Positions 1-60,232 of a DNA stretch of 60,232 bases are shown piece after piece. Each line of letters starts with the position of its first letter. The first letter of the stretch is position 1. The stretch is from Opitutia bacterium Tous-C4FEB (GTDB lineage: Bacteria > Verrucomicrobiota > Verrucomicrobiia > Opitutales > Opitutaceae). The stretch lies in assembly GCA_002304445.1 (NCBI GenBank), contig NEVA01000019.1:1-60232 (forward strand), written 5' to 3'. The position numbers and the translations under genes are program-made. The notes beneath the pieces are model-generated. The model searched no databases. It saw only the letters and a program-made list of their open reading frames with translations, and had not been told where the DNA came from.

Positions 1-299
1 GTCGTGTCGACGGCCCTGCTCGTTTTATGTTTCACACCATCAACGACGCCAAACGGTGCGCCTTTTGGCGACTACTGCGTTATCTGAATGAGTCCGGCTT
101 AGGATGGGCGGTCTCGGGTTTTGTTGGATCGACCCTTGGGCGGCCAAATTTCGCCTAGACGGTGCGACCGGTTTTCACTCAGATTATACCGACGAGGACC
201 GGGCGCTTGAGGCGCACGTGAAATCGGTAATTGGTTTGGCGTCCGGGTGAAAACCGCAGCGTTGAATTGCCGCGATGGGTTTGTGCGCCTTTCGGGAAG
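1..299. other. no gene seen at left edge
   Basis: This stretch lies downstream of the first sulfatase gene, which reads leftward and stops at 300. I see no convincing reading frame, RNA or repeat in it. The short open frames that cross it are antisense shadows of the sulfatase C-terminus. Confidence 0.5.
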
Positions 300-1865
300 T
301 TACTTCAACTGGGCGGCTAGGCGGGCGGGTCGGATCGTCGGATCCGGTTTGCCGGCGAGTTCTTGTTTCTCGGCGCGGCCCCCTTGGTTTTGGGGCACTT
401 CGGGTGCGAACGTGGCGGGAAACGATGCGGCGAGCCGTTTCATCTGGGTTTGGATTTCCGGATCTTTCGAGGTCGCGAGGTTGGTCCACTGCATCGGATC
501 ACCGAGCATGTCGTAGAATTCCTCGGTGCCATCCTTGTAACGGATGAAATACCAGCGCTCGTCGCGCACGGAGGCGTTGCCTGGGCCCATCACCGTGATG
601 GAAACGTGCGGCCAGAGTTTCTGCGGATCGCGCAATAGGGGCGTGATGCTACGTCCGTCGATCTCGGGTTTTGCGGGCAATCCGCAGGCATCGATCAGGG
701 TGGGGAAGAGATCCATCAAATTTACGACGCGAGGGGAGTCTTGTTGGGTCTTCATGCCGGGCATCCGGATGATCAACGGCACACGGGTGGACTCGGCCCA
801 CAAGGTCGCTTTGCGGAAGCGCAATTTTTCACCTAGGTGCCAGCCGTGGTCGCCCCAGATGACGACGATCGTGTTGTCGCGGTTCGGGCTCCGCTCCAGC
901 GCGGCCAAGACGTGCCCAATGCAATCATCGGCGTAGCTCGTCGCCGCCAGATAGGCCTGCACGGCCCCTTTGTGCAGTCGGGGATCCTGCTGCACCCATT
1001 GGAAATCCGATGACGGTTTTTCTGTCGTGCGGCCCTTTCCGTCGACGATGTCGCTCAAGTCGTCGAGGCGAAATTCCGGCAGGGTGATCGACTCCAAAGG
1101 GTGCCGGTCGAAATACTCCTGCGGCACGTAAAAGGGCAGGTGCGGCTTGGAGATGCCGAGCGCCATGAAAAACGGCTTCTCTGCCGGCTTGGCCAATGCG
1201 GCGGCCGCCCATTCGGCGGCCTTCCAATCTTTGGAATCCTCTTTCGGTCCCTTTGTGGGGCCCCAACTGAATTCCGTGCCATCCGCATCGCCCGCTTTTA
1301 GGCCCTCGCGCTTTACCTCAGGCCGGGGAATGGGTTTTCCGTTGAGCAGATTCTGGCGGCGCGAAGTGATGCGCTCGGGGTCCGGCCGAGAACCGCTTCC
1401 GCCGGCGGAATCGTCCCATTGGTCGAAAGCCCAATGCCCCTCGTCCGCGGGATGTTTGTGGAAAATCTTTCCATTCGAAAGGGTGTGGTAACCGTGTTTA
1501 GAAAAATACTCCGGCAGCGTCAGGTGGGTTTTCACCAATTCCGATCCGCGCATGTTGTGGCTGTTGCCGTAAACTCCGCTCCGGTGGGGCATGAAGCCTG
1601 AGAGCAACGCCGAGCGCGACGGACCGCAGACCGGCCCGGCGCAATTGGCCTGCTGGAACACGACGGAACCGTTCTTGGCGAAGCGATCGAGGTTAGGCGT
1701 GGCCGATTTCTTCTGCGGAGCACCGCCAAAGGCACCGACCCAATCGTTCAGGTCGTCAATGGCGATGAACAACACGTTGTAGGGAGGGCGCGCGGGCTCG
1801 GCTGCAATGGACTCTGACGCGGGCGCGAGCAGGAGGCCAGCGAGTATGAGGGGATGGAGTTTCAT
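300..1865 (-). CDS. exported sulfatase, iduronate-2-sulfatase-like
   Basis: Type I sulfatase of 521 aa that should hydrolyse a sulfate ester on a glycan or other organic sulfate outside the cytoplasm. A signal peptide occupies about residues 1-22. The N-terminal metal site is seen in FIAIDDLNDW (about 33-42), the formylglycine motif is C80-G-P-S-R84 followed by SALLSG, and further active-site pieces are SKPHLPF and the late GDHGWHLGE. The DDLNDW start and the GDHGWHLGE block are characteristic of the iduronate-2-sulfatase-like branch. The cysteine must be converted to formylglycine by an FGE or anSME enzyme; neither is in this window. It is the last gene of the leftward accessory block and lies 179 bp downstream of another sulfatase. 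The natural substrate cannot be read from the sequence. Confidence 0.93.
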   Translation of the reverse strand: MKLHPLILAGLLLAPASESIAAEPARPPYNVLFIAIDDLNDWVGAFGGAPQKKSATPNLDRFAKNGSVVFQQANCAGPVCGPSRSALLSGFMPHRSGVYGNSHNMRGSELVKTHLTLPEYFSKHGYHTLSNGKIFHKHPADEGHWAFDQWDDSAGGSGSRPDPERITSRRQNLLNGKPIPRPEVKREGLKAGDADGTEFSWGPTKGPKEDSKDWKAAEWAAAALAKPAEKPFFMALGISKPHLPFYVPQEYFDRHPLESITLPEFRLDDLSDIVDGKGRTTEKPSSDFQWVQQDPRLHKGAVQAYLAATSYADDCIGHVLAALERSPNRDNTIVVIWGDHGWHLGEKLRFRKATLWAESTRVPLIIRMPGMKTQQDSPRVVNLMDLFPTLIDACGLPAKPEIDGRSITPLLRDPQKLWPHVSITVMGPGNASVRDERWYFIRYKDGTEEFYDMLGDPMQWTNLATSKDPEIQTQMKRLAASFPATFAPEVPQNQGGRAEKQELAGKPDPTIRPARLAAQLK

Positions 1866-2044
1866 GATGATTTCGTGCGGATTTATATTAACAAAATTGG
1901 TTGTTCCTTACCCGTGTGGTTGCGCGGCCGGAAGGGGAGACGCCCCGGCACCGCAGAATCAAATCAGGGGAACTATCCATCGTGATTGATTTCGTGCCAG
2001 CGGGTGAACTTGAAGAGCGCACCACTACGGTCGTTGGCGGCAGT

Positions 2045-3550
2045 TTAACGAAAGACCTTATATTCGGGGTTCAGCTCGAGATCCTTGAAGTAGGGTTTTT
2101 TCATCCAAAGGTCATAGGTCGCCCGGAGGTGCTCGGGGCTTTCCTGATACACGCCCTTGTCATCCGTGCGGATCGACCAACCGTCGAGCAGCTTGCGGTG
2201 TCGGTGCAGCTCGGAGCGGTGCTTGGGATCGGTCGCGAGATTCTTGACCTGATTGGGATCGGACGCGAGGTCGTAGAGTTCCTCGAACGGTCGCACTCCG
2301 AACCAATGCGCTTCTTGGTAGGCGTTTAATTTTTTTTCCCGGTGAAGCTGCCACATCTCCTGAGTATAGGGGGCATCATCGCGATATTGGCTCTGCATCA
2401 TGATACGATCCGTATGGTAGTTGCGGATGTAGCGCATGTTTTCCGTCCGAATGGTGCGGGACATGTCGATGGTGTAGTCGCAGCGGTCACGGGCTCCGAC
2501 GACGTAGTCCGCTGGCGGGAGTTTCGGAGCTAAAAGATTACGCCCTTCGTAATACTTCGGAATATCACCTCCTCCCAGCGCGAGCGTAGTCGCGGTCAAA
2601 TCAACCAAGGAGACGAGGTCATTGACGATTTTCCCTCTGGTAATCGAAGGATGTTTTCCGGTGATCATCAGAGGAACGTGCAGGCCGCCTTCATAACAGA
2701 ATTGCTTGTGGCGCAGCGATGACGGGGAGCCGTGGTCGGAGAAAAAGATAACGATCGTGTTATCCAATTCACCGTCGAGGCGGAGCTGTTCGATGATTTT
2801 TTCCACCTGGGTATCCGAGCCCCGCACTTCGTCGTAATGGAGCGCCCAAGCTTTCCGAGCAGCCGCGGCTTCGGGGTAATAGGGAGGGACGGTGACGGAA
2901 GCCCGGTTCACTTTTTGACTCGGTTTGATGTATCTCCGATCGCCCTTACCGCCCTGGATCTGGATCTGCCCAAACCAGGGCTGATTTCGATCCGGGCGGG
3001 AACTCCAGACATCCTTGGTCCAAGACCTCGAATGTTGTGCGTGGTTACCCTGCCAGCCGTTCATTCCTGCTTGGTAATCGGCCTTCGTTCCCACGTCATA
3101 AAGCTGACGGCGATCATAGTGGAAATTGTAGTCATCCTTGCCGTTGTTGAAGGTGAAATACCCTTGGGCCTTCATCAGTTCCGGCAAGGTCTTCATACCC
3201 TTGGGCAGATGAATGCGCAGATTCTCGGGCACGACCTGTCCGTCGGTGGTGCGGCTGGAGCGGTGCAAATGGGTGCCCGTCGTGGTTTGCATCGCACCGG
3301 TGATGAAAGATGAACGGCTCGCCGAGCATACCGGGGCATTGGCGTAGGCGCGTTTGAACAAGACGCCTTCGCTCGCCAATTTGTCGATATGAGGGGTGTG
3401 GCTTCGATTGATTTCGTCGCCGTAGCAACCCATGAAGGGCGACAAATCCTCGGCGATGATCCAAAGGATGTTCGGGCGTTTGGTTTCCGCCAGGGCGAGC
3501 CCGATGGTTGAACTGGCGAGTAGTATTGAGAATACTGATTTAAGATTCAT
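2045..3550 (-). CDS. exported sulfatase, N-sulfoglucosamine sulfohydrolase-like
   Basis: Sulfatase of 501 aa from the start chosen here. The open frame continues upstream to 3694, but the ATG at 3550 directly precedes a clean signal peptide (about residues 1-21, ending LALAE), so it is preferred. The metal-binding strand is RPNILWIIAEDLSPF, the formylglycine motif is C75-S-A-S-R79 (a CxAxR variant accepted in the family), and FFSDHGSP is the second metal site. The AEDLSPFMGCYGD block resembles heparan N-sulfatase (SGSH) relatives. No Shine-Dalgarno sequence precedes the start. It may share a transcript with the sulfatase at 300-1865. The substrate is unknown; SGSH-like sequences in this phylum are very numerous and need not act on heparan. 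Confidence 0.9.
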   Translation of the reverse strand: MNLKSVFSILLASSTIGLALAETKRPNILWIIAEDLSPFMGCYGDEINRSHTPHIDKLASEGVLFKRAYANAPVCSASRSSFITGAMQTTTGTHLHRSSRTTDGQVVPENLRIHLPKGMKTLPELMKAQGYFTFNNGKDDYNFHYDRRQLYDVGTKADYQAGMNGWQGNHAQHSRSWTKDVWSSRPDRNQPWFGQIQIQGGKGDRRYIKPSQKVNRASVTVPPYYPEAAAARKAWALHYDEVRGSDTQVEKIIEQLRLDGELDNTIVIFFSDHGSPSSLRHKQFCYEGGLHVPLMITGKHPSITRGKIVNDLVSLVDLTATTLALGGGDIPKYYEGRNLLAPKLPPADYVVGARDRCDYTIDMSRTIRTENMRYIRNYHTDRIMMQSQYRDDAPYTQEMWQLHREKKLNAYQEAHWFGVRPFEELYDLASDPNQVKNLATDPKHRSELHRHRKLLDGWSIRTDDKGVYQESPEHLRATYDLWMKKPYFKDLELNPEYKVFR

Positions 3551-4303
3551 TGTGCATGTGAGCAGGCTGGAAACCGTAAAGAATACAGAGCGGGTAACCG
3601 TCTGGAGTTTTTTTTGAAGTGTCATAGGGATGGGTCTTGAATTTTTTGGGGTGCTTGCCACCGGAGGCAGAGGTTCACACAGGGGCTGTATCATTTGGGC
3701 GAATCCCTACGTTTTCCGTTTGGCGAGGATTCGGCGTGGCGCCCGATCCGCATTCATCACTCCGGCGGTGTAGCGGGCGTAGACCATCCGCATCGCGGGA
3801 GCATCCGGGCGAGAAGCCGCCGGCTTCATCGCCGCCGGATAGATTTCGTCATTTGTAGTCTGGTCGTGGTGCAAGCGGGGTTTGGGACAGTCGGCTGCGT
3901 CGTTCATCTGGAAAAGTTGCGGGTTCGGCTTACGGTCAGAGTTTTTCGAGGCGTGGTTTTGGTAGGGATTCCCAAATTCCAAATCGTATCCGACGGTCCC
4001 TCCGTCCACACCGCCGCCGTTGCAAGGCTGCAGACGCGTGGAGGGGTTGTCGTCGGTCTTTGAGAAACTGGCCGAGACGTAGCCGTTTGCTCAAAAACAT
4101 TGGGATACCTCACCAAAGCCGCCGGAGCCTGAGGTTGGCTGCTCGTATAGATCATCCCGGACGAAACGGGGTGAATCCCCGTGATCCAAAGCACGATTCG
4201 ATTTCATCGGATGACGGATTGCTGGGGGCAAAACGGAGGGTGACGGGTGGGGACGCCTCGGCATGGGAAAGAGGCTCGAAGTCGCGTGATGGGCCCGACG
4301 CTT
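3551..4303. other. spacer between two sulfatases, possibly a decayed gene
   Basis: This 750-bp gap separates two same-strand sulfatase genes. On the minus strand a 100-aa frame (3707-4009) with coding-like composition, including YDLEFGNPYQNHASKN and DEIYPAAMKP, abuts another open frame (3904-4194) without a good start or recognised domain. It may be the remains of a gene broken by frameshifts, or the promoter region of the downstream sulfatase. I could not place it in any family. Confidence 0.25.
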
Positions 4304-5743
4304 TTAAGATTCGGACTTCTTCCAAGCCGGTCGGGCTTCGGTCCCGATGGCAGCGTCGAGCTCGACCATCCGGCGGCGCAGGCGTTCGACCAGTTCCGGC
4401 TTTTCTGCGGCGAGATTGCGGGTCTCCCCGAGGTCACTCGCCAGGTTGAAAAGCATCACCTCGGGTTTGGGCGCAGCCTTGGCTTTGTTGGCGGCGGCGG
4501 GCCGTGGCTCGAGGAACTTCCAGTCGCCTTCGCGGAGTCCTTCGAGCGTGCCGTCGCGGGAGTAGTAGAGGAAATCGTTGCGCACGGATTTTACGGTGCC
4601 GGTGAGTAGGCCGGAGATATCCAGACCGTCGATGGGCCGGTTGGCGGGAAGCGGCGTGCCGGTGAGGGCGGCGATGGTGGGTAGCAGGTCGATGGTGGAC
4701 GCCAGCGATTCACACACCGAATTGGCCGGAATCCGGCCCGGCGCCCACATGATGCAAGGCACGCGTTGGCCGCCCTCAAAGGTGCTCATCTTGCCATCGC
4801 GGAGCGGGCCGGCAGAACCGCCGTGGTGTTTGAACGTCAGCCACGGGCCGTTGTCGGTGGTGAAGATCACATAGGTGTTGGCGGCGAGGTTAAGGTCGCG
4901 CAGGCGGTCGAAGATGCGACCGACCTCGGTGTCGAGGTGCTCGATGGTGTTGATGTAGGCGCGCGTCGGATCGGGGTCGCGGACATCGTCCGGCACATAC
5001 AACGGGATGTGCGGCATCGAGTAGGGCAGATAGACGAAGAAGGGGCGCTTTTGGTTTTTCTCGATGAAATCGATGGCGCGGTCCGTGCAGCGGCGGGTGA
5101 TGGTGCGCTGATCGACGGGGAGTTCGACGATTCGCTCGTTCTCCATCAGCGGCGTTTTCCATTTGGTGAGGGTCGAGGCCGGTTCGAGCCAGAGTTCGTC
5201 CATTCCGGCCGGTCCGCTCTTGGGTTTCCCTTGGTTGTCCGGGTGGTTCATGTCGTTCGAGTAGGGAATGCCAAAATAGGCATCGAAGCCGTTCGCGGTC
5301 GGCAACACCTCGGGGTGGTGTCCGAGATGCCACTTGCCGAATGCCGCGGTGGCGTAGCCCTGCTGCTTCAGGTGATCGGCGATGGTGTGCTCGGCGGGGT
5401 TCAAACCGGTGGTCGAGACCGGAAAGAGCACGCCTTTGTGCAGGCCCACGCGTTTGGGATAACTGCCGGTGAGCAATGCGGCGCGCGACGGCGTGCACAC
5501 GGAGGAGGCGGACATGAAGCTGGTGAACTTGCGGCCTTCGCGGGCGAGGCGGTCAAGGTGGGGCGTGCGAATGGTCGTCGAGCCAAAGCTGCCCAAATCG
5601 CCGTAGCCCTGATCGTCGGTGAAAATGAGAACGATATTGGGCTTACCCGCCGGCGGCTGAACAGCGGCATTCACGATGGGCGTCATGGCCAGCGCGGCGA
5701 AGAAAAGCGGCGCGAGACGACGAAGATAGGCTGCGGGAATCAT
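4304..5743 (-). CDS. exported arylsulfatase (ARSA/GALNS-like)
   Basis: Arylsulfatase of 479 aa with a signal peptide at about residues 1-26. Canonical pieces appear in order: PNIVLIFTDDQGYGDLG (first metal site), the formylglycine motif C83-T-P-S-R87 followed by AALLTG, GKWHLG (catalytic Lys and His), MPHIPLY, and FTTDNGPW (second metal site). The arrangement matches the arylsulfatase A / N-acetylgalactosamine-6-sulfatase type. The gene begins 102 bp after the DUF1592 cytochrome gene on the same strand and may be the distal gene of that operon. The protein should act in the periplasm or at the cell surface. The substrate is not deducible. Confidence 0.93.
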   Translation of the reverse strand: MIPAAYLRRLAPLFFAALAMTPIVNAAVQPPAGKPNIVLIFTDDQGYGDLGSFGSTTIRTPHLDRLAREGRKFTSFMSASSVCTPSRAALLTGSYPKRVGLHKGVLFPVSTTGLNPAEHTIADHLKQQGYATAAFGKWHLGHHPEVLPTANGFDAYFGIPYSNDMNHPDNQGKPKSGPAGMDELWLEPASTLTKWKTPLMENERIVELPVDQRTITRRCTDRAIDFIEKNQKRPFFVYLPYSMPHIPLYVPDDVRDPDPTRAYINTIEHLDTEVGRIFDRLRDLNLAANTYVIFTTDNGPWLTFKHHGGSAGPLRDGKMSTFEGGQRVPCIMWAPGRIPANSVCESLASTIDLLPTIAALTGTPLPANRPIDGLDISGLLTGTVKSVRNDFLYYSRDGTLEGLREGDWKFLEPRPAAANKAKAAPKPEVMLFNLASDLGETRNLAAEKPELVERLRRRMVELDAAIGTEARPAWKKSES

Positions 5744-5845
5744 AAAGGAAGTGGCGGCAATTATGGGTGGAATGGGGCGCGTCGTGGATGTTCGTCGCGG
5801 AGATCAGTTCGGGTGATTCGTTTCGACTTTTCGCCGGCCAAAGAG

Positions 5846-8341
5846 TCAGAGGCCCACGAAAAGTTCGCTGGTCACGACCGCTTCGATCAACGAACGCAGG
5901 CCGTGCTGTCGGCCGGGCAGATCGGCGACGATCTTTTCAACGACGACTTGGTCGAGGGCGCCGATTCGCCGACCGCAGGCATAGGTGAGCAGACGGTCGG
6001 TAAGCATGTGGGCGAAGAGATCCTGGCGCTTCACGAGGATTTTCTTGAGGCCGGCAATGTCCGAAAATTTCTCTCCGCTGGGCAATTCCCCGGCGGAGTC
6101 GATCGGGGTTTTGCCGTAGCTCGTCCGCCAGCCGCCGATGGGATCAAAGTTCTCCAAGGCGAAGCCGAGGGGATCGATTTTCTGGTGACAACTGTAGCAG
6201 TTCGGCGACTCGCGATGCTTGCTGACGAGTTCGCGGATGGACTTGGCCCCGCGCACGTCGGGGTCGATCGCGGGCACATCGTCGGGCGGAGGCGGGGGCG
6301 GAGTGCCGAGAATGTTCTCCAAGACGAAGACGCCGCGCACGACCGGCGAGGTCTCGATGCCGTTGGCGGTGACGGTGAGGACGGCACCCATGCCGAGGAG
6401 TCCGCCGCGCCGGGAGTCGGGGAAGGAGACTTTGCGGAACTCGTGCGCGCGGGCAGGATCACCGAGATCGCCGAGACCGTAGTGGGAGGCGAGCGGCTGG
6501 TTGATAAAACTGTAGTCGCAATCGAGGAAGTTTCCGATCGGGGCGTCGCGCGCGATCAGATCACGAAAGAAGAGCCGAGTCTCAGTTTTGAAGGCGGGCT
6601 CAAGACCCTTGGAGTAATAGTGCTCGAAATCACGGCGATCCGGCGGCGTGGTGCCGAGGCTGCGGAGGTGCAGCCAACTGTCCAGGAAGCCCGACACAAA
6701 CGCGTCGGAACGGGGGCTGGCCAACAGGCGGCGCGTCTGCGCAGTGAGGACATCGGGCTTGGTCAACCCGCCGCTGGCCGCGAGTCGGAGCAGCTCGGCA
6801 TCGGGCGGGGCGGACCACAGAAAATAGGAGAGCCGCGAGGCGAGCGCGTGGCCGGTGAGGCGCGGCCGGGTCTTCCCTTCGCCTTGGGGAGCGACCGTGT
6901 CTTGCGACAAGTAAAGGAAAGAGGGCGAGCTGAGCGCGGCCTTGAGCGCATCCTTGAGACCTTCCTGCGGAGAACGGCCGGCAGTGATGCGTTGTCCCGC
7001 GACACGCATCAGGCGGTCCACTTCGTCTTTTGTAGCCGGCCGGCGATAGGCGCGGTCGGCGAAGGAGTGGAGGACTTGGCGCATGGCCTCGGGCGCAAGC
7101 GCGGTCTCGCCATAGACCGCCTGCACCGGGGAAGGTGACTTTGACTCAGCCAGAGGCCCTCGGATCTTCACCTCATGGATGCGGATGTGGGGCACCTTTC
7201 CTTCGACGACGCTGATGATGCGATTCTCGACGATGCCGAGGCCGTTCTTGCCTTCTCGTTTGGCGTCGGCGGGCCATTTGTCTTTGTGGTATTCCACGAT
7301 TTTGACCCACGAGTTGCGGGCGCTCTTTGACCCGTTTGGAAAGACGAAGCGGGGAGTGTGCCCGGCATCCAGCCAGACCCGCAGCGTGTGCCACACCGGG
7401 TCGCCGTCGGCCAGCGCCACCTCGGCAAGCATGGGTTGGAGAGGCTGGGGATGATAAAGCGGACCGGCCTTCGCGTCGCCGGGGACGAGACCGAGGCGGA
7501 GGGGCTCGCGCGAGTCGGTGCCAAAAATTTTCGGATCATACGGGTGCACCCGGTTCATGGCCTGGGCGAGAACGCGAATCTCGTAAAATCCGTCAACGGG
7601 CACGCCTTGCTGAAAGTCGTTGATGAAGCCAAAACCGCCCTCGTGGTTCGGCGTGTCCATGCACTCGTAGATGCCGATGAACGCGTTTTTGAGCCGGGTG
7701 TGCGGGCGACTCATTTCCTGCTGGGGTTTAAAGTTTCCGCGGAAGTGCCACGATTGTTCCTCCGGTTTCTTTTGTGCCGCAAAGGCTTTCTCGACCACGA
7801 GGTCCGCCGCTTCGAGATACTGGTCCAGCAGATAGCCGGAGGTCTGCAGCACGTCGCCGAGGTTGTCCATGTGCTCCTCGCTTTGGTCGCGGGGAAAGTT
7901 CGTCGTCGGATCGAAAGCGGCCATGTTGAGCCCGAAAAGATCGCCGACGGTATTGAGGTATTCGCGGCGGTTCAGGCGGCGCAAAACCGTGTTCCCGCCG
8001 GTGCCGGCCAAGTTTTCGCGTCCCCGGGCGAGTTCGAGGATGACTTGATCCAGGAACACCTTCTGCTCCGCGAGACTGGGCTGCTTGGCCTTTTCCGGCG
8101 GCATGTCGCCGAGATGGAGCTGATCCATCATGTCCTTCAGGTCGATCAGGGTGTCCTCGTTGGCCGCCGGGAGGAGCAACTCGTCGAAGCGCCGATCACC
8201 TTTCTGTTTCTCCGGGCCGTGGCATTCGATGCAGTAGGTGGAGAGGAAGTTTTTGACGACCGCGTTGTTGGGCGCGGCTGCTACCGGAGCGGCCGCCAAC
8301 GCGAGCAAACTGGCGGCGAGGAGGAATGGGCTGCGAAGCAT
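5846..8341 (-). CDS. exported DUF1592-type multidomain cytochrome (PSD1, DUF1587/1595/1592/1588/1585)
   Basis: Protein of 831 aa found with DUF1552 partners in Planctomycetes and Verrucomicrobia; its reaction is unknown. The start at 8341 was chosen because the signal peptide LLAASLLALAAAPVAAA follows at once; the frame reaches 8467 but overlaps the next gene. Visible in order: a c-type haem motif C37-I-E-C-H41 in the PSD1-like head, DUF1587 (RRLNRREYLNTVGDLFGL), DUF1595 (ADRAYRRPATKDEVDRLM), DUF1592 (ASRLSYFLWSAPPDAEL), DUF1588 with a second motif CYSCH followed by QKIDPLGFALENFDP, and DUF1585 at the C-terminus. It starts 35 bp after the DUF1552 stop, so the two are probably co-transcribed. 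It may pass electrons for oxidation of an extracellular substrate; that is inference. Confidence 0.93.
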   Translation of the reverse strand: MLRSPFLLAASLLALAAAPVAAAPNNAVVKNFLSTYCIECHGPEKQKGDRRFDELLLPAANEDTLIDLKDMMDQLHLGDMPPEKAKQPSLAEQKVFLDQVILELARGRENLAGTGGNTVLRRLNRREYLNTVGDLFGLNMAAFDPTTNFPRDQSEEHMDNLGDVLQTSGYLLDQYLEAADLVVEKAFAAQKKPEEQSWHFRGNFKPQQEMSRPHTRLKNAFIGIYECMDTPNHEGGFGFINDFQQGVPVDGFYEIRVLAQAMNRVHPYDPKIFGTDSREPLRLGLVPGDAKAGPLYHPQPLQPMLAEVALADGDPVWHTLRVWLDAGHTPRFVFPNGSKSARNSWVKIVEYHKDKWPADAKREGKNGLGIVENRIISVVEGKVPHIRIHEVKIRGPLAESKSPSPVQAVYGETALAPEAMRQVLHSFADRAYRRPATKDEVDRLMRVAGQRITAGRSPQEGLKDALKAALSSPSFLYLSQDTVAPQGEGKTRPRLTGHALASRLSYFLWSAPPDAELLRLAASGGLTKPDVLTAQTRRLLASPRSDAFVSGFLDSWLHLRSLGTTPPDRRDFEHYYSKGLEPAFKTETRLFFRDLIARDAPIGNFLDCDYSFINQPLASHYGLGDLGDPARAHEFRKVSFPDSRRGGLLGMGAVLTVTANGIETSPVVRGVFVLENILGTPPPPPPDDVPAIDPDVRGAKSIRELVSKHRESPNCYSCHQKIDPLGFALENFDPIGGWRTSYGKTPIDSAGELPSGEKFSDIAGLKKILVKRQDLFAHMLTDRLLTYACGRRIGALDQVVVEKIVADLPGRQHGLRSLIEAVVTSELFVGL

Positions 8342-8376
8342 GGTGCGTGGGCGGAAATCAGCAGGTTCGGAAACGC

Positions 8377-9690
8377 TCACGTGAGGCCGGAGAGGGTGCC
8401 GGTGCTGGTGCCAAATTTGTTCACCTCGATGCCGAAACGCTGGAGCATGGACAGGTAAAGATTGCACAGGGGCTGCCGACCGAGGCCCTTTTCCGGATAG
8501 GCCTTGTGCTCGCCGTGCTTGAAGCCACCGCCGGCAAAAATGATCGGGAGATTTCCGTTGGTGTGAGAGTTGGCGTTGCCCATGCCGCTGCCGAAAAGAA
8601 CCATCGAGTGATCCAAGAGGCTGCCGGGCCCGTCTTCGGTGCTCCGGAGCTTGGTGAGGAAGCGGGCGAACTGTTCGATTTGGTAACGCTCCATCTTGAT
8701 GAGAGCGGCGATCGCTTCCGGCCGTTGGCCGTGGTGGGAAAAGGCATGATAGCCGCCATTCAAACCGAAGGCATTGGCCTCAAAGTCCCCTCCGATTTCA
8801 AACGTCGCGATGCGGGTGGAGTCCGTCTGCAGGGCGAGCGCGATCAGATCATACATGAGCGGGAGGTCGGAAACGAAGCCCTTGTTGTTGGGCTCCTTCA
8901 TTTTTGGATCGGGCTTCGGGATGTGCGCCCATTGGCGGCGCAGCTCGATCTGCTTCTCCACGTCGCGGACCGACGTAAAATACTCTTCGAGCTTTTCCTT
9001 GTCGCGCTGGCCGAGGTGACGTTCGAGGGATTTTGCGTCGCCTTGCACGGCGTCGAGGATCGAGCCCTTGAGATCGAGGCGGTCCGTCGAGCTCGCGATC
9101 TGCGCGGCACCGTCGGAAACAAACAGTTTTCGGAAGAGTTCCCGCGGCGTGCTGATGGGCGGCACCCGGGTGCCACTGCGCGTCCACGACATGAGGCAAC
9201 CGCCGTGCAGCCCGCTCTCCGAACCCAATGCAAGCGAGGGGAACCGCGTGGCGCCGCCCATCGTCTCTGCTGCGCGTTGGTCAAGGGTGAGATTGCCCTC
9301 AGGCATCCCTTTGGCGTCGGCCGTCCGCACGCCGCTCAAGAAAGAGCTGATGGCGAAGTGCCCGCCCTTCACGCCATGATCGAGGCCGGAGAAAACGGAG
9401 ACCTCGGGCTGAAGCGGCTTGATCGATTCCAGAACGGTGGGGAGCTCGTAGTTGCGGCCGGTCTGGGTGGGAAAAAACGTCGGCGGGTGAAACCCGAGCA
9501 TGTTGCCGACGCACACCATGCGCTTCGGCCGTGAGGTGCCGGCCGCTTTGCCGGGCAGGGCGCCGACGGCTGAATTTTGGGCGAAGATGCGCCCGCCGAT
9601 TGATTCCAGCAGCGGAAGGGCGAGGGTGATGCCGGTGGCCCGCAGGAAATGACGGCGGCTGGGAGCAAACGTGGTGAGGTCGGAATTCAT
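8377..9690 (-). CDS. Tat-exported DUF1552 protein
   Basis: DUF1552 family protein of 437 aa with unknown biochemical role, nearly always encoded next to a DUF1592 cytochrome as here. The ATG at 9690 is followed by a twin-arginine signal (SRRHFLRATG, then a hydrophobic stretch), so the protein is exported folded, which suggests a cofactor or an obligate partner. DUF1552 hallmarks include RMVCVGNMLGFHPPTFFP near the N-terminus and LFGSGMGNANSHTNGNLPI near the C-terminus. The gene overlaps nothing; 34 bp separate it from the upstream PhoD gene. The dozen bases up to and including the ATG (CCACGCACCATG) are identical to those of the following DUF1592 gene. Confidence 0.93.
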   Translation of the reverse strand: MNSDLTTFAPSRRHFLRATGITLALPLLESIGGRIFAQNSAVGALPGKAAGTSRPKRMVCVGNMLGFHPPTFFPTQTGRNYELPTVLESIKPLQPEVSVFSGLDHGVKGGHFAISSFLSGVRTADAKGMPEGNLTLDQRAAETMGGATRFPSLALGSESGLHGGCLMSWTRSGTRVPPISTPRELFRKLFVSDGAAQIASSTDRLDLKGSILDAVQGDAKSLERHLGQRDKEKLEEYFTSVRDVEKQIELRRQWAHIPKPDPKMKEPNNKGFVSDLPLMYDLIALALQTDSTRIATFEIGGDFEANAFGLNGGYHAFSHHGQRPEAIAALIKMERYQIEQFARFLTKLRSTEDGPGSLLDHSMVLFGSGMGNANSHTNGNLPIIFAGGGFKHGEHKAYPEKGLGRQPLCNLYLSMLQRFGIEVNKFGTSTGTLSGLT

Positions 9691-9724
9691 GGTGCGTGGT
9701 TGAAAAATGAGGGTTCGGGGGACG

Positions 9725-11158
9725 TTAGCGCCGGGCGACGTGCAGGCGTTTCCCGCGGGGATCAAAATGTTCGATCAGGAGATTTTCGCCAGCGGTGATC
9801 TGCAAGAAACCGCCGTTGGGCGTGGGCGAAGTGTAGGGCTGCTTGATCAATCCCTGCGGGTCGGAGCCGTTCTTCGAGCCGGGCGCGATGCCGAGTCGGG
9901 CGTTTTCGTCGTTGAGCGCGCCGCAGCCGAATTCTTCGACGCCCGTGGGATGAACGCTGTGATACTGCCAATGACGGTCACCGCACACGATGGTCAAAGG
10001 GCCGATCTGATTCTCCCGCAGCCACGCGAAGAACGCATCGGCCTCGTGGCGGAAGCCGCGGAGATCGGCGTGATTGTCGATCTTCTGCAGATCGTCCGGG
10101 CCCACCATCGGCGTCGGTGAGATCAGGATCTTCCAAGTGGCATCGCTCGCCTTGAGCGTCGCCTTCAACCACTCGCGTTGCTCCGCGCCCCAGATCGATT
10201 TCTGCGGGCCGTCGGCCATTTCATTCGGTGAGCGGTAATCGCGGTTTTCGGTGAGCCAAATCTGCAGTTTGCGACTGACGCGATGGGTCCGATAGGTGGG
10301 CTTGTCGCTGTCGATGGCCATGATCGGCAGTTGCTCCCGAAACAGGTCGATGCCGGTTCTCGGCAGGGGCAGATCATCCGTGGTGTTGTCCGACTCGTTG
10401 AAGCGGAAGTCGTGATCATCCTTCGACCAATAGGTCGGGACGCTGCGGAAGAACTCGATCATGCGGGCGAACCGGAATTGCTCGTGCCAGCATTTGCGCA
10501 ATTGCGGGACCGTTTTCGCCACGCGCATGGGGTTGTCGTAATAGACGATATCGCCCGTGCCGACGAAGAAGTCGGGGCGCAACGTCAGCATCGCAACGAA
10601 TGCCGGGAAACCGAGGCGTTTGTCCGTCTCGGTGGCGGTCAGCGGCCCGCCGGCTTTGCCCAGCCGGCCGTGCATGAATTTATTGTAGTTCATGCAACTG
10701 CCGACGATGAAGCGCGCCGGTGCATCCACCTTGCGTCCCGGCAGCGTTTTGAATGAGCCGCTTAGTCCCACCGCCGTGGTCGTCTCGGTGTGACCATAAA
10801 CGGCGCGGTAGTGGTAGGTCGTGTTGGATTGGAGGCCGGTCAACTCGGCCCGCACGATGAAGTCGCGCTGATCAACCGCCGGGAGCAGAGGCGTGCGACG
10901 CGCGGCCCGAAAATCCTCGTGCGGGCTCCATTCAAAACCGGCAACTCCCGATGCGCCCGGCAGATCTCCGTCGGCGTCCAATTGGGTCGCCGAGGTCAGG
11001 CGAGTTTGGAGCAATGCCGACGAATCGGTGACCTCGCCGCAAAGAGTGCCTTGGCCAAGAAACACCGCCCGCGATCCCGATTGTGCTGCGAAAGCGGCGT
11101 GCCCCGTCCACGCCAACAACGGCAGTGATTTGAGGAGGGAACGTCGGGTGAGGGACAT
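9725..11158 (-). CDS. Tat-exported PhoD-like phosphatase/phosphodiesterase
   Basis: PhoD-like metallophosphatase of 477 aa that probably releases phosphate from phosphomono- or diesters in the periplasm. A twin-arginine signal (LTRRSLLKSLPLLAWTG) starts the protein. An N-terminal PhoD_N-like beta domain follows (ELTGLQSNTTYHYRAVYG), then the metal-site segments FIVGSCMNYNK, VGTGDIVYYD, WSKDDHDFRFNESD and CGDRHWQYHSV. The order and spacing agree with the PhoD family, whose members use calcium and iron. It is the first gene of the tight group PhoD-DUF1552-DUF1592 (gaps of 34 and 35 bp), a pairing that suggests phosphate release linked to whatever the cytochrome pair does. The substrate is unknown. 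Confidence 0.9.
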   Translation of the reverse strand: MSLTRRSLLKSLPLLAWTGHAAFAAQSGSRAVFLGQGTLCGEVTDSSALLQTRLTSATQLDADGDLPGASGVAGFEWSPHEDFRAARRTPLLPAVDQRDFIVRAELTGLQSNTTYHYRAVYGHTETTTAVGLSGSFKTLPGRKVDAPARFIVGSCMNYNKFMHGRLGKAGGPLTATETDKRLGFPAFVAMLTLRPDFFVGTGDIVYYDNPMRVAKTVPQLRKCWHEQFRFARMIEFFRSVPTYWSKDDHDFRFNESDNTTDDLPLPRTGIDLFREQLPIMAIDSDKPTYRTHRVSRKLQIWLTENRDYRSPNEMADGPQKSIWGAEQREWLKATLKASDATWKILISPTPMVGPDDLQKIDNHADLRGFRHEADAFFAWLRENQIGPLTIVCGDRHWQYHSVHPTGVEEFGCGALNDENARLGIAPGSKNGSDPQGLIKQPYTSPTPNGGFLQITAGENLLIEHFDPRGKRLHVARR

Positions 11159-11318
11159 GATTCTTTAAACGGGTGCCTGCAGGGATGGGAACTTCGTCGC
11201 GCTGAACTCCGATGCTTAGCCAGACGCGGGGCGCTTGGTTTCGATCTTCGCCAGTTTCTCGAAATAACGCACGGCCATGGGAGAGTTCGCCAGGCGGGGT
11301 TGGAAAAGAGCGGGAGAG

Positions 11319-12272
11319 CTAACGGGCAAAAGCGTCGGCCACGCGGTAGGCATCAATCACGGCTTGCTCGCCTTCGGCCCCCGGCTTGGCGTTGCCGTGC
11401 TCCATGCCGATGACGCCCTTGAAGCCTTTTTTGTAAATGTGCTGGAAGACGTTGCGGTAATTGATTTCGCCGGTGCCCGGCTCTTTGCGGCCGGGATTGT
11501 CGCCCGATTGCAGGTAGGCGATCTCGTCCCAGCAGGCATCAAGGTTGGGGATGAGGTTACCCTCGGTGATTTGCTGGTGGTAGAGATCGAACAGGATCTT
11601 GCAGGACGGACTGTTGACGGCCTTGCAGATCGCATACGCCTGATCGCTGCGGGTGAGGAACGTGCCGCCGTGGTTGGCGTGCCAGTTGAGCGGCTCCAAC
11701 ACCATGATCATTTTATGCGGCTCCAAGACCGCACTCAGCCGGCGCAAGAGTTCAATGGCGTTGGCAAATTGATACCCCTCGGCGAGACGCGGACCGCCGA
11801 ATTGGTTCCACTTCGGGTCGTCCTTGTGCTGCTGGTCGACCGACCCGGGCACCACGGTCATCCAAGTCGCCCCGATCCGTTTGGCGACGGCGACCGAATC
11901 GCTGACGGTCCGGGTGACTTCGTCCCACGTGGCCTTGTCCTTTCGGGCAAACGTGGGTCGATCAAAGCTGCCGTAGGCGACAAACACGCCCATAGTCATG
12001 CCAAGGCGGGCCAGCTCGGCGCCGATTTTCTCCTGCATTTCAGGAGTCTGTCTCTTGATGTTGTTGTCCTCCCATGCGGTGAAGCCTTGGTCGGCGGCGA
12101 AGCGCACCTGATCGAGGTAGGCTTCGCCTCCCTTGCTTTTGAAGGTGCCCGGGTGCGGCGCGTAGTTGAGAGAAAACTTCGGCTGCGTCGCGGCGAATAG
12201 CGCCGTGCTGGGCATCAACAACGAGGCGGCGGTGAGGGTTGAGCCGGTGCGGAGGAAGGTGCGGCGATGCAT
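11319..12272 (-). CDS. Tat-exported sugar isomerase/epimerase-like TIM barrel (hydroxypyruvate isomerase-like)
   Basis: Xylose-isomerase-like TIM-barrel protein of 317 aa. It has a Tat-type leader (HRRTFLRTGSTLTAASLL) so it should act outside the cytoplasm, unlike classical hydroxypyruvate isomerase (Hyi). Family features: FAADQGFTAWEDN early in the barrel, MVLEPLNWHANHGG (catalytic Glu), ILFDLYHQQITEGNLI (metal-binding Asp and His) and GVIGMEHGN (second Glu). It begins 6 bp after the stop of the upstream PhoD-like gene, so the two are almost certainly co-transcribed. The substrate is probably a small keto or aldo sugar, but nothing in the sequence fixes it. Exported Hyi-like proteins are common in this phylum. 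Confidence 0.88.
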   Translation of the reverse strand: MHRRTFLRTGSTLTAASLLMPSTALFAATQPKFSLNYAPHPGTFKSKGGEAYLDQVRFAADQGFTAWEDNNIKRQTPEMQEKIGAELARLGMTMGVFVAYGSFDRPTFARKDKATWDEVTRTVSDSVAVAKRIGATWMTVVPGSVDQQHKDDPKWNQFGGPRLAEGYQFANAIELLRRLSAVLEPHKMIMVLEPLNWHANHGGTFLTRSDQAYAICKAVNSPSCKILFDLYHQQITEGNLIPNLDACWDEIAYLQSGDNPGRKEPGTGEINYRNVFQHIYKKGFKGVIGMEHGNAKPGAEGEQAVIDAYRVADAFAR

Positions 12273-12278
12273 GATGAG

Positions 12279-14645
12279 TTAGTGGAGGCGGTTTTCACCG
12301 CGATTTTCGGATTGGTGCAGGGTCACGGGCCAACCGGGAAACTGGTTCGAAGGTTTCCCGTCGGTAGGATCGATGAGGAAACGGAACGATTCGACGGTGT
12401 AGGTTTTTTTCGCCGGGTCGAACGTGATGAAGCCGAACCCGCTACCCTTCTCGTGGGCGCGGTCGTAGCGGTTCGTGGCTTTGCCGACCTCGGGATTGCC
12501 GACGGCGTAGACGTAAACCTTGTTGCCGAATCCGTCCAAGAACTCGCCGGTGTTGGCGAGGCCGTGCTGTGGGCGTTTCGTATGCGGCATACCCGCATCG
12601 TCCGGGCGCCACCAGCGCGGGTAGCCGGCGGCGATCGCGGGCGTGCAGAAGGACCACATGCTGTCGCGCTGGTCCGCGACGCCGTATTGCACGAGCGTGG
12701 CGAGGTGTTGGTCGCCGTTGATGTGCAGGGCCATCGCGGGACGCATGATGTCGATCGCGCGGTTGCGTGGGGTTTGCGGCCAAGCGCCGGAGTCGAGGTC
12801 GCCCTTGAGAAATCCATCCAGGCGACCGTGGTGCGTGGCGACGGCGGCGAACACCGTCTGGCTGAGCACGGCCTTGAGTGAGTGCCCGCGCCAATCCTGC
12901 GCCCATTTTTTCAAGAACGCTTCCTGCCGTTCGCCCAGCAGAACCAATCCCGGTTGGTCGAGGGTGCGGGTGTCGAAATCAGGGTCGGTCACATGATCGG
13001 CCCGCGGACCACCGGTCTTTACGCGCTCGGGCCCGCTCTTCCACTGACGGTCGGCGAGAATGGCGAAGCTCACTCCGCCATAAACCATGTCTCCGTAGTA
13101 AACGCTGATATCCTGTTTGCTCGGCGTCGGGTCGAACGGGTCCGGATGGTGGGAGACGTTGGTGCGATGCACGGCGCTCACCATGCGGGCCGGCTCGATG
13201 TAGCCGCCCTTCGAGGAGGCGCCGGGATCAGCGGCGGTGATCGACATCTTGGCGCCGCCCTCGCCCCAGATGTTGCCTTGGAAAACGTCGTGATCGTCGG
13301 GGAGGCAGATCGTGGGGGCATGGCGCATCACGTCCCGAAACGCCCAGCCGAATTGATAAAATTTTCGCAGGTAATTGAGGATCGCGGGTGCCGCCGGCTC
13401 GCGGATGATACCGAAGCCGCCGTGGCTCTCGTAAATTTGGTCGCCGGAAAAGAACACCAGATCGGGTTTCAGTTTCGCGACGTTGCGGGCGACGGGTTCA
13501 TAGGGAAATCCGTAGTCGTTTTGGCAGGTCATCGCCGCCAGGCGGAGCGGTCGGCCCACAGGACTGGCCAAGATCGTGCCGGTCCATTCATCCGGCGTGA
13601 CGGTGCCGTCGCGGTGCTTTTCGCGGTAGACGAGTTTGTAGGGGACGGCGGCTTTCTCGTCCCAGTTTGGAATGCGGAACGTGGCGACCCAGGCGTCGGG
13701 ATCGAGTTTTGCTTCGCCCAGCGGTTGCCATGCACCGTCGCGTTGCACGTTCAGTTCCACGAACTGGGTGTCGTCGCGTACCATGGGACCGGTGAGCGCG
13801 CTGATCTTCAAGACCCAGCCTTCCGGCGTCCTGGAGTCACTTAACGAATACATGGACCACAGGAGCGGGCCAAAGCGTTGGCCGTTCGAAACGGTGAAAG
13901 CGTCGCCCGCCAACTTCCAATCGGTGAAGCGGTAACGCGACCGGCCCTGATTCGTGTCTTTGACCGCTTTCTTGGCCGCGTTTTGCGTCTCATCCGGGCC
14001 GTAGTTGCTAACGAGGGCAACGTTACCCAGCAGGCTGCCTGCGGGTGTGACGTGGGAGAGCTTGGCGAGACTCGCGCCGGTGTCGGGCTCGCGGGCTTCG
14101 AGCGTCAGCGCGACTTCGGTCCCGCTGGCGACGCCGTTGAGGATGAGATCGATTTTCTTTTGGCTGGTACCGGGCGGTAAAGGCGCCGATTTCGATCCGA
14201 GCCGCAATTGGCCGTCGACGACACCGGCGTTGATGCCGCGGGCGACGAAACAGTTGCTGCGATACTCGTTGAGCTCGCTCCGCACGCCGAGGCGGAAGCC
14301 GGCGCCGGCGTCGTTGCCTTGCACCTCGAGTTGCGAGAGCTGCACCGACATCGAGAAGCCCTTCGTCGGGCTCGTTATCTGATGCGTCAGCGAATGAATG
14401 CTGCGATTTCCACCCAGGCTCTGGCACTCCGCGCCGCCATCGGCGATTCGCCAATCCTCCATGGGATTGGCCCAGAACGCACCGCCGAGGAAAACGCGGT
14501 CGTGCGATCGCCGCCAAGGATCGCGTGCTTCGGGGCCGGGCGAAGGGTTGTTCGCGGCGTTCGATCTGAGCCCGGAGGCCGCGCCGACCACGGTGGCGGC
14601 GGCAATCAGTTTGAGGGCGGTGCGGCGGTTGATGGGTTCGTTCAT
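12279..14645 (-). CDS. large Tat-exported PhoD-like phosphatase
   Basis: PhoD-like metallophosphatase of 788 aa, far longer than the usual 450-550 aa. The twin-arginine leader is NRRTALKLIAAATVVGAA. The first about 230 residues look like an all-beta domain (HITSPTKGF... in the sense of a LamG/concanavalin-like fold) absent from simple PhoD. Catalytic segments follow: KPDLVFFSGDQIYE, CLPDDHDVFQGN, VLSQTVFAAVATHHG and HINGDQHLATLVQYG. It precedes the TIM-barrel gene by 6 bp. The extra N-terminal domain may bind a polymeric substrate or cell-wall glycan; that is inference. The promoter is probably in the 160-bp gap that also carries the inverted REP-like pair. Confidence 0.88.
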   Translation of the reverse strand: MNEPINRRTALKLIAAATVVGAASGLRSNAANNPSPGPEARDPWRRSHDRVFLGGAFWANPMEDWRIADGGAECQSLGGNRSIHSLTHQITSPTKGFSMSVQLSQLEVQGNDAGAGFRLGVRSELNEYRSNCFVARGINAGVVDGQLRLGSKSAPLPPGTSQKKIDLILNGVASGTEVALTLEAREPDTGASLAKLSHVTPAGSLLGNVALVSNYGPDETQNAAKKAVKDTNQGRSRYRFTDWKLAGDAFTVSNGQRFGPLLWSMYSLSDSRTPEGWVLKISALTGPMVRDDTQFVELNVQRDGAWQPLGEAKLDPDAWVATFRIPNWDEKAAVPYKLVYREKHRDGTVTPDEWTGTILASPVGRPLRLAAMTCQNDYGFPYEPVARNVAKLKPDLVFFSGDQIYESHGGFGIIREPAAPAILNYLRKFYQFGWAFRDVMRHAPTICLPDDHDVFQGNIWGEGGAKMSITAADPGASSKGGYIEPARMVSAVHRTNVSHHPDPFDPTPSKQDISVYYGDMVYGGVSFAILADRQWKSGPERVKTGGPRADHVTDPDFDTRTLDQPGLVLLGERQEAFLKKWAQDWRGHSLKAVLSQTVFAAVATHHGRLDGFLKGDLDSGAWPQTPRNRAIDIMRPAMALHINGDQHLATLVQYGVADQRDSMWSFCTPAIAAGYPRWWRPDDAGMPHTKRPQHGLANTGEFLDGFGNKVYVYAVGNPEVGKATNRYDRAHEKGSGFGFITFDPAKKTYTVESFRFLIDPTDGKPSNQFPGWPVTLHQSENRGENRLH

Positions 14646-14693
14646 CGGTGAGTTGGTGTTGGATCGAGTTTAAATGAGACCTTGGCGGGTTGG

Positions 14694-14770
14694 GGTAGGA
14701 GCCCGCTGGCGGGCGATTCAGCGTGCGCCGGCAGGCGAGGTTCCGAATCGCCCGCCAGCGGGCTCCTACC
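14694..14770. repeat. inverted pair of REP-like hairpins (BIME-like element)
   Basis: Two 26-bp arms (14694-14719 and 14745-14770) are perfect reverse complements separated by 25 bp. Each arm carries the tetranucleotide GTAG at its foot, then GA, then a small hairpin GCCCGC-TG-GCGGGC. That is the architecture of REP sequences of E. coli and Pseudomonas, which are recognised by REP-associated tyrosine transposases (RAYT) through GTAG. It lies between two same-strand genes, the TonB receptor and a PhoD-like gene. It could also attenuate transcription or stabilise mRNA 3' ends, but there is no T-run on either side. No RAYT gene is in the window. Confidence 0.75.
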
Positions 14771-14808
14771 TTCGGCGTTTGGGAATTCGGCGTTACAGCA
14801 AATTTCGC

Positions 14809-17800
14809 CTAGAGGTCGATTTCGTAAGAAACGATAAACTGACGCGGGATCATGCGGACCGTGGTGAGCGAATTCCCGTTAAAGAAGTCGCGATTTCGGG
14901 TGTCATAGAGGTCCTGCGGGAACGCGTTCCGGACGTTCAACGCCAGACTGTATCTCCGATTTCCCAGCCATTTTGATTTGCCCGCGTAACCAAAGGACAA
15001 GTCGACGGCGGTCTCCGCCTTTCCTCTTTGGATGATATCCACGTCCGGCACCGCCACGCCGTTGATGCGTTTCACGCCGAAGCCGATGGCCGCGGGTGCC
15101 CGCCACCGGTAACCGGCACCGACGCGCAAGCCCTTCAGGGCGCCCTCGCTGAAGCGATACATGGCGTTGAGGTTGGCGCGATTGTCGCGGGTGAATTCGT
15201 TCGGGCGCCCGTTGTAGGCTTCCAACACGGGGATGCCGGAGTTACCGTTGCGCACGTTGGAGATCCAGTTCTCCTTCATCGTCTGACCGGTCCACCCGCC
15301 TGCAAAGAGGTCGTCGTTCCGACCCCACGGGGTGTTGGCGGCGCCGATGTTTTGGGGCACGGTCTGACCGGCGCCGGTTCCGATCGGAATCGCGTTCCAA
15401 GTGTATTGGCGGATGACGCCGTCCCCGTCCATGTCGAAGCCCGAGGGATTGCGGTAAATGGCTTCCGTGTCTCCGGGCACATAACCTTCGGTGAAGAAAG
15501 TCTTGTCCATGATCTGCTCAAACTCTTTGGCGAATTGAATCCACTGGGTAGCGATTTTGGTTTGGACGACTTCTTGTTGATTCCAGGTGAGGCGGAGATC
15601 TAGGTTTCTGGTCGGCTTCCACTGCATCGTGATCTCCCGACCTTTGGCGGCGGTGTCGGCGGTCACCGCGTATGGATCGAGGTAATTGAAGAAATTCATC
15701 GTTTCGAATCCGCCGTTATTTACCGCCGCAAACGGGTAGGCGAATTTGGGATCGCCTTGGCCTTGCAGCGGCCACGCGGGGAATTTCGATCGGAAATCCG
15801 CTTCGTTTGCCACCAACGCTCGGGTGATGTCCTTCATGACACCCCGCATCGCCCCGCGGATGCCGGCGAAGAGCGCGCCGAGACGCGTCGGCGACGATGA
15901 AACGTCATACTCGTTATACCGAAGATTGAAGCGACCGTCGAAGAGGCCGAGACGGAAGCCTTGGTCGGTGCCTTCGCCCCGTTCGCTCGCCATAAAGCTA
16001 CCGTCGGGATTTCGGGAGGTGGTGTTCGGCGCGAAGGTGTTCGACTCGGTGAACATGAACGAGAGGTCTGCGCCCAAGGGAAGTTTCCACCGCCAGTCGC
16101 GGAACGGATGGACCACGATGCCCTTCAGCGTGGTGGTTCCGAAGGCTTCGGTCGCAGGATCCATCTTGTCGAAACCGTAGTGATCGATGTGGGCCTGATA
16201 GCCGGCGGAGGCGGCCGAGACGATTTGCCCGGTTTCGGGATTTCGCCACAAGACCGCCGGAGCGGCAGACCGCGCCGTGTTGTTCGAATCCTCGCGCCGC
16301 CCGTAGGTCAGCACCACGCGGTCTTCGAGCAGGTAACCTTGGTAGGAGAACAGTTTGGTGCCGAATTCGGTGTGAGTGCCGCCCGTATTCCGCCCCGTGA
16401 TGAGGCGTTCGCCATTGGTGCCGGTGCCCGCATTCCTCGGATCGACGGTCCAGACCTCGCGGTTGTTGTCGGTGATGTTCCAAGCTTCTCCGATCTGGTA
16501 GCCGTCGACGCGGGGCACAAAACCCAAGTCTTGGCCGACATAGGAACGGAAGTTGACCACGCGGTTGTTGGAAGCGGCCGTGTAACCGCTGCCCAACGGC
16601 CCTAGCCCCCGGCGTCCGTCGGGCGCAATGTTGTAGTTTACTCCGCTGAAGACCGGGTCGCGCATCCGGCCGTTTTCGATCTTAGGCTGGATGTTGTAGC
16701 GGTATTCCTGATTAAGGTTCTTCGATTCGATGGCGGAGACGATGCCGGCGATGCGATGCCGGCCCAACATGCGGATGAACCGGTTTTTGGAGCGCTCCTT
16801 GAAATCGAGCTCATACGAGAGCGCGGCGCGCCATTCGTCGCCTTTGAACCAACCGTGGTCGAACCCGGCGAGTCCGTCGAAGTAGAGTTTGCCGGCATAG
16901 GGATTGGGCGTGACGCCGTCGGCGAGGAATCGGTTGGGATCGACGTTCAGGTTAAGACCGCCGTTGCCGCCGGCCATGTAACTGGCGCCGAAATTCTTGT
17001 TCTCTTCGCGCTGATAGCCGGCCTCGAAATGGAGATCTTTCAAAATCTCCTGGTTGAAAAACAGATTCACGATCGAGGCGTCGCGGTCGCCGAAATCGGT
17101 GAAGTAATGGTAGCTGGCGTCGCGGGGATAATAGTCGTCATTCAGCAAGGAAACGCCGCGCGTGGTCCCGGCATTGACCGGATCGACGATCCCCGGCCAC
17201 CGCCCGTTGTCGGCGATGTTTTGCACGCCGACGGAGTAGAATGAGCCAAAGGCACGAACGCCGGCGGGATTGTTGCCGCCGACTACGCTGATGGCGCCGT
17301 CGCCCGAGGTGCTGAAAACCCGGTCATCCGGATTCGCCTTCGCCCCGATCGCGGGCAAGCCGCCCCCGGCGGGCCGCCCCGTTTGCCACCCGAGACTGTT
17401 GGAAAAGATCGGGCGGTTGCCTAGAGCGGAACCCAGATTCCCGGCTTGGTCCCAGACGCGGACCCGGTCCAACGGTGGAACTCTCGAGGGCGTCCGGCCG
17501 TGCCCGGTCACGTTTTCGTAGTGAACGCTGAACTGGGTTTTTTTAAACGGTTTGTAGAGCAACGCGGCGTAGCCCCGGCGCTCCCGGTCGATGGAAGGGC
17601 GCGGGTAGAATTTTTTGTTGTCGGCGAGGAGGGCTCCGCGGAAGGCCAATTTGTTTTGGACCAGAGTTTGGTTGAGGTGCAGCTCGCCGCGAATGCCGCC
17701 GAAGCTATCGAACTGCGTCTTCAATTGCCGGGTGTTTCGGTTCATGATCGGCCGCGCCAAACTTGAATCGATCGCCCCGGTCGGAGCGCCGATGCCGAAC

Positions 17801-18570
17801 ATCATGGGATTCGGCCCGGACGCGAGCGTGACGCGTTCCAGGTTGTAGTTGTCCGAGCGGGAGTTGCTCGCGAAGAACTCCCGGGTCCTGCGCGCTTGGC
17901 CAATGCCGCGCACCCGCAGGTCCCCTTCGCCGCCTCCCTTGGATTCCACGTTGTTCACAAACTCGGTGCTATTCTCAATGTTTAGCGAGTAAACGGAGGC
18001 CGATTCGATGCTCGTGAAACCAAACTCCTCCATAAAATCGAGGGTGAAGACATCGATCTGGGACGCCAAATCGGCGAGCTTCGTTTTGAAGCGCGTGCCG
18101 GCCAGCGTTTCGGACGGAGCCCAGCCGGTGTTGTCGCCGGCGCCGACCTGAAACGGGGTCAGCGTGATAACCTCCTGGTCAAGCGCGGCGGTTAAGGTGG
18201 GCCGCAACGGCGCTGGGTTTCGTGGGGAGGCAGCCGCAGCGGCGCGGCCGACGGCCAAGGCGGAGGACCCCGCGTCGTTCACGAGCTGCAAATCGGTGCC
18301 GGCGAGCAAGCGGGTGACCGCTTCTTCAACCGTGAATTCGCCGCGGACAGCGGCGACGCGAACGCCTTGTACGATGGCAGCTGGAAACATGATCTCACGG
18401 CCGGCCTGTTGGGCCGCGAGGCGAAGCGAGGTGGCCGCATCCCCAGCCGGAATATCAAAGCGCTGCGGTGACGGGTTCGCACTAGAAGAGCTAACGTTGA
18501 GCGTTAAGATCAAAACGGTGGCCAAGAGCCAACGCGCAAAGCGGGTGGGGTGGGGCATAAGCAGAAACAT
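14809..18570 (-). CDS. FecA-type TonB-dependent receptor with STN signalling domain
   Basis: Outer-membrane receptor of 1253 aa. The signal peptide (about 1-31, ending SSSSA) is followed by a secretin/TonB N-terminal (STN) domain (about 36-107, FDIPAGDAATSLRLAAQQAG to LLAGTDLQLV), the module by which FecA-type receptors contact a FecR regulator. A TonB-box-like EVITLTPFQV comes next, then the plug (DLRVRGIGQ) and a very large beta barrel ending in FIVSYEIDL with the usual hydrophobic/aromatic terminus. Length well above the 700-900 aa norm fits an uptake system for large ligands. An alternative start is the ATG at 18558. It lies 34 bp downstream of fecR, completing a sigma-FecR-receptor cassette. 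The ligand is unknown; neighbours suggest a sulfated or phosphorylated compound rather than a siderophore. Confidence 0.92.
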   Translation of the reverse strand: MFLLMPHPTRFARWLLATVLILTLNVSSSSANPSPQRFDIPAGDAATSLRLAAQQAGREIMFPAAIVQGVRVAAVRGEFTVEEAVTRLLAGTDLQLVNDAGSSALAVGRAAAAASPRNPAPLRPTLTAALDQEVITLTPFQVGAGDNTGWAPSETLAGTRFKTKLADLASQIDVFTLDFMEEFGFTSIESASVYSLNIENSTEFVNNVESKGGGEGDLRVRGIGQARRTREFFASNSRSDNYNLERVTLASGPNPMMFGIGAPTGAIDSSLARPIMNRNTRQLKTQFDSFGGIRGELHLNQTLVQNKLAFRGALLADNKKFYPRPSIDRERRGYAALLYKPFKKTQFSVHYENVTGHGRTPSRVPPLDRVRVWDQAGNLGSALGNRPIFSNSLGWQTGRPAGGGLPAIGAKANPDDRVFSTSGDGAISVVGGNNPAGVRAFGSFYSVGVQNIADNGRWPGIVDPVNAGTTRGVSLLNDDYYPRDASYHYFTDFGDRDASIVNLFFNQEILKDLHFEAGYQREENKNFGASYMAGGNGGLNLNVDPNRFLADGVTPNPYAGKLYFDGLAGFDHGWFKGDEWRAALSYELDFKERSKNRFIRMLGRHRIAGIVSAIESKNLNQEYRYNIQPKIENGRMRDPVFSGVNYNIAPDGRRGLGPLGSGYTAASNNRVVNFRSYVGQDLGFVPRVDGYQIGEAWNITDNNREVWTVDPRNAGTGTNGERLITGRNTGGTHTEFGTKLFSYQGYLLEDRVVLTYGRREDSNNTARSAAPAVLWRNPETGQIVSAASAGYQAHIDHYGFDKMDPATEAFGTTTLKGIVVHPFRDWRWKLPLGADLSFMFTESNTFAPNTTSRNPDGSFMASERGEGTDQGFRLGLFDGRFNLRYNEYDVSSSPTRLGALFAGIRGAMRGVMKDITRALVANEADFRSKFPAWPLQGQGDPKFAYPFAAVNNGGFETMNFFNYLDPYAVTADTAAKGREITMQWKPTRNLDLRLTWNQQEVVQTKIATQWIQFAKEFEQIMDKTFFTEGYVPGDTEAIYRNPSGFDMDGDGVIRQYTWNAIPIGTGAGQTVPQNIGAANTPWGRNDDLFAGGWTGQTMKENWISNVRNGNSGIPVLEAYNGRPNEFTRDNRANLNAMYRFSEGALKGLRVGAGYRWRAPAAIGFGVKRINGVAVPDVDIIQRGKAETAVDLSFGYAGKSKWLGNRRYSLALNVRNAFPQDLYDTRNRDFFNGNSLTTVRMIPRQFIVSYEIDL

Positions 18571-18604
18571 GGTCTAAACAAGACGGCCCATGAACCGAGA
18601 GACA

Positions 18605-19624
18605 CTAACGTGAATTCGCGAGTCGTAGCGAAATTGTGTCGCCCCGTCGTTCCGCTTGGACGCCCGCAGTCACCTCAAGGAGACGCACGAATCCTTCGGC
18701 ATTATCGGAGCGAAACGACGTCGTTACAGGAAAGGCGGCCAACGCCGGGTCGGCCAAGGCGAGTTGGAGGGTGTTGTACCGGTTGAACTCGGCTACCACC
18801 TCCGCCAAGGGCGCGGACGAAAACTGGAGCAGGCGGGGCTGCCAAGCGAGGGCGCGGGCGATCTCTTCGGCACCGACGGCCACCGGCACCAGTGCAGCGG
18901 GAGACGAGTTGAGGTTCGGATCGTTCTCCAGCGGAACGGTGAGTTTTTCGCCGACCCCCAACATGGGCAGAGGCGCCGGAGTCGGTGACGAAGGCGCGAC
19001 TTGCACGCGGCCCTCGGTGACGAGGACTTCCACGGACCCGGAAGCGAGCCGAACATTGAAGGCGGTGCCGATGGCCCGCGTCTCGACGCCGGCGGCGCTG
19101 ACGATGAACGGGCGGGAGGGATTCTTCGCGACGGTGAAGTGCGCCTCGCCGGTCAAGAGGCGCACGCGGCGCTCGGCGGCGGTGTATTCGACGACGACGG
19201 AGGCGCCCCGGTTGAGTTCGAGCAGGGAACCATCGTCGAGGAACCGTTTTTCGTAGCCGATGGCGACGGCGATTAAATCCGCTGCCGCCTGTGAATGATG
19301 CCGGGCGTCGCGTTGGAAAAAGAAGCCGGCCACGACGGCCGCGGCGGAGGCGAGCGCGACGGGGACAAGCCAGCGGAAAGGGCGGCGTGCGGCGCGGCGC
19401 GGCGGGGCGAGGAGCGCTGGGTTCGGCTCCCGCGCGTGCTCCGGCCGCCAGTCGGAGAGGAGATCGAGTTCGCGCCACGTCGCCTGTTGGCGGGCGAGGG
19501 CGTCACCGTGGCGCGGGTCGGCCGCCAGCCACTGGAGATAGTCGTCTTGCTCTGCCGGCGTAAGACCGCGGTCGCGCCGGACGAGCCAGTCGGCGGCTTG
19601 TTCATCGGGCGTCGGGATGTTCAC
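18605..19624 (-). CDS. FecR-family anti-sigma regulator
   Basis: Inner-membrane anti-sigma protein of 339 aa that relays the signal from the TonB receptor to the ECF sigma factor. The frame extends to 19708, but a GTG at 19624 overlaps the sigma stop as GTGA, so it is chosen as the translationally coupled start; it immediately precedes the conserved N-terminal DUF4880 domain (DEQAADWLVRRDRGLTPAE). A single membrane segment lies at about residues 83-105 (WLVPVALASAAAVVAGFFF). The FecR domain follows (DGSLLELNRGASVVVEY to SVEVLVTEGRVQV), then a C-terminal STN-like region (FSSAPLAEVVAEFNRYN). The downstream gene is the STN-containing receptor. Confidence 0.93.
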   Translation of the reverse strand: MNIPTPDEQAADWLVRRDRGLTPAEQDDYLQWLAADPRHGDALARQQATWRELDLLSDWRPEHAREPNPALLAPPRRAARRPFRWLVPVALASAAAVVAGFFFQRDARHHSQAAADLIAVAIGYEKRFLDDGSLLELNRGASVVVEYTAAERRVRLLTGEAHFTVAKNPSRPFIVSAAGVETRAIGTAFNVRLASGSVEVLVTEGRVQVAPSSPTPAPLPMLGVGEKLTVPLENDPNLNSSPAALVPVAVGAEEIARALAWQPRLLQFSSAPLAEVVAEFNRYNTLQLALADPALAAFPVTTSFRSDNAEGFVRLLEVTAGVQAERRGDTISLRLANSR

Positions 19625-20235
19625 AGGAGACCCTCTTCGCGGCGGTCGCGGGCGAATGATTCCGTGCACTTGCGCACGCCAATGGTGAGCTGCGCGGAGA
19701 CCGTGCACTCGGAAATGCCGAGGCGCGCCGCGATCTCCTTTTGGGGCAGTCCGTAGACTTTGCGCAAGGTCATGACCTCTCGGCAGCGTTCGGGCAGGGA
19801 CTGGATGGCCAAGGTCAAGCGTTCGAGTTTTTCGGTGCGGTCGACGGTTTCGGGAATGCTCTCACTGTCATCTAGGACGTTCAACGAATCGAAAGGCACT
19901 AAGGTATCTTGGCCGGAAACTTGGCGATGGCGTAGAATGTCGAGGGCGAGGTTGCGGGCCGTGGCGAAAAAAAACGCTTTCGGAGAGCGCATCGCCGCCC
20001 CGTTGGCGCGGGCGCGCAGGACACGGGCGAAGGCTTCTTGGACGAGATCGTCGAGGTCTACGTTACGCGGGAACCGGCTGCGCAACCACGCGCGCAGCAG
20101 GGGTTCGTGCGGTAGAACATGGTCGTTGAACCAACGGTGATCGGCGGACGGGAAAGCTTCGGAGGGGAACTCTGATTTCACGGGGTGACGAGTGCTTTGG
20201 TGGGAACGGCCGCCCTCGGCAAGCCCGGCGTACAA
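19621..20235 (-). CDS. ECF sigma factor, FecI-like
   Basis: Group IV (extracytoplasmic function) sigma factor of up to 204 aa. Region 2 is seen in LRSRFPRNVDLDDLVQEAFA and FFFATARNLALDILRHR; region 4 in IQSLPERCREVMTLRKVYG with the helix-turn-helix PQKEIAARLGISECTVSAQL. A GTG at 20181 (V-K-S-E-F) is an alternative start giving 186 aa; I cannot separate the two. It is the first gene of the sigma-FecR-receptor cassette and probably directs RNA polymerase to the receptor promoter and perhaps to the phosphatase and sulfatase genes beyond. Its stop overlaps the fecR start. Confidence 0.92.
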   Translation of the reverse strand: MYAGLAEGGRSHQSTRHPVKSEFPSEAFPSADHRWFNDHVLPHEPLLRAWLRSRFPRNVDLDDLVQEAFARVLRARANGAAMRSPKAFFFATARNLALDILRHRQVSGQDTLVPFDSLNVLDDSESIPETVDRTEKLERLTLAIQSLPERCREVMTLRKVYGLPQKEIAARLGISECTVSAQLTIGVRKCTESFARDRREEGLL

Positions 20236-20325
20236 GTCAGCTCGCGGCTCAAAATACGATCGGGGAGCCGAGGCTCTTTCGGTTTCAAACGCTAACGAAC
20301 GGGCGAGTGCCGACGCGCCCCGAGC

Positions 20326-22572
20326 CTACTTTAGGATGCTGTAAAGGTTCGCTTGATCGTCGGTCCAGAGCGGAGCCGTCTTTGCGGCGGGTTTGGGCGA
20401 CTCGGTGACGCCCATGATTTCGGACTGGGCGAGGAACGGTAGGTTTTTGGTGAGCAACATCCAGGTGGTGGAGTATTGCCACCAGTCGTCGACCGGATCG
20501 TCGGAGATGCAGGCGACAGCGAGGCCATGGTGGGCGGCGAGGCGCTCGACGACGGGCTGGAGGTCGAGGTAACGGTTGGAAATGTGGATCGCGATGACGC
20601 CATCGGGCTTGAGGTGGCGCAGGTAGAGGGCGAGCGCCTCGGCGGTGAGGAGGTGGACGGGGATGGCGTCGCTGCTGAAGGCGTCGAGGGCGAGGAGATC
20701 GAAGTTTTGCGGCTCCTTGCGGTCGAGCTCATGCTCCAGCTCGAGGCGGGCATCGCCCATGATGACGTCAACCTTGGCCGGGGTTTGGGCGAGGTAAGTG
20801 AACGGGGCGCGGGCGAGACGCTCGACCGCGGGGTTGATTTCGTAAAAGCGGTAAGTGTCCCCGGCGCGGCCGTAAGCGGCGATGGTCCCGGTACCGAGAC
20901 CGACGACTCCGACTTTCATGCCGGCGGGGCGGTCGAGGTGCTTGACGGCCAGGCCTACGCCGCTGGTCGGACCGTAGTAGGTGGAGGGCTGCATGGCGCG
21001 GTCGGGAGCGGTGAACTGGAGGCCATGGGTGGTCGCGCCGTGCATGAGCAGCCGGTAGTGTTGATCGGGCTCGTCGACGGAGTGATCGTAGACCTTGAGC
21101 GTGCCGTAGAAATTACGCGAAGCGGCCAGCACCGTGGCCGTTTCGGCGCGAGTGGCATGTTGAAAAAGCACGTGGCTCAAGATGCCCGCGAGCAGGACGG
21201 CCGGAAGACCGAGCGGCCAGCGCCACTCCTTGGCGAAGCGGCCGATGGTGAAGTCAAACGAGCAACACAGCACGCCGATGATCCCGAAGATAACCGTCCA
21301 TTTTTGAACTTGGAAAAAGAGCACGAATTCAGTCCAGAAACCAAGGCCGCCGTCGAAGGAGGCCAACAGGCCCGGAATCGCAAAGGTGGCGGCCAAGGCG
21401 CCGATGATAGCACCGAGTGCCAAGGCCCGGCTGCCGCGGACGAAACACAGCGCGGCAAACGCCACGGCGAGAGCGACGAGGCCGATTTCGAACTCGTGAA
21501 ACTCCTGCAGCAGCGCGGGCGCGACGATCGCGACGAGCAGGCCGCCCAGGGCGCCGCCGGCGGAGATGAAGAGAAAATACCCGGTGAGCCGACGGGGCGG
21601 CGGTTTGAGTTGGTAGAGTTCGCCGTGACAGACCATGCAGGCGACGAAGAGTGCTAAGTTGTAGCCGGCGATTTGAAGTTTCATCGGCGCCTCGGTGCCG
21701 GCCTCAAGCATGAGGCAGACGGCGGCGAGACTAAGCACCAGCAACGTCGCAAAGGTACCGCGGTGATACCAGCGCGCGTGGTCGAAGCAGAGCACGAAGG
21801 ACAGCAGGTAAAGTGCGAGCGGGAGCACCCAGAGGAAGGGGATGACGGCGACCTCTTGGCAGAGCTTGTTGGTGGTCGCGAGGAGGAGGACGGAGGCGAT
21901 GGCGGGCAAGGCGACCCAGAAGAGACGGTGAATCCAGGGAGTTGCCGCTTCAGGCGCTGCGCCGGCGGTGCGTGCGGTTGCGGGGGCCGGCAGATGGCGC
22001 CACACTCGCCACGCGCACCAGCCGCACAAGAGGACAAACGCGCTCAGGCCGATGGACCATAGTCCGGCCTGTTCATGCCGGGAAAACCGGACCTCGAAAA
22101 AGATCGGATAACTCAGCAGCGCGAGGAGCGAGCCGATGTTGGACAGCGCGTACAGCCGATAAGGCGAAGCGCCGGGATGGGTGGTGCCGAACCATTGCTG
22201 CATCAATGGGCCGGTCGCGGAGAGGACGAAGTAGGGCAGACCGATGGTGGCGGTGAGCAGAAGAAGAATGTGCCACGTGGGCTCGCCGGCGATTTGAGTT
22301 TTCCAAGTGTCCGCCGGAGTGATCGGCAGAAACACCAGGGACAGGAGCAACAGCGCAAGATGAAGCACGGCCTGATTGCGCTGCTTGAGGTAGGTCGAAG
22401 AGAAATGGGCGTAAGCGTAGCCGCCGAGCAGCAGCGTTTGGAAAAAAAGCAGACAGGTCGTCCATACGCCCGGGCTGCCGCCAAACCACGGGAGGATGAA
22501 TTTCCCGATCAGCGGCTGAACTTGGAACAATAGAAAAGCTCCCGTGAAGATGGAGAGCGCGAAGGGTAGCAT
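20326..22572 (-). CDS. membrane protein fused to spermidine-synthase-like domain
   Basis: Polytopic membrane protein of 748 aa with a C-terminal methyltransferase-fold domain, the 'fused MFS/spermidine synthase' type. About a dozen hydrophobic segments fill residues 1-480 (from ALSIFTGAFLLFQVQPLIGK onward). The C-terminal domain has the nucleotide-binding loop VVGLGTGTIAAYG, the acidic FYEINP and the spermidine-synthase-like DLLALDAFSSDAIPVHLLT. The polyamine-binding residues of true SpeE cannot be confirmed, so aminopropyl transfer is not claimed. It is transcribed away from rlmF and stops 90 bp upstream of the sigma-factor gene on the same strand; functional linkage is doubtful. Confidence 0.85.
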   Translation of the reverse strand: MLPFALSIFTGAFLLFQVQPLIGKFILPWFGGSPGVWTTCLLFFQTLLLGGYAYAHFSSTYLKQRNQAVLHLALLLLSLVFLPITPADTWKTQIAGEPTWHILLLLTATIGLPYFVLSATGPLMQQWFGTTHPGASPYRLYALSNIGSLLALLSYPIFFEVRFSRHEQAGLWSIGLSAFVLLCGWCAWRVWRHLPAPATARTAGAAPEAATPWIHRLFWVALPAIASVLLLATTNKLCQEVAVIPFLWVLPLALYLLSFVLCFDHARWYHRGTFATLLVLSLAAVCLMLEAGTEAPMKLQIAGYNLALFVACMVCHGELYQLKPPPRRLTGYFLFISAGGALGGLLVAIVAPALLQEFHEFEIGLVALAVAFAALCFVRGSRALALGAIIGALAATFAIPGLLASFDGGLGFWTEFVLFFQVQKWTVIFGIIGVLCCSFDFTIGRFAKEWRWPLGLPAVLLAGILSHVLFQHATRAETATVLAASRNFYGTLKVYDHSVDEPDQHYRLLMHGATTHGLQFTAPDRAMQPSTYYGPTSGVGLAVKHLDRPAGMKVGVVGLGTGTIAAYGRAGDTYRFYEINPAVERLARAPFTYLAQTPAKVDVIMGDARLELEHELDRKEPQNFDLLALDAFSSDAIPVHLLTAEALALYLRHLKPDGVIAIHISNRYLDLQPVVERLAAHHGLAVACISDDPVDDWWQYSTTWMLLTKNLPFLAQSEIMGVTESPKPAAKTAPLWTDDQANLYSILK

Positions 22573-22720
22573 AGGGGCGGGGGGGAAGGAAGAAGCCGAA
22601 AGGCTTTGTCGTTACGGAGGTACGGGACGCGCGGCGAGAGCCAAAAAACAGAATTTTGAGGGGGGAGCTCGGGCGTGAGAATCGGGTTTCCAAGCTGCGC
22701 GGTTCTGTTTCCTATCCGGG

Positions 22721-23635
22721 ATCAGCACGTCCCCCACACCTTCGATCAAAGCGGGTCTCCACCCGCGTAACCGTCATCGGACCGGCTATGACTTCGAGCG
22801 CTTGGCGGACGTCTCCCCCGCATTGGCGCCCTTCGTGGCGTTGAATTCGCACGGCACGGTCTCCATCGATTTTGCCGATCCGGCGGCGGTCAAGGCGCTC
22901 AACCAAGCGCTCCTGAAAGCGGACTATAGGATCGGCGTTTGGGACGTGCCGGCGGGTTATCTGTGTCCGCCGATTCCCGGTCGGGCGGACTATGTACATC
23001 ACCTAGCGGATTTGTTGAGCGACGGGATTGAGGCGAAGATCCCGCGGGGTCGGGAGGTCAGGATTCTTGATGTCGGGATCGGCGCGAACTGTGTCTACCC
23101 GATCATTGGCGGTCATGATTACGGCTGGAGTTTTGTGGGGACGGACACCGACCCGGTCGCGTTGGAACACGGCAAGAAGATCGTGGCAGGTAACGCGGCG
23201 TTGGCGGGGCGCGTGGAGTTTCGGCGGCAACGGTCGTCGCTCGCGGTGTTTCGGGGCGTGGTGGAGCTGGGGGAAAAGTTTGCGGCTTCGATCTGTAATC
23301 CACCGTTTCATGCCTCGGCGGAAGCCGCGATGGCCGGTGCGAGGCGCAAGGTGCGAAACTTGAACGGCGGGCGTGCGACGGCGGTGATTTTGAATTTCGG
23401 CGGGAAAACTACCGAGCTTTGGTGCCCGGGCGGTGAAGTTGATTTCATCCGTCGCATGATCGCGGAGAGCGTCGTGAGTCCGGGGGTGTGCGGGTGGTTC
23501 ACGACGCTGCTTTCGAAAGGCGAACATTTGCCGCTGATTGAGCGGGCGTTGGAGCAGGCGCGGGTGACGGAACGGCGCGTGGTGCCGATGGCTCAGGGCC
23601 AAAAGCAAAGCCGGATCGTGGCGTGGCGTTTTTGA
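22721..23635 (+). CDS. rlmF: 23S rRNA (adenine-1618-N6)-methyltransferase RlmF
   Basis: Cytoplasmic rRNA methyltransferase that adds N6-methyl to A1618 of 23S rRNA using S-adenosylmethionine. SAM-binding ILDVGIGANCVYPIIG and the catalytic NPPFHAS motif are clear, as is the family segment YLCPPIPGRADY. The first ordinary start in frame is a TTG at 22802, but in-frame codons upstream encode GLHPRNRHRTGYDFERLA, the conserved RlmF N-terminus. From the stop at 22676 to 22802 there is no ATG, GTG or TTG; the best candidate is an ATC at 22721 (then Ser-Thr-Ser-Pro-Thr-Pro) giving about 304 aa, with another ATC at 22745. The start is therefore non-canonical, mutated or a sequence error. Confidence 0.9.
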   Translation: MSTSPTPSIKAGLHPRNRHRTGYDFERLADVSPALAPFVALNSHGTVSIDFADPAAVKALNQALLKADYRIGVWDVPAGYLCPPIPGRADYVHHLADLLSDGIEAKIPRGREVRILDVGIGANCVYPIIGGHDYGWSFVGTDTDPVALEHGKKIVAGNAALAGRVEFRRQRSSLAVFRGVVELGEKFAASICNPPFHASAEAAMAGARRKVRNLNGGRATAVILNFGGKTTELWCPGGEVDFIRRMIAESVVSPGVCGWFTTLLSKGEHLPLIERALEQARVTERRVVPMAQGQKQSRIVAWRF

Positions 23636-23656
23636 AACGGGGCGAGCCGGGCGAAT

Positions 23657-23695
23657 GGCCACAGAACACACGGAAGATACGGAGAATTCGGAGAC
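23657..23695. repeat. interspersed low-complexity repeat (CCACAGA/ACGGA type)
   Basis: A 39-bp purine-biased stretch built from CCACAGAACACACGGA, GATACGGAGA and ATTCGGAGAC. It resembles the short interspersed 'CACAGAGACACGGAG' repeats scattered between genes in large planctomycete and verrucomicrobial genomes. It sits just after the rlmF stop. It overlaps the longest possible frame of the SET gene, which argues that the SET protein starts downstream of it. Confidence 0.45.
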
Positions 23696-23736
23696 GAAAA
23701 GCCGGCGGCGAGTTGAGCGTTGATTGTCGGGCGGGG

Positions 23737-24303
23737 GTGAGCTGCGTTGTCCGGCTGAAAACGAAACGCGCCATCAACAAACCGCTTCGGGCCGCGACGT
23801 CCCGCTGGATCAGTCACGGGGCTTCATCAATTCACGGCCGTGGGGTGAGGGCGCGGGTCCTGATTCCCGCCGGCACGCGCGTGGTCGAATACACGGGTGA
23901 ACGCATTACGAAGGCCGAAGCGGATCGGCGGGAGAAACTCAGATTGGCGCGGGGGCGGCGCGGCGGGGATGACTGCGTCTACATTTTTGAACTGAACGCG
24001 CGGCACGATCTCGACGGGCGGACGCGGAGGAATGTCGCGCGGTTGATCAACCACTCCTGCGCGCCGAACTGCCGGGCGGAGACGATTCGTGGGCGGATTT
24101 GGATCATCGCGCTGCGGGAGATTCCGCCGGGGGAGGAACTGACCTTTGACTACGGTTTCGCCCTGAAGGACTGGCGTTTGCATCCGTGTCGTTGCGGGAG
24201 TCCAAAGTGCGCGGGCTACATCGTGAGCGGCTGGCAACGTCGGCGGCTGCGACGCCTCGTGCGCGAGGCGCGGGCACTTGAAAGACGAACTGCGATCAAT
24301 TGA
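23737..24303 (+). CDS. SET-domain protein with post-SET motif
   Basis: SET-domain lysine methyltransferase-like protein of about 188 aa. The motifs are all present: HGRGVRA (SAM binding), VVEYTGERI, LINHSCAPNC (the NHSCxPN signature), ELTFDYGF (catalytic Tyr region), and a post-SET cysteine cluster CRCGSPKCAGYI that would bind zinc together with the NHSC cysteine. The frame opens at 23623, inside rlmF, but residues before about 38 are encoded by an interspersed repeat, so the GTG at 23737 is preferred; this start is uncertain. Such short SET proteins occur in scattered bacteria and chlamydiae. Possible targets are a basic DNA-binding protein or a ribosomal protein; nothing nearby settles it. 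Confidence 0.85.
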   Translation: MSCVVRLKTKRAINKPLRAATSRWISHGASSIHGRGVRARVLIPAGTRVVEYTGERITKAEADRREKLRLARGRRGGDDCVYIFELNARHDLDGRTRRNVARLINHSCAPNCRAETIRGRIWIIALREIPPGEELTFDYGFALKDWRLHPCRCGSPKCAGYIVSGWQRRRLRRLVREARALERRTAIN

Positions 24304-24664
24304 ACCAACAAGGTCGTCACCGACATTCAACAGCTGCGCTCTCTGGCCATGGGTATGAACCCGCTTCTCTTCGAAGCGCTCAATCCCGCCGCGAGGTCGC
24401 TACGCGGTTCGCGTGAGTGGGCAACCCGCAGATCATCGCCGAGGGCAAAGGCTTCGAAGCTACCCGCGGATGGACGTTCTGCGATTCAACCTTGAGTCCG
24501 CCGCAGCCCAACCCTACAAATTTATAAACCACGGATGCACAGAAATTAACCCGGATAAAGACGGGCAACCTCACACCGGTCGAGTTGGACTCTATCAAAA
24601 ACTCTTTCATTAGCGTCGATTATCGGAAATCAGCGGTTTCTCCTTCTGCAGTTTTCTGGCTGCA
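24304..24664. other. spacer with an interspersed repeat and possible gene remnants
   Basis: No intact gene is seen. One frame from 24304 reads TNKVVTDIQQLRSLAMG and on to ALNPAARSLRG, and a different frame from 24415 reads VGNPQIIAEGKGFEATRGW. Both have a coding-like look but no start, and might be two pieces of a frameshifted gene I cannot name. At 24524-24563 lies AAACCACGGATGCACAG followed by TTAACCCGGATAAAG, another common interspersed repeat type of these genomes. Confidence 0.35.
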
Positions 24665-25204
24665 TCACGTCGGATTGCCTGATGCCGGTCCGGGCTGCCA
24701 AAGCCAGTGCCAAGGTTCATAGGCAAACCCGTGAGCGTTTCCCGGCGGAAACGAAAGAGTGAATCCAAAATCGCGAGCATGAGTTTGGAGCCATTTGAAC
24801 GCCGAGGTCTGGGCGAAACCTTCTTCGAGCGGCGGATCGTCGGGGGCGGTGATGTCAATGGCTCGTCCGGTATGATGCTCGCTGTAGCCTGGAGCGGCGA
24901 CGAGGCGAAGAATGTCGGGCAGGTTTAGACCGCGGGCAAGTTTCTCGCGGATGATTTCGCCCTGTCGGGCCACGCTGCGGAAGCCGGAAACGGGGATTAA
25001 CGTGATGCCGGCGCCCGAAGCAGCGCGGTGCATTGATGCCCACGCTGCGGCTGCCGGCATGGTCAAAAGGATTGGAGGCAAATTCCCCTCGCGTGCGACC
25101 GAAACCAATTCCCCCGCGCCGGCTTCGACTTGGAGGGTGAGGTTGCGAAAGGCGGCGTAGTCAGGCGGGATTCCGAGCTCAGCCCAGAGCGTGGCGAGTT
25201 CCAT
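24665..25204 (-). CDS. M15 family D-alanyl-D-alanine carboxypeptidase-like peptidase
   Basis: Peptidase of 179 aa of the M15B (VanY/DacY-like) type. Zinc-site and family motifs are ILIPVSGFRS-type (TLIPVSGFRSVARQ), SEHHTGRAIDI (His and Asp ligands) and AYEPWHWLW (catalytic Glu, third His). It should trim peptidoglycan stem peptides. No signal peptide is visible with the ATG at 25204, so export is uncertain; such proteins can be exported by other routes or have a cytoplasmic recycling role. It starts 15 bp after the trxB stop on the same strand and is probably co-transcribed with it. Confidence 0.88.
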   Translation of the reverse strand: MELATLWAELGIPPDYAAFRNLTLQVEAGAGELVSVAREGNLPPILLTMPAAAAWASMHRAASGAGITLIPVSGFRSVARQGEIIREKLARGLNLPDILRLVAAPGYSEHHTGRAIDITAPDDPPLEEGFAQTSAFKWLQTHARDFGFTLSFPPGNAHGFAYEPWHWLWQPGPASGNPT

Positions 25205-25219
25205 GCAAGCCGCGCCCGC

Positions 25220-26167
25220 TCAACCGTGGTGCTCGGCGAGCCAGCGCTCGGCTTCGATGGCGGCCGCGCAGCCCATACCGGCGGCGGTGATGGCTTGGCG
25301 ATAGACGTGGTCGGAGCAGTCGCCCGCGACGTAAATGCCCGGGACGTTGGTCTGCACTTGAGAGCCGGCAGCGGGCTTGAAGTACCCGCCCTCGTCCACT
25401 TCCAGTGGCGGAGTGAATGGGCCGGTGTTGGGGATATGGCCGATGGCAACGAAGACGCCTTTGACGGGGAGCACCGACTCGACGCCGGTCCTAACATTTT
25501 TGACCTTCAGGCCGCTGACCGCGCCCTCCGGCACGCCGAGGACCTCGACCGGAACGGTGTCCCAGACCATTTGGATTTTCTCGTGGGAGGTCGCGCGATC
25601 GGCCATGATCTTCGAGGCGCGGAGACTGTCGCGCCGATGGACGAGGTAAACTTTGCTGGCAAACCGGGTGAGGAAAAGGGCTTCTTCGGCGGCACTGTCA
25701 CCGCCGCCGAGGACCGCGACTTCCATCTTGCGATAAAAGGCCCCGTCGCACGTCGCGCAGGTGGTTACGCCTCTGCCGCCGTAGAGTTCTTTTTCACCCG
25801 GAATCCCCGTGAGGCGAGGGGATGCCCCGGTCGCGATGATGACCGTTTTAGCGAGAATCACCCGGTCGCCGCAGAAAAGTTTGCGCGGCATCGTCGTGAA
25901 ATCGACCCGATCGACGAGTGCTTGTTCGAAACGGGTGCCAAAGCGCGTGGCTTGCTCGCGCATGTTTTGGGTGAGCTGGAAACCATCGACGCCGTGGGGG
26001 AAACCGGGGAAGTTTTCGACTTCGCTGGTCGTCGTGAGTTGGCCGCCGGGGAGTGGGCCCTCGAGCACGAGCGGGCTGAGGCTGGCACGGCCAGTGTAGA
26101 TGGCTGCAGTAAGGCCGGCGCATCCGGTGCCGATGATGACGACGTTTTCGACGATAGGAGAACTCAT
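25220..26167 (-). CDS. trxB: thioredoxin-disulfide reductase
   Basis: FAD- and NADPH-dependent reductase of 315 aa that reduces thioredoxin. The start at 26167 fits the family length; the frame runs open to 26293 but the extension is not conserved. FAD-binding is [16 protein letters not shown] (here GTGCAG where GSGPAG is usual), the redox centre is CATCDG with both cysteines, the NADPH loop is [14 protein letters not shown], and the second FAD motif is GIYVAGDC. The gene is divergent from the M19 dipeptidase across a 284-bp spacer and leads the two-gene unit with the M15 peptidase. Confidence 0.96.
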
Positions 26168-26451
26168 GGGTGGGTAAACTGGCAGAGAGCGACAAATCCG
26201 CGAGCGCGACAAGGGATTTTCCCAACTGCTCGGTAACTGAACCAGGGCACGAGCGACGCTAAAGCGGGCGGGTCTAGTCACCACAAACCGCACCCATGCA
26301 CAATTTCCGTCGCCACGGCGGTCACGACAGTCTTCCGACCCGGTCCTGACCGCAGGTTCCCACTAACGGTCTCGGCTTCATTCATAGGCCACCATCTGTT
26401 TAGAGTTTTGGTCGGCGCTACTCGGTGCCGTCCCTTTTTATTCAATCCACC
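26168..26451. other. divergent spacer between trxB and the dipeptidase gene
   Basis: This spacer must hold promoters for trxB (leftward) and the dipeptidase (rightward). I could not fix -10 or -35 boxes with confidence. There is no gene or repeat in it. Confidence 0.4.
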
Positions 26452-27714
26452 ATGAATTACCGTCGTTTGCTGCCCGTTCTTTTCCTATTTGCTCATCCCG
26501 TGGTCCCGACCTTCGGGGCCGAGGCCGCCCGCGTGATTCATGAGCGTTTGCTCACGCTCGATACCCACCTCGATACGCCGGCCAATCTGCGGCGCCCGGG
26601 TTGGAACATCCTTGAGCGCCGCGACGTGAGGGAAGATTTCAGCCAAGTTGATGTTCCCCGCATGATCGAAGGCGGGCTTGATGGTGGTTTTTGGGTGATC
26701 TACACGCCCCAAGGGCCGCGCACTCCCGCGGGTCACGCTGCGGCCCGGGATACCGCGATCCAGATCGCGCTGAGAATCCACAAAATGGTAGCCGCCAATC
26801 CGGCTCATTTTACTCTCGCGACCAAAGCTGACGAAGCCGCTCCGATTGCGGCTTCGGGCAAACGCATCGTCTATCTCTCCATGGAGAACGCCTATCCGAT
26901 CGGCCGCGATCTCACCCTGCTTCAAACTTTTTTTGACCTCGGCGTGCGCATGATCAGCCCGGTGCACTTTTCAAACAACGACCTCGGCGACTCCGCCACC
27001 GATACAACCGGCAAGCAATGGAACGGGCTTAGTCCCTTGGGCAAAGAGTTCGTCGCCGAGTGCAATCGGCTCGGGATGGTCCTCGACCAGTCTCACGGTT
27101 CCGACGAGGTCTTCGATCAACTCCTCGCCCTTTCTGCTACCCCGATCATCCTTTCCCACTCGGGTGCGAAGGCTGTCTATGATCACCCGCGTAACATTGA
27201 CGACGAGCGCATCAAAAAACTGGCCGCCGCCGGTGGCGTGATTCAGATGAATTCACTGAGCGCCTATCTTATCCCGACTCCGCCCAATCCCGAGCGGAAC
27301 AAAGCCATGAGCGCGCTCTTTGCCAAGTTTGGCGGTCGCAGCGCACTCAGCAGCGAACAGATGAAGGCGATGGCGCAGGAACGCCGTGCCATCGAAGAGA
27401 AATTTCCCGTACCGTCGGCGACGTTCGATGACTTCATGAAACACGCGCTGCACACGATCAAGTTGGTTGGACCTGACCACGTCGGCTTCGGCCCCGATTG
27501 GGACGGCGGCGGCGGGGTAATTGGAATGGAAGACATTGCCAGCTCCCACAAAATTACCGCGCGCCTTCTGGTCGAGGGCTACACCGAGGCCGATTGCGAA
27601 AAAATGTGGAGCGGAAATGTGCTTCGCTTGTTGCGCTCAGCCGAAGCCCACGCGATCAAGGTCAAATCAGAGGCGGCAGCCAAAGCGGTTTCGGCGTCTC
27701 CGGCAAAACCCTGA
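26452..27714 (+). CDS. exported M19 family (renal dipeptidase-like) dipeptidase
   Basis: Zinc metallo-dipeptidase of 420 aa. The ATG at 26452 is chosen because a signal peptide (RRLLPVLFLFAHPVVPTFGA) follows; the frame opens 27 bp earlier. Family landmarks: LTLDTHLDTP (HxD zinc ligands), YLSMENAYPIG (bridging Glu), SPVHFSNND, QSHGSDEVFD, PIILSHSGAKA and LVGPDHVGFGPDWDGGGG (usually DHVGIGSDFDG). The active site looks complete. It should hydrolyse dipeptides, possibly with D-residues or peptidoglycan origin, in the periplasm. It appears to be monocistronic. The C-terminal about 20 residues are Ala/Lys-rich and probably disordered. Confidence 0.92.
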   Translation: MNYRRLLPVLFLFAHPVVPTFGAEAARVIHERLLTLDTHLDTPANLRRPGWNILERRDVREDFSQVDVPRMIEGGLDGGFWVIYTPQGPRTPAGHAAARDTAIQIALRIHKMVAANPAHFTLATKADEAAPIAASGKRIVYLSMENAYPIGRDLTLLQTFFDLGVRMISPVHFSNNDLGDSATDTTGKQWNGLSPLGKEFVAECNRLGMVLDQSHGSDEVFDQLLALSATPIILSHSGAKAVYDHPRNIDDERIKKLAAAGGVIQMNSLSAYLIPTPPNPERNKAMSALFAKFGGRSALSSEQMKAMAQERRAIEEKFPVPSATFDDFMKHALHTIKLVGPDHVGFGPDWDGGGGVIGMEDIASSHKITARLLVEGYTEADCEKMWSGNVLRLLRSAEAHAIKVKSEAAAKAVSASPAKP

Positions 27715-28083
27715 CGTCGTCTTCGACCGAAGTGACGCTGGCGCGGGTGCCCCGATGTGACCGCGGTTAGGGGCGAATTCTTTTCGTATTCGTTCCGTTT
27801 TGGGTGGGCGGATCATCGGGGTGGGATGGTGAGATAGAGCTTGCTCGCGGGGTAAGCGCTCGCGGGGACCTCGACCGCAAATCGCTCGTGGGGCGCTTCA
27901 AAAATTTCACAATTCTGCGAAAAAAGGTTCCCGGCTTCGCATCGATAGTTGGGCGGCAGCGCCGCAGGCGTTTAGATTATCTCTGGGTTGCCCATTTCCC
28001 CCGCGCCTAGTCTAGGCGGCCGGTGGCAACCGCAACCCAAGCGAAGCGGGGGTTCTTGCCGGAGCGATGCGGCGCGGAAACGA
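27715..28083. other. spacer between convergent genes
   Basis: Two genes converge on this 370-bp stretch. I see no gene and no clear terminator. Around 27838-27880 there are GC-rich words (AGCTTGCTCGCGGGG and GCGCTCGCGGGGACC) that vaguely recall REP sequences but do not form a convincing hairpin pair. Confidence 0.35.
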
Positions 28084-29751
28084 TCAGGGCTCGCGCGAGC
28101 CGCGAGGTAACGGGAGGTCAAGCTGGACGATGGCGTCGGCGAATAGGAGTCGGCGTTGCTCCGGGCTGAGGCCGGGTTCGAAGAGCGCGGTGTCGTAATC
28201 GCGATAGCGCTGCCAGGCTTCTTGGCGGGAGAATTGATCGGCCAAACTCTTGAGCAGCAGATCGAGATCGAGAGACTGATCGGCGGGACCAAGGCGGGCT
28301 TTCACGGCGGCGGTGAGGTCGCTTTGGATGCGGTCCTTCTCGGACGCGAGGGCGGCGAGGCGCCGTGTTTGCTCGGCGTTGAAGGTGACGAGCTGGGTCT
28401 TGAGCGCATCGACCTTGGCGATCTCGCCACGGCTCGCACGGCGGTTGGTGATGATCTCGATGGCGTAGCCGCCGCCTTGGCGGATGAATTCGACGCGGTG
28501 AGTGGGGAAGTCGCTTTTGATGGCGGCGAGTCTGTCGATGAGCGTGCGTTGGAGATCTTGTTTTTCCCGGAGATACACGCCGATGCGCCGGTTCAGTTCG
28601 GCGGGAACTGCGGGGGTGGTCGGGCGTGAGGGGCGGGGAAGCGGGGCGAGGAGCACGCGGATTTCTTCCGCCTGCGTTTCCAGGTCGGCGAGGGCGGGAG
28701 CCTGTTTCGCGGCGAGCGCGCGGAGGGCGTTGGTCCGCGTGAACCCGAAGTAGGCGCGGTCCTGGCGATAGATCACCGCGCGGAGCTCGGCTTTAAGCGC
28801 CGACTTGGCGTCGCGGTAAGCGTCGATACGGGCCGCGATTTCCGGCGGGAGATTGGCGGGACGCTCGAAACGGGCCGTCTCGGGGGAGAAGAAGACGACG
28901 GGCCGGGGCGCATCAAGATCGACCGAGGCGGTGGGATCGCCAAGCGGATCGTCGAGTTCGATGGCCAATTCACGGAGCAACCGGCGTTGGGCGGGTGAGA
29001 GACCGGCGGTGAAGAACGCCGAAGCGCGGAAGACTTTGAACTCATCGGCCCGTGATTCGTAGCGGAGGTCGTCGCCAAGCGCCCAAGTGCGGTTGTCGTT
29101 CCAGTCCGCGCCGGCGTGGAAAAAGCTGCCGTTGACGAGGTTCTCCCGGATGGCCTCGGCCTCGGCTTCGTGCGCGATGAGGCGGGGAGTTTGTTGGGCG
29201 GCAAAGGCCGTCAAAGTCTGGCGGCGGGTGCTCGGATCGACGTCGCGGGTGGCGACAAGTTGCGCACGAAGCTCGGCGAGGAGGGCGGTGCGGGACGCGG
29301 TGTAGGCGTCGAGACGTTGGAGACGTTTTTTGGAGAGGTCCTCCCGGTGCAGGTGCGCGCTCAAGGGAGCATAGAACGGCTCGCCGACGTGGGACTTCAG
29401 TTGTGGCAGCACGCTCTCGGGTTGGCCCAATTGGTAGTTTCTAAAAAGCACCAGCGGTCCGCCGAGTTGAGGCGGGACAGGCGGGAAGAAAAAGACCGAG
29501 CGCCAAATGGGGGCCGAGTAACGGAAGTCATTTTGAAAAGAGGACGGGAAGGAGCCCGAGCGCTCGTAATACGGCTGGTGAGGAACGGTCGGAGGGTCGT
29601 AAGGAACGCTCTGCGGCTGATTGGTGTAGGCGGCGGTAGCCGGAGGGCTATCGGTCGTCGGCGTAGTGGGCGCGGCGACGAGAACGATCAGGGGCAGGGC
29701 GATGAAGACGAGGGCACCGAGCGCTCGGACGGGGTAACGGGAGTGTTTCAT
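28084..29751 (-). CDS. exported repeat protein of unknown function
   Basis: Protein of 555 aa that I do not recognise. A signal peptide (about 1-27, GALVFIALPLIVLVAAP) is followed by a Pro/Thr/Tyr-rich linker and then by recurring helical units. One unit type, LDAYTASRTALLAELRAQL then ALAxxQAPxL-like text, occurs at about 150-215, 305-370 and, more weakly, 390-440. A second short unit, GLSPAQRRLLRELAIELDDPLG, recurs near the end as GLSPEQRRLLFADAIVQLDLPL. The helices are Ala/Leu/Arg/Glu-rich and may form coiled coils in the periplasm. It is flanked by a convergent dipeptidase gene and, upstream, by a receiver-domain fossil; the neighbours give no functional clue. Confidence 0.7.
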   Translation of the reverse strand: MKHSRYPVRALGALVFIALPLIVLVAAPTTPTTDSPPATAAYTNQPQSVPYDPPTVPHQPYYERSGSFPSSFQNDFRYSAPIWRSVFFFPPVPPQLGGPLVLFRNYQLGQPESVLPQLKSHVGEPFYAPLSAHLHREDLSKKRLQRLDAYTASRTALLAELRAQLVATRDVDPSTRRQTLTAFAAQQTPRLIAHEAEAEAIRENLVNGSFFHAGADWNDNRTWALGDDLRYESRADEFKVFRASAFFTAGLSPAQRRLLRELAIELDDPLGDPTASVDLDAPRPVVFFSPETARFERPANLPPEIAARIDAYRDAKSALKAELRAVIYRQDRAYFGFTRTNALRALAAKQAPALADLETQAEEIRVLLAPLPRPSRPTTPAVPAELNRRIGVYLREKQDLQRTLIDRLAAIKSDFPTHRVEFIRQGGGYAIEIITNRRASRGEIAKVDALKTQLVTFNAEQTRRLAALASEKDRIQSDLTAAVKARLGPADQSLDLDLLLKSLADQFSRQEAWQRYRDYDTALFEPGLSPEQRRLLFADAIVQLDLPLPRGSREP

Positions 29752-29835
29752 TGGGTGAACGGGGTGAATTACGATCAGACTTGGAGAAGGTGAATGCGAG
29801 TAAGATGCTAGGGCGGCGGGGAATCGGACAAATTG

Positions 29836-30012
29836 CTAAACGGAGAATGTTACCCGACGTCGCGGAAGAGCACGCCCCACTGCCGGGCGAGTGGAGTGTA
29901 GGTCCGCGAGCGCATAGTCGAAACGGCGTGCGGCGAGGCGGCGCCGTAAGACGGCGTCGTCCTCGAAGATGAGCACTTCGCAACCGGAGGGCTGGGCGGC
30001 CTCGTGGAGCAT
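29836..30012 (-). pseudogene. remnant of a response-regulator receiver domain
   Basis: A 58-codon frame begins with an ATG at 30012 and reads CEVLIFEDDAVLRRRLAA, the first beta strand, acidic pair and helix of a receiver domain. It then jumps straight to RRFDYALADLH, the strand carrying the phosphoacceptor Asp. The roughly 25 residues normally between are missing, and the frame ends soon afterwards. An internal deletion between similar RR(R)LAA stretches would explain this. It lies between the repeat protein (same strand) and ribH (opposite strand). Confidence 0.4.
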
Positions 30013-30178
30013 GGGAAGGAATGCGCGTCATCCGAGCGAAGGGTTCAACGCAAAAACTGCCGGATCGCAGGCGCGGCGAGGCGTTGGTTTGTGGCCGCGG
30101 AGCGTCGCGCGGGTGAATCCGAACGGGCTTGGAATTCAGGTTGCGGAGCGGATGGGCGGGCCGTTGTCTGACTCTTCC

Positions 30179-30652
30179 ATGAGTCTCGATGCGCCTGCGC
30201 TTGGTCCGGTTGATGGTGCCCCTTTTTCCTTTGGGGTGGTGGCGGCGTGTTTCAATGCCGAGTTGGTGGAGGGCTTGTTGGCCAGCTTGAAAACAACGCT
30301 GGCTGCCAGTGGAGTGAAGCCCGAGCGGATCGAGCTGCTGCGGGTGCCGGGGTCGCACGAGGTGCCTTACGCGGCGCAGCTTTTAGCGGTTTCAGGTCGG
30401 CATAATTGTGTGATCGCTCTCGGGGTGCTGATCGGCGGCGATACCAATCATCACGAGATGGTCGGCAACAGCGTCTCGCAGGCGTTGCAGCAATTGAGTC
30501 TCGCGGTGCGCTTGCCCGTGATCAACGGCGTGATTGTGGCCAACACGCGGCCTCAAGCCGAGGCGCGGTGCTTGGGGGCAATCAATCGCGGGGCTGAATT
30601 TGCCCGCGCGGCGCTGGCGATGGCCGAGTTGCAGTCAAAATTTTCCCGATGA
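30179..30652 (+). CDS. ribH: 6,7-dimethyl-8-ribityllumazine synthase
   Basis: Penultimate enzyme of riboflavin synthesis (157 aa), joining 5-amino-6-ribitylamino-uracil with dihydroxybutanone phosphate. The ATG at 30179 gives normal family length; the frame opens further upstream without conservation. Substrate-binding and catalytic segments are ACFNAELVEGLL, LLRVPGSHEVPYAAQ, ALGVLIGGDTNHHEMV (catalytic His; usually GAVIRGxTxHxxxV) and PVINGVIVANTRPQAEAR. Its stop overlaps the nusB start as ATGA, the common ribH-nusB arrangement. No FMN riboswitch is visible upstream. Confidence 0.95.
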   Translation: MSLDAPALGPVDGAPFSFGVVAACFNAELVEGLLASLKTTLAASGVKPERIELLRVPGSHEVPYAAQLLAVSGRHNCVIALGVLIGGDTNHHEMVGNSVSQALQQLSLAVRLPVINGVIVANTRPQAEARCLGAINRGAEFARAALAMAELQSKFSR

Positions 30653-31098
30653 GCAAAGCCCTTTTTACCCAACGCCGCGACAGTCGCGTCGCCGCCCTAC
30701 AATACATCTATGCCTGGAGCATCAACGAGCCCAGGAACCTCGCGGAAGATCTCATTGTTTTCTTCGAAAACATGGAGCAACCGAGGGCGCACTATGCCTA
30801 TGCCGAGGAACTTATTCAGGGCATCATCCTGAACCAAGCTGAGATTGACGGTATCATCAAAGGGCTGGCCCAGAATTGGGATTTCGACCGGATCGCAAAG
30901 ATCGACTTGGGGATCCTGCGGTTGGCGATCTACGAAATGAAGCACCGCAAGGATATCCCTCCGGTGGTTTCGATCAACGAGGCAATCGATCTTTCAAAGC
31001 AGTTCTCCAATCTCGATTCGAAGCGTTTCATCAACGGAATCTTGGACCGCTACAAAGGCCAAGTCGGCCGCGATTCCCGGAAAGTGGAAACGGCGTAA
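30649..31098 (+). CDS. nusB: transcription antitermination factor NusB
   Basis: NusB (149 aa) acts in rRNA antitermination by binding boxA RNA with NusE (S10). The sequence covers the full family: QRRDSRVAALQYIYAWSIN at the N-terminus, FDRIAKIDLGILRLAIYEM in the middle and the signature PPVVSINEAIDLSKQFSN with SKRFINGILDRY at the C-terminus. The start codon overlaps the ribH stop (ATGA), so translation is coupled. Confidence 0.95.
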   Translation: MSKALFTQRRDSRVAALQYIYAWSINEPRNLAEDLIVFFENMEQPRAHYAYAEELIQGIILNQAEIDGIIKGLAQNWDFDRIAKIDLGILRLAIYEMKHRKDIPPVVSINEAIDLSKQFSNLDSKRFINGILDRYKGQVGRDSRKVETA

Positions 31099-31202
31099 GC
31101 GGAAAGGAGCGGGTAGAGGGGCGCGGGCGACTCCGGCTCTCGCCGCCGTAAAATGAAAGGGCCTCGCCACCGCTCCCGGCGGCCCATCCACTTTCAAATT
31201 CC

Positions 31203-32123
31203 ATGTTCGGACTCTTTAAGAAATTCAAAGAAGGCTTCGCCAAGACGTTTGCCGCGATCGGCGAGAAAACCCGCGGGCTGTTTGGCGGGCGGCGGATCGA
31301 TGCGGCTTCGCTGGGCGAGCTCGAGGAGGCCCTTTACACGGCGGACTTTGGGGTTGCGACCACCGAGGAGATTCTCGGCGAGATCAAAGCGGCCTACAAA
31401 AAAGACGCGACGCTCGCGGGGCAGCAGGCTGCGGCCCTCGGTGCGGCGGTTCTGAACAGAGTCTTGGGCGGCAGCGAGGGTGTCATCAAGCCCGCGGCCA
31501 GCGCGCCGACGGTGATCGTGCTCATCGGGGTCAATGGCTCGGGCAAGACGACCACGACGGCCAAGTTGGCGTGGAAGTTGAAACAGGAAGGCAAGTCGGT
31601 GGTGGTGGCGGCGTGCGACACGTTTCGGGCGGCGGCGGTGGAGCAACTCAAGACGTGGGCGCAACGGCTCGATCTTGAAATCGTGGCCAGCCACACGGGC
31701 GCGGATTCGGCGGCGGTGGCATTCGACGCGTTGCAGGCGGCCAAGAGCCGCGGGCGCGACTACCTCATCGTGGACACGGCCGGCCGGTTGCACACCAAGA
31801 GCAATCTGATGGAGGAGTTGGCGAAGATTAAGCGCGTGTTGCAGAAACAGGATCCGACGGCGCCGCATGAATCATGGCTCGTGGTGGATGGCTCGCTCGG
31901 AAGCAACTCGATCGAACAGGCCAAGGTTTTTCACAAGAGTTTTGGTCTCACCGGGCTGGTCATCACGAAGCTCGACGGCACGTCGCGCGGTGGCGCGATC
32001 GTGGGCATCTGGCGCGAACTGAAGCTGCCGATCTACTTCGTCGGTCTCGGCGAACAAAAGGAAGACCTGCAACCTTTCAGCGCGGAGAATTACTCGCGCG
32101 CGGTGTTCGGCCTAGAGGCATAG
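31203..32123 (+). CDS. ftsY: signal recognition particle receptor FtsY
   Basis: SRP receptor GTPase of 306 aa that docks ribosome-SRP complexes at the membrane. It is a short NG-domain form lacking the long acidic A domain of E. coli FtsY; an amphipathic N-terminus (MFGLFKKFKEGFAKTFAAIG) may mediate membrane contact. GTPase motifs are GVNGSGKTTTTAKLA (G1), CDTFRAAAVEQL, LIVDTAGRLHTKSNLMEEL (G3) and TKLDGTSRGG (G4). The VVDGSLGSNSIEQAK segment replaces the usual DATTGQN-like motif. It follows nusB by 104 bp. Confidence 0.95.
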   Translation: MFGLFKKFKEGFAKTFAAIGEKTRGLFGGRRIDAASLGELEEALYTADFGVATTEEILGEIKAAYKKDATLAGQQAAALGAAVLNRVLGGSEGVIKPAASAPTVIVLIGVNGSGKTTTTAKLAWKLKQEGKSVVVAACDTFRAAAVEQLKTWAQRLDLEIVASHTGADSAAVAFDALQAAKSRGRDYLIVDTAGRLHTKSNLMEELAKIKRVLQKQDPTAPHESWLVVDGSLGSNSIEQAKVFHKSFGLTGLVITKLDGTSRGGAIVGIWRELKLPIYFVGLGEQKEDLQPFSAENYSRAVFGLEA

Positions 32124-32307
32124 GCTTCCGTTCCTGGCGGGGCGCGGGGCGGGGGTGGGGTTGGTGATCGGATTACTGCTTTCCTGTCACAGTTTCATGC
32201 CGATTTCAGCGCGGATGTCATATTAGCGTTACGCGAGTCATTAAGGCTTTGTGGGCGGGGAGACCTGAGCCAACTAGCGCCGGTCTTTGTTTCGACCATC
32301 AAAATCT

Positions 32308-34755
32308 ATGAACTGTTTATTTCCTCTACCACGCCTTGTTTGCTGCGCGTTGAGCACCGTGCTGGCTCTGTCGTCGATCCCGTCAGGGTACGGTCAAAGT
32401 GCTGCGGCGGCGCAGATCGCGGCCTTGGAGCCCCTGAAGCTCGAGGCGCTTACCGTGACGGGGACGCGGCGCTTGGATCGCACCTTGGTGGAATCCATGG
32501 TGCCGGTCGATGTGGTGAGTCCGGAGACGTTGCAGTCCTCGGTCTCAGCCGAACTCACCGACAAGCTCGTCCAAGCCGTGCCGTCTTTCAATGTGCAGCG
32601 CCTCACGATCGGTGAAGGTGCGGCGTTTGTGCGTCCGGCGCGCTTGCGCGGTCTCTCGCCGGATCACACCCTGGTTTTGATCAACGGCAAACGGCAGCAT
32701 CGCTCCGCTTTGATTACCGGTGGTTTTTCGCAAGCCGCTGATTTGGGTCAGATTCCGGCCTTCGGGTTGCAGCGGGTGGAGGTATTGCGGGATGGCGCCT
32801 CGGCGCAATATGGCTCTGATGCCATTGCCGGCGTGATCAACCTCGTGCTCAAAGATCGCATCGGTTACGAAGGGTTTGGCCAAGTGAGCCAATATTTCGG
32901 CGGCGACGGATTCAACCGCCAGGTCGGCTTCGATGCGGGTTTCAAATTACCGGCCGGCGGGTTTCTCAACGTCGCTTTGGAATACCTAAAGGCTGATCGT
33001 ACCTCGCGCTCGGTTCAGCGCGCCGATGCTCTGGCTTACATCGCAGCTCGTCCCGAGCGCGCGGCCGCCGTGCGTAAGCCGGTCCAACGTTGGGGCCAGC
33101 CCGAACGCGAATCCCAGCGCCTGATGCTGAACGGAGCGTTGCCTGTGACGACTTCGATCAAGGCTTACGGTTTTATGATCTTCGGGTCGGGTGACGGACT
33201 GGATGATTTCAATTGGCGCAATCCTGACACCAACGCTGCGTTTAGGCGCTCGATTTATCAAAATGCGCCGACGTCGCGTTATCCCAATTATTCCTTGGTG
33301 GAACGATTCCCTGGTGGTTTTGCCCCGTATTTTGCGTCGAGCGATGAGGATTACCATGTCGTAGGCGGCGTGAAGGGGAGCACGGCGATGGGTCTGAACT
33401 ATGATTTTAGTGCCGCGACGGGTCGTAATCGCATCGATTATAAGCTGACCAATTCCGTAAACGCTTCGTTCGGTCCGGAGTCTCCGACGGAGTTTGATGT
33501 CGGCGGTTTAAAACAGGATGAGCGCAACCTGAACGCGGATTTTGTCTACAACTGGAACAGCGGATTTTTTACGAAACCCATCAACATCGCTTTTGGCGCG
33601 GAAAACCGCCGCGAGCATTTTAAAATTCGCGGGGGTGATCGTTATTCGTGGGACGTTGGACCGTTTGCCGATCTCGCCGTTGGGGCGAACGGATTTCCGG
33701 GCTGGAGCCCATCGCAGATCGTCGATGCCGACCGCGACAGTAACGCCGCGTATGTCGATTTCGACGTGCAGCCGCTGGAGCGCTTGAGTTTCGCGATCGC
33801 AGGTCGCACCGAGAATTATTCCGATTTCGGGGCCACGACCAACGGGAAACTTTCGTCGCGCTTTCAGGCGCTGTCGAATTTGGCAGTGCGAGGTGCGGTG
33901 AGCACCGGCTTTCACGCGCCGACGCCCGGGCTGTCCTATTACACGCGCACCAGCCAAGGGTTATTGCCGGGCACCTCCACGCTCTTCACTTCAGGCCAAG
34001 TCAGTGTGAGTAATCCTGTGGCCGTGTTTTTCGGCGCGAAAGCACTCAAGCCGGAAAGTTCTGACAATGTGAGTCTCGGTTTGGTTTTCACGCCTGGCTC
34101 TGATTTCACGGTCTCGGTCGATTATTACCGGATCGCGGTGCAAGATCGCCTCAGTCTCTCCCAAGGTTTCACGCTCACGGCGGCCCAGCGCGACCAGTTG
34201 GTAGCTTCGGGGGTGACGGATGCCAAAAATCTTAACTCTCTGAGTTTTCTCACCAATGCGTTTGATACCCGCACGGAGGGTCTCGATCTCGTGGCCTCGA
34301 AGCGTTGGACGCTCTCCAAGCAAGAGACGGTGGCGCTCACGGCGGCATATAATTACAACGCCACCCGCGTCATCCGTTACGATGCTCGCGTGATTTCCAG
34401 AGATGCGCGCATCAATCTGGAGAATCGCATCCCGCAGAATGCGGGCAACGTCACGCTGAATTATACGCGTAATCGTTTGGGCTTAATGGCCCGCGTGCGC
34501 TATTTCGGCGAGTGGACCGACGCCCAATCCAATTCGACGATCGTGCAGGATTTCGGCCGGCAAATCCTCGCTGATTTTTCCACGTCGTGGCAATTCACCC
34601 GCCGGATCAGTGCCACGGCTGGCGTGGAGAACGTGTTTAATCGCTATCCGGACAAGGCGACGTTTAACGCCGCCAACGGTTTGCTCTATTCTCGCAATTC
34701 GCCCTACGACGCCGATGGCGGTCGTTGGTACCTGCGGGTCAACGCCGCGTATTGA
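32308..34755 (+). CDS. TonB-dependent receptor
   Basis: Outer-membrane receptor of 815 aa from the ATG at 32308, which directly precedes a signal peptide (to about residue 30, ending IPSGYGQ). A TonB-box-like LEALTVTGTRR is followed by the plug (PVDVVSPETL, RLRGLSPDHTLVLINGKRQH, VEVLRDGASAQYGSDAIAGV) and a barrel that ends in WYLRVNAAY with a C-terminal aromatic. The RLRGLSPDHTLVLINGKR block is typical of a receptor group often linked to small organic ligands rather than siderophores. It is followed 8 bp later by the exported PLP enzyme, so the two form an operon. The ligand is unknown. Confidence 0.92.
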   Translation: MNCLFPLPRLVCCALSTVLALSSIPSGYGQSAAAAQIAALEPLKLEALTVTGTRRLDRTLVESMVPVDVVSPETLQSSVSAELTDKLVQAVPSFNVQRLTIGEGAAFVRPARLRGLSPDHTLVLINGKRQHRSALITGGFSQAADLGQIPAFGLQRVEVLRDGASAQYGSDAIAGVINLVLKDRIGYEGFGQVSQYFGGDGFNRQVGFDAGFKLPAGGFLNVALEYLKADRTSRSVQRADALAYIAARPERAAAVRKPVQRWGQPERESQRLMLNGALPVTTSIKAYGFMIFGSGDGLDDFNWRNPDTNAAFRRSIYQNAPTSRYPNYSLVERFPGGFAPYFASSDEDYHVVGGVKGSTAMGLNYDFSAATGRNRIDYKLTNSVNASFGPESPTEFDVGGLKQDERNLNADFVYNWNSGFFTKPINIAFGAENRREHFKIRGGDRYSWDVGPFADLAVGANGFPGWSPSQIVDADRDSNAAYVDFDVQPLERLSFAIAGRTENYSDFGATTNGKLSSRFQALSNLAVRGAVSTGFHAPTPGLSYYTRTSQGLLPGTSTLFTSGQVSVSNPVAVFFGAKALKPESSDNVSLGLVFTPGSDFTVSVDYYRIAVQDRLSLSQGFTLTAAQRDQLVASGVTDAKNLNSLSFLTNAFDTRTEGLDLVASKRWTLSKQETVALTAAYNYNATRVIRYDARVISRDARINLENRIPQNAGNVTLNYTRNRLGLMARVRYFGEWTDAQSNSTIVQDFGRQILADFSTSWQFTRRISATAGVENVFNRYPDKATFNAANGLLYSRNSPYDADGGRWYLRVNAAY

Positions 34756-34763
34756 TTTCAACC

Positions 34764-36122
34764 ATGATCCCGCACTCGCGACGCGGCTTCCTCACGCAAC
34801 TGGCGGCGGCTGGTGTCGTCGCTCCGGCTTGGCTTTTGCCCACGGCGCAAGCTGCGGCGTCGGTTGCGGTCGCTCCCGATGTCGCGGCTTTTGCGGCGGC
34901 GCGTGCCGCCGGAGCCCGCGTGCAGGCCACGTTGTCGCTGCGCGCAGGCGAAGCGGCAGTCTTGGCGGCGGACGAGGGCTTTTGGCGCGACGTGCAGGCG
35001 TCTTGGGCAGTGGATCGCTCGATTCTCAATTTTGAGAACGGGGGAATCCAGCCCTCCCCGGCGCTGGTGAATCACGCCTTTATCGAGGCTTGGCGGCAAG
35101 GGCATGAGGCACCCGCCTACACCCTTAATCGGGTGCTCATGCCGCAGTTGGACGAGGTGCGGACGCGTCTCGCGAGCGCCTTTGGCTGCGAGCGCGAGGA
35201 ACTCGCGCTGACTCGCAACACCACCGAGGGCATCGAAACGGTGCTGCTCGGTCTTGCCTTGCGCTCGGGCGATGAGGTGGTGACCACGACGCAGGATTAC
35301 TGGCGGTTTCAAAATACGTTACTCCAACGCAGCGAGCGCGAGGGTATCGTCCTGCGCTCGATCACGCTGCCGGTGCCCGTGGAAAGCACCGATGAAATTG
35401 TCGACCGCTTCGCCGCCGCCATCACACCGCGCACGCGGGTCATTTTGATGAGTCACATCATCAATCTCACCGGCCAAGTGTTGCCGGTGCGTGAGGTCGT
35501 GCGCATGGCGCGTGCGCGCGGCGTGCTCGTGGTTGTAGACGGCGCGCACGGCTTTGCCCAGTTGCCGTGCACGCGCGGTTCGTTGGATTGCGATATCTAC
35601 GCGACGTCGTTGCATAAATGGCTGGGTGCGCCGCACGGCACGGGGTTTCTATATGTGCGGCGGGAACGCATCGGAGAAATCTGGCCGCTTTATCCTGCGC
35701 CGCTCGAACTGCGCGAAAATATCCGGAAATTTGAAAGTATCGGCAGCGTGGCAGCCGCTCCTTATCTGGGGATTCGCCCCGCGCTGGATTTTTGGTTGGC
35801 GATTGGGGCGGAGCGGAAGCTGGCTCGGCTCCGTTGGCTCCGCGATCGCTGGCTGGCTGCGTTTCTTGATGACCCGACCGTTACGGTGCATACGCCGCGC
35901 TCGGCCGATTTTTCTGCGGCGTTGGTGACACTTGATTTCACGGGATTAGCGCCGGCGAAGTTGGCCGGCTGGCTCTGGGAACGTCACCGCACATTGGTGC
36001 GGCCGGTTGTTCACAAGGAGTTTCACGGTATCCGCGTGACGCCCAATTTATATACGACGGAAGAGGAACTGGCCCGTTTTGTAGAAATTCTGCGTGGGGC
36101 GCGCACGGGTGGAATCACTTAG
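34764..36122 (+). CDS. Tat-exported class V aminotransferase-fold PLP enzyme (isopenicillin N epimerase-like)
   Basis: PLP-dependent fold-type I enzyme of 452 aa. A twin-arginine leader (SRRGFLTQLAAAGVVAPAWL) marks export of a folded, cofactor-loaded protein. Family motifs: FENGGIQPSPALV, LTRNTTEGIETVL, DYWRFQN, VVVDGAHGFAQLP (PLP-ring Asp and His) and ATSLHKWLGAPHGTG with the Schiff-base Lys. Near the C-terminus, VVHKEFHGIRVTPNLYTT lacks the active-site cysteine of SufS/CsdA desulfurases. The group includes isopenicillin-N epimerase and related lyases; the actual reaction is not deducible. The upstream receptor (8-bp gap) probably imports its substrate or takes up its product. Confidence 0.88.
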   Translation: MIPHSRRGFLTQLAAAGVVAPAWLLPTAQAAASVAVAPDVAAFAAARAAGARVQATLSLRAGEAAVLAADEGFWRDVQASWAVDRSILNFENGGIQPSPALVNHAFIEAWRQGHEAPAYTLNRVLMPQLDEVRTRLASAFGCEREELALTRNTTEGIETVLLGLALRSGDEVVTTTQDYWRFQNTLLQRSEREGIVLRSITLPVPVESTDEIVDRFAAAITPRTRVILMSHIINLTGQVLPVREVVRMARARGVLVVVDGAHGFAQLPCTRGSLDCDIYATSLHKWLGAPHGTGFLYVRRERIGEIWPLYPAPLELRENIRKFESIGSVAAAPYLGIRPALDFWLAIGAERKLARLRWLRDRWLAAFLDDPTVTVHTPRSADFSAALVTLDFTGLAPAKLAGWLWERHRTLVRPVVHKEFHGIRVTPNLYTTEEELARFVEILRGARTGGIT

Positions 36123-36259
36123 CTTTGACTCAGTCGCCGGAAAACGTGGCGAAGACCTCGCAGAATTTTGTGGAGGGTCGAAAAGAGGTTCGTCGTGTTG
36201 GTATGAGTGGCTGTATCTGGACTGAGGTGTTATTATCGGCTGAACTTTTATTTCAATAG

Positions 36260-36775
36260 CTGCGGTCGGCTTCGCTGGTCGCGGCAGGACTGAGTAAGGA
36301 TCCAGTGATCGCTCCGTTTACGAGGCTTGGCGTAGAGCACATCGGGACGGGTTATGAGCATCGGTTGTTTCTGCTCGCGCTGTTGGCGGGGTACGCGGGG
36401 TTCCGCGCGAGCGCGCGAGTGATTTCGTGTTTCACGCTTGGGCAGTCGCTTACGCTCGCACTGGCGACGCTGGATTGGGTGAATTTTCCCGCGCGCATCA
36501 CGGAGCCGTTGATCGCAGCGTCGATCCTCGACGTGGGCGTGGAAAATTTGTTGCGGCGCGGCGCGGAGGCGCGCGGGCGCGGTGCGCTGACGTTTGGGTT
36601 CGGGCTGATTCATGGTTTCGGCTTTGCGAGCGTGCTGCGCGAAATCGGGGTCGGGGCAAATGGGAGTTGACTCGCGCTCCCGTTGTTCAGTTTCAACCTT
36701 AGCGTTGAGCTGGGGCAGCTTGCCATCGCGGCGGTTGTGTTGCCGTTACTCTGGCTGCAGCGGAGATGGGAATAG
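36260..36775 (+). pseudogene. HupE/UreJ_2-type membrane protein broken by in-frame TGA
   Basis: The frame from 36260 carries the HupE/UreJ_2 signature: RLGVEHIGTGYEHRLFLLAL, FTLGQSLTLALATL, EPLIAASILDVGVENLLRR and FGFGLIHGFGFASVL. A TGA at 36668-36670 interrupts it, but the same frame goes on with LALPLFSFNLSVELGQLAIA and VVLPLLWLQRRW to a TAG at 36773. This is exactly the last two segments of the family. A TGG (Trp) to TGA change would explain the break. The N-terminal signal peptide and extracytoplasmic domain usual in this family are also missing, with a stop at 36257. The family is linked to metal uptake or secretion-related membrane functions; here it is probably dead. Confidence 0.75.
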
Positions 36776-36879
36776 ACTCCGCAGCGGGGCGCGCCACCGG
36801 TTTCGGTCTTTGTGGCGCTCGCCGAAATTAATTAGCTCTTGGCCCGCACGCTGCTGGCGTGAGGGCAGGCGCGCGTGGC

Positions 36880-37431
36880 TCAGATCAACCCGAGCTTCAT
36901 TTTGCCTTCTTCGCTGATCATGGACTGGTTCCATGCGGGCTCCCAAGTGATGCGGACATCGGCGGCAGTTACACCGGGGACGAGAAGGATTTTGGTTTTG
37001 GCGTCTTCGGCGATGGCGGGCCCCATCCCGCAGCCGGGGGCGGTCAGGGTCATGGCCACGTTGACGCGGTAGGCGGGCGGAGTGACGTCGGGAGTTTGCC
37101 CGACATCCATCGAGTAAACGAGGCCGAGATCCACGATGTTGACGGGGATTTCCGGGTCGTAGACCCGTTTCAATTGTTCCCAGATCGCAGCGGGGTCGGG
37201 AGCGCCGCCGTCGAGGGTCGCGGCTTGGACGGAGTGGTCGACGGCTTTCTCCCCGATGGCATCGGCGTCTTTGCCGTCGAGACGAAAGAGGCCGAAATCG
37301 GTCTGCACGGTGTAGCTACCACCGAGGGTTTGGTGGATGAAGAGCTTGGTGCCGGCCGCGAGAGTGTGTTTATCGCCACTGGGAATTTGGGTGGCGACGA
37401 TCTCGCGGGAAAGGGTGCGGTCGGTGTTCAT
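36880..37431 (-). CDS. sufT: Fe-S cluster assembly protein SufT (DUF59/MIP18-like)
   Basis: Protein of 183 aa with a C-terminal DUF59/PaaD-like domain (LKRVYDPEIPVNIVDLGLVY, then MTLTAPGCGMGP with the conserved Cys) and an N-terminal extension, as in the putative maturation factor SufT. It is thought to help deliver Fe-S clusters to target enzymes. It is the last gene of the regulator-sufC-sufB-sufD-sufT operon, 49 bp after sufD. Confidence 0.92.
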   Translation of the reverse strand: MNTDRTLSREIVATQIPSGDKHTLAAGTKLFIHQTLGGSYTVQTDFGLFRLDGKDADAIGEKAVDHSVQAATLDGGAPDPAAIWEQLKRVYDPEIPVNIVDLGLVYSMDVGQTPDVTPPAYRVNVAMTLTAPGCGMGPAIAEDAKTKILLVPGVTAADVRITWEPAWNQSMISEEGKMKLGLI

Positions 37432-37480
37432 AGGAGGGCCGGCTGAGGTGGGAGATGGCTCATGGCGCCATCCTTGCCGA

Positions 37481-38800
37481 TTACTTTTTGAATTTGGTTT
37501 GGATCAGGAGTCGGAGGGCCTCATGGAGATCGTGGTCGATCAGTCGCGCGAGAACCTCCTCAAAGAATCCGAAGGTGAGAAGTTCGTCGGCCTGTTCTTT
37601 GGCGATACCGCGGGACTGCAGATAGAACTCTTGCTCGGGGTCGATGCGCGATGAGGTCGCACCGTGGGTGCAGCGGACATCGTTGGCTTGAATTTCGAGG
37701 CCGGGAAGCGAGCAGGCTTCGGCTTCGTCGCTCAGCATGAGGTTGCGGTTTGATTGGTAGGCGTCGGTTTTTTGGGCGTCGGGATCGACGACGATGAGGC
37801 CGGAGAAAATGGTCTTAGCCGTGCCGCGAAGCGCGTTCTTGTAAAGCAGGTCGGACTTGGTGTTCGGGGCCTCGTGAATTTGGAGCGTGCGCTGGTCGAA
37901 CTCCTGGCCGGCCTCGGCGACGGTGAGGGCGAGCATCTCCGAGAACGCACCGGGGGCGGCGAGTCGGGAAAGGGATTCGTGTCGGGCTTGACGGGCACCG
38001 AGGTGGAGATTGAGCGACTGCACGCGAGCGTCGCGTCGGACCACCGTCGAGTTCGACTGGATGGAGAGGGCGCGGTGGCTCCAGTCCTGTTTGCCGATGT
38101 AGGTGAGCTGAGCGCCGTGTCCGGCGAAGAGATCGTTGGCGCCGGCGGCGAATTGGGCGGACGTGTCGGCGTCGGAGCCGAAGTATTCGATCACGGTGGC
38201 CCGGGCGTTTTCAGCGAGAACCACAAGGGTGTGGGGGAAAACGGCAGAGGTGGCTCCGATCGCGTGGGAGAAAACGCCGATGGGCAGAGCAACCTGCACA
38301 TCGCGGGGGACATAAATGAAAGCGCCATCGGCGAGGAAAGCTTCGTGGAGCGCGGCGAACTTCGGCGAGCCGAGTTTTGGCGGTTGGGCCAGCAAGTGTT
38401 CGCGCACGAGGGCATCGTGGTGCACGAGGGCGTTTTGCAGGGTATCGACGATCACGCCGCGGGCGACGAGATCGCTTGAGAGGAGTTCGCGGGAAACGAG
38501 CCGCCCGTTGGCAAAGACCAGCTGCGCAGCTTTTGGGATGCCGATAGGCAGGAGAGGGACGGAAGCGGCGGCGTCGAGCGTGAAGCCGTCAAGCGTGAGG
38601 GTGCCGATGCTGCTGAAGCGCCACATCTCGTCGGTGCGGGTCGGCATCGGGAGCGAGGCGAAGCGGGCGTAAGCGGCGCGCTTGCGCGCGACCCACCAAC
38701 CGGGGAGGGAGGGCGGGAGCGACGCGAGGTGAGCGGCGAAAACGTCGGGGGTAAATGAGCCGACAAGGGCGGCGGGAGCGGAGAGCGTGGGTGCGGACAT
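37481..38800 (-). CDS. sufD: Fe-S cluster assembly scaffold protein SufD
   Basis: SufD (439 aa) pairs with SufB and SufC to build [4Fe-4S] clusters. The ATG at 38800 fits the family. N-terminal PTRTDEMWRFSSIGTL matches the SufD 'EDWRYT'-like region, and the C-terminal SufB/D fold includes RNLMLSDEAEACSLPGLEI and the conserved CTHGATSSRIDPEQEFYLQS (catalytic His). Gaps are 94 bp to sufB upstream and 49 bp to sufT downstream. The sufB-sufD gap contains short repeats. Confidence 0.94.
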   Translation of the reverse strand: MSAPTLSAPAALVGSFTPDVFAAHLASLPPSLPGWWVARKRAAYARFASLPMPTRTDEMWRFSSIGTLTLDGFTLDAAASVPLLPIGIPKAAQLVFANGRLVSRELLSSDLVARGVIVDTLQNALVHHDALVREHLLAQPPKLGSPKFAALHEAFLADGAFIYVPRDVQVALPIGVFSHAIGATSAVFPHTLVVLAENARATVIEYFGSDADTSAQFAAGANDLFAGHGAQLTYIGKQDWSHRALSIQSNSTVVRRDARVQSLNLHLGARQARHESLSRLAAPGAFSEMLALTVAEAGQEFDQRTLQIHEAPNTKSDLLYKNALRGTAKTIFSGLIVVDPDAQKTDAYQSNRNLMLSDEAEACSLPGLEIQANDVRCTHGATSSRIDPEQEFYLQSRGIAKEQADELLTFGFFEEVLARLIDHDLHEALRLLIQTKFKK

Positions 38801-38804
38801 GACA

Positions 38805-38890
38805 GGATTTCGATTTTGGATTCTCAAAATTCGATTGGACCGGATTTTCGCTGGATCGAAAATTGCCGGTCTGGAATCGAAAATTCGGCG
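38805..38890. repeat. short repeats in the sufB-sufD spacer
   Basis: Within the operon spacer the words ATCGAAAATT (38854 and 38876 areas) recur as direct repeats with flanking CCGG/CGG, and related inverted words TTCGATTTT and AAAATTCGATTGG lie on the sufD side. AT-rich 'TTTTCGATT' text of this kind is a recurring intergenic repeat in some genomes of this phylum. It could fold in the mRNA between sufB and sufD. Confidence 0.4.
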
Positions 38891-38894
38891 GACT

Positions 38895-40358
<1,464 letters not shown>

Positions 40359-40386
40359 GGACGGAAGGCTTAAAAAGGTGCGGTGC

Positions 40387-41148
40387 TTAGGCGGCGGAGG
40401 CCGCAAGTTCTTTTTTGATCCAATCGTAGCCCTTGGCTTCGAGTTCCAAGGCGAGCGATTTATCGCCGGATTTCACGATGCGGCCGTCATACATGACGTG
40501 GACGTGGTCGGGGACGATGTAGTCGAGGAGACGTTGGTAGTGGGTGATGAGGAGAACGCCGAGGTTGGGGCCGCGCATCGTGTTTACGCCATCAGCGACG
40601 ATGCGGAGGGCGTCGATATCGAGACCGGAATCGGTCTCGTCCATCAGCGCGAATTTTGGTTCAAGCATGGCCATTTGCAGAATCTCGCAGCGTTTCTTTT
40701 CGCCGCCGGAGAAGCCTTCGTTGACCGAGCGGGAGGTGAACTTCCGGTCGATCTTGAGCAGGTCCATTTTTGAGTAGAGGCGTTTGTAGTAAGCCGAGGC
40801 GTCGAGTTCTTCTCCCTCGGCCATCCGGGCTTGCTGCGCGGCGCGGAGGAAATTGGCGATGGAGACGCCAGGAATTTCGCTCGGGTATTGGAAGGCTAGA
40901 AAGATGCCGGCGCGGGCGCGTTCGTCGGCTTCCTGGCCGAGGATTGAGGCACCGTCGAGGAGAACCTCGCCGGATGTGATGGTGTAGTCGGGATGCCCGG
41001 CGATGGCTTTGGAGAGCGTGGACTTGCCGGTACCGTTGGGCCCCATGATGGCGTGAACTTCGCCACTGTGAATCGTGAGGGTCAGGCCCTTAACGATTGC
41101 TTTTTCACCGATGGAAACATGGAGGTCTTTGATTTCGAGTTGGCTCAT
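40387..41148 (-). CDS. sufC: Fe-S cluster assembly ATPase SufC
   Basis: ABC-type ATPase (253 aa) that powers the SufBCD scaffold. Walker A is [12 protein letters not shown], the Q-loop [12 protein letters not shown], the signature [14 protein letters not shown], Walker [13 protein letters not shown] (the SufC-typical DETDSGLD) and the switch His in [11 protein letters not shown]. The gene follows the Fur-family regulator by 49 bp. No Shine-Dalgarno sequence precedes the ATG. Confidence 0.97.
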
Positions 41149-41197
41149 GGAAAGGGTAGGATAGGGGACGAAGGAGGTGGAAAAACAGGGGGGTAAA

Positions 41198-41638
41198 TCA
41201 ATCTAAGGAGGTCTTGGCCTTCCCGCGAAAAGTGATCTCAACGGCGTTGGCGTCGAAGCCGGCCGGAAGTTCGGCTTTCAGCTTGGCAAACAGAACGGGA
41301 GGCAGGTCGATGTCGTGGGTTTGGCCGGTTGCTTCGTCGTGGAAATGGGCGTGCGGACGCAAATTCGGGCAATATCTGGTTGGACCCCGTTCAAAATTGA
41401 CCGCTCGAACGAGATCGCACTGCACGAGGGTTTCGAGGCAGTTGTAGACGGTCGCGAGCGAGATACCGGGGAGTTCGGGCTTTACGCGGGCAAAGACCTC
41501 ATCGGCGGTGGGGTGGTCGCGCTTAGTGAGCAGAACGTCATAAACCAGTTCACGTTGCGGAGTGGTGCGCAGACCGCTGTCCGCGAGTTTTTGCGCGAGC
41601 CCGGTGGGGTGGAGGGCGTTGTTGGCGTGGGTAGGCAT
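41198..41638 (-). CDS. Fur-family regulator lacking the CxxC zinc motif (Irr/PerR-like)
   Basis: Metalloregulator of 146 aa from the ATG at 41638. The winged helix is clear: [14 protein letters not shown] and the recognition helix [14 protein letters not shown]. The dimer domain has [18 protein letters not shown]. Where Fur, PerR and Zur have CxxC, this protein has DEATG, as in Irr and some PerR-like proteins; His96, His98 and His100 may bind iron or haem. It heads the sufCBDT operon and has two palindromic boxes just upstream, so it probably represses its own operon in response to iron, haem or peroxide. Which of these is sensed cannot be told. Confidence 0.9.
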
Positions 41639-41660
41639 TTTTTGAGGAAGGCACAACAAA

Positions 41661-41704
41661 TTGGAATGATTCTAAGGTGCAAACAATAATTAGAACTATT
41701 CTAG
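41661..41704 (-). promoter_or_regulatory. two tandem Fur/PerR/Irr-like operator boxes
   Basis: TTGGAATGATTCTAA (41661-41675) and TTAGAACTATTCTAG (41690-41704) are each a near-perfect palindrome of the form TTAGAA-N3-TTCTAA with one mismatch. This is the Irr box pattern and also resembles the PerR box. Their centres are 29 bp apart. They lie 23-66 bp upstream of the regulator start, where a repressor would block the promoter of the regulator-suf operon. Confidence 0.65.
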
Positions 41705-42114
41705 ATTGCAGAAAGGCTGCGGCTACAAACGTAATTGGCGATGGGACAAATTCGCTGGCTTGCAGCCTGAAACATGGGTGCAGGACGACGGGGCGAACGG
41801 AAGTGAGCGCGCAATCGGACCAATCTATCACAACATCAGCCTATGCTTCTTGGGAAGAAATGCACCGTGTTAGCCCACAAAGATGAAACCAAAATCGGTC
41901 GAGGTGAACTGCTTGATCCCGGCTTTTCGGCAGCGTTCAAGATTTTGTCGATGCGGGCGAGTCATCGAATAATTCGCACTTGCCAGAGCAAACTGGGTTC
42001 GCTGTTTTTGACGTTCTGTCAGTTCACAACCTGTTCGAAAAACAATCCAATAACCATCCAACGATCGCAAGGCGGCCCATCGGTCGACCTGTGTAACGTA
42101 GATACATAGATCAT
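41705..42114. other. divergent spacer before rpsB
   Basis: This stretch holds the promoter of the leftward suf operon and the leader of the rightward rpsB. No gene stands out; the short open frames in it (up to 88 codons) overlap on both strands and have no recognisable family. No S2-binding leader structure could be confirmed by eye. Confidence 0.35.
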
Positions 42115-42993
42115 ATGAGCATTAGCATCACACCAAAAGACCTCCTAGACGCTGGCGTCCACTTCGGACACCAAACCAAACGCTGGAATCCGCGTTCGAA
42201 GCCTTTCGTTTTCGATCATCGTCAAGGCATCAGCATCATCGACTTAGCTAAAACCCACGCGGCCCTCGAAACAGCGGTCGCGTTCTTGGAAAACACCGTG
42301 GCCAATGGCGGTAACGTGCTCCTGGTGGGCACCAAGCGCCAAGCGAAGGAAATCATCCGTGAGGCAGCCGCTGCGACCAACATGCCTTTTTGCGTCGATC
42401 GTTGGCTTGGTGGGACGCTGACGAATTACGAGACGGTAAAAAAATCCATCGCAAAGTTTAAGAAATACCAAGCGATGGAGACCAGCGGCGAATTGTCCAA
42501 GTTCTCCCGCAAGGAAGAGTCGGCGATCAAACGCGAGATGGTCCGCATGCAGAAGAATTTCAGCGGCATCGTTGATATGCCCGGCCTGCCAAATTCGATG
42601 TTCGTCATCGATGTGAATCATGAGGCGATCGCGGTCGCGGAAGCTGAACGCGCCGGTATCCCCTGCATCGGCTTGGTCGACACGAATTCCGATCCTGCCA
42701 CGGTTTCGCACCCGATCCCCGGTAACGACGATGCGGTTAAGTCCATTCGGATCATCGTGGACGCCGTAATCGCCGCGATCCAGAGCGGTTTGGCCCAGCG
42801 TGACTCCCGCCGCGCCGATCGCGGTGCAGCCGCTCAGGCGGCGGCCCAAGCGGCGGCGATCACCGCAGACCAAATCGATCTCGCGAAGATCGAGTTGCCT
42901 CCGGGGATTGCGGCTGCCGTCGAAGGCGAGGCCGAGCCGACCGTGGCCAAGAAGGTCGTCCGGGTGAAAAAGGCCGCCGTGAAAGCCGAATAA
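42115..42993 (+). CDS. rpsB: 30S ribosomal protein S2
   Basis: Small-subunit ribosomal protein (292 aa), longer than the E. coli protein (241 aa) because of an Ala/Val/Lys-rich C-terminal tail from about residue 235. Conserved text: LLDAGVHFGHQTKRWNPRSK near the start, MPFCVDRWLGGTLTNYETV and IPCIGLVDTNSDPATVSHPI. It is followed 25 bp later by tsf, the usual order. There is no Shine-Dalgarno sequence before the ATG. Confidence 0.98.
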   Translation: MSISITPKDLLDAGVHFGHQTKRWNPRSKPFVFDHRQGISIIDLAKTHAALETAVAFLENTVANGGNVLLVGTKRQAKEIIREAAAATNMPFCVDRWLGGTLTNYETVKKSIAKFKKYQAMETSGELSKFSRKEESAIKREMVRMQKNFSGIVDMPGLPNSMFVIDVNHEAIAVAEAERAGIPCIGLVDTNSDPATVSHPIPGNDDAVKSIRIIVDAVIAAIQSGLAQRDSRRADRGAAAQAAAQAAAITADQIDLAKIELPPGIAAAVEGEAEPTVAKKVVRVKKAAVKAE

Positions 42994-43018
42994 TTTTCAG
43001 CATTCAAAACTTTCAGAA

Positions 43019-43612
43019 ATGAGCACCATCATCACAGCCCAAATGGTCAATGAGCTCCGCGGCGCCACCGGCGCCGGTCTCCTTGATTGCAAGAAAGCCC
43101 TCACCGAAGCCAATGGCAGTGTCGCCGAAGCGACGACGATTCTTCGCAAGAAGCTCGGTAGTAAATTAGACAAGTTGTCTTCGCGCACAACGAAGGAGGG
43201 TCTGATCGAAAGTTATATCCACCTCGGTGGAAAAGTCGGTGTATTGATCGAGATCAATTGCGAAACAGACTTCGTGGCCCGGAACGACGACTTCAAGTCG
43301 TTCGTGCGAGATTTGTGTTTGCAGATCGCTGCGGCAAATCCGCTTTACGTTTCGCGAGATCAGGTTCCTGAGGCCGATTTGGCCAAGGAGCGTGAGATTG
43401 CAAGCGCGGCGGTTGCCGGCAAACCGCCGGCTGTGGTGCAAAAAATCGTAGAGGGAAAACTGGAGAATTTTTATTCGACCATTTGCCTGCTCGATCAGCC
43501 GTTCGTAAAACAAAACGACAAATCCATCAAGGAGCTCTTGACCGCCCAAATCGCCAAGACGGGAGAGAATATCGTTGTGCGGCGTTTTACGCGTTATCAG
43601 CTCGGCGCCTGA
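43019..43612 (+). CDS. tsf: translation elongation factor Ts
   Basis: Nucleotide exchange factor for EF-Tu, 197 aa, a short form comparable to that of Thermus. Signatures are NELRGATGAGLLDCKKAL at the N-terminus and EINCETDFVARND, which contacts the EF-Tu nucleotide site. It is the distal gene of rpsB-tsf and is followed 21 bp later by a strong terminator. Confidence 0.97.
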   Translation: MSTIITAQMVNELRGATGAGLLDCKKALTEANGSVAEATTILRKKLGSKLDKLSSRTTKEGLIESYIHLGGKVGVLIEINCETDFVARNDDFKSFVRDLCLQIAAANPLYVSRDQVPEADLAKEREIASAAVAGKPPAVVQKIVEGKLENFYSTICLLDQPFVKQNDKSIKELLTAQIAKTGENIVVRRFTRYQLGA

Positions 43613-43633
43613 GTTCGCTGCGTTTTTATATGA

Positions 43634-43663
43634 GCCGCTCCCTGCCGGGAGCGGCTTTTTTTT
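43634..43663 (+). terminator. rho-independent terminator after tsf
   Basis: A perfect 9-bp stem GCCGCTCCC / GGGAGCGGC with a TGCC loop is followed directly by eight T residues. It ends the rpsB-tsf transcript. Confidence 0.93.
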
Positions 43664-43762
43664 GGCCGATCAGGACCGAATCGGCCGACGGTAGCGTGAC
43701 CGCCTGTGCTCGGCGCCATGTGGGCGATTGCAACTTGGGCAAATCGAAGCAGTGATAATCGC

Positions 43763-44176
43763 ATGAAAGTTTCCCGCTCCCAGATTGTCGTCCGAGGTCT
43801 CACCCACTGCTGCCCCAACTGCGGCGGACGCACGCTTTTTAAGGCCGGAAAACTTTTTGAAGTGAACAAAGATTGTCCTGACTGCGGTTTGAAAATTGAG
43901 CGGGCGAACGATGAGGGGTTTTTCCTTGGATCTATGACGTTGAATTACGGAGTAACCATAGTGGTGTTCTTGGTCCCGGTCATGCTGCTCGCTTATTTCG
44001 ACGTGATCGGGCTGACGGCGGCCATCGTGTTGGCTGGCGTCGGATCTATTCTTTTTCCCGCGCTGTTTTACCGGTCATCACGAAGTTGGTGGTTGATGAA
44101 CTATTACCTGGTTTTGCCTTATCACCTACCGGCCAATCGGCCAAAGTTGGAGGCGCAGCAGGACGAAAATATATAG
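43763..44176 (+). CDS. DUF983 membrane protein with two zinc-ribbon cysteine pairs
   Basis: DUF983 protein of 137 aa; role unknown, in other bacteria often found near cytochrome oxidase genes. The ATG at 43763 was chosen because the conserved part begins at once. Two CPxCG knuckles (CPNCGGRT and CPDCGLKIE) form a zinc-ribbon-like head, then come two hydrophobic segments (VTIVVFLVPVMLLAYF and LTAAIVLAGVGSILFPALF). No oxidase genes are close here. It precedes tRNA-Ser by 68 bp. Confidence 0.85.
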   Translation: MKVSRSQIVVRGLTHCCPNCGGRTLFKAGKLFEVNKDCPDCGLKIERANDEGFFLGSMTLNYGVTIVVFLVPVMLLAYFDVIGLTAAIVLAGVGSILFPALFYRSSRSWWLMNYYLVLPYHLPANRPKLEAQQDENI

Positions 44177-44244
44177 TCGGACAAGGGGCGTATTTTCGGC
44201 TTCCGTTTTCAGCGTCACGACCTACGTTTTCGAATTCTTGCGCC

Positions 44245-44334
44245 GGAGAGGTGGCAGAGTGGTCTAACGCGCCTGACTCGAAATCAGGTGTTCTCGAAAG
44301 GGAACCGGGGGTTCGAATCCCTCCCTCTCCGCCA
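44245..44334 (+). tRNA. tRNA-Ser (anticodon CGA)
   Basis: A 90-nt serine tRNA with encoded CCA. The acceptor arms GGAGAGG and CCTCTCC pair perfectly, the anticodon stem is CCTGA/TCAGG around loop CTCGAAA (anticodon CGA), a long variable arm typical of class II tRNA follows, and the T-loop is GGTTCGAATCC. Confidence 0.97.
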
Positions 44335-44491
44335 GTTATTCGGGGTAAGTTCCGGGTTTACCCAGAGGGTCGAACTATTGTTTCGATTCCGCATCCTCGT
44401 CTTTTGTCTTTTTTTCGGCATCGAACCGCCGCGACTTGCCAAATCTTTTTTCCGACTCAAACGTGATATCGTTACTCTTCATTTACCTCTC

Positions 44492-44932
44492 ATGAACGAA
44501 CAATCGTCCTCCCCACGCACCGAATACGGCTACGCTTTTCTCATCTTGCGCCTTTGGTTAGGCCTACGCGCACTTTTCGCCGGTTTGGAAAAATTTGAAA
44601 GCAAAGGTTCGTACTCCTTTGCCGCTTATTATGAAAATATGGGGCGGATGGCGACCGGCATCTCGGGCGCGTCCTTCTTACCCCTTTGGTCGACCAAGCT
44701 CTTTGCGTTCAGTATCGGTTATCTTCTGCTCGTGTTTGGACTAACCTTGCTGCTCGGAATCAAAACACGTCTCACCCTTGTTGCGCACGGACTGCTCTAC
44801 GTCGCCCTTTCTTTTGGCTTGATGGTCGTGCAAGAAGCGGAAGGCGTCGCTTGGCTTGGAATGCACGTCGTCCTGACCGTCGGAGCCTTGCTACTTGTTC
44901 GATACAACCGTTTCGCGGTGACCCGCGATTAA
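44492..44932 (+). CDS. DoxX-like membrane protein
   Basis: Small membrane protein of 146 aa from the ATG at 44492 with about four hydrophobic segments (YGYAFLILRLWLGLRALFAG, TKLFAFSIGYLLLVFGLTLL, LVAHGLLYVALSFGLMVV, MHVVLTVGALLLVRY). The pattern fits the DoxX/DoxD superfamily, whose function is poorly defined. It is first in a likely operon with the Gfo/Idh/MocA oxidoreductase (30-bp gap) and the discoidin-like protein. Confidence 0.78.
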   Translation: MNEQSSSPRTEYGYAFLILRLWLGLRALFAGLEKFESKGSYSFAAYYENMGRMATGISGASFLPLWSTKLFAFSIGYLLLVFGLTLLLGIKTRLTLVAHGLLYVALSFGLMVVQEAEGVAWLGMHVVLTVGALLLVRYNRFAVTRD

Positions 44933-44962
44933 TTGCAACCCGCCCTTTTACCATCCTCCGCT

Positions 44963-46354
44963 ATGTCTGACGTTAATTCCTCCCCTGTTTCGCGTCGTGA
45001 TTTTATCGGCACCGGAGCGAAGCTCGGTGCTTTTCTGGCTGCGGCGCCCTACGTGGCACGCGGTGCGGCCGGTGCCGCCAAGGCCGATCAGCTGAATGTC
45101 GCTCTGATCGGTTGTGGCGAACAGGGCCGAATCCTCACCAACGCAGCCCTTCCCATCCCTGGAGTGCGTTTCAAGGCCGTCTGCGACATCTGGCCGTACA
45201 ACCTCACTCGGACGGAGCGCCTCTTGAAGAAATTTGGGCATGAAGCCCGGCCGTTTGAGGATTATCGGGAGATGCTTTCATCGGTCTCAGACATTGATGC
45301 GGTCATCATTGCGACTCCTGACTTCATGCACGCGGAGCATACCAATGCTGCTCTGCGGGCGGGAAAACACGTTTATTGCGAGAAGTTGATGTCCAACACA
45401 GTCGAAGGGGCTCGCTCGATGGTGGTCACGGCCCGGGAAACCAAAAAACTGCTCCAACTCGGCCACCAACGTCGCAGTAATCCGCGTTATCAGCACGCGC
45501 GTGATCGGATCCTCAATGGCGACCGCTTGCTGGGCCGGGTCACCAACATTTCCGGTCAGTGGCACCGCGCGGTGAGCGATGACTACGGCTATCCCGCCAA
45601 CCAAGCTATCGTTGAGGCTAAACTTGGCAAATATGGCTACGCCAACATGCACGAGTTCCGCAATTGGCGGTGGTTTAAGCGTTATGCGGGTGGACCGATG
45701 TCCGACCTTGGTGCCCACCAGATTGACATGTATAATTGGATGCTCGGCTCTAATCCCCGTTCTTGTATGGCTAGTGGCGGGACCGATTATTATAAAACCC
45801 ACGAGTGGTTCGACAACGCCATCGCTATTTTCGAGTTTCCGACCAAAGACGGGATGGTCCGAGCCTCGTATCAGGTTCTGACCACAACCAGTGCCGGAGG
45901 TGGTTACCATGAATATTTCATGGGCGACGAGGGGGCACTCAAACTTTCCGAGAACCCAAAATACACCAAACTTTATCGTGAAGCTCGCGCCCCGGAGTGG
46001 GATCAATGGGTGGCGAAAGGGATCGTGGCCAGCCCCACTTCGGGTGAAGGCGCTCCCGCAGCGGTGAAACCTTGGGAGAAAGTCGGAGTCAAGAAACTGG
46101 GTGGTCCCTCCAAGTCGGCCGGAGTCGATGTTCGTGAAACGGCGGCTCTTTCTGCCTGGGATATTCCCGTGACTCTGGATAAAGCCATTCACCAACCTCA
46201 CCTCGAGAATTTCGTGGATGCGGTTCGCAAAGGGACTCCGCTCTCCTGTCCGGGCGAGTCGGCCTTCGCCACTGCGGTCACCGTGTTGAAAATCAATGAA
46301 GCGATCGCCGCTCAAAAGACCCTCATGTTTAAGCCCGAAGACTTCGTGGCTTAA
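44963..46354 (+). CDS. Tat-exported Gfo/Idh/MocA family oxidoreductase
   Basis: NAD(P)-dependent sugar or cyclitol dehydrogenase-like protein of 463 aa with a twin-arginine leader (SRRDFIGTGAKLGAFLAAA). Rossmann motif VALIGCGEQGR, the strand IDAVIIATPDFMHAEH, and GKHVYCEKLMSN, where the catalytic Lys is kept but the usual Pro (EKP) is Leu. The C-terminal domain has GGPMSDLGAHQIDMYNWML with the conserved Asp and His. Exported members often keep their nucleotide tightly bound, using it as a cofactor for hydride shuttling on glycans. Two flanking genes in the same operon encode a DoxX and a discoidin-like protein. Confidence 0.92.
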   Translation: MSDVNSSPVSRRDFIGTGAKLGAFLAAAPYVARGAAGAAKADQLNVALIGCGEQGRILTNAALPIPGVRFKAVCDIWPYNLTRTERLLKKFGHEARPFEDYREMLSSVSDIDAVIIATPDFMHAEHTNAALRAGKHVYCEKLMSNTVEGARSMVVTARETKKLLQLGHQRRSNPRYQHARDRILNGDRLLGRVTNISGQWHRAVSDDYGYPANQAIVEAKLGKYGYANMHEFRNWRWFKRYAGGPMSDLGAHQIDMYNWMLGSNPRSCMASGGTDYYKTHEWFDNAIAIFEFPTKDGMVRASYQVLTTTSAGGGYHEYFMGDEGALKLSENPKYTKLYREARAPEWDQWVAKGIVASPTSGEGAPAAVKPWEKVGVKKLGGPSKSAGVDVRETAALSAWDIPVTLDKAIHQPHLENFVDAVRKGTPLSCPGESAFATAVTVLKINEAIAAQKTLMFKPEDFVA

Positions 46355-46383
46355 TTCTTCACCCTGTCATTCTCAATCCACCT

Positions 46384-47046
46384 ATGATCCTTAAAAAGCT
46401 CTCCCTCCTTCTCGCCGTGTCGGTGCTTACCGCTGGCGCCCAAGCGCAAGCCCCGGTTCCACTGCAGTTGGAATTGCCCAAACCGCTCTTTGCCGGCACC
46501 CCCCGTCCGATTTCTTTGCCCAATCTGGAAGCCCCGCGAGCCGGAAAACGTCCCGACCTCATGGTTCCGGCCGGTACGACAAATCTCTCCAAGGGCAAAG
46601 CTGTCACCAGCAGCGACTCTCTGCCGGTGATCGGCGAACTTTCCTACATCACAGACGGTGACAAGTCGGGCACTGACGGCACCTACGTCGAGCTCGGGCC
46701 GACGCCCCAGTGGGTCCAAATCGACCTCGGAGCGAAGGCCAAGGTGGCCGCTATCGCCATCTGGCACTTCCACTCCCAAGCCCGCGTCTATCACGACGTC
46801 GTGGTTCAGGTTTCGGACGACAAGGACTTCAAGACCGGAGTGACCACGATCTACAATAACGATGACGACAACTCTTCGAAGCTCGGAAAAGGCAAAGACC
46901 AGGCCTACATCGAAAACTTTGAAGGACGTCTGCTCGATGCCAAAGGGGCTGCGGGACGCTATGTCCGGCTCTACAGCAACGGAAATACCTCGGATGAGCT
47001 TAATCATTACTGCGAGGTCGAGGTTCACGGGGCGCTGGTGAAGTAA
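46384..47046 (+). CDS. exported discoidin (F5/8 type C)-like protein
   Basis: Exported protein of 220 aa. The signal peptide is about 1-22 (SLLLAVSVLTAGAQAQ). A Pro-rich linker leads to a beta-sandwich resembling discoidin domains: VTSSDSLPVIGELSYITDGD, PQWVQIDLGAKAKVAAIAIW, HDVVVQVSDDKDF and GRYVRLYSNGN, which usually bind carbohydrate. It follows the oxidoreductase by 29 bp and ends just before a hairpin terminator, so it may present a glycan to that enzyme; this is inference. Confidence 0.82.
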   Translation: MILKKLSLLLAVSVLTAGAQAQAPVPLQLELPKPLFAGTPRPISLPNLEAPRAGKRPDLMVPAGTTNLSKGKAVTSSDSLPVIGELSYITDGDKSGTDGTYVELGPTPQWVQIDLGAKAKVAAIAIWHFHSQARVYHDVVVQVSDDKDFKTGVTTIYNNDDDNSSKLGKGKDQAYIENFEGRLLDAKGAAGRYVRLYSNGNTSDELNHYCEVEVHGALVK

Positions 47047-47070
47047 CGCCTGCGAAAATTTCTTAAGGCG

Positions 47071-47096
47071 AAAGGGCGGACCGCGGTCCGCCCTTT
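47071..47096 (+). terminator. palindromic terminator after the discoidin-like gene
   Basis: A perfect 26-bp palindrome (AAAGGGCGGACCG and its complement) runs into TTTCTTG. It probably ends the DoxX-oxidoreductase-discoidin transcript; the short T-run makes it weaker than the one after tsf. Confidence 0.75.
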
Positions 47097-47132
47097 CTTG
47101 TGTCTGGATTTCTACCCGCTTTCATATCCTTC

Positions 47133-48572
47133 ATGCTTGCTAACGTGCGTCGCTGGCTGCCCATCGCGTTGGTCGCAGTCACCGCCCTGTGGCTACGCAC
47201 CCACGATCTCGACGTGCGCCCGATGCACGCCGACGAGGCCAATCAGGCGGTGAAAGTGGGCGCCCTGCTCGAGCGCGGCCATTACGAATTCGATCCTGCC
47301 GACCACCACGGTCCCACGCTGTATTACGCCGCTCTGCCGATCGCTTGGCTCCGGGGCGAACGGAATCTCGAGGCTCTTTCGGAAACCACGGTTCGGTTGG
47401 TGCCTGCGCTGAGCGGCACAGTAAGCGTGCTGTTGCTGTATTTTTTTGCTGCGGCTTCCGGTCGAAGGGCGGCGATTACGGCGGCGGCGTTCTTGGCCAT
47501 CGCTCCGGCGTCGGTTTATTACAGCCGCTACTTCATTCAGGAGTCGTCACTGCTGGCGTTCTTTCTTGCCACCATTGTCTGCACCCAGCGCTGGTGGCGC
47601 TCCGGGAACTGGCGCTGGGCGCTCGTTGCCGGCGTCGGGGCCGGTCTGATGCAGGCGACCAAAGCGAGTGCGCCGCTGTTCATTTTCGCGGCTTTAATCG
47701 CACTCTGGGTCGTTCGAACAAATTCATTCCAAGCGACACGGCCAAAACGGGATTTCGCCGTCTTTCTCGGAGCCTTTTTTCTAAGCGCGGCGCTTTTTTA
47801 TTCATCGTTCGGCACTCATTTGGGCGGTCTCTCCGACGCGCTTAGGACCTATGCACCTGCTTCGGGGCGAGTGACCGAAGGCTCGGGCCACGAGAAGCCT
47901 TGGTTTTACTTTCTATCGCTCTTCGGCTGGCAACGCTCGGGCGGACTGCTTTGGCAACAACTCCTCTTCGCTGGCTTCGCGCTCGGCGGGGCGCTCGTCG
48001 CGCTGCGGCACTCGCGTCCTTTCCTGCGGGGCGCGCTGATCTACACGACCGTGGTGGGGATCGCGCTTTCGGTGACTCCTTACAAAACCCCGTGGCACGT
48101 CATTCACCTGATACCCGGTATCGCTTTGCTGGCCGCCGGTGCGCTCGCCGCGATTCCATTTCGTCGCGTCGCCATCGTGTTGGCGGCTTTCGTGATTTTC
48201 TCCCAGTGGCGCCAAACCAACCTCGCGGTTTTTCTCCGACCGGCCGACGCCCGAAATCCTTACGCTTACGTCCATAGCTCACCCGATGTTCGCAAGGTCC
48301 GGGGGCTCGCCGAGTCGGCCTTGGCCAATTCGCCGCGAGGTGCGATCCGGGTCATCAGCGAAGAGTATTGGCCTCTCCCTTGGTATTTCCGGGGGCTTGA
48401 TCGGGTCGGCTATTGGTCGCTTCCGCCGGATGATTGCGATGCCGCGATGATCCTCGCCTCGGCCGCGAATACAGACGCTGTGCGTTCGCGCCTGAGGGGA
48501 CGATATAGAGAGTCTTTCCTCGGGTTGCGCCCGGGCTTCATTTGCACAGTTTTCATCGAGGAAAGCCCATGA
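47133..48572 (+). CDS. integral membrane glycosyltransferase of the GT39/Agl23-like type (TIGR03663)
   Basis: Membrane glycosyltransferase-like protein of 479 aa. The first loop has HADEANQAVKVGALLERG and FDPADHHGPTLYY, the signature of TIGR03663 ('flippase activity-associated') proteins related to PMT/ArnT enzymes with an acidic loop-1 motif. About eight to ten hydrophobic helices follow. A GTG at 47100 would extend it but overlaps the terminator tail, so the ATG at 47133 is preferred. Its stop overlaps the next gene's start (ATGA). It should move a sugar from a lipid carrier at the outer face of the membrane. Confidence 0.85.
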   Translation: MLANVRRWLPIALVAVTALWLRTHDLDVRPMHADEANQAVKVGALLERGHYEFDPADHHGPTLYYAALPIAWLRGERNLEALSETTVRLVPALSGTVSVLLLYFFAAASGRRAAITAAAFLAIAPASVYYSRYFIQESSLLAFFLATIVCTQRWWRSGNWRWALVAGVGAGLMQATKASAPLFIFAALIALWVVRTNSFQATRPKRDFAVFLGAFFLSAALFYSSFGTHLGGLSDALRTYAPASGRVTEGSGHEKPWFYFLSLFGWQRSGGLLWQQLLFAGFALGGALVALRHSRPFLRGALIYTTVVGIALSVTPYKTPWHVIHLIPGIALLAAGALAAIPFRRVAIVLAAFVIFSQWRQTNLAVFLRPADARNPYAYVHSSPDVRKVRGLAESALANSPRGAIRVISEEYWPLPWYFRGLDRVGYWSLPPDDCDAAMILASAANTDAVRSRLRGRYRESFLGLRPGFICTVFIEESP

Positions 48573-49264
48573 ACCCGTCCCCGCGCTATTCGCTCGTGGT
48601 CCCGTTTTTTAACGAAGCGGGGAACATCCTGCCCTTGATCGCCAGCGCGGCCGAGGTTTTGGAGATGATGCGCGGCGATTGGGAAGCGATCCTCGTCAAC
48701 GACGGCAGCACGGATGCGACGGCCGACGAGATCGAGTTGTGTATCGCCCGGTGGCCTCAATGCCGCGTCTTGAACAAACCCCAAAACTGCGGGCAGGCTG
48801 CGGCCCTGCTCGATGGCCTGCGGGCCGCGCGGGGCGAATTCATTTTCACCATGGATGGTGACGGTCAAAATGACCCGCGCGATTTGCCCGCTCTCTTGGG
48901 ACACTTGGAAACGGAGCGGCTCGATCTTGCCTGCGGTTGGCGCCACAACCGCCACGACTCGTTTCTCCGTTTGGGCATGTCTCGTTTGGCTAACCTCGTC
49001 CGCGGTCGCCTTCTCGGCGACCATTTCCACGACAGCGGCTGCCAGCTCCGGGTGATGCGCAGGGAGGTTGTTGCGTCGCTTTTCCCGTTCGAGTTGCTGC
49101 AGTCCTTTATCCCCGCAGTGGTGCTGGCGGCCGGATTTAAGGTCGGTGAGTTTCGCGTTCGGCATCACCCCCGCACCCGGGGTGAAGCAAAGTATGGCTT
49201 CCGCCAGCTCTGGCTCCGGCCAATGTTGGCGATGTTCCGGCTCCGCCGCCGACTTCGTCGATGA
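48569..49264 (+). CDS. family 2 glycosyltransferase (dolichol-phosphate mannosyltransferase-like)
   Basis: GT-A fold glycosyltransferase of 231 aa without membrane segments. YSLVVPFFNEAGNILPL, ILVNDGSTDAT, NCGQAAALLDGL, FTMDGDGQNDPRDLP (DXD-like metal motif) and HHPRTRGEAKYG are the standard DPM1-like landmarks. Start and stop both overlap neighbours by ATGA, so it is translationally coupled to the membrane glycosyltransferase, for which it probably makes the lipid-linked sugar donor. Confidence 0.92.
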   Translation: MNPSPRYSLVVPFFNEAGNILPLIASAAEVLEMMRGDWEAILVNDGSTDATADEIELCIARWPQCRVLNKPQNCGQAAALLDGLRAARGEFIFTMDGDGQNDPRDLPALLGHLETERLDLACGWRHNRHDSFLRLGMSRLANLVRGRLLGDHFHDSGCQLRVMRREVVASLFPFELLQSFIPAVVLAAGFKVGEFRVRHHPRTRGEAKYGFRQLWLRPMLAMFRLRRRLRR

Positions 49265-50118
49265 TGCGTCACTCCTTTACCCACGAGGCGATGGCCACGA
49301 CTTTCACGATCGTGATCGCCGACCAGCTGCGCGACTATGCTCGCCAGGCCACCACTGCAGCTTTCCGCGAACTCGATCGCTTGGAGAACGAGCTCAGTCT
49401 CTACGTCGAATCCAGTGACATCGCCCGGGCCAACCGGATGAAATGTGGTGAAACAATTTCGATTGGCGATGACGCTCTCCAGTGTTTGCTGCTGGCCGCC
49501 GAAGTTTCCCTCGTCACGGGCCGAGCCTTCGATGCCGCGTATGCCTCCGACTACGGACCGGATGTCCCGCTGGACCCCGTGCCGTTTACGCTCGATCCCG
49601 CCGCCCATACTTTAACTTCGCGCGTGCCGCGTCTCCAGCTGGATTTGGGGGCGATTGGCAAAGGCTACGCGCTCGACCAGCTTGACCGCATCCTCGATGA
49701 ATGGTCGATCGCGAGTGCGTGCTTGAGCGCGGGCGGCAGCAGCGTCCTTGCGACCGGGGCTCCCCTTGATGGCGAGGGCTGGCGCATCGGACTCGGCGAA
49801 GAAGCGTCTTATTGCACGCTTGATTTGACGCGATGTGCACTGAGCGGCTCCGGCCTCGCGGTGCAAGGGGCTCATATCGCGGACCCACGCACGCGAACGA
49901 TTGCAGTGAGAGCTAATCGCATCTGGGCCTTGGCGCCGACGGCAGCTCTTTCCGACGCCCTTTCGACGGCTTTTTTTGTGAGCTCATCCGCCGAGATCGA
50001 GCGGGTGTGCGTAGAGCTTCCGAGCGTTGGCGCCGCGTGGATCACGAACGGGGCGGGCCTGGAGACCTGCGGACAACTACGCACCCTCGTAGCCTGTGGC
50101 GGACGTCGCGAGACATGA
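49261..50118 (+). CDS. apbE: FAD:protein FMN transferase (ApbE)
   Basis: ApbE-family flavin transferase of 285 aa. Features are MATTFTIVIAD at the N-terminus, LDLGAIGKGYALDQ, SACLSAGGSSVLATG, SGSGLAVQGAHIADPRTR and LAPTAALSDALSTAFFV, together the FAD- and magnesium-binding core. No signal peptide is visible, unlike typical periplasmic ApbE. The family's FDPTVGPL segment is FDAAYASDYGP here. The start overlaps the glycosyltransferase stop (ATGATG). The flavinylated partner is not in the window. Confidence 0.9.
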   Translation: MMRHSFTHEAMATTFTIVIADQLRDYARQATTAAFRELDRLENELSLYVESSDIARANRMKCGETISIGDDALQCLLLAAEVSLVTGRAFDAAYASDYGPDVPLDPVPFTLDPAAHTLTSRVPRLQLDLGAIGKGYALDQLDRILDEWSIASACLSAGGSSVLATGAPLDGEGWRIGLGEEASYCTLDLTRCALSGSGLAVQGAHIADPRTRTIAVRANRIWALAPTAALSDALSTAFFVSSSAEIERVCVELPSVGAAWITNGAGLETCGQLRTLVACGGRRET

Positions 50119-50123
50119 AGGGG

Positions 50124-50146
50124 CTAATTTCTTTTTCGGAAATTAG
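50124..50146. terminator. small hairpin between apbE and tRNA-Ser
   Basis: CTAATTTC and GAAATTAG form an 8-bp stem around a 7-nt loop in the gap where apbE and the leftward tRNA converge. There is no clear T-run on either side, so terminator function is tentative. Confidence 0.35.
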
Positions 50147-50155
50147 GGAAGAAAA

Positions 50156-50243
50156 TGGCGGAGAGGGAGGGATTCGAACCCCCGGGACCTTTCGGCCCAA
50201 TGGTTTTCAAGACCATCGCGATAGACCACTCTGCCACCTCTCC
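50156..50243 (-). tRNA. tRNA-Ser (anticodon TGA)
   Basis: An 88-nt serine tRNA on the minus strand with encoded CCA. Acceptor GGAGAGG/CCTCTCC, anticodon stem ATGGT/ACCAT around loop CTTGAAA (anticodon TGA), long variable arm and GGTTCGAATCC T-loop. The acceptor and T arm are identical to the CGA isoacceptor 6 kb away. Confidence 0.97.
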
Positions 50244-50284
50244 GTTAGGCCAGCGCGGAGAGCTTTACGCCGCCCCGGCCGCTT

Positions 50285-50479
50285 TCAATCGCGATTTTTT
50301 CCGAGAAAAAATGCCAGCCAGATGCCGAGCGCCAAAATCAACACCAGCCACCAGAGATATCTCAGCTCTCTGGCGGCACGTTCAACGAACCCCAAAACCC
50401 GGGGGAAAATCACACACAGTGCGATGATCGCACCCACGCCCACCAACAGGCCTAGATTGCGCCGGGCGGCGGGGCTCAT
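50285..50479 (-). CDS. 64-aa two-helix membrane protein
   Basis: Short protein with two hydrophobic helices ([20 protein letters not shown] and [20 protein letters not shown]) joined by a charged loop (ERAARELR) and a basic tail. I do not recognise a family. The ATG at 50479 overlaps the stop of the SPFH gene (ATGA), so it is translationally coupled and may be a partner of the SPFH protein. Confidence 0.7.
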
Positions 50480-51300
50480 TTCTTGATCGGAGGGGAAGAG
50501 GCCGGGGTCCCGAGCGGAAGAATAAAATTCGTCCCCGTGTTTTCGCCGCCGCCGATCACGAGGGGCGATTTTCCATCCCACTTTTCAACGATCTGGAGCT
50601 GGATCAGTCCGGGAGTGTCGCGGAGCGCTTCACCGCGGATGCGGATGGCTTCAGCCTCGCCTTTGGCCTTGATGATGACGGTGTCGGCTTCGATCTGCGA
50701 CTTCTGCTGGGTGAAGCGGGCTTTGGCGGCTTCTTGCTCTTGGACCATCTTGGACTCGATCGCGGCTTCGAGTTCTTTGGACAAGGTGATGTTCTCGAGG
50801 ACCAAGTCTTCGACATAAAGGATGTCGCCGATCTTTTGTTTCACGGACGCCAGCGAGCGCGTTTTGATTTCTTCCCGCTTCTTCACGATTTGCTCCGCGC
50901 TCTGCAAGGCGGTGACTTCCTTGAGGGCCTCTTGGATGCGGGGGGCGATCAAGCTGTCGAACGGGTCGCCGGCGTAGTCTTGAAAAATCTTTACGACGGC
51001 GGCCTCCGGAATCCGGTAAAGGACCCGTAGACGGACGGTGACCTGCTGCAGATCGGAGGAGTAACACTCCGCGTTCAGTTCGCGGGTGAGCTGGCGGATG
51101 GGAACCGGGAGGATGGTTGAAACGAAGGGAACTTTGGTGCCGAAGCCTTCGGGTTTGAATTGCTCGCTCACTTTACCGAGCGTGACTTGGACGCCGCGGA
51201 ATCCGGGTTGGACGACATAGGTGGATTGGGCGGCCGCCACGATCAGGACGAGAACGATGAGGGCAAAGCCAATAAGTTTGGCGAGGGCGTAGGAGGACAT
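50476..51300 (-). CDS. SPFH/Band 7 (prohibitin-like) membrane protein
   Basis: Protein of 274 aa with an N-terminal membrane anchor (LIGFALIVLVLIVAAAQSTY) and an SPFH domain (YVVQPGFRGVQVTLGKV to ALKEVTALQSAEQIV), then a long Glu/Ala/Lys-rich coiled coil (EAAKARFTQQKSQIEADTVI) and a hydrophobic-proline tail. The arrangement is that of prohibitin/HflK-like proteins, which form large rings on membranes, often with proteases or as flotillin-like scaffolds. No FtsH or NfeD gene is adjacent; the coupled 64-aa membrane protein takes that place. Confidence 0.9.
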   Translation of the reverse strand: MSSYALAKLIGFALIVLVLIVAAAQSTYVVQPGFRGVQVTLGKVSEQFKPEGFGTKVPFVSTILPVPIRQLTRELNAECYSSDLQQVTVRLRVLYRIPEAAVVKIFQDYAGDPFDSLIAPRIQEALKEVTALQSAEQIVKKREEIKTRSLASVKQKIGDILYVEDLVLENITLSKELEAAIESKMVQEQEAAKARFTQQKSQIEADTVIIKAKGEAEAIRIRGEALRDTPGLIQLQIVEKWDGKSPLVIGGGENTGTNFILPLGTPASSPPIKK

Positions 51301-51414
51301 GGATCTGGAGCAGACGAAGCGTGCGGAGGGTCAGCAAGGTGAATTTGGTGGGATTATTTCTTTCTCTTTCCACTCGGGGTTTGCTCCGTATTGAAGCGGG
51401 TCTAGGCCTTTGGG

Positions 51415-51888
51415 ATGGCGAGTGGGCGGCATCTTTTGGTCGATGGATCCAACATCGCACATGCATGGCCGGAACTTCGAACGATGCTGGCGCGCAGCAG
51501 GCCGGCCGCGCACGCGAGGTTGGAACGGGCGTTATCGACGATCCATGACCACGAAGGCGTGCGGGTGACCTTGGTTTTTGACGGTAGTGGCAAAGAGTTG
51601 GACCTGCGTTGTCCCGGTGCATCGCAGACGTTCTCGGTGGTGCGCACGCCAACCGGAATGACGGCGGATGCTTTCATTGAAGGTTGGGTTGGGCGCAGCG
51701 TACCGGCGTCGAATTGCTGGGTTGCCACCGGAGACACGGCGGAGGGCCGAACTATCGAGGGATTGGGCGCGCACTGGATTTCGCCGGACGATTTGGCGGC
51801 CTGGGTGCGTCGAGCCGAGGCGCTGATGGGTTCGAGCTTGGCTGGACGGGTCCACGCCAATGACCGGAACTGGAAGCAACGACCATGA
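51415..51888 (+). CDS. NYN-domain (YacP-like) ribonuclease-like protein
   Basis: Protein of 157 aa with the NYN/PIN-like fold of YacP (Rae1). HLLVDGSNIAHAWPEL carries the first catalytic Asp and Asn, RVTLVFDGSGKE the second acidic site, and NCWVATGDTAEGR the third region (usually VVTSDxxxQ). It probably cleaves RNA in the cytoplasm. Its stop overlaps the start of the DUF2851 gene (ATGA). Confidence 0.85.
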   Translation: MASGRHLLVDGSNIAHAWPELRTMLARSRPAAHARLERALSTIHDHEGVRVTLVFDGSGKELDLRCPGASQTFSVVRTPTGMTADAFIEGWVGRSVPASNCWVATGDTAEGRTIEGLGAHWISPDDLAAWVRRAEALMGSSLAGRVHANDRNWKQRP

Positions 51889-53111
51889 ATCAAGCTGTCG
51901 GTAGCGTCGCCGAGCTGCAGGGATTATATGGCAGTTATTCGTTCTCCGAATACCTGCTGCAAAAAATTTGGCTCCGGGGTGATTTTGATCGGACTCGGGC
52001 GCTGACCGCGGAGGGCGAGCGGATTGAGATCCTTCATCCCGGGCGTTGGAACAAGCTGGGCGGTCCGGATTTTTTGGGAGCGAGAATTCGTTTTGGAACC
52101 AAACCGGAGGTGACGGGTGATGTGGAGCTGCATCTGCACGAGGAAGATTGGGCGGCGCACAAACACGAGGTGGACCCGGCTTACGACCGAGTGGTGCTGC
52201 ACGTGGTGCTGTTTCCTCGGAGTGAAGGCTCGTCCGCCAAAGCCAAGAACATGCGGCCCATCCCTGTTTTGGCCCTGCTGGCTTTGCTACAGCATGACCT
52301 GGAGGAATTCGCCGCCGATGAGGCGATCGAGCGGATGGCCGCCCGACCGAGTGGCTTGATTTTTGAGACGTTGAGCATGATGTCCCCGGCGGCCTTGGAC
52401 GCATGCTTGCGGTCGGCTGCCGGGTTGCGGTGGCGTCAAAAGGTTCACTATGCGCGACTGCGGATCGAGCGGTTGGGATGGGCTGAGGCCTGTCACACCT
52501 CGGCGCTGGAGATTTTGGGCTATCGATTCAACCGCGCCGCGATGCTGCGGGTAGCGGGAAAATTCCCGTTGGAAACTTGGGCGGCAAAGGACGTTTCAGC
52601 CGATGAGGTTTTGGCGTCGGAGCACGGCCATTGGCAGGTGCAAGGGGTGCGGCCGGCCAATCACCCGAGGAACCGCCTCGAACAATATCGCCGTTGGGTT
52701 CAGGCGGGTGCGGATTGGCCGCAGCGATTGTCGGAGTTGGCCCGGAGTTGGCCGCAGGCCTCCGCAGAGAAGGCAACCCGGGCACTTCGGGCTGAGCACG
52801 ATTTCGGTGCCCTGCGCGTGCGTTTGGCCGAGACCTGTTGCGGCGCGGCATTAAGCGGGACCCGGCTGGATACCTTCGTCATCGACGGGGCGTTACCGTT
52901 GGTTGCGGCCCAGTTCAGGAACGAAGCGGAGATTTTTGGCAGTTGGTTCCATTGGTTTCCCGGCGATCTTCCGCCGACGGTTTCGCAGACGTTGAAGGAC
53001 TTGAGCGTCTCCGGAGTTGCGGTGGGTCAGCCCGCGATCAACGGCTTCGCGCAAGGAGTTTTGGGCTGGTGGTGGCAACGCGATGCGAATTCGCGGGGGC
53101 CCTCTTCGTAA
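51885..53111 (+). CDS. DUF2851 family protein
   Basis: Protein of 408 aa of the DUF2851 family, function unknown. Conserved text near the start includes ILHPGRWNKLGGPDFLGARI and VTGDVELHLHEEDWAAHKHE, an acidic/His pattern that looks like a metal or nucleic-acid nuclease site, then YDRVVLHVVL. The family occurs mainly in Bacteroidetes and Verrucomicrobia. Translation is coupled to the upstream NYN protein, which suggests a shared role in RNA or DNA processing; that is inference. Confidence 0.88.
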   Translation: MNQAVGSVAELQGLYGSYSFSEYLLQKIWLRGDFDRTRALTAEGERIEILHPGRWNKLGGPDFLGARIRFGTKPEVTGDVELHLHEEDWAAHKHEVDPAYDRVVLHVVLFPRSEGSSAKAKNMRPIPVLALLALLQHDLEEFAADEAIERMAARPSGLIFETLSMMSPAALDACLRSAAGLRWRQKVHYARLRIERLGWAEACHTSALEILGYRFNRAAMLRVAGKFPLETWAAKDVSADEVLASEHGHWQVQGVRPANHPRNRLEQYRRWVQAGADWPQRLSELARSWPQASAEKATRALRAEHDFGALRVRLAETCCGAALSGTRLDTFVIDGALPLVAAQFRNEAEIFGSWFHWFPGDLPPTVSQTLKDLSVSGVAVGQPAINGFAQGVLGWWWQRDANSRGPSS

Positions 53112-53170
53112 GCTCCCCTGGGCGCCGGCCGGCGCTGCGCGCTTTGCGGCGATCGATGGAAGGCCGCGCG

Positions 53171-54529
53171 CTACTTGGCCTCAGCTTTTAGCTCAGCGAA
53201 GCGGGTCCGCATCTCGGCGAGGCGCGAGGCGTAGGCCGGGGCCGCGACGACGTTGTTCGTTTCGCCCGGGTCGGCGGCGAGGTCGAAGAGTTCCTCGTGA
53301 TTGAAGTCAGGCCAGAGGAAATACTTCAGGTCCTTGCGCACCAAGGCCTGTGATGAAGGGATAAAATTGACGTTCCTGATTGTGGCGTGCTCGTAGAAGA
53401 ACTCGGTGCGCCACGCGGGCGGGGTGGCGGCGAGGTAGAGCGGTGCGAGGTCGCGGCCCTGCATCCGGGCGGGGGCGGCGACGCCGGCAGCGGCGAGGAA
53501 GGTGGGGGCGAGGTCGACGTTGAGCGTGAAATCGGCGTTGGTGCGGCCGCGCCGGGCGGCGGGCAGGCGGGGGTCGCGCACGATGAGGGGGACGCGGATG
53601 CTTTCCTCGTGCGGATACCATTTGTCGGCGAGCCCGTGCTCGCCGTGAAAGAAGCCGTTGTCGGTGGTGAAGATGACGAGCGTGTTTTCCAAGGCGCCTT
53701 GTTTGCGCAGTTCGTCGATCACGCGGCCGCAGGTGCGGTCCACCTCGGTCGCGAGACGGTAGTAGTTCTTCATCATCGTCTGGTATTTTTCCGGCGTGTC
53801 GAAGCGCCAGCGCCAGCGGTTGCGGCCCTCGTTCTGATCGTTGGCGATGAAGGGCGGGAGGCGCTTGAAAAAATCGTCACCGCCGGTCGCCGGCGTGGGG
53901 ATGACCGAGTCTTTGTAGAGTTCCAGGCTACCGGGCTGGGGGAGAAATTGGAGGGGATTGCGGTCTTCGGCGTGCGTCGCGAAGAACGCGAGCGTGAGGA
54001 CGAAAGGCTTGTCCGCCGGTCGCGTGCGGAGGAACTCGAGCGCGTCGTTCTCGTTTTTCTGCGTGACGTGAATCTGGGTGCCGTCGGCGTTCTTGATCCA
54101 ATGCACCCCGGCGTAGGAGCGGCCGAAGTCGAAGTTGTCGGCGGGGAATTTTCCGTTGTGCCATTTGCCGATGTGACCGGTGTAAAAACCGTGGGCCCGC
54201 AGGAGCCCGGGATAGGTCTCGGCCCACGGGGTCTTGAACATCTCAAAGGCAGGATTGCCGTGGCGGGACATCCATTGGCCGGTGAAAAGGGTGGCGCGGC
54301 TGACGCCGCAAATGGAGGTGGTGACGGCGTTGCGGGTGAAGCGGACGCCCTCGGCGGCGAGGCGGTCGAGGTGAGGGGTCTGGACGATCGGATGGCCGGC
54401 TACACCGAGCGTGTCGTGACGCCAGTCGTCGGCGTAAAGGACAAGGATGTTCAGCGGCTTGGCGTCCGTGGCGGCGATGAGCGGAACGCATGCGGCGAAA
54501 ACGGAGAGGAACAGGTAGAACGATTTCAT
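53171..54529 (-). CDS. exported sulfatase with CxVxR active-site motif
   Basis: Sulfatase of 452 aa with a signal peptide at about 1-20. The first metal site is [13 protein letters not shown], and the formylglycine position is C74-G-V-S-R78 followed by ATLFTG, where the Pro or Ala of the standard C-x-(P/A)-x-R motif is replaced by Val. GKWHNGK (catalytic Lys/His) and [18 protein letters not shown] (second metal site) are intact. The SICGVSR form recurs in a subset of sulfatases in this and related phyla, so the enzyme may still be matured. It lies 100 bp downstream of the SulP transporter gene on the same strand, which hints at coupled sulfate release and uptake. Confidence 0.9.
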
Positions 54530-54629
54530 GGGGCGGCTTCGTGGGGTAGGTTGAGTTCACCGACGGTCACGCTGGACTATCACCTTCGCAAGAGCGGCGG
54601 GCTTGAGCGTGGGTGGCGACGGTGAAGTT

Positions 54630-56456
54630 TTACGCGCTACCTTTTTGGGGTTTGGAGTAGAAGATTCGAACCTCGGGTTTTTGGTTGGGCAGGAGTTGCT
54701 GGGCGCGCTGCAGGGCCTTTTTCGTCGCGAGCGTGGGATTCTCCTCGGCGGGAAACATATTTTCCAGGCCGATCCGGGCGGCGAGTCCGCTACGCTTGAG
54801 CACGAGGGCGACATCGCCGTGGACGCCGGAGATCAGCAGGTGGCGGTTTTCGGATTTCAGGTAGTCGTGCAACTGGTCGAGGGCCATGACAGTGGTGGCG
54901 TCGAGGTGGCGGGCGTTTTTCATGCGCAAGATGAAGACGCGGATGTTGGGGTCGGCGGCGAGGCGGCGGACGCCGTCTTGGAAGATGTCGGCGGCACCGA
55001 AGAAGAGATCGCCCTCGACGTGGACGATGGAGATCTGGGCGTTGTTGCGCTCGGCCGGGGAGTCGATCTCGGCGAGCTGGCCGACGTCGTTGAACGCGTG
55101 TTCGGTGAGGGCGGGGGCGCTGGCTTTTTGCAGGAAGAAAACCAAGGAGACGCCGATGCCGACGAAGATGGCGGTATCGAGTTTGAGGAAGAGCGCGGCG
55201 ATTAGAGAAATCCAGAAAACGGCGGCGTCGGCGGAGGTGGAGTGACGCACGAGGAAAATCTGCGACGGCTGAAAGAGCCGGACGGCGATAACCACCAGAT
55301 AAGCGGCGATGGCGGCGATGGGGATGTAGGCGAGCACCGGCGAGATCGCCACGACGATGAGCAAAACGAAGACGCCGCTGGCGACGACGGACCACTGCGT
55401 GCGACCGCCGCTCTGGAGATTGGCGGCGCTGCGCAGGAACGAGGCGGAGCCGGGCGTCGCGCCGAAGCCAGAGCCGACGAGGTTGCCTACGCCCATGCCG
55501 ATGAGCTCCTGATTCGGGTCGATGGGCTGGCCGGTCTTGGCGGCGAGGCTTTTGGCGACGGTGACGGATTCCAACATGCCGAGAATTGCGGCGGCCACCG
55601 CGATGCTGGTGATTTCGGGAATCAGGCGGGCGGTGTCGGCGTTGAGCGGGAATCCGCTGAACAACGGAATGCCGCCGGAGATCGCGCCCAGGTCGCCGAC
55701 GACGGCGACCTCGTAGTCATGGAGGTTGAAGATGTAGGAGGCCGTGCCCGCGAGCAGCAGGACGGGAAGACCGTCGGGCCAACGCGGCCGCCAACGGCGG
55801 AGCGTGAGAATCAGGAACAGCGCGACGAGACCGGTGATCGCGGTGACGTGGTTGAGGTTGAGGGTGAAGAAACTCGTGACGAGATGGCGCAGGGTGCCGG
55901 GGAGACTGACATCGGGCGCGCGGGCGATCCCGAGCAAGCTGCCCAGTTGGCCGACGGCGATGAGGATGCCGACGGCGGTGGTGTAGCCGACGATGACGGA
56001 ACGGGAGACGAACTGGGTGATCTTACCGAGGCCCGAGAGCCCGGCGGCGAGTTGGATCGCGCCCATCAGGAAGCCGATGAGCAGGACTTTTTGCAGCGGG
56101 GCCAGCGGCTCGGCGGCGAGCGTGAGCAAGGCGCTGGCGAGGATGATGCTGATGGTGTTGGTCGGGCCGACGACGAGGTGCCGCGAAGAACAAAAGAGCG
56201 AGCAGAGGACGGTGCCGACGATGGCGCTGGCGACCACGGCGGGCACGGGCACGCCGATGAGCAAAGCGAAGGCGATACATTGCGGAATGGCGACGGCGGA
56301 GATGGTCAAGCCGGCCCAGAGATCCGCCCGGAGGAGGGCGCGGTCGTAGCTGCGCAGTGATCTAAAGAGGGGTGGGATGAGATTTGCCCGCAGCTTGTCC
56401 CGGACGCTGGTGAAGCGTTGCTCGGCGAGATCGGTCAGATCGTTCAGTTCGTTCAT
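54630..56456 (-). CDS. SulP-family anion transporter with STAS domain
   Basis: Inner-membrane anion transporter of 608 aa. The membrane part has ADLWAGLTISAVAIPQCIAF, VVGPTNTISIILASALL, NQELIGMGVGNLVGSGFG and GGRTQWSVVASGVFVLLIV, all SulP landmarks. A cytoplasmic STAS domain follows at about 455-560 (ISIVHVEGDLFFGAADIFQD to HLDATTVMALDQL), as in SLC26/SulP proteins. Substrates in the family include sulfate, bicarbonate and other anions; sulfate is suggested by the adjacent sulfatase but not shown. The upstream region is 514 bp long. Confidence 0.92.
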   Translation of the reverse strand: MNELNDLTDLAEQRFTSVRDKLRANLIPPLFRSLRSYDRALLRADLWAGLTISAVAIPQCIAFALLIGVPVPAVVASAIVGTVLCSLFCSSRHLVVGPTNTISIILASALLTLAAEPLAPLQKVLLIGFLMGAIQLAAGLSGLGKITQFVSRSVIVGYTTAVGILIAVGQLGSLLGIARAPDVSLPGTLRHLVTSFFTLNLNHVTAITGLVALFLILTLRRWRPRWPDGLPVLLLAGTASYIFNLHDYEVAVVGDLGAISGGIPLFSGFPLNADTARLIPEITSIAVAAAILGMLESVTVAKSLAAKTGQPIDPNQELIGMGVGNLVGSGFGATPGSASFLRSAANLQSGGRTQWSVVASGVFVLLIVVAISPVLAYIPIAAIAAYLVVIAVRLFQPSQIFLVRHSTSADAAVFWISLIAALFLKLDTAIFVGIGVSLVFFLQKASAPALTEHAFNDVGQLAEIDSPAERNNAQISIVHVEGDLFFGAADIFQDGVRRLAADPNIRVFILRMKNARHLDATTVMALDQLHDYLKSENRHLLISGVHGDVALVLKRSGLAARIGLENMFPAEENPTLATKKALQRAQQLLPNQKPEVRIFYSKPQKGSA

Positions 56457-56970
56457 ACACTCGCACGCTGGGCGAAAGGACGGAAATTGAGGGCGATCGA
56501 ATCCGAGGACAAGAAGCGACTGATGGAGAAATTGTAGGTGTGGCGGTCAGTTCTTAACCTAGCGGAGTCATACCACCGTCGCCTAATAAACAGGCTTTCA
56601 TTGCGAGAAGCGCAGCGACGAGGCAATCCACTGAATTGCTCCGTCGCGCTTCGCGCACCGCAAACAAACTTCTAGAAATTAAGTAACGTTGATGAAACGC
56701 GCCATGCGCCACCTTCACTTTGCGCTTGAGGCAAGCGTGCTTTTAGCGTTCTTCACGAAGTCTTAGTCCGTTTTCGATTGGAGCAAAAGTCCGGTCGTTA
56801 TTCCCCAACCCCCAGTTCCTGTCTGCTTTCGCCAGTTTTATCGAAAAAGGCCTAGTGCTGCAAAAGCACGGCGTGAAATTTTGAGCGTCTACTTAGGTCA
56901 TTTGCACGCACCCTTATTTGGGCGCCGACCCTAACCTTCGCCGAGCTCCACAGAATCTTTATCCCAAACC
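56457..56970. other. divergent spacer between the SulP and TonB-receptor genes
   Basis: No gene is seen. The stretch holds the promoters of both flanking genes and a hairpin repeat at 56600-56663. Downstream of it the DNA is relatively AT-rich up to the receptor start, with no Shine-Dalgarno sequence before the ATG. Confidence 0.4.
56600..56663. repeat. imperfect inverted repeat, interspersed hairpin element
   Basis: The left arm (TTGCGAGAAGCGCAGCGACG then AGGCAATCCA) and the right arm (AATTGCTCCGTCGCGCTTCG then CGCACCGCAA) pair with a few mismatches around a short loop. This TTGCGAG-(n)-GCGACGAAGCAAT type of hairpin is a recurrent intergenic repeat in many bacterial genomes. Confidence 0.6.
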
Positions 56971-59900
56971 ATGAAACTAACTCAATCCACCCCGCTGCAT
57001 CGCGCAAAATTAAGCTTTGCAGCTTATTTTGCGATTATCTTTGCGCTGACCTTCACGACAGGAATAGCCGCAGACGACAGCGTCAAAAAGCTCGCGAGCG
57101 AAAATGAAAGTCTGCGCAGCGAGAACGCTGAGCTTCGCCGGCGTTTCGCTGAACTCGAGGCCCGCTTGGGCATTCCTCCCGCCGCGGCGCCTGCTGGCCA
57201 AGCTGCGGTCAAGCCAGCTATCGCGACGGCGGTAGCAGCGCCGGTGGCTGCGGCCAAAGGCAGCCCCGATGTAGTGCTTCTCAGTACCTTCGAAGTTTCC
57301 AGCGATAAGGATTATGGTTACCTCAAAACCAATGCCGCGACGGCTACCCGGATCGGCATGGAAATCCAAAAGGTACCGATGAACATTTCGGTCATCTCGC
57401 GCGACTTCCTCGACGATACAAACGCTCGCTCGTTGATGGACTTGCTGCGTTACACGGCGGCGGCCGCGGGCGACACTCGCTATGCGATGCGCCGCCCCGG
57501 TAACGAGTCCACACCGCAGGGCGCTTTTACCATGCGTGGCTTCGCGGTAAACACGTTGATGCGCAACGGCGTCTTTCGCTACATTTCCTATAATTTGGAT
57601 AACGTCGATCGCGTCGAAGTGGTCAAAGGGCCTGCCGCTGTTTTCTACGGCCAAGGCTTTCCCGGCGGCGTTGTTAACTACATCACAAAACAGCCTGTAT
57701 TCGCCAAGACTCCTAGCACTTTCAAATACTCCATTAACGATAGCAGTGGTCACAAGGTGGTTGCCGATATCAACGTGTTGCTGAGTAAGAAAGCCGCCTT
57801 CCGCATGGTGGGTGCATGGGATGATACCCAGGGAGAGCGGCGCTTTGAATTTCGCCGCAACATCAATCTGACGCCGAGCCTGACCGTCGTTCCTTTCGAC
57901 AGCGGGAAAGTAAAGGTCAATGTTGAGATGGAATATCTCGTCGAGAGCTTCAATCAAAACGACTATGACTGGATCTGGAGCGATTTCGCCGGCTGGCGGA
58001 CTGCGGCTGCTGCCACCTCGGCCATAGTGGTTAACTCTGTAAAAACCCCGAGCCTAGCCTACGCTACCTACATTAATAATAAGCGTAATGCGACCGGTGA
58101 TTTAGGTTTGCCGGCCTACACCAGCGTAGAGCGCGGGGCTTACTACACGGACAAGGGTGGTAAGCTCATCCATGATGAGGCCTTTAACTACACGAGCCGC
58201 GGCGCCCGCACCATGAACGAAGTCAAGGTCTTCACGGCCACGACGGAGTTCGCGCCGTTCAATTGGTTGGAAGGCCGCTACGTTTTTCAGCACGACAACA
58301 GCCGTTTTGACAGCATCGAGGGCATCACCACTCCCTACGCCGACGGGGTACACTGGAACGTGGGCGCAGGCGGGACGTCGGGCTATTACCGTGACACCAA
58401 TTTGCACCAACTTGACCTGATCACCAAATTCGAAACCGGGGGGATCAAGCACAAGCTGTTGGCTGGTTTTAACTCGTCCAAATACACCCAGAATTTCTTC
58501 GGCCACGACATCCGCCTAAATCCTTTTTACGGCCATGTCCCAGGCTCAACCAATCCGATCGCAAATCCCGGCTACGGCACGACCGGGGGTACCCAAGTTC
58601 CCGACAATATGGTGGGCGAGGGCCGAAGCCACGACACCGGAGTGCCGACGGTCAACCAGGTCGTGCGCGATCGAAACGGTAACATTAAATTGGTTAAGGC
58701 GGTCTACAGCAACTTCGACCCTGGTTTCGAAACATATCCGACGATCGATAAGTTATTTCCGAATGGTCGCGCCTGGCTCGACGGTTACAAACCGATCAAC
58801 CTCGCGGGCTACCTCAATTACCAAGCGGCGCTGCTCGATGACCGGCTCAATCTAATCGGTGGTTTCCGTCGGCAGTCGCTGGAGGAACAGGGACAATATT
58901 TGATGGCTAATTATCCTTGGTACATCGTCCCGGTCGATGCGTGGAAGGATCCCATAAAGTATCCGCCCAGCGAATGGGGTTACGGTGCGAATTACATCAA
59001 GACCCTGCGCGTTTATAAAAAAGAAGCGGATGCATGGATGGCCGGCGCCTCTTTTGCCGTTAACAAAGAGCTGAGTGTCTATGCCTCTGTCTCAAAAACC
59101 TTCCAATTTAACGTGGGTAATGTCGGTGGGGTCTTCGTCGGCAATGAACTCCCGATCGTGCAAAGCGCGCTCGACCAGAACCGTGGTTCTTTTCAATACC
59201 TCGGTCAGACCGTCACTTCTGCCCAAAAATTCATCGAGATTCAGACTGCCCGCGGCGCCTATAACCCGCTTAAGGACGAGTCGGGGATGAATTGGGAATT
59301 TGGCGCCAAGATGAGCTCCAAAGAGAGCAAGGTCGTCGGCACGCTCTCTTTCTTCCGCGGAGAGCGCACCAACCAGATGTTGGATGACCCCGCAGCCCAG
59401 TCGAATCTTGAGGAGCCGCTCAACTTCAGCACCACGTTGTTCGCGCCGGGCACCTTGGGTTACAACACCCGGGTGTTCCGTTGGCGCACGACCGATTTGA
59501 AGAACCGCATCGAGGGTTCCGAGGCCGAAGTCATCTGGACCCCGCTCCCGAATTTCCAGGCGGTCATCAACGGTTCGTGGCTCTGGACCGCCAAGACGGT
59601 TTACGACAAATCCCGCGCTCAGCCCGGGTCCTCAGCTTACGCTAAGCTGGGTGCCGCGGCCAAGGTTGCCTCCGACATCTACTACGGTGCGCGCATCGAA
59701 AATGTGCCTGAGTACCGCTTCAATGCTTTTGGCAAATACACCTTCACCGACGGCAAAATGCGTGGGCTTTCGCTTGGGGCCGGTCTGCGTTATTCTTCGG
59801 AAACGGTGGTTAGCCGCAGTGTTGACTGGAATCCGCTCAAAGGCGGCTACCAAGCGGGCGACTACCTGGTGTACGACCTCACGGTTAATTATCCGTGGAG

Positions 59901-60027
59901 CATCTCGGATTTCAAATTCCGCACGTCCCTTGGTATCTACAACGTGACCGATGCCGTTTACTCAGAGGGCTCGTTTGCACTTTCGCCGGCGCGAAACTGG
60001 CTCCTGAGCAACACGCTGGAATTCTAA
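56971..60027 (+). CDS. TonB-dependent receptor with N-terminal coiled coil
   Basis: Outer-membrane receptor of 1018 aa. After a signal peptide (about 1-34, AIIFALTFTTGIAA) comes a short coiled coil (LASENESLRSENAELRRRFA to ELEARLG, about 42-67) and an Ala/Pro linker, then a TonB-box-like VVLLSTFEVSS. The plug (SVISRDFLDD, FTMRGFAVNTLMRNGV, VEVVKGPAAVFYGQGFPGGVV) and a large barrel ending in NWLLSNTLEF follow. The leucine-zipper head is seen in receptors of Opitutaceae-like bacteria and could bring receptors together or reach other periplasmic proteins. The gene is transcribed away from SulP and ends at a terminator. The ligand is unknown. Confidence 0.93.
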   Translation: MKLTQSTPLHRAKLSFAAYFAIIFALTFTTGIAADDSVKKLASENESLRSENAELRRRFAELEARLGIPPAAAPAGQAAVKPAIATAVAAPVAAAKGSPDVVLLSTFEVSSDKDYGYLKTNAATATRIGMEIQKVPMNISVISRDFLDDTNARSLMDLLRYTAAAAGDTRYAMRRPGNESTPQGAFTMRGFAVNTLMRNGVFRYISYNLDNVDRVEVVKGPAAVFYGQGFPGGVVNYITKQPVFAKTPSTFKYSINDSSGHKVVADINVLLSKKAAFRMVGAWDDTQGERRFEFRRNINLTPSLTVVPFDSGKVKVNVEMEYLVESFNQNDYDWIWSDFAGWRTAAAATSAIVVNSVKTPSLAYATYINNKRNATGDLGLPAYTSVERGAYYTDKGGKLIHDEAFNYTSRGARTMNEVKVFTATTEFAPFNWLEGRYVFQHDNSRFDSIEGITTPYADGVHWNVGAGGTSGYYRDTNLHQLDLITKFETGGIKHKLLAGFNSSKYTQNFFGHDIRLNPFYGHVPGSTNPIANPGYGTTGGTQVPDNMVGEGRSHDTGVPTVNQVVRDRNGNIKLVKAVYSNFDPGFETYPTIDKLFPNGRAWLDGYKPINLAGYLNYQAALLDDRLNLIGGFRRQSLEEQGQYLMANYPWYIVPVDAWKDPIKYPPSEWGYGANYIKTLRVYKKEADAWMAGASFAVNKELSVYASVSKTFQFNVGNVGGVFVGNELPIVQSALDQNRGSFQYLGQTVTSAQKFIEIQTARGAYNPLKDESGMNWEFGAKMSSKESKVVGTLSFFRGERTNQMLDDPAAQSNLEEPLNFSTTLFAPGTLGYNTRVFRWRTTDLKNRIEGSEAEVIWTPLPNFQAVINGSWLWTAKTVYDKSRAQPGSSAYAKLGAAAKVASDIYYGARIENVPEYRFNAFGKYTFTDGKMRGLSLGAGLRYSSETVVSRSVDWNPLKGGYQAGDYLVYDLTVNYPWSISDFKFRTSLGIYNVTDAVYSEGSFALSPARNWLLSNTLEF

Positions 60028-60058
60028 GCTGATCCAATCGGCGCGGTGGCGCTGGCAG

Positions 60059-60089
60059 GGCGGAGTCCACATCGGACTCCGCCTTTTTT
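60059..60089 (+). terminator. rho-independent terminator after the TonB receptor
   Basis: A 10-bp perfect stem GGCGGAGTCC / GGACTCCGCC with loop ACATC is followed by six T residues. It ends the receptor transcript 31 bp after the stop codon. Confidence 0.92.
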
Positions 60090-60196
60090 GTGGCGCCAGC
60101 CGGGCTTCCGCAGTGTCAGCCGCGAGGCAAATGCAGTAAACGGCCGACCGGGTGCCCCCGGGTGAGGTCTTGATAATAACCAATAGGAGATCGCAA

Positions 60197-60229
60197 TGGT
60201 AACCACTACGATGGTCGCAGTGGTTACCA
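60197..60229. repeat. inverted repeat at the right edge
   Basis: TGGTAACCACT (60197-60207) and AGTGGTTACCA (60219-60229) are perfect 11-bp inverted arms around 11 nt. On the minus strand the same bases could encode a hydrophobic stretch (VTTATIVVVTIAISYW), but that frame runs on through the terminator, so it is not called as a gene. The window ends here. Confidence 0.4.
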
Positions 60230-60232
60230 ATC

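Follow-up and report, generated by a model that had tools for sequence, protein, structure and literature searches.

Comparison across the class points to a Fur-superfamily protein that heads the suf operon of Opitutia bacterium Tous-C4FEB and probably controls that operon, its own gene included. The conserved boxes upstream of the gene, a TTG fixed between them and the placement of 70 of 89 exact box sites at suf argue for a near-dedicated, self-controlling suf regulator, and this comparative evidence, which is strong, supports the control of its own operon that the original prediction had proposed for the protein. In the reading that we favour, and to which we give somewhat better than an even chance, the protein would be a dedicated, self-repressing suf repressor of the Fur superfamily whose metal-loaded form occupies two boxes, with Fe(II) as the likeliest co-repressor. 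The DNA analysed, referred to below as the window, is a stretch of 60,232 nucleotides on contig NEVA01000019.1.

The regulator and its operon

The regulator gene (P0001) lies at 41198..41638 on the minus strand and encodes 146 amino acids from an ATG at 41638; the list of open reading frames also offers a TTG start at 41659 (153 amino acids), and of the two the ATG is the better fit to the orthologues. Its stop codon is 49 bp from the start of sufC, which encodes the Fe-S assembly ATPase (40387..41148, minus strand; TIGR01978, 353.9 bits with a cut-off of 212.8). Further along the same strand are sufB (38895..40406 for the ORF as listed, 38898-40361 for the part scanned; TIGR01980, 630.4 bits, cut-off 346.4), sufD (37481..38827 as listed, 37484-38797 scanned; TIGR01981, 242.8 bits, cut-off 222) and a sufT-like gene (36880..37431; TIGR03406, 196.1 bits, just under the cut-off of 202.6), giving the order regulator-sufC-sufB-sufD-sufT. 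One terminator-like stem occurs, in the last part of the regulator gene, and shuffled sequence gives as many.

FUR (PF01475) is the sole Pfam family that P0001 matches, with 78.2 bits against a cut-off of 23.1, and this places the protein outside the Rrf2 family of IscR and RisR, with its own fold and three-Cys site. The AlphaFold2 model (mean pLDDT 87.1) retrieves Fur, PerRA and PerR structures at Foldseek ranks 1-3, as a Fur fold predicts, and among solved structures its sequence is nearest to Leptospira PerRA 5nl9 (phmmer E 2.8e-16) and B. subtilis PerR 2fe3. The DNA helix carries Y65-N66-C67, and DEATG at residues 101-105 replaces the first CxxC of a protein that has no CxxC, just as the original prediction had described. 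Two more Fur-family genes are present in the window's genome.

The original prediction also leaned towards Irr, and here the evidence goes the other way. P0001 scores 62.6 with the NCBIfam IrrA model (cut-off 150) and 56.9 with the Irr model (cut-off 170), and we rejected Irr membership on these scores together with the CxxC-bearing members found within the suf-linked group. Both CxxC motifs persist in 10 of the 24 members from other families of the class and in 1 of 61 members of the order (L072); only the first Cys persists in 13 of the 61, and the relatives away from suf all retain both Cys of the first motif. Because CxxC-bearing members sit inside the suf-linked clade, the loss would be separate from that of Irr, and the tree is compatible with two or more losses inside the group. 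In the tree, the suf-linked members group together, except for one very long non-suf branch (L082) among them, with support of 82/90 from a bootstrap that had not settled, so that deep support is rough and many deep forks stay open; the tree included no Irr sequence, and the exclusion of Irr is based on the model scores, the lineage and the CxxC pattern.

Conservation of the gene order

Our set from the same order or nearer comprised 76 genomes, 65 of them with a regulator match at E 1e-10 or better. Every match of those genomes was fetched (67 stretches), yielding 63 orthologues with 48-100% identity. The regulator-sufC order and the place at the head of the suf operon, both predicted from the window, are borne out: sufC directly follows the regulator in 62 of the 63 orthologues, across a gap of 20-260 bp, and the 63rd (L083) ends at a contig edge. 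A sufB match occurs further downstream in 60 of the 62 loci, the others being L067 and L016, the latter in a stretch cut short. The four weak matches (L079-L082, 32-37% identity) have no suf alongside. One orthologue (L078, from G061) is broken by in-frame stops, and sufC and sufB still adjoin it.

A second set of loci, the best 80 contig matches listed, comes entirely from close relatives (Opitutaceae and other Verrucomicrobia) and partly overlaps the 76 genomes; 78 of these matches have room for a neighbour, and sufC lies within 400 bp in 77 of the 78. The exception, L202, is on a contig filed under Polymorphobacter, with an 89% identical regulator and no sufC behind it, and this probably reflects an error of binning or assembly. 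In the wider class, loci were fetched from 24 of the 45 genomes with a match; sufC is next in 23 of these 24 loci from other families, and L146 has sufB first. No suf genes adjoin the 13 more distant matches from the phylum or the 3 low-scoring matches from the order in the stretches fetched.

Alongside the window's own genome, we checked for SufB in 15 genomes picked for the absence of an orthologue. SufB is present in 11 of them and absent in G004, G046, G047 and G062; ten of the 11 have no regulator match in the stretch around sufB, and the remaining one (G038) is cut by the contig. These ten loci indicate that suf can exist without the regulator, and they count against the repressor reading. 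In G070, a genome without the regulator, a small gene that looks DtxR-like by eye (L181, 2-316, minus strand) points away from sufC.

Operator boxes and probable promoter

Two 15-bp near-palindromes, the candidate operators, lie upstream of the regulator, 29 bp apart from centre to centre. The proximal box is at 41661..41675 (centre 41668) and reads TTGGAATGATTCTAA on the plus strand and TTAGAATCATTCCAA on the gene strand; the distal box is at 41690..41704 (centre 41697) and reads TTAGAACTATTCTAG and CTAGAATAGTTCTAA, respectively. Each is one mismatch from TTAGAANNNTTCTAA. With up to two mismatches allowed, the chance expectation over the whole window is a mean of 0.57 matches, and the count of boxes alone is weak evidence because 10 of 100 shuffles also hold two or more; it is position and conservation that give the box evidence its strength.

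Conservation was scored in 132 loci of the order that remained after identical coding DNA had been dropped (63 from the order genome set and 69 from the named loci), a box being counted if it matched at least 10 of 12 positions and lay no more than 250 bp before the conserved part of the gene. At least one box is present in 128 of the 132 loci and two boxes in 100, with a spacing of exactly 29 bp found 93 times; at 12 of 12 positions, at least one box is present in 104 loci and two in 64. These are counts of loci related by descent and do not represent independent events. Over the same loci, the backward pattern gave 3 matches and coding sequence 1, and 3.9 were expected from shuffled sequence. 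The tandem operators of the original prediction are thus conserved as a pair, and a general lack of boxes at orthologous loci, which would have spoken against it, is not what the order displays, although the 4 loci of the 132 without a box at this threshold do weigh against the repressor reading.

A TTG stands seven bases before the proximal box in 92 of the 92 loci with a 29-bp pair, compared with a mean of 0.8 loci per other offset. In the window it begins the candidate -35 TTGCAC (41677..41682, minus strand) between the boxes, followed after 16 bp by a weak candidate -10, TTTGTT (41655..41660, minus strand), which agrees with TATAAT at three of six positions and recurs at this place in 31 of the 92 loci. 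The operon's -35 is probably this TTG; in our reading, the proximal box fills the 16-bp spacer after it and the distal box lies just upstream. A consensus scan for sigma-70 promoters gives none on the minus strand at the boxes, so that only the conservation of the TTG points to a -35; the silent scan and the weak -10 both count against the repressor reading. Repression and self-control are argued for by the arrangement of the locus, because the boxes enclose the probable -35 and the regulator heads the operon, and a repressor is what the protein most likely is.

Elsewhere in the class, 15 of 24 loci from other families have one box, typically TTAGAATNATTCTTG, which ends in TTG in 10 of the 15 box-bearing loci; this terminal TTG may be the -35 there. 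The other 9 of the 24 loci have no box at the threshold, some of them carrying a shorter GAATTGTTCTTG, and they too stand against the repressor reading. Among relatives away from suf, 2 of 20 have a box, with a shuffled expectation of 0.5.

Sites elsewhere in the genomes

A search for the same box before other iron genes was one of the checks that the original prediction had named. In the window's genome, TTNGAANNATTCTAR occurs only at the two places upstream of suf; allowing two mismatches gives 13 places, compared with 51 in the backward control, and allowing one mismatch to TTRGAANNNTTCYAA gives 7 places, the two suf sites included, compared with 8 in the control. As nothing beyond the two suf sites exceeds the control, we rejected a wider iron regulon in this genome.

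The exact TTRGAAYNATTCYAA was counted in the 76 genomes in two sets. It occurs at 23 places in the first set of 16 genomes, where 15 genomes have a match and 4 places are away from suf, and at 66 places in the other 60, where 45 genomes have a match and 15 places are away from suf. Read backwards, the pattern matched once in the 16 genomes, and in the 60 it gave three listed counts from two genomes. With a looser pattern, all of 15 class-level genomes have a match.

The neighbours of the off-suf sites are mostly unrelated, and two recur, a sigma gene and uvrA. Full-score boxes of the suf type lie upstream of an RpoS/RpoD-like sigma-70 gene in G017, G301, G432 and G068, from several families (L092, 1501-1515; L305, 2479-2493; L307, 2500-2514; L382, 2536-2550). 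Of 30 orthologues of this gene that were tested, 3 have a full-score box and a fourth (G138) an 11-of-12 site, and the orthologue in the window's genome has a 9-of-12 site only; the sigma gene was accordingly rejected as a conserved second target and would at best be an occasional one. The uvrA gene has TTGGAATCATTCCAA about 20 bp upstream in four genomes, all from a single genus of the class (L372, L373, L374, L375). In G112, a gene for a heavy-metal P-type ATPase has a perfect TTAGAATTATTCTAA 8 bp upstream (L381, site 2535). A gene in G066 that carries CxxCH motifs has a perfect box 315 bp upstream (L311, site 2528); this gene has no NCBIfam match at 1e-30 and probably encodes a multihaem cytochrome.

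The predicted metal site and the candidate signals

Residues were tallied in 85 suf-linked members, namely 61 orthologues of the order and 24 other members of the class, and in 20 relatives away from suf; the broken L078 and the truncated L083 were excluded. A metal site made of H42, C90, H96, H98 and D109 is predicted from the alignment to PerR 2fe3 and PerRA 5nl9. H42, H96, H98 and D109 align with the PerR ligands His37, His91, His93 and Asp104, so that four of five ligands are kept. The PerR site of H37, D85, H91, H93 and D104 is incomplete in P0001, with Cys90 at the position of Asp85. This Cys is present in 59 of 61 members of the order and in all 24 of the other families (83 of 85 suf-linked), compared with none of the 20 relatives away from suf, which have Asp (18), Glu (1) or Met (1). 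The two suf-linked exceptions are L074, with Glu and no good box, and L076, with Asp and two good boxes, and the acidic residues in both suggest that the position is a metal ligand.

Cys67 follows the same division (80 of 85 suf-linked, 1 of 20 away from suf), while Cys74 is found in 54 of 61 members of the order, 4 of 24 of the other families and 2 of 20 relatives away from suf. Asn66 and Asp109 are invariant in the 61 and in the 24, Asp109 thus being present in 85 of 85. The excerpted account in PMC8638967 assigns a DNA-helix Asn and an Asp at this position to the PerR/Irr type, and gives Glu at the 103/104 position for Fur, Zur, Mur and Nur; P0001 carries the PerR/Irr-type residue in both cases. 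Fe(II), bound in a His/Cys/Asp site, is the likeliest co-repressor, and zinc, an Fe-S cluster and haem are rival candidates for the signal.

The kept ligands could also be taken to indicate a strict peroxide sensor of the PerR kind, in which Fe-catalysed oxidation of His42 or His96 would induce suf under H2O2, and the two nearest solved structures by sequence, PerRA 5nl9 and PerR 2fe3, agree with this. We consider such a sensor very unlikely: Asp85, which is among the five ligands of PerR, is replaced, the NCBIfam PerR models score far under their cut-offs (79.6 with 180, 75.7 with 250, 64.1 with 200 and 58.2 with 200), and none of the off-suf sites whose neighbours were read has a peroxide-defence gene.

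Zinc comes into consideration through the C-x5-H-x-H spacing of P0001, which equals that of C79, H85 and H87 in ScZur. A Zur-like protein would use Cys90 with His96 and His98 as a zinc site and tune suf to zinc, for example against zinc poisoning of Fe-S assembly. Zur sensory sites do contain a Cys needed for sensing (ScZur C79 and EcZur C88; PMC6103462, in excerpt), and Cys90, present in 83 of 85 members, would be its counterpart, an equivalence given by the PerR alignment only. This reading is unlikely, however, given that Asp109 occupies, in 85 of 85 members, the position where Zur has Glu (PMC8638967, in excerpt), that the Zur model picks up just 3 of 36 members (best E 9e-06), with P0001 absent from the matches listed, that the target is suf and not zinc uptake, and that P0001 has no CxxC.

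The division of Cys67 and Cys90 between suf-linked members and other relatives (80/85 and 83/85 versus 1/20 and 0/20) speaks for a Fur-fold Fe-S sensor, in which Cys67, Cys74 and Cys90 would contribute to a cluster site and suf would be repressed by the holo form, following the logic of IscR and SufR. Such a sensor would suit suf control, and the available part of PMC10318462 reports that E. coli Fur binds a [2Fe-2S] cluster, but the site given there, C93/C96/C133, is absent from P0001. Cys74, common in the order, is kept in only 4 of 24 members of the other families, and two members have Asp or Glu for Cys90, one of them (L076) with two good boxes. We therefore regard cluster sensing as quite unlikely.

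The suf box also resembles TTAGAA-N3-TTCTAA, the Irr-type site named in the original prediction. A haem-sensing, Irr-like protein would read haem through Cys90-Pro91 as a haem regulatory motif, its apo form binding ICE-like boxes; the Cys-Pro dipeptide is found in most members (Pro91 in 58 of 61 and 16 of 24), and the HxH of the Irr haem site is present as H96 and H98, a feature shared with PerR and so not specific. The low Irr scores and the separate loss of the CxxC both oppose this reading, as do the replacement of Pro91 by A, S or Q in 11 of the 85 suf-linked members and the description of Irr as alpha-proteobacterial in the excerpted PMC7762939, and it is the most improbable of those considered.

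A possible, if doubtful, evolutionary account is that a PerR-like ancestor moved to the head of suf, exchanged Asp85 for Cys90 and gained Cys67, and that the protein now reads Fe-S supply, either as a cluster or as Fe(II) in the Cys-containing site. The move and the exchange would then belong to the ancestor of the class, and the Fur superfamily would be doing what IscR, RisR and SufR do in other families.

Proposed mechanism and comparison with known systems

In the Fe(II)-dependent repression that we favour, a metal-loaded dimer of the regulator would bind the two 15-bp boxes (TTRGAAYNATTCYAA) that enclose the promoter -35, its sensing site being of the PerR type (H42, H96, H98, D109) with Cys90 for PerR Asp85. 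When the co-repressor is plentiful, the bound dimer would block RNA polymerase; iron shortage or an oxidised metal site would release it, and regulator-sufC-sufB-sufD-sufT would be transcribed. Gene order, boxes, fixed spacing, fixed TTG and the specificity of Cys90 come from comparison, whereas binding, repression, metal and signal are what we infer.

The nearest tested parallel is PerR of Streptococcus mutans, which binds the sufCDSUB promoter and represses it in an Fe2+-dependent manner (PMC11631912, in excerpt). Both are Fur-family proteins with a box near the promoter and control of suf, and Fe2+, the co-repressor there, is the one proposed here. According to the same source, PerR is the only Fur-family regulator of S. 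mutans and has other targets, whereas the regulator described here opens the suf operon, has nearly all its sites at suf, lacks the CxxC and carries Cys for Asp85. Leptospira PerRA and PerRB (5nl9; PMC8638967, in excerpt) share the absence of the CxxC, with DEKTG where P0001 has DEATG, the Asn of the helix and the PerR/Irr-type Asp; the alignment shows Asp and not Cys at the Asp85 position of PerRA, and no suf link was found in the excerpted text of that paper. Irr of alpha-proteobacteria, in the available part of PMC7762939, likewise lacks the CxxC and has an HxH and a similar box, but it belongs to another lineage, lost its CxxC separately and commands a global regulon, in contrast to a near-single target and a protein below the Irr cut-offs. 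With Zur (PMC6103462, in excerpt) the likeness is the Cys in the sensory site, and the differences are Asp109 instead of Glu, the missing CxxC and the suf target.

Our search, confined to openly available journal papers, turned up none that describes a suf regulator of the Fur family in Verrucomicrobiota. That Fur-family proteins can control suf is established; these papers yielded no case in which such a protein heads the operon, is nearly dedicated to it and carries the Asp-to-Cys change. Throughout the class, a Fur-superfamily protein stands at the head of suf, and its ligand change is found in suf-linked members and in none of the 20 others, which offers a clean system for how a Fur-type site changes its signal, since the substitution, the promoter and natural revertants (the Asp and Glu members) are all at hand. 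It also cautions that single motifs are insufficient for naming such proteins PerR, Irr or Zur.

SufR belongs to another winged-helix family, not to Fur. Operon-heading regulators of Fe-S assembly are best known from SufR and from the Rrf2-type RisR and IscR (PMC9973013, in excerpt); RisR of Myxococcus xanthus, IscR and SufR resemble the present regulator in heading an operon and in self-linked control of Fe-S assembly, and IscR and RisR differ from it in being Rrf2 and not Fur proteins. The window's genome encodes two Rrf2 proteins, both outside the window, and one of them (L387, 1495-2091), which has a Cys-rich stretch, adjoins an apparent transport binding protein, away from suf.
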